Source of the DNA: JALSIF01 sp026981635 [NCBI: bacterium]
GTDB taxonomy: Bacteria > 4484-113 > JALSIF01
Assembly (NCBI GenBank): GCA_026981635.1
Contig: JALSIF010000014.1
Location: forward strand, 1 to 6,504
Reading direction: 5' to 3'
Length of the DNA: 6,504 bases
The notes beneath the pieces are model-generated. The model did no database searches. It was not told where the DNA came from and was given only the letters and a program-made list of their open reading frames with translations. Of the stretch, positions 1 through 6,504 are shown piece by piece. Within the stretch, counting starts at the first letter, position 1, and each line of letters starts with the position of its first letter. The position numbers and the translations under genes are program-made.

Positions 1-1
1 C

Positions 2-352
2 CAGCGCTTCCGGGTGGTGGTCTTCAACGTGCTGGGGGACGGCTCCAGCCAACTGGGGGGCGGGCGGGGTGGCCTTGCCGGACTGCTGGAGACTGCCCGG
101 AGCTATAAACCTAGGCCCACCCTGATGCTTAATGGCAAGCATGACCAGATCGTCTCCCCGGAGGGGAGCCGCCGCCTCTACGACGCCCTTCCCGAGCCCA
201 AGTCCATCGTCTGGTACGACTCGGGGCATCTTCTTCCCCCCGAGGCCCTTGAGCGGGCGGTGGAGTTCCTCGCAAGTGAACTGAAATCGGTGGGCCCGCT
301 CAAGGAGGAGCAGAAGGAACGGGGCCTGGGTCTTCCTCCCCGCCGGCGCTAG
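2..352 (+). CDS. alpha/beta hydrolase, C-terminal part (5' end outside window)
   Basis: The reading frame is open from the first base of the window and ends at TAG 350-352, giving the last 116 residues of a longer protein; a GTG at 14 is an internal valine, not a believable start. The pattern is that of the end of an alpha/beta-hydrolase fold: a strand, then GKHDQIVSP with the likely catalytic acid Asp at codon 48 of the visible part (base 143), followed about 28 residues later by SGHLLP with the likely catalytic His at codon 76 (base 227), then a final amphipathic helix (ALERAVEFLASEL). The nucleophile Ser elbow (GxSxG) would lie upstream and is not visible. Substrate cannot be inferred; serine esterase, lipase or peptidase are all possible. 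The last 15 or so residues are charged and look like a disordered tail. The peptidase gene follows on the same strand after 31 bases, so the two may be co-transcribed. Confidence 0.82.
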   Translation, partial: QRFRVVVFNVLGDGSSQLGGGRGGLAGLLETARSYKPRPTLMLNGKHDQIVSPEGSRRLYDALPEPKSIVWYDSGHLLPPEALERAVEFLASELKSVGPLKEEQKERGLGLPPRRR

Positions 353-368
353 CTCCTCATCCTGCCAC

Positions 369-374
369 TACAAT
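369..374 (+). promoter_or_regulatory. possible -10 box (TACAAT) for a leaderless mRNA
   Basis: TACAAT lies 9 bases before the ATG at 384, and the spacer has no Shine-Dalgarno. Such a position would put transcription start at or very near the start codon. No convincing -35 box is seen 16-18 bases upstream (that stretch is the end of the hydrolase gene), so this is a weak call; the gene may instead be read from an upstream hydrolase transcript. Confidence 0.25.
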
Positions 375-383
375 CCCCACCCC

Positions 384-1997
384 ATGGGGTCCCCAATCAG
401 TCAGGCGCAGGAATTTATTGAGCGGAAGGTGGATAGGCTGCGCTCCCTCTCGGTGGAGCGGGCCAAGGTCTACTGGGATTTCTCCCAAACCAGCAACCCC
501 GAGCTGGTCGGGTGGCTGGCCGAGCTTTCCGACCGCATTGACCAGCTCTTCAGCGACCCGGGTGAGCTGGAAAAACTGGAGGAATACCTCGCCGATCCAG
601 CAGTCCAGGCCGACCGGATGCTCCACCGCCGCCTGAAACTGCTCAGCTACGCCTACCTTCGCCGCCGGGCCGACCGGGAGCTACTTTCCAAGGCAAACCG
701 CCTCTCGGTGGAGCTTGCCAGCCGCTACAACCGCTTCCGCCCCGAGGTGGATGGAAAGCCGGTCACCCAAAACGAGATCATGGAGGTGCTAAGAAGCTCC
801 ACCGACTCCGACCAGGTGCGCCGCTACTGGGAGGCCCAGAAGGAGGTGGGGGCCGAGGTGGCGGAGGGGATGGTGGAGCTGGTCCGCCTGCGCAACCAGA
901 TCGCAGGACAAGCGGGCTTTCCCGACTACTTCACCATGAACGTGGTCCTCTCCGAGCTTGACCCCATTAAGCTTGCCCAGACCATGGCCAAGCTTGAGGA
1001 GGGGACCCGCCCCCTCTTCGTGGAGCTAAAGGGGGAGCTAGACCGCAGGCTCTCTGAGCGCTTTGGCATCCCGGCCGAAGAGCTTCGCCCTTGGCACTAC
1101 GCCAACCCTTGGTTCCAGGATGTGCCGCCGGTCTTTGAGGTAGACCTGGACCGCCTCTTTGCCGAGGCCGACATCCCCACCATCGCCGAGCGCACCTTCG
1201 CCGACATGGAGCTGGAGATCTCCGATGTGCTTGAGCGATCCAGCTTGTATGAGCGGGAGGGGAAGGGGCCAGGGGCCTTCTGCCTGGACATTGACCGGCG
1301 GGGCGACGTGCGCATCTCCCTAAACCTCAAGCCCAACGAGCAGTGGATGAGCACCACCCTCCACGAGCTGGGCCACGCCGCCTACGACAAGTACATTGAC
1401 CCAAAGCTGCCCTGGGATCTTCGCCGCCCCGCCCACTCCAACACCACCGAGGCCATCGCCATCTATATGCAGTCCCTCACCCGCCGGGTGGACTGGCTGG
1501 CCCACTATGTGGTGGGCGAGGAGACCCCGGAGCTTCGCAGGCAGCAGCCCGAGATGGAGGCCGAGCAGCGGGCGGCAGATCTCATCTTCGTCCGCTGGGG
1601 ACAGGTGATGTACCACTTTGAAAGCAAGATGTACGCTGACCCCGAGCAGGACCTGGGTGCCCTCTGGTATGAGCAGGTGAGGAGGTTTCAGCTCCTCACC
1701 GTTGACGAGGACCGCCTGGCAAGGCCCGACTGGGCCTCCAAGCTCCACATCGTCCAGGCCCCCTGCATGTACCACAACTACTCCTACGGCCACATGATCG
1801 CCGCCCAGCTTCGCCACCACCTCATGGGCGAGCTGGGCCTGCCCAATCCCTACTGCCGCGAGGTGGGGAGCTTCCTCCGGGAGCGCTACTTTGCCCCCGG
1901 GGCAAGCCTTCGCTGGGACGAGCTGGTTGAGCAGGCCCTGGGTGAGCCGCTAAACCCCCGCCACTGGATCGCCGAGCTTGCCCCGTCGGCCGGCTAG
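384..1997 (+). CDS. M2-like (ACE-type) zinc metallopeptidase, gluzincin
   Basis: A 537-residue, mostly helical, cytoplasmic protein with no signal peptide or membrane segment. The zinc site reads HELGH at residues 327-331 (H327 and H331 ligands, E328 catalytic base). E356 in TTEAIAIY is the likely third ligand, 29 residues after the first His; in ACE (family M2) the same spacing is 28. Further on, KLHI with H455, then Y463 and Y466, resembles the ACE transition-state trio H513/Y520/Y523 with a one-residue insertion. The RPWHYANPWFQ segment near residues 234-244 also occurs, from memory, in bacterial M2-type enzymes. These points favour M2 over the related M3 oligoendopeptidases, which share the fold and the HEXXH site; the family split is an inference. 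Expected role is removal of dipeptides from, or cleavage of, short peptides in peptide turnover. Start ATG 384 is the only in-frame start near the beginning of the homologous region; no Shine-Dalgarno is visible before it. Ends 3 bases before the stop of the convergent gene. Confidence 0.85.
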   Translation: MGSPISQAQEFIERKVDRLRSLSVERAKVYWDFSQTSNPELVGWLAELSDRIDQLFSDPGELEKLEEYLADPAVQADRMLHRRLKLLSYAYLRRRADRELLSKANRLSVELASRYNRFRPEVDGKPVTQNEIMEVLRSSTDSDQVRRYWEAQKEVGAEVAEGMVELVRLRNQIAGQAGFPDYFTMNVVLSELDPIKLAQTMAKLEEGTRPLFVELKGELDRRLSERFGIPAEELRPWHYANPWFQDVPPVFEVDLDRLFAEADIPTIAERTFADMELEISDVLERSSLYEREGKGPGAFCLDIDRRGDVRISLNLKPNEQWMSTTLHELGHAAYDKYIDPKLPWDLRRPAHSNTTEAIAIYMQSLTRRVDWLAHYVVGEETPELRRQQPEMEAEQRAADLIFVRWGQVMYHFESKMYADPEQDLGALWYEQVRRFQLLTVDEDRLARPDWASKLHIVQAPCMYHNYSYGHMIAAQLRHHLMGELGLPNPYCREVGSFLRERYFAPGASLRWDELVEQALGEPLNPRHWIAELAPSAG

Positions 1998-2000
1998 CCC

Positions 2001-2672
2001 CTAGTCCAGGAAGAAGCCGATCTCCACCGCGTAGTAGGAGGAGGCGGGGCGACTGTCCAGCACCAGGTAGCTCCCCAGCCAGCCGAACTCGGTCTCCCGG
2101 TAGAGACCGATGCCGCCGGTAAACTCCCCGAACTCCTCCTGGGTGCGCCCGTCCAGGTAGAGGTAGCTCTTCAGTCTGGGGATGTAGTGGGTAAGGCCCA
2201 CCATGGCGTTGGTCTCGCCTCCCTTGCCGAAGGTGTGGATCAGGCCCAGGTGGAGGTCGGTTCCCTGGCCGATCTGCCTTCCCCCCATCAGGTAGTACTC
2301 CGGCCTTCCTCCACCGCCGAGATTCAGCACCGCTCCGCTTATGGTCCAGCCGGCCACCCGCTGGGGGTTCACCAGCCGGGTCTTTATGCCCCAGCTTACC
2401 GAGTCGTAGTCGCCCGAGGTGCCGGCAAAGGGACCCGCCTCCAGCCAGTCGGAGAAGCCGTAGGTGAGGTCCACAAAGCTTCCGTTGAAGCCGTCCCCGG
2501 AGCCGGTCCCCTGCACATAGTCGGAAAGGAGCAGCGCCTTGGACTGGCCCACCAGGTAGGCCGAGGGGACCACATTGAGGAAGGTGACGCTGGCCCCCGC
2601 TGGCCAGGCGGAAAGGGCAATGCCCAGTGCGATGAGGACTGTGGCGCTAAGCAGGTGACGAACTGGCTTCAT
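2001..2672 (-). CDS. secreted, probable outer-membrane beta-barrel protein
   Basis: A 223-residue protein whose family I do not recognise. Residues 1-27 form a signal peptide: MKPVRH basic start, a hydrophobic core (LLSATVLIALGIALSAW) and a PAGA cleavage site, predicting a mature protein from SVTFLNVV. The remainder has no hydrophobic helix but many short alternating strands rich in Gly, Tyr, Phe and Trp, with turns such as GTGSGDG and SGDYDS, ending in YYAVEIGFFLD; this is the look of a small outer-membrane barrel of about 8-10 strands, although the last residue is Asp rather than Phe. The ATG at 2672 directly abuts the TAA of the upstream transporter gene (2673-2675). Its Shine-Dalgarno GGAGG (minus strand, 2685-2681) lies inside the end of that gene, 8 bases from the ATG, so the two are in one operon and probably translationally coupled. 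That places the gene under the same TPP riboswitch transcript. A role in passage of a thiamin-related compound is only an inference from this context. Confidence 0.8.
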   Translation of the reverse strand: MKPVRHLLSATVLIALGIALSAWPAGASVTFLNVVPSAYLVGQSKALLLSDYVQGTGSGDGFNGSFVDLTYGFSDWLEAGPFAGTSGDYDSVSWGIKTRLVNPQRVAGWTISGAVLNLGGGGRPEYYLMGGRQIGQGTDLHLGLIHTFGKGGETNAMVGLTHYIPRLKSYLYLDGRTQEEFGEFTGGIGLYRETEFGWLGSYLVLDSRPASSYYAVEIGFFLD

Positions 2673-4148
2673 TTAGGAGACCTCCATTTCGTAAGTTTCC
2701 TTTCCCCTCTTGCCCCTCCGCTCCATCAGCCTCACTAGCCCCAGGTAGACGAGGGCGGTGATGATGAAACTGGGGATGGCGCTGCCCGTCTTCCACTCCG
2801 GCCAGGCGGGCAGGCCGAGCAGGGTGTGGGCCCAGGAGGGGCTCTGGCCCCACACCGAGATGAGAAGCCCCACCACAAAGGCGATTACTGCCGCACCGCT
2901 TACCCTAGGCAGGCGGGAAAGTTCCGCGTCCCCCAGGGGAGCAAGTTTGCCCCGCCTAAGAATCAGGTAGTCGGTAAGCACCACCGCAAAGATGGGTAGG
3001 AAGACGCTGTTTATCATCAGCAGGAAGTCAAAGTAGCCCGCAAAGAGGGAGGGGGCGAACCACAGGGCAAGCACTATGCCAAGCATCCCGGCCCAGAAGG
3101 AGAGCCAGCGCTCGCTGAGCTTTGGCCAGAGGTTTAGCGAGCTTACCGCTGCCGAGTAGATGTCCAGGAAGGTGGTGGTGAGGGTGGAGATGAGCACCAG
3201 GGTCAGACCCACTACGACGATCTTCAGGGCGTGGGGGCCGCCCAGCTGCTCCAGGGAGTGGGCCACCAGCCGGGCGGGCTCAAACTCGTAGATGGGGGTG
3301 CCGGGGTTTTTAAGGGCGAAGGCTAGCCCGCCGAGCACCCCCACCACGTACATCCACACCGAGCCGGCAAAGTAGCCAAGATGCGTCCCCCAGAAGGAGG
3401 CCCGGCGGGAGCGGGCAAAGCGCCCGTAGTCGGCGGCCAGGGGGACCCAGCTGATCCCCATCGCCACCACGAAGTCAAAGTTGAGCATCAGCCCCCGATC
3501 CGCCTCCACCCTCACCTGGGCGATCTCCCCCAGCGGTACGCTCTTCAGGATGGCGTAGGTCATCACCAGGGTGACCACAAACAGCAGCGCCCCGGCGATG
3601 CGCTGGGCCCAGTGCCAGAAGCGCTCACCCCCCATCGCCCAGGCGGTGGTGAGCAGGCCGGTTAGCACCATCACCCCGGGGTCAAAGTAGCTCTCCACTC
3701 CCCCCTGGATGAGCCAGGGGGTTATCCGTTCGGCCACCTCCGGGGGCACGATAAACACCCCCAGCTCCCGGGTGGCCCGGCAGGCGATGATCAGCATGTA
3801 GCTGGTCCAGCCGATGAGCTGGAGGATGTTGGCCACCGCGGGGAGGTAGCTGCCCAGGTTGCCGAAGCTGAGGCGGGTAAGCACCATGGTGGGCTGGCCC
3901 GCCTCCTGGCCCATGCGGCTTACCGCCCCCAGGAGCAGGTTGGAGAGAAACCGCCCCACCAGGATGATGAGCACCGCCATAAAGAGTCCCGAGGAGACGA
4001 TCTGGGCACCCGACCAGATCTCGTCCACCACGATGGCGGCGCCAAACCAGAGCAGGGCAAGGTCAAGGCCGCTCAGGGTGCGGCGGTTTTCTGCCAGGGG
4101 GCGAAAGCGCGCCTCCCCCCTGGCCTCGGCTGCAGCCGCCTCTCCCAT
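2673..4148 (-). CDS. cytX: NCS1-family transporter, CytX type (thiamin precursor uptake)
   Basis: A 491-residue inner-membrane protein with about 12 hydrophobic segments. It matches the nucleobase:cation symporter-1 family: the first membrane helix LLWFGAAIVVDEIW (about residues 32-45), then the typical loop GQPTMVLTRLSFGNLGSYLPA (about 85-104) and LQLIGWTSYM (about 109-118). Family members import purines, cytosine, allantoin, hydantoins or, for CytX, the thiamin pyrimidine precursor hydroxymethylpyrimidine. The choice of CytX rests on the TPP riboswitch in its leader rather than on residues I can prove to be diagnostic; thiamin itself is another possible substrate. Start ATG 4148 is preferred over an in-frame ATG at 4238 because it has a strong Shine-Dalgarno GGAGG (minus, 4160-4156) 7 bases upstream, because the extra 30 residues are Arg/Pro-rich and unlike the family, and because the longer start would lie inside the riboswitch expression platform. 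The stop codon touches the ATG of the barrel gene. Confidence 0.85.
   Translation of the reverse strand: MGEAAAAEARGEARFRPLAENRRTLSGLDLALLWFGAAIVVDEIWSGAQIVSSGLFMAVLIILVGRFLSNLLLGAVSRMGQEAGQPTMVLTRLSFGNLGSYLPAVANILQLIGWTSYMLIIACRATRELGVFIVPPEVAERITPWLIQGGVESYFDPGVMVLTGLLTTAWAMGGERFWHWAQRIAGALLFVVTLVMTYAILKSVPLGEIAQVRVEADRGLMLNFDFVVAMGISWVPLAADYGRFARSRRASFWGTHLGYFAGSVWMYVVGVLGGLAFALKNPGTPIYEFEPARLVAHSLEQLGGPHALKIVVVGLTLVLISTLTTTFLDIYSAAVSSLNLWPKLSERWLSFWAGMLGIVLALWFAPSLFAGYFDFLLMINSVFLPIFAVVLTDYLILRRGKLAPLGDAELSRLPRVSGAAVIAFVVGLLISVWGQSPSWAHTLLGLPAWPEWKTGSAIPSFIITALVYLGLVRLMERRGKRGKETYEMEVS
2681..2685 (-). promoter_or_regulatory. ribosome binding site of the barrel gene, inside cytX
   Basis: GGAGG on the minus strand, 8 bases before the ATG at 2672 and inside the last codons of the transporter gene. 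Together with the TAA-ATG junction it supports translational coupling of the two genes and fixes the start of the downstream one. Confidence 0.75.
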
Positions 4149-4292
4149 GGGTACACCTCCCTTGTGCGCCCTCAGGCGCAGGATTTGCCGGTGTACCTGG
4201 GGAGCCTGCCGCCGTCCCCACCCCCGCCGCAGGCCCAATTTGCACCTGCACCGGGTAGGGGGAGCGGCAAAGAGAGATTCAGCGTCCTTTCG
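4149..4292 (-). promoter_or_regulatory. riboswitch expression platform with SD-sequestering stem
   Basis: This is the mRNA leader between the TPP aptamer and the cytX start. The segment GGUACACC (minus, 4197-4190) is perfectly complementary to GGUGUACC (4157-4150), which includes the last two G of the Shine-Dalgarno GGAGG (4160-4156) and runs to one base before the ATG at 4148. A second perfect 6-bp hairpin, UGCGCC-UGAG-GGCGCA (4180-4165), is nested between the two arms. Pairing of the outer stem would block ribosome binding, so the switch most likely acts on translation. The 3' strand of aptamer stem P1 (GGUACC, 4298-4293) can form five base pairs with the GGUAC of the sequestering arm, offering a possible anti-sequestor when TPP is absent. 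No stem followed by a U run is present, which argues against control by termination. Confidence 0.65.
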
Positions 4293-4386
4293 GGTACCTT
4301 CCCTGCGCCGGCATTACCCGGATCAGGTTCTAGGGGTCGGACGCCAAGTCCCTCTCAGCCCGCCTCCTGCGAGCTCCCCCGGTACC
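4293..4386 (-). ncRNA. TPP riboswitch aptamer (THI element)
   Basis: The minus strand carries the conserved THI-box parts in order: P1 5' strand GGUACC (4386-4381), P2 5' arm GGGG, a small P3 hairpin CUCGC-AGGAG-GCGGG, CUGAGA (4358-4353), an added hairpin GGAC-UUGGC-GUCC, P2 3' arm ACCCC, then ACCUGAUC (4328-4321), GGGUAAUGCCGGCG and AGGGAA, closing with the P1 3' strand GGUACC (4298-4293). CUGAGA binds the pyrimidine ring of thiamin pyrophosphate and the ACCUGAUC/GGGUAAUGCCGGC arm holds the pyrophosphate in known TPP aptamers. P1 is a perfect 6-bp helix. The aptamer starts only a few bases after the predicted transcription start and is followed by a sequestering stem at the cytX ribosome binding site. 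High TPP should lower expression of the transporter and barrel genes. Confidence 0.95.
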
Positions 4387-4393
4387 AGGTCCA

Positions 4394-4424
4394 ATTATAA
4401 GCACATCATCAATTGGCTAGTCAA
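4394..4424 (-). promoter_or_regulatory. sigma70-type promoter of the cytX operon
   Basis: On the minus strand a -35 box TTGACT (4424-4419) and a perfect -10 box TATAAT (4399-4394) are separated by 19 bases, slightly longer than the usual 17. Transcription would begin near 4387, right at the first strand of aptamer helix P1, leaving a leader of about 240 nt. The inverted pair CCAATT (4391-4396) and AATTGG (4411-4416) spans the -10 box and spacer. Confidence 0.65.
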
Positions 4425-4454
4425 GAGGTAACCATTTCCCTGGTGGCGGGGAGG

Positions 4455-4934
4455 CTACTTAGGCTCCTCCGGGTCCGACCAGGGGTCCTCCTCCCAGGGC
4501 ATGGTCTCCGAGGTGATGAAGGGGTCGTGCCCCGGCTCAGCGAAGGGGTCTGCCCCCATGGCCTCGGTGAAGGGGTCGCCCCCCAGGGCCTCCTCCAACG
4601 GATCGGGGCCCATGATCTCCTCAATGGGGTCGCCAAAAAGCTCCCGCGCAATGTCCTCCCGCTCCATCTGCTCCATCAGCCGGTCGGAGGTGGTGCTCAC
4701 CTCGGGGCGGTAGAAGCGGCGAAGCTGGGGACTGGCAAACTTGAGCAGCAGGGCGGGGTTCTTGCCCGCTGAGAGGCGGTTTCCGTAGAGGTCCCAGGTG
4801 CCCTCTTCGGTGATGAGGCCGATTACCCGGCCATACATATCCATCCAGTAGCCCTCCAGCTGGTCGCGGTCCTCCATGTTGAAGGCGATGGGATACCCCG
4901 CCTCATTAACAATCTCCCCTCTGCGATTAGCCAT
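4455..4934 (-). CDS. acidic protein with five 9-residue DP repeats, unknown function
   Basis: I do not recognise this 159-residue protein. It has three visible parts. Residues 1-66 hold Gly- and aromatic-rich strands, with two similar units, EGYWMDMYGRVIG (27-39) and EGTWDLYGNRLSAG (44-57), suggesting a small repeated beta-structure. Residues 67-100 are charged and probably helical (LRRFYRPEVS, RLMEQMEREDIARELF). Residues 102-142 contain tandem units beginning DPI, DPL, DPF, DPF and DPF at 102, 111, 120, 129 and 137, with the consensus DP-(I/L/F)-x-E-x-(M/L)-G-x. The tail (PWEEDPWSDPEEPK) is acidic and likely disordered. No signal peptide or membrane segment. The ATG at 4934 has an AGGAGG site (minus, 4950-4945) 10 bases upstream. 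It is divergent from cas10 and lies on the same strand as cytX, 30 bases upstream of that operon's -35 box. Antisense frames lack such signals. Confidence 0.75.
   Translation of the reverse strand: MANRRGEIVNEAGYPIAFNMEDRDQLEGYWMDMYGRVIGLITEEGTWDLYGNRLSAGKNPALLLKFASPQLRRFYRPEVSTTSDRLMEQMEREDIARELFGDPIEEIMGPDPLEEALGGDPFTEAMGADPFAEPGHDPFITSETMPWEEDPWSDPEEPK
4509..4631 (-). repeat. tandem 27-base coding repeats (DP motif)
   Basis: Five consecutive DP units encoded at 27, 27, 27 and 24-base spacing. On the plus strand this shows as recurring GGGGTC-like words near 4521, 4545, 4572, 4600 and 4626. The copies differ at DNA level more than at protein level, which suggests selection for the DP-hydrophobic-x-E pattern rather than a very recent duplication. 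Confidence 0.7.
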
Positions 4935-4944
4935 CTCTCAACAG

Positions 4945-4950
4945 CCTCCT
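4945..4950 (-). promoter_or_regulatory. ribosome binding site of the DP-repeat gene
   Basis: AGGAGG on the minus strand, 10 bases before the ATG at 4934. It supports that start codon and the minus-strand reading of this stretch. Confidence 0.65.
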
Positions 4951-4991
4951 AGCTGGCTAGTTATCCCACTCAGGCTCTGCTATAATACCTC

Positions 4992-5019
4992 TTGACTGAA
5001 CATCCTGTTATGTTATACT
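4992..5019 (+). promoter_or_regulatory. promoter of cas10
   Basis: The -35 box TTGACT (4992-4997) and -10 box TATACT (5014-5019) are 16 bases apart, and TG at 5011-5012 makes an extended -10 (TGT-TATACT). Transcription would start near 5026, leaving about 20 bases before the ATG at 5047. The 11-base stretch ACCTCTTGACT (4987-4997) also occurs at the cytX promoter. Confidence 0.6.
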
Positions 5020-5046
5020 CGGCTTGAATGGAGAAGTAGGTGGGAC

Positions 5047-6504
5047 ATGGAACCAAAGAATAGACCTCAACCCACTCCTGCCTATCTGGCCGCTCTTGCG
5101 GGATTCTTACATGATCTGGGAAAGGTTGGACAACGTGCCTATCCCCCCGGTATTGAGGGGGTAAGAGAAGCTTTTCCTGAGGCGGAGAGCAATTTCAGAG
5201 AGGAGAACTGGCACCTTTGGCTTAAGGACCATCATCAGTACAGAGAAGGAGAAAAGGTCACCTGGTTCTCCCACTACCACGTTCTCTGGTCTGGATACTT
5301 GGCGGAGCAGTTGGGGCTTACGGATGAGTGGAAGCCGGTTCGCCAAGCTGTATTACTGCACCACTGCCCGACCCCCAACGCCCCCCTCTCGGAGCTACTT
5401 GCCCGGGCCGACCGCCTAGCCAGCGGCATGGATCGGATCACCGTCCCGGAGAAGGGAGATGCCTGGAAAACCCCACTGATTCCCATTCTCAAGGAGGTTG
5501 GGCTTCAGGTTGAGACTGGAAATGGCTTGTCTGGAGAGGCTGGACCCGACGATGACTGCGGTTTCCCCCTGGGATATGGACTGGAACTGGCCGAGGATAA
5601 GTATCCCGCCCGTGGCTTCCCTTTCCCTCAGCCGGGGCAGTCCCTGAGTGAAAGTGAATACGAGAAACTCTGGGGAGAAATCCTTAACGTTGCAAAAGAG
5701 CTCAGGTTCGGTGGCGACCCGGATATAGCTGTTTCCCAAGTGGCTGGCCTGGTTGAGTGGTACTGCTGGCCTGTTCATGACTCCTCCTACGGAACCGTAA
5801 ACGACGTGAGTCTGGCTGATCATTCCAGGGCGGTAGCCACCGTTGCCGCCTGCCTGGCGAGGGTGGCTGAGGAGCGGACCGGTTCAAGCCAGGTTGGAGA
5901 ATGGGCGGTAACTGAACTCTTTGGGAACTACCCCAAAGAGGCAAGGAAGAGTGAACCGGAAGGGGTTGATCCCTCCTTCAAGGAGGACATCTTCAGGCTG
6001 GTAGTTGGCGATCTCAAGGGGATTCAGCGCTTCATCTACGACGTCTTTGGTGAGGGGACGGCAAAGCAGCTTAGGGCTAGGAGTTTCACCGTAGAGATCT
6101 GGTGCGATCGGCTGGCCGCCTATCTCTGCCGAGAGGTGGGGATCCCCGAAGCCTGCCGCATATATGCCACCGGCGGCAAGTTCCTCCTCCTTCTTCCCAA
6201 TCTGACGAAACTCACCTGGAAGGACAGCTCGGAAAACCGTCACCAAGGTAGCCTGACTGACTATCTTAGGTACTTCCAGGACCTGGTAAATGAGGACATA
6301 GAGCAGACCTTTGACCACCGGGTACCTTTGCGGCTGGTGCTTGCGTCGGTTCCCCTGAGCCAGCTTGACCTGATCAAGCCGGGGAAGCTTAGGGAGAAGC
6401 TTGATGAGCTGATGAAGCTTCTCAACCTGGCCTCCGGCCACCCCTACTGGGAGCTGCCGGGGGAATTTTTCTCTCCCCTGGAGCCGCCCGCTGAATACAT
6501 CTCA
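5047..6504 (+). CDS. cas10 (csm1): type III CRISPR Cas10/Csm1, N-terminal part (3' end outside window)
   Basis: An open frame of 486 codons runs from ATG 5047 to the last base of the window with no stop. Residues 1 to about 130 form an HD nuclease domain: FLHDLGK with H22 and D23, HYH at 76-78, HHC with H105-H106, and ADRLASGMDR at about 121-130, the usual end of the Csm1 HD domain. A less conserved linker follows. The first Palm domain begins near residue 318 with VVGDLKGIQRFIY (D322), then AKQLRARSF and ATGGKFLLLLPN (G376-G377). The GGDD cyclase motif of the second Palm lies beyond the window, so cyclic oligoadenylate synthesis cannot be judged. Cas10 is the signature subunit of type III effector complexes that cut transcript-bound DNA; the HD region and ADRLASGMDR favour Csm1 (III-A) over Cmr2. 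AGGTGG (5038-5043) is a weak, close ribosome site. It is the first gene of its unit; the csm genes would follow downstream. G+C is lower than in the genes to the left. Confidence 0.9.
   Translation, partial: MEPKNRPQPTPAYLAALAGFLHDLGKVGQRAYPPGIEGVREAFPEAESNFREENWHLWLKDHHQYREGEKVTWFSHYHVLWSGYLAEQLGLTDEWKPVRQAVLLHHCPTPNAPLSELLARADRLASGMDRITVPEKGDAWKTPLIPILKEVGLQVETGNGLSGEAGPDDDCGFPLGYGLELAEDKYPARGFPFPQPGQSLSESEYEKLWGEILNVAKELRFGGDPDIAVSQVAGLVEWYCWPVHDSSYGTVNDVSLADHSRAVATVAACLARVAEERTGSSQVGEWAVTELFGNYPKEARKSEPEGVDPSFKEDIFRLVVGDLKGIQRFIYDVFGEGTAKQLRARSFTVEIWCDRLAAYLCREVGIPEACRIYATGGKFLLLLPNLTKLTWKDSSENRHQGSLTDYLRYFQDLVNEDIEQTFDHRVPLRLVLASVPLSQLDLIKPGKLREKLDELMKLLNLASGHPYWELPGEFFSPLEPPAEYIS

Follow-up and report, generated by a model that had tools for sequence, protein, structure and literature searches.

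The locus described here raises the question of whether a small outer-membrane barrel, encoded immediately behind a permease gene that is itself preceded by a thiamin pyrophosphate (TPP) riboswitch, could act as the outer-membrane partner of that permease. On its minus strand the window (the whole stretch of 6,504 nucleotides that was analysed) carries a TPP aptamer, a cytX-like permease gene and the barrel ORF, in this order (Table 1). The span 2001-4148 comprises the barrel gene and cytX, and the riboswitch falls outside it. An earlier note on this DNA had described contact between the stop codon of cytX and the start codon of the barrel gene, a Shine-Dalgarno sequence of the barrel gene inside cytX, and a TPP aptamer in the shared leader, and all three were found again. 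The TAA of cytX (2673-2675) abuts the ATG of the barrel gene (2670-2672) with 0 nt between them, a GGAGG motif lies within the end of cytX, and the full aptamer was matched by RF00059 in the cmscan analysis of the window with 74.7 bits (gathering score 54.3, E 7.4e-14). A GGAGG with a nearby ATG is in itself not rare (4 in the window vs 2.65 expected).

Table 1. Features of the riboswitch-cytX-barrel locus with their positions in the window.
Feature	Positions	Strand	Basis
TPP riboswitch aptamer (THI element), full length	4282-4390	-	cmscan RF00059, model 1-105 of 105
5' arm GGUACACC, predicted stem pairing with the cytX Shine-Dalgarno region	4190-4197	-	minimum-energy folds
3' arm GGUGUACC, predicted stem; overlaps the last two bases of the cytX Shine-Dalgarno	4150-4157	-	minimum-energy folds
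cytX Shine-Dalgarno GGAGG	4156-4160	-	sequence
cytX-like NCS1 permease, 491 aa, predicted HMP (hydroxymethylpyrimidine) importer	2673-4148	-	PF02133, TIGR02358
Barrel-gene Shine-Dalgarno GGAGG within the end of cytX	2681-2685	-	sequence, 8 nt 5' of ATG
Small outer-membrane barrel gene, 223 aa	2001-2672	-	ORF, codon score, family profile
Likely signal peptide, residues 1-28	2589-2672	-	sequence read by eye
Modelled mature region, 196 residues, 12 predicted strands	2004-2591	-	AlphaFold2

Three further genes of the window deserve mention. Directly upstream of the riboswitch, a 159-residue protein is encoded on the minus strand (4455-4934); it has no Pfam or NCBIfam match and ends in DP repeats (GGDPF, GADPF, GHDPF). 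The plus strand carries the start of a type III-A Cas10/Csm1 gene (5047-6504; TIGR02578, 191.6 bits), whose GC3 of 0.642, compared with about 0.85 in its neighbours, hints at a recent arrival. Also on the plus strand, a gene for a 537-residue metallopeptidase (384-1997) converges with the barrel gene, only 3 bases separating the two ends; its product scores above the Pfam cut-offs of the families M2 (54.9 bits), M3 (44.2 bits) and M32 (31.6 bits) and far under the NCBIfam M3 cut-offs.

In order to assess how the riboswitch may control cytX, the leader was folded and scanned for terminators. In the minimum-energy folds of the stretches 4130-4395 and 4130-4285, the end of the cytX Shine-Dalgarno sits in the stem formed by GGUACACC and GGUGUACC. 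Compared with shuffled sequences, the folds reached z scores of -4.57 and -3.57, respectively, values that describe the whole stretches and not the Shine-Dalgarno stem, and the aptamer structure was not reproduced when the leader was folded as a whole to minimum energy. The cytX Shine-Dalgarno region was found in a predicted stem in four of the seven class leaders (folds read by eye), the other three being ambiguous and partly having a doubtful start codon. Control by a terminator in the leader was considered and set aside: the minus-strand candidates (2966-2985, 3760-3772 and 3986-3998) are all located within cytX and the total number of terminator-like sites in the window scan (4 vs 2.0 expected) is near chance. 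For this reason masking of the Shine-Dalgarno is weakly favoured over termination. Translational control of cytX by such masking, with the stem responding to TPP binding, is plausible on the basis of these folds.

The permease belongs to the NCS1 family (PF02133, 113.3 bits; Pfam cut-off 23.5). Its best NCBIfam model was TIGR02358 (putative HMP transporter CytX), which it matched with 246.7 bits, below the curated cut-off of 309.85. This cut-off was exceeded in none of the 10 class genomes, all seven CytX-like proteins of the class scoring below it, and the label "CytX-like" is based on the best model together with the riboswitch and the ThiC pattern. At E 0.001, the TIGR02358 search returned a CytX-like permease in 7/10 class genomes and also matched 3/14 control genomes (E. 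coli, B. subtilis and Sulfolobus), which indicates that the model can catch other NCS1 permeases. At E 1e-40 the same seven class genomes were kept and none of the 14 controls. ThiC, for which 13 of the 14 controls were positive, was detected in the remaining three class genomes and in none of the seven CytX-bearing ones. The chance of such an exclusion, calculated by hand, is 1 in 120 if the genomes are independent; however, all three genomes with ThiC come from a single family, and the exclusion may reflect one event. Since the window genome is 85% complete, ThiC could be missing by chance from this genome taken alone. Moreover, a TPP riboswitch was located upstream of cytX in all seven CytX-bearing class genomes, one being found per genome among the candidates scored (first-look candidates were scored in part in 4/10 genomes), and a ThiE-family protein was present in all 10, the window genome included. 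In the CytX tree the window cytX clustered with those of two other class genomes, G002 and G004 (about 46% identity, support 1.0); the tree places the gene within its own class and gives no obvious sign of a misbinned contig.

As ThiC is missing from precisely those class genomes that carry CytX, the operon was read as an HMP-salvage operon. HMP transport by the CytX-like permease is thus predicted with support from the exclusion pattern of the class, and we regard the riboswitch-CytX part of this reading as very probably correct. The same ThiC-less pattern has been used in print to argue that CytX imports HMP (PMC5874261, in excerpt), and a ThiE-family protein in a genome in which ThiC was not found fits the use of HMP over that of ready-made thiamin. 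Both points speak against the alternative that the cargo of CytX and the barrel is thiamin itself or a vitamer other than HMP, which we consider unlikely. What leaves some room for such a cargo is that the permease stays under the TIGR02358 cut-off, that the specificity of the family is not readable from sequence, and that the specificity of the SAR11 CytX is given as undetermined in another report (PMC11452348, in excerpt).

In the three class genomes with ThiC and without CytX (G003, G006 and G009; loci L018, L015 and L019), a TPP riboswitch directly precedes a different gene. The product at L015 is AIR-synthase-like (PF00586/PF02769) and the ORFs at L018 and L019 look alike by eye. This gene bears no obvious thiamin name, and a ThiL-like function is possible.

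The barrel ORF is coding: its codon score was 0.461 vs at most 0.039 in the other five frames, and its GC3 (0.857) compares with 0.859 for cytX. The protein alone had no match in Pfam, NCBIfam or PHROGs, and a thioesterase identity was rejected as the PDB sequence matches were at chance level only. Relatives at E 0.001 were found neither in 59 other genomes nor in a first scan of genome contigs, and scans of viral contigs gave no match. The first bridge was a weak relative (L010, E 0.029) in G004, a genome of the same class. From this bridge the profiles A1 and A2 were built; of four new places, two (L026 and L027) were taken into A2 and the other two (L028 and L029, open frames of 931 and 438 aa) were left out. 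With the profile based on L010 and two further relatives, family members were found at E 0.001 in 35 of 385 genomes, window genome included, matches without a named locus being used for positions only; a second scan of genome contigs yielded four loci with partly identical sequences. A profile built without the window protein scored it with 28.9 bits (E 1.6e-8), the next of 267 ORFs reaching 2.6 bits, and when L010, its closest relative, was left out as well the protein still reached 18.4 bits, or 14.8 bits without its signal peptide, the best of 2000 shuffles scoring 6.2 bits; these leave-out tests are not fully independent, since the profiles used to gather the relatives in the first place had included the window protein. 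Pairwise, it is distant from all relatives (best BLAST E 0.22).

Six of 10 scanned relatives had a match, in most cases a weak one, to one of two barrel families in Pfam, YjbH and OMP_b-brl. YjbH (PF06082) was matched by five of them at the N-terminal part of the profile, four remaining below the cut-off of 24 bits and L043 exceeding it with 26.1 bits. OMP_b-brl (PF13505) was matched by two, L034 above the cut-off and L027, which matches both families, below both cut-offs. Neither family was recognised in the other four (L035, L042, L045 and L055), of which L055 showed a stray weak pectate-lyase-like Pfam match. The collected barrel family is a broad set.

The fold of the barrel protein was predicted with AlphaFold2. 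A single-sequence model was uninformative (pLDDT 31.7) and was set aside. The structure prediction suggested as a check in the earlier note, run on five sequences (the window protein and four distant relatives), gave 12 strands and no helix at low confidence (pLDDT 51.4, pTM 0.46), and the best matches of this model were outer-membrane barrels rather than another fold. In the Foldseek search against the PDB, the general porin OmpU ranked first (E 2.2e-4, TM only 0.45) and KdgM second (E 4.4e-4, TM 0.69 by query length). KdgM was also the top match of this low-confidence model in VIA-align (Z 16.8, rmsd 2.6, 162 aligned residues), the further top rows being NalP, NanC (Z 15.9), the autotransporter EstA, a COG4313 channel and FapF (Z 15.6). 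KdgM and NanC are 12-stranded specific porins for the uptake of acidic sugars, which the window protein resembles in size, predicted strand number and modelled fold; it differs from them in having no sequence-family match. Since the model resembles autotransporter domains roughly as closely as it does porins, the fold indicates a barrel and not a function. The shallow-alignment model is suggestive of a small outer-membrane barrel. Omp85 is encoded in 10/10 class genomes, in the window genome on contig C276, and the cell is therefore diderm.

The partial YjbH signal among the relatives and the FapF match of the model would also be in line with a YjbH/FapF-type surface or export protein, involved in the secretion of a polysaccharide or polypeptide and not in import. 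YjbH has reportedly been implicated in polysaccharide secretion and its N-terminal half is described as FapF-like (PMC9603273, in excerpt). The window protein itself lacks a PF06082 match and, with about one third of the length of YjbH, is short of the two-barrel form, its likeness to the N-terminal YjbH barrel passing through the alignments of its relatives. Relatives of YjbH length (629-663 aa) exist as separate genes in six class genomes and none was found in the window genome. Moreover, neither Pfam nor NCBIfam revealed a gene for polysaccharide export in the window, and the uptake porins KdgM and NanC match the model at least as well as FapF does. An export role appears rather improbable to us.

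Whether the barrel goes with CytX, with TPP riboswitches or with thiamin genes was assessed across the 385 genomes. At E 1e-40 these contain 18 cytX loci, 13 of them with a TPP riboswitch in the flanking DNA examined (7/7 in the class, 6/11 elsewhere). A barrel-family ORF was found beside one of the 18, the window itself, and beside none of the 17 others, including the six of the class. Several of the other loci carry thiM-thiE-like or thiE-thiD-like genes after cytX, and others carry unrelated ones (ORFs read by eye). At least 23 of the 35 barrel-family genomes have a TPP riboswitch at E 0.001, at least 21 of them above the cut-off, the scoring having covered 80 first-look candidates in most of these genomes. 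Among the scored candidates a barrel member and a TPP riboswitch were close together in 0/22 other genomes, a test limited by fragmented assemblies; only in G373 did the two share a contig, about 418 kb apart and with a riboswitch match below the cut-off.

The neighbour survey covered 20 relatives of 180-310 aa out of 29 proteins, nine longer ones being left out. The neighbours that were scanned showed no recognisable thiamin gene; they included lpxC/lpxD, purN, dnaE, accA, rpiA, radical-SAM, ammonium transporter, amino-acid permease, CstA and CorA genes, and at L026 a gene without a Pfam match. No thiamin gene was seen by eye at L071-L074 either, loci with longer flanks and partly the same sequences. 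Given the 0/17 cytX loci, the 0/22 riboswitch genomes and the neighbours of the 20 relatives, the barrel does not belong to a thiamin-specific family. The general partnership of such barrels with CytX envisaged in the earlier note was thus not borne out at the family level, as tested here by homology and genome context; from its proposal of a small porin-like channel for HMP or thiamin, the barrel is retained on the grounds of fold and family, and the dedication to thiamin compounds finds no counterpart among the relatives. Of the two outcomes named in that note as refuting the idea, homologs that stay away from thiamin genes were thus observed at family level within the range covered here, and a fold other than a barrel was not.

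The same observations lend weight to a different view, in which the riboswitch and cytX already form a complete HMP-salvage system and the barrel is a co-transcribed passenger, an envelope protein serving, for example, general permeability or a surface structure. The barrel is missing from all six other cytX loci of the class, and the neighbours of its relatives (lpxC/lpxD, purN, dnaE, rpiA, radical-SAM) share no common theme. Set against this, the tight stop/start junction and the internal Shine-Dalgarno place translation of the barrel behind the riboswitch-controlled gene, and a simple scan found no promoter-like match inside cytX, such scans missing other promoter types. We take the passenger view to be a serious possibility that falls somewhat short of an even chance.

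Two further arrangements were seen among the relatives. At L043 (1468-2118) and L044 (1312-1962), in two genomes, a radical-SAM/SPASM gene overlaps with its end the barrel ORF, after which a DUF3842 gene comes next, and at L027 and L034, in two genomes of different families, the barrel gene lies between lpxD and lpxC.

An inner-membrane transporter gene was the immediate neighbour in 5/20 relatives (L042, L045, L055, L010 and L037). The first three are mutually close, which leaves three independent transporter-adjacent cases in addition to the window. At L042, L045 and L055, the small barrels have genes for an ammonium transporter, P-II and an amino-acid permease next to them, and at L042 the frame of the amino-acid permease runs on into a P-II domain. 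Transporter adjacency as a trait of the family was rejected, its frequency being, by estimate, not clearly above the rate expected for two random neighbours. A more far-reaching reading would be that evolution draws on small YjbH-N-like 12-stranded barrels as a modular supply of outer-membrane channels, each placed beside one inner-membrane permease (CytX here; ammonium transporter/P-II/amino-acid permease, CstA and CorA elsewhere). In the window, a vitamin precursor would then cross both membranes by a path that needs no TonB and is controlled by a riboswitch. We hold this to be an improbable, speculative extension.

In our preferred interpretation, the two genes form an HMP-salvage operon of a diderm bacterium which is apparently unable to make HMP. 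At low cellular levels of TPP, the riboswitch would permit translation of cytX, presumably by unmasking of its Shine-Dalgarno, and the barrel would be translated along with cytX through stop/start coupling. HMP or related compounds could then diffuse in through the barrel as a 12-stranded outer-membrane channel, CytX would carry HMP or a close vitamer across the inner membrane, and the ThiE-family enzyme of the genome would use it. The barrel may have been recruited once for this purpose, from a widespread, general-purpose family without a fixed partner. A molecule of the size of HMP can pass through ordinary porins, so that a dedicated HMP channel is not required. The complete mechanism, with the barrel as outer-membrane channel for the same compound, is suggested by operon position and fold and is held tentatively, at close to but below an even chance. 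The role of the barrel, deduced from one genome, may be that of a channel, and the passenger view is nearly as likely.

TonB-dependent receptors consist of a plug and a barrel of about 22 strands and usually comprise 600 aa or more; with 223 aa and no Pfam match, the barrel was rejected as a member of this group. According to excerpts of the respective reports, TPP riboswitches control a TonB receptor, OMthi (BT2390), and the inner-membrane thiamin-related transporter PnuT in Bacteroides, in the same locus or in a separate operon (PMC5613172), and Caldithrix abyssi has a similar TPP-riboswitch TonB-receptor locus (PMC5317091). The window resembles both in pairing a TPP-riboswitch outer-membrane protein with an inner-membrane transporter. 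Whereas those systems use large TonB-dependent receptors with PnuT or a sodium-solute symporter, the window encodes a 223-aa barrel with CytX. In Geobacter, a Fur-controlled putative porin gene lies next to (before) feoAB (PMC545781, in excerpt), where, too, a gene for a porin-like protein shares its regulation with the inner-membrane importer of a single nutrient; the families and the nutrient are other ones and the regulator is a protein, the window having a riboswitch. With the TPP-riboswitch CytX loci of the six other class genomes the window shares the riboswitch before cytX and a genome in which ThiC was not found, and it differs from them, as from all others of the 18 loci, by the barrel gene after cytX. 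In the excerpts of the literature searched, no small barrel turned up together with CytX or under the control of a TPP riboswitch, and the outer-membrane partners described there for TPP riboswitches are TonB receptors. The TPP riboswitch and the CytX importer are of known kinds, and the small barrel after cytX, seen once, would be a new addition to them.

To our knowledge, the passage of HMP across the outer membrane of HMP-requiring bacteria has rarely been asked about. HMP auxotrophy has been called frequent in plankton (PMC11452348, in excerpt). If the barrel is a passenger, the clean exchange of ThiC and CytX within the class would be the lasting result. If the preferred interpretation is true, a riboswitch-controlled channel beside an HMP importer would provide a concrete gene for the passage of HMP across the outer membrane, and TonB receptors would not be the sole outer-membrane partners of TPP riboswitches.
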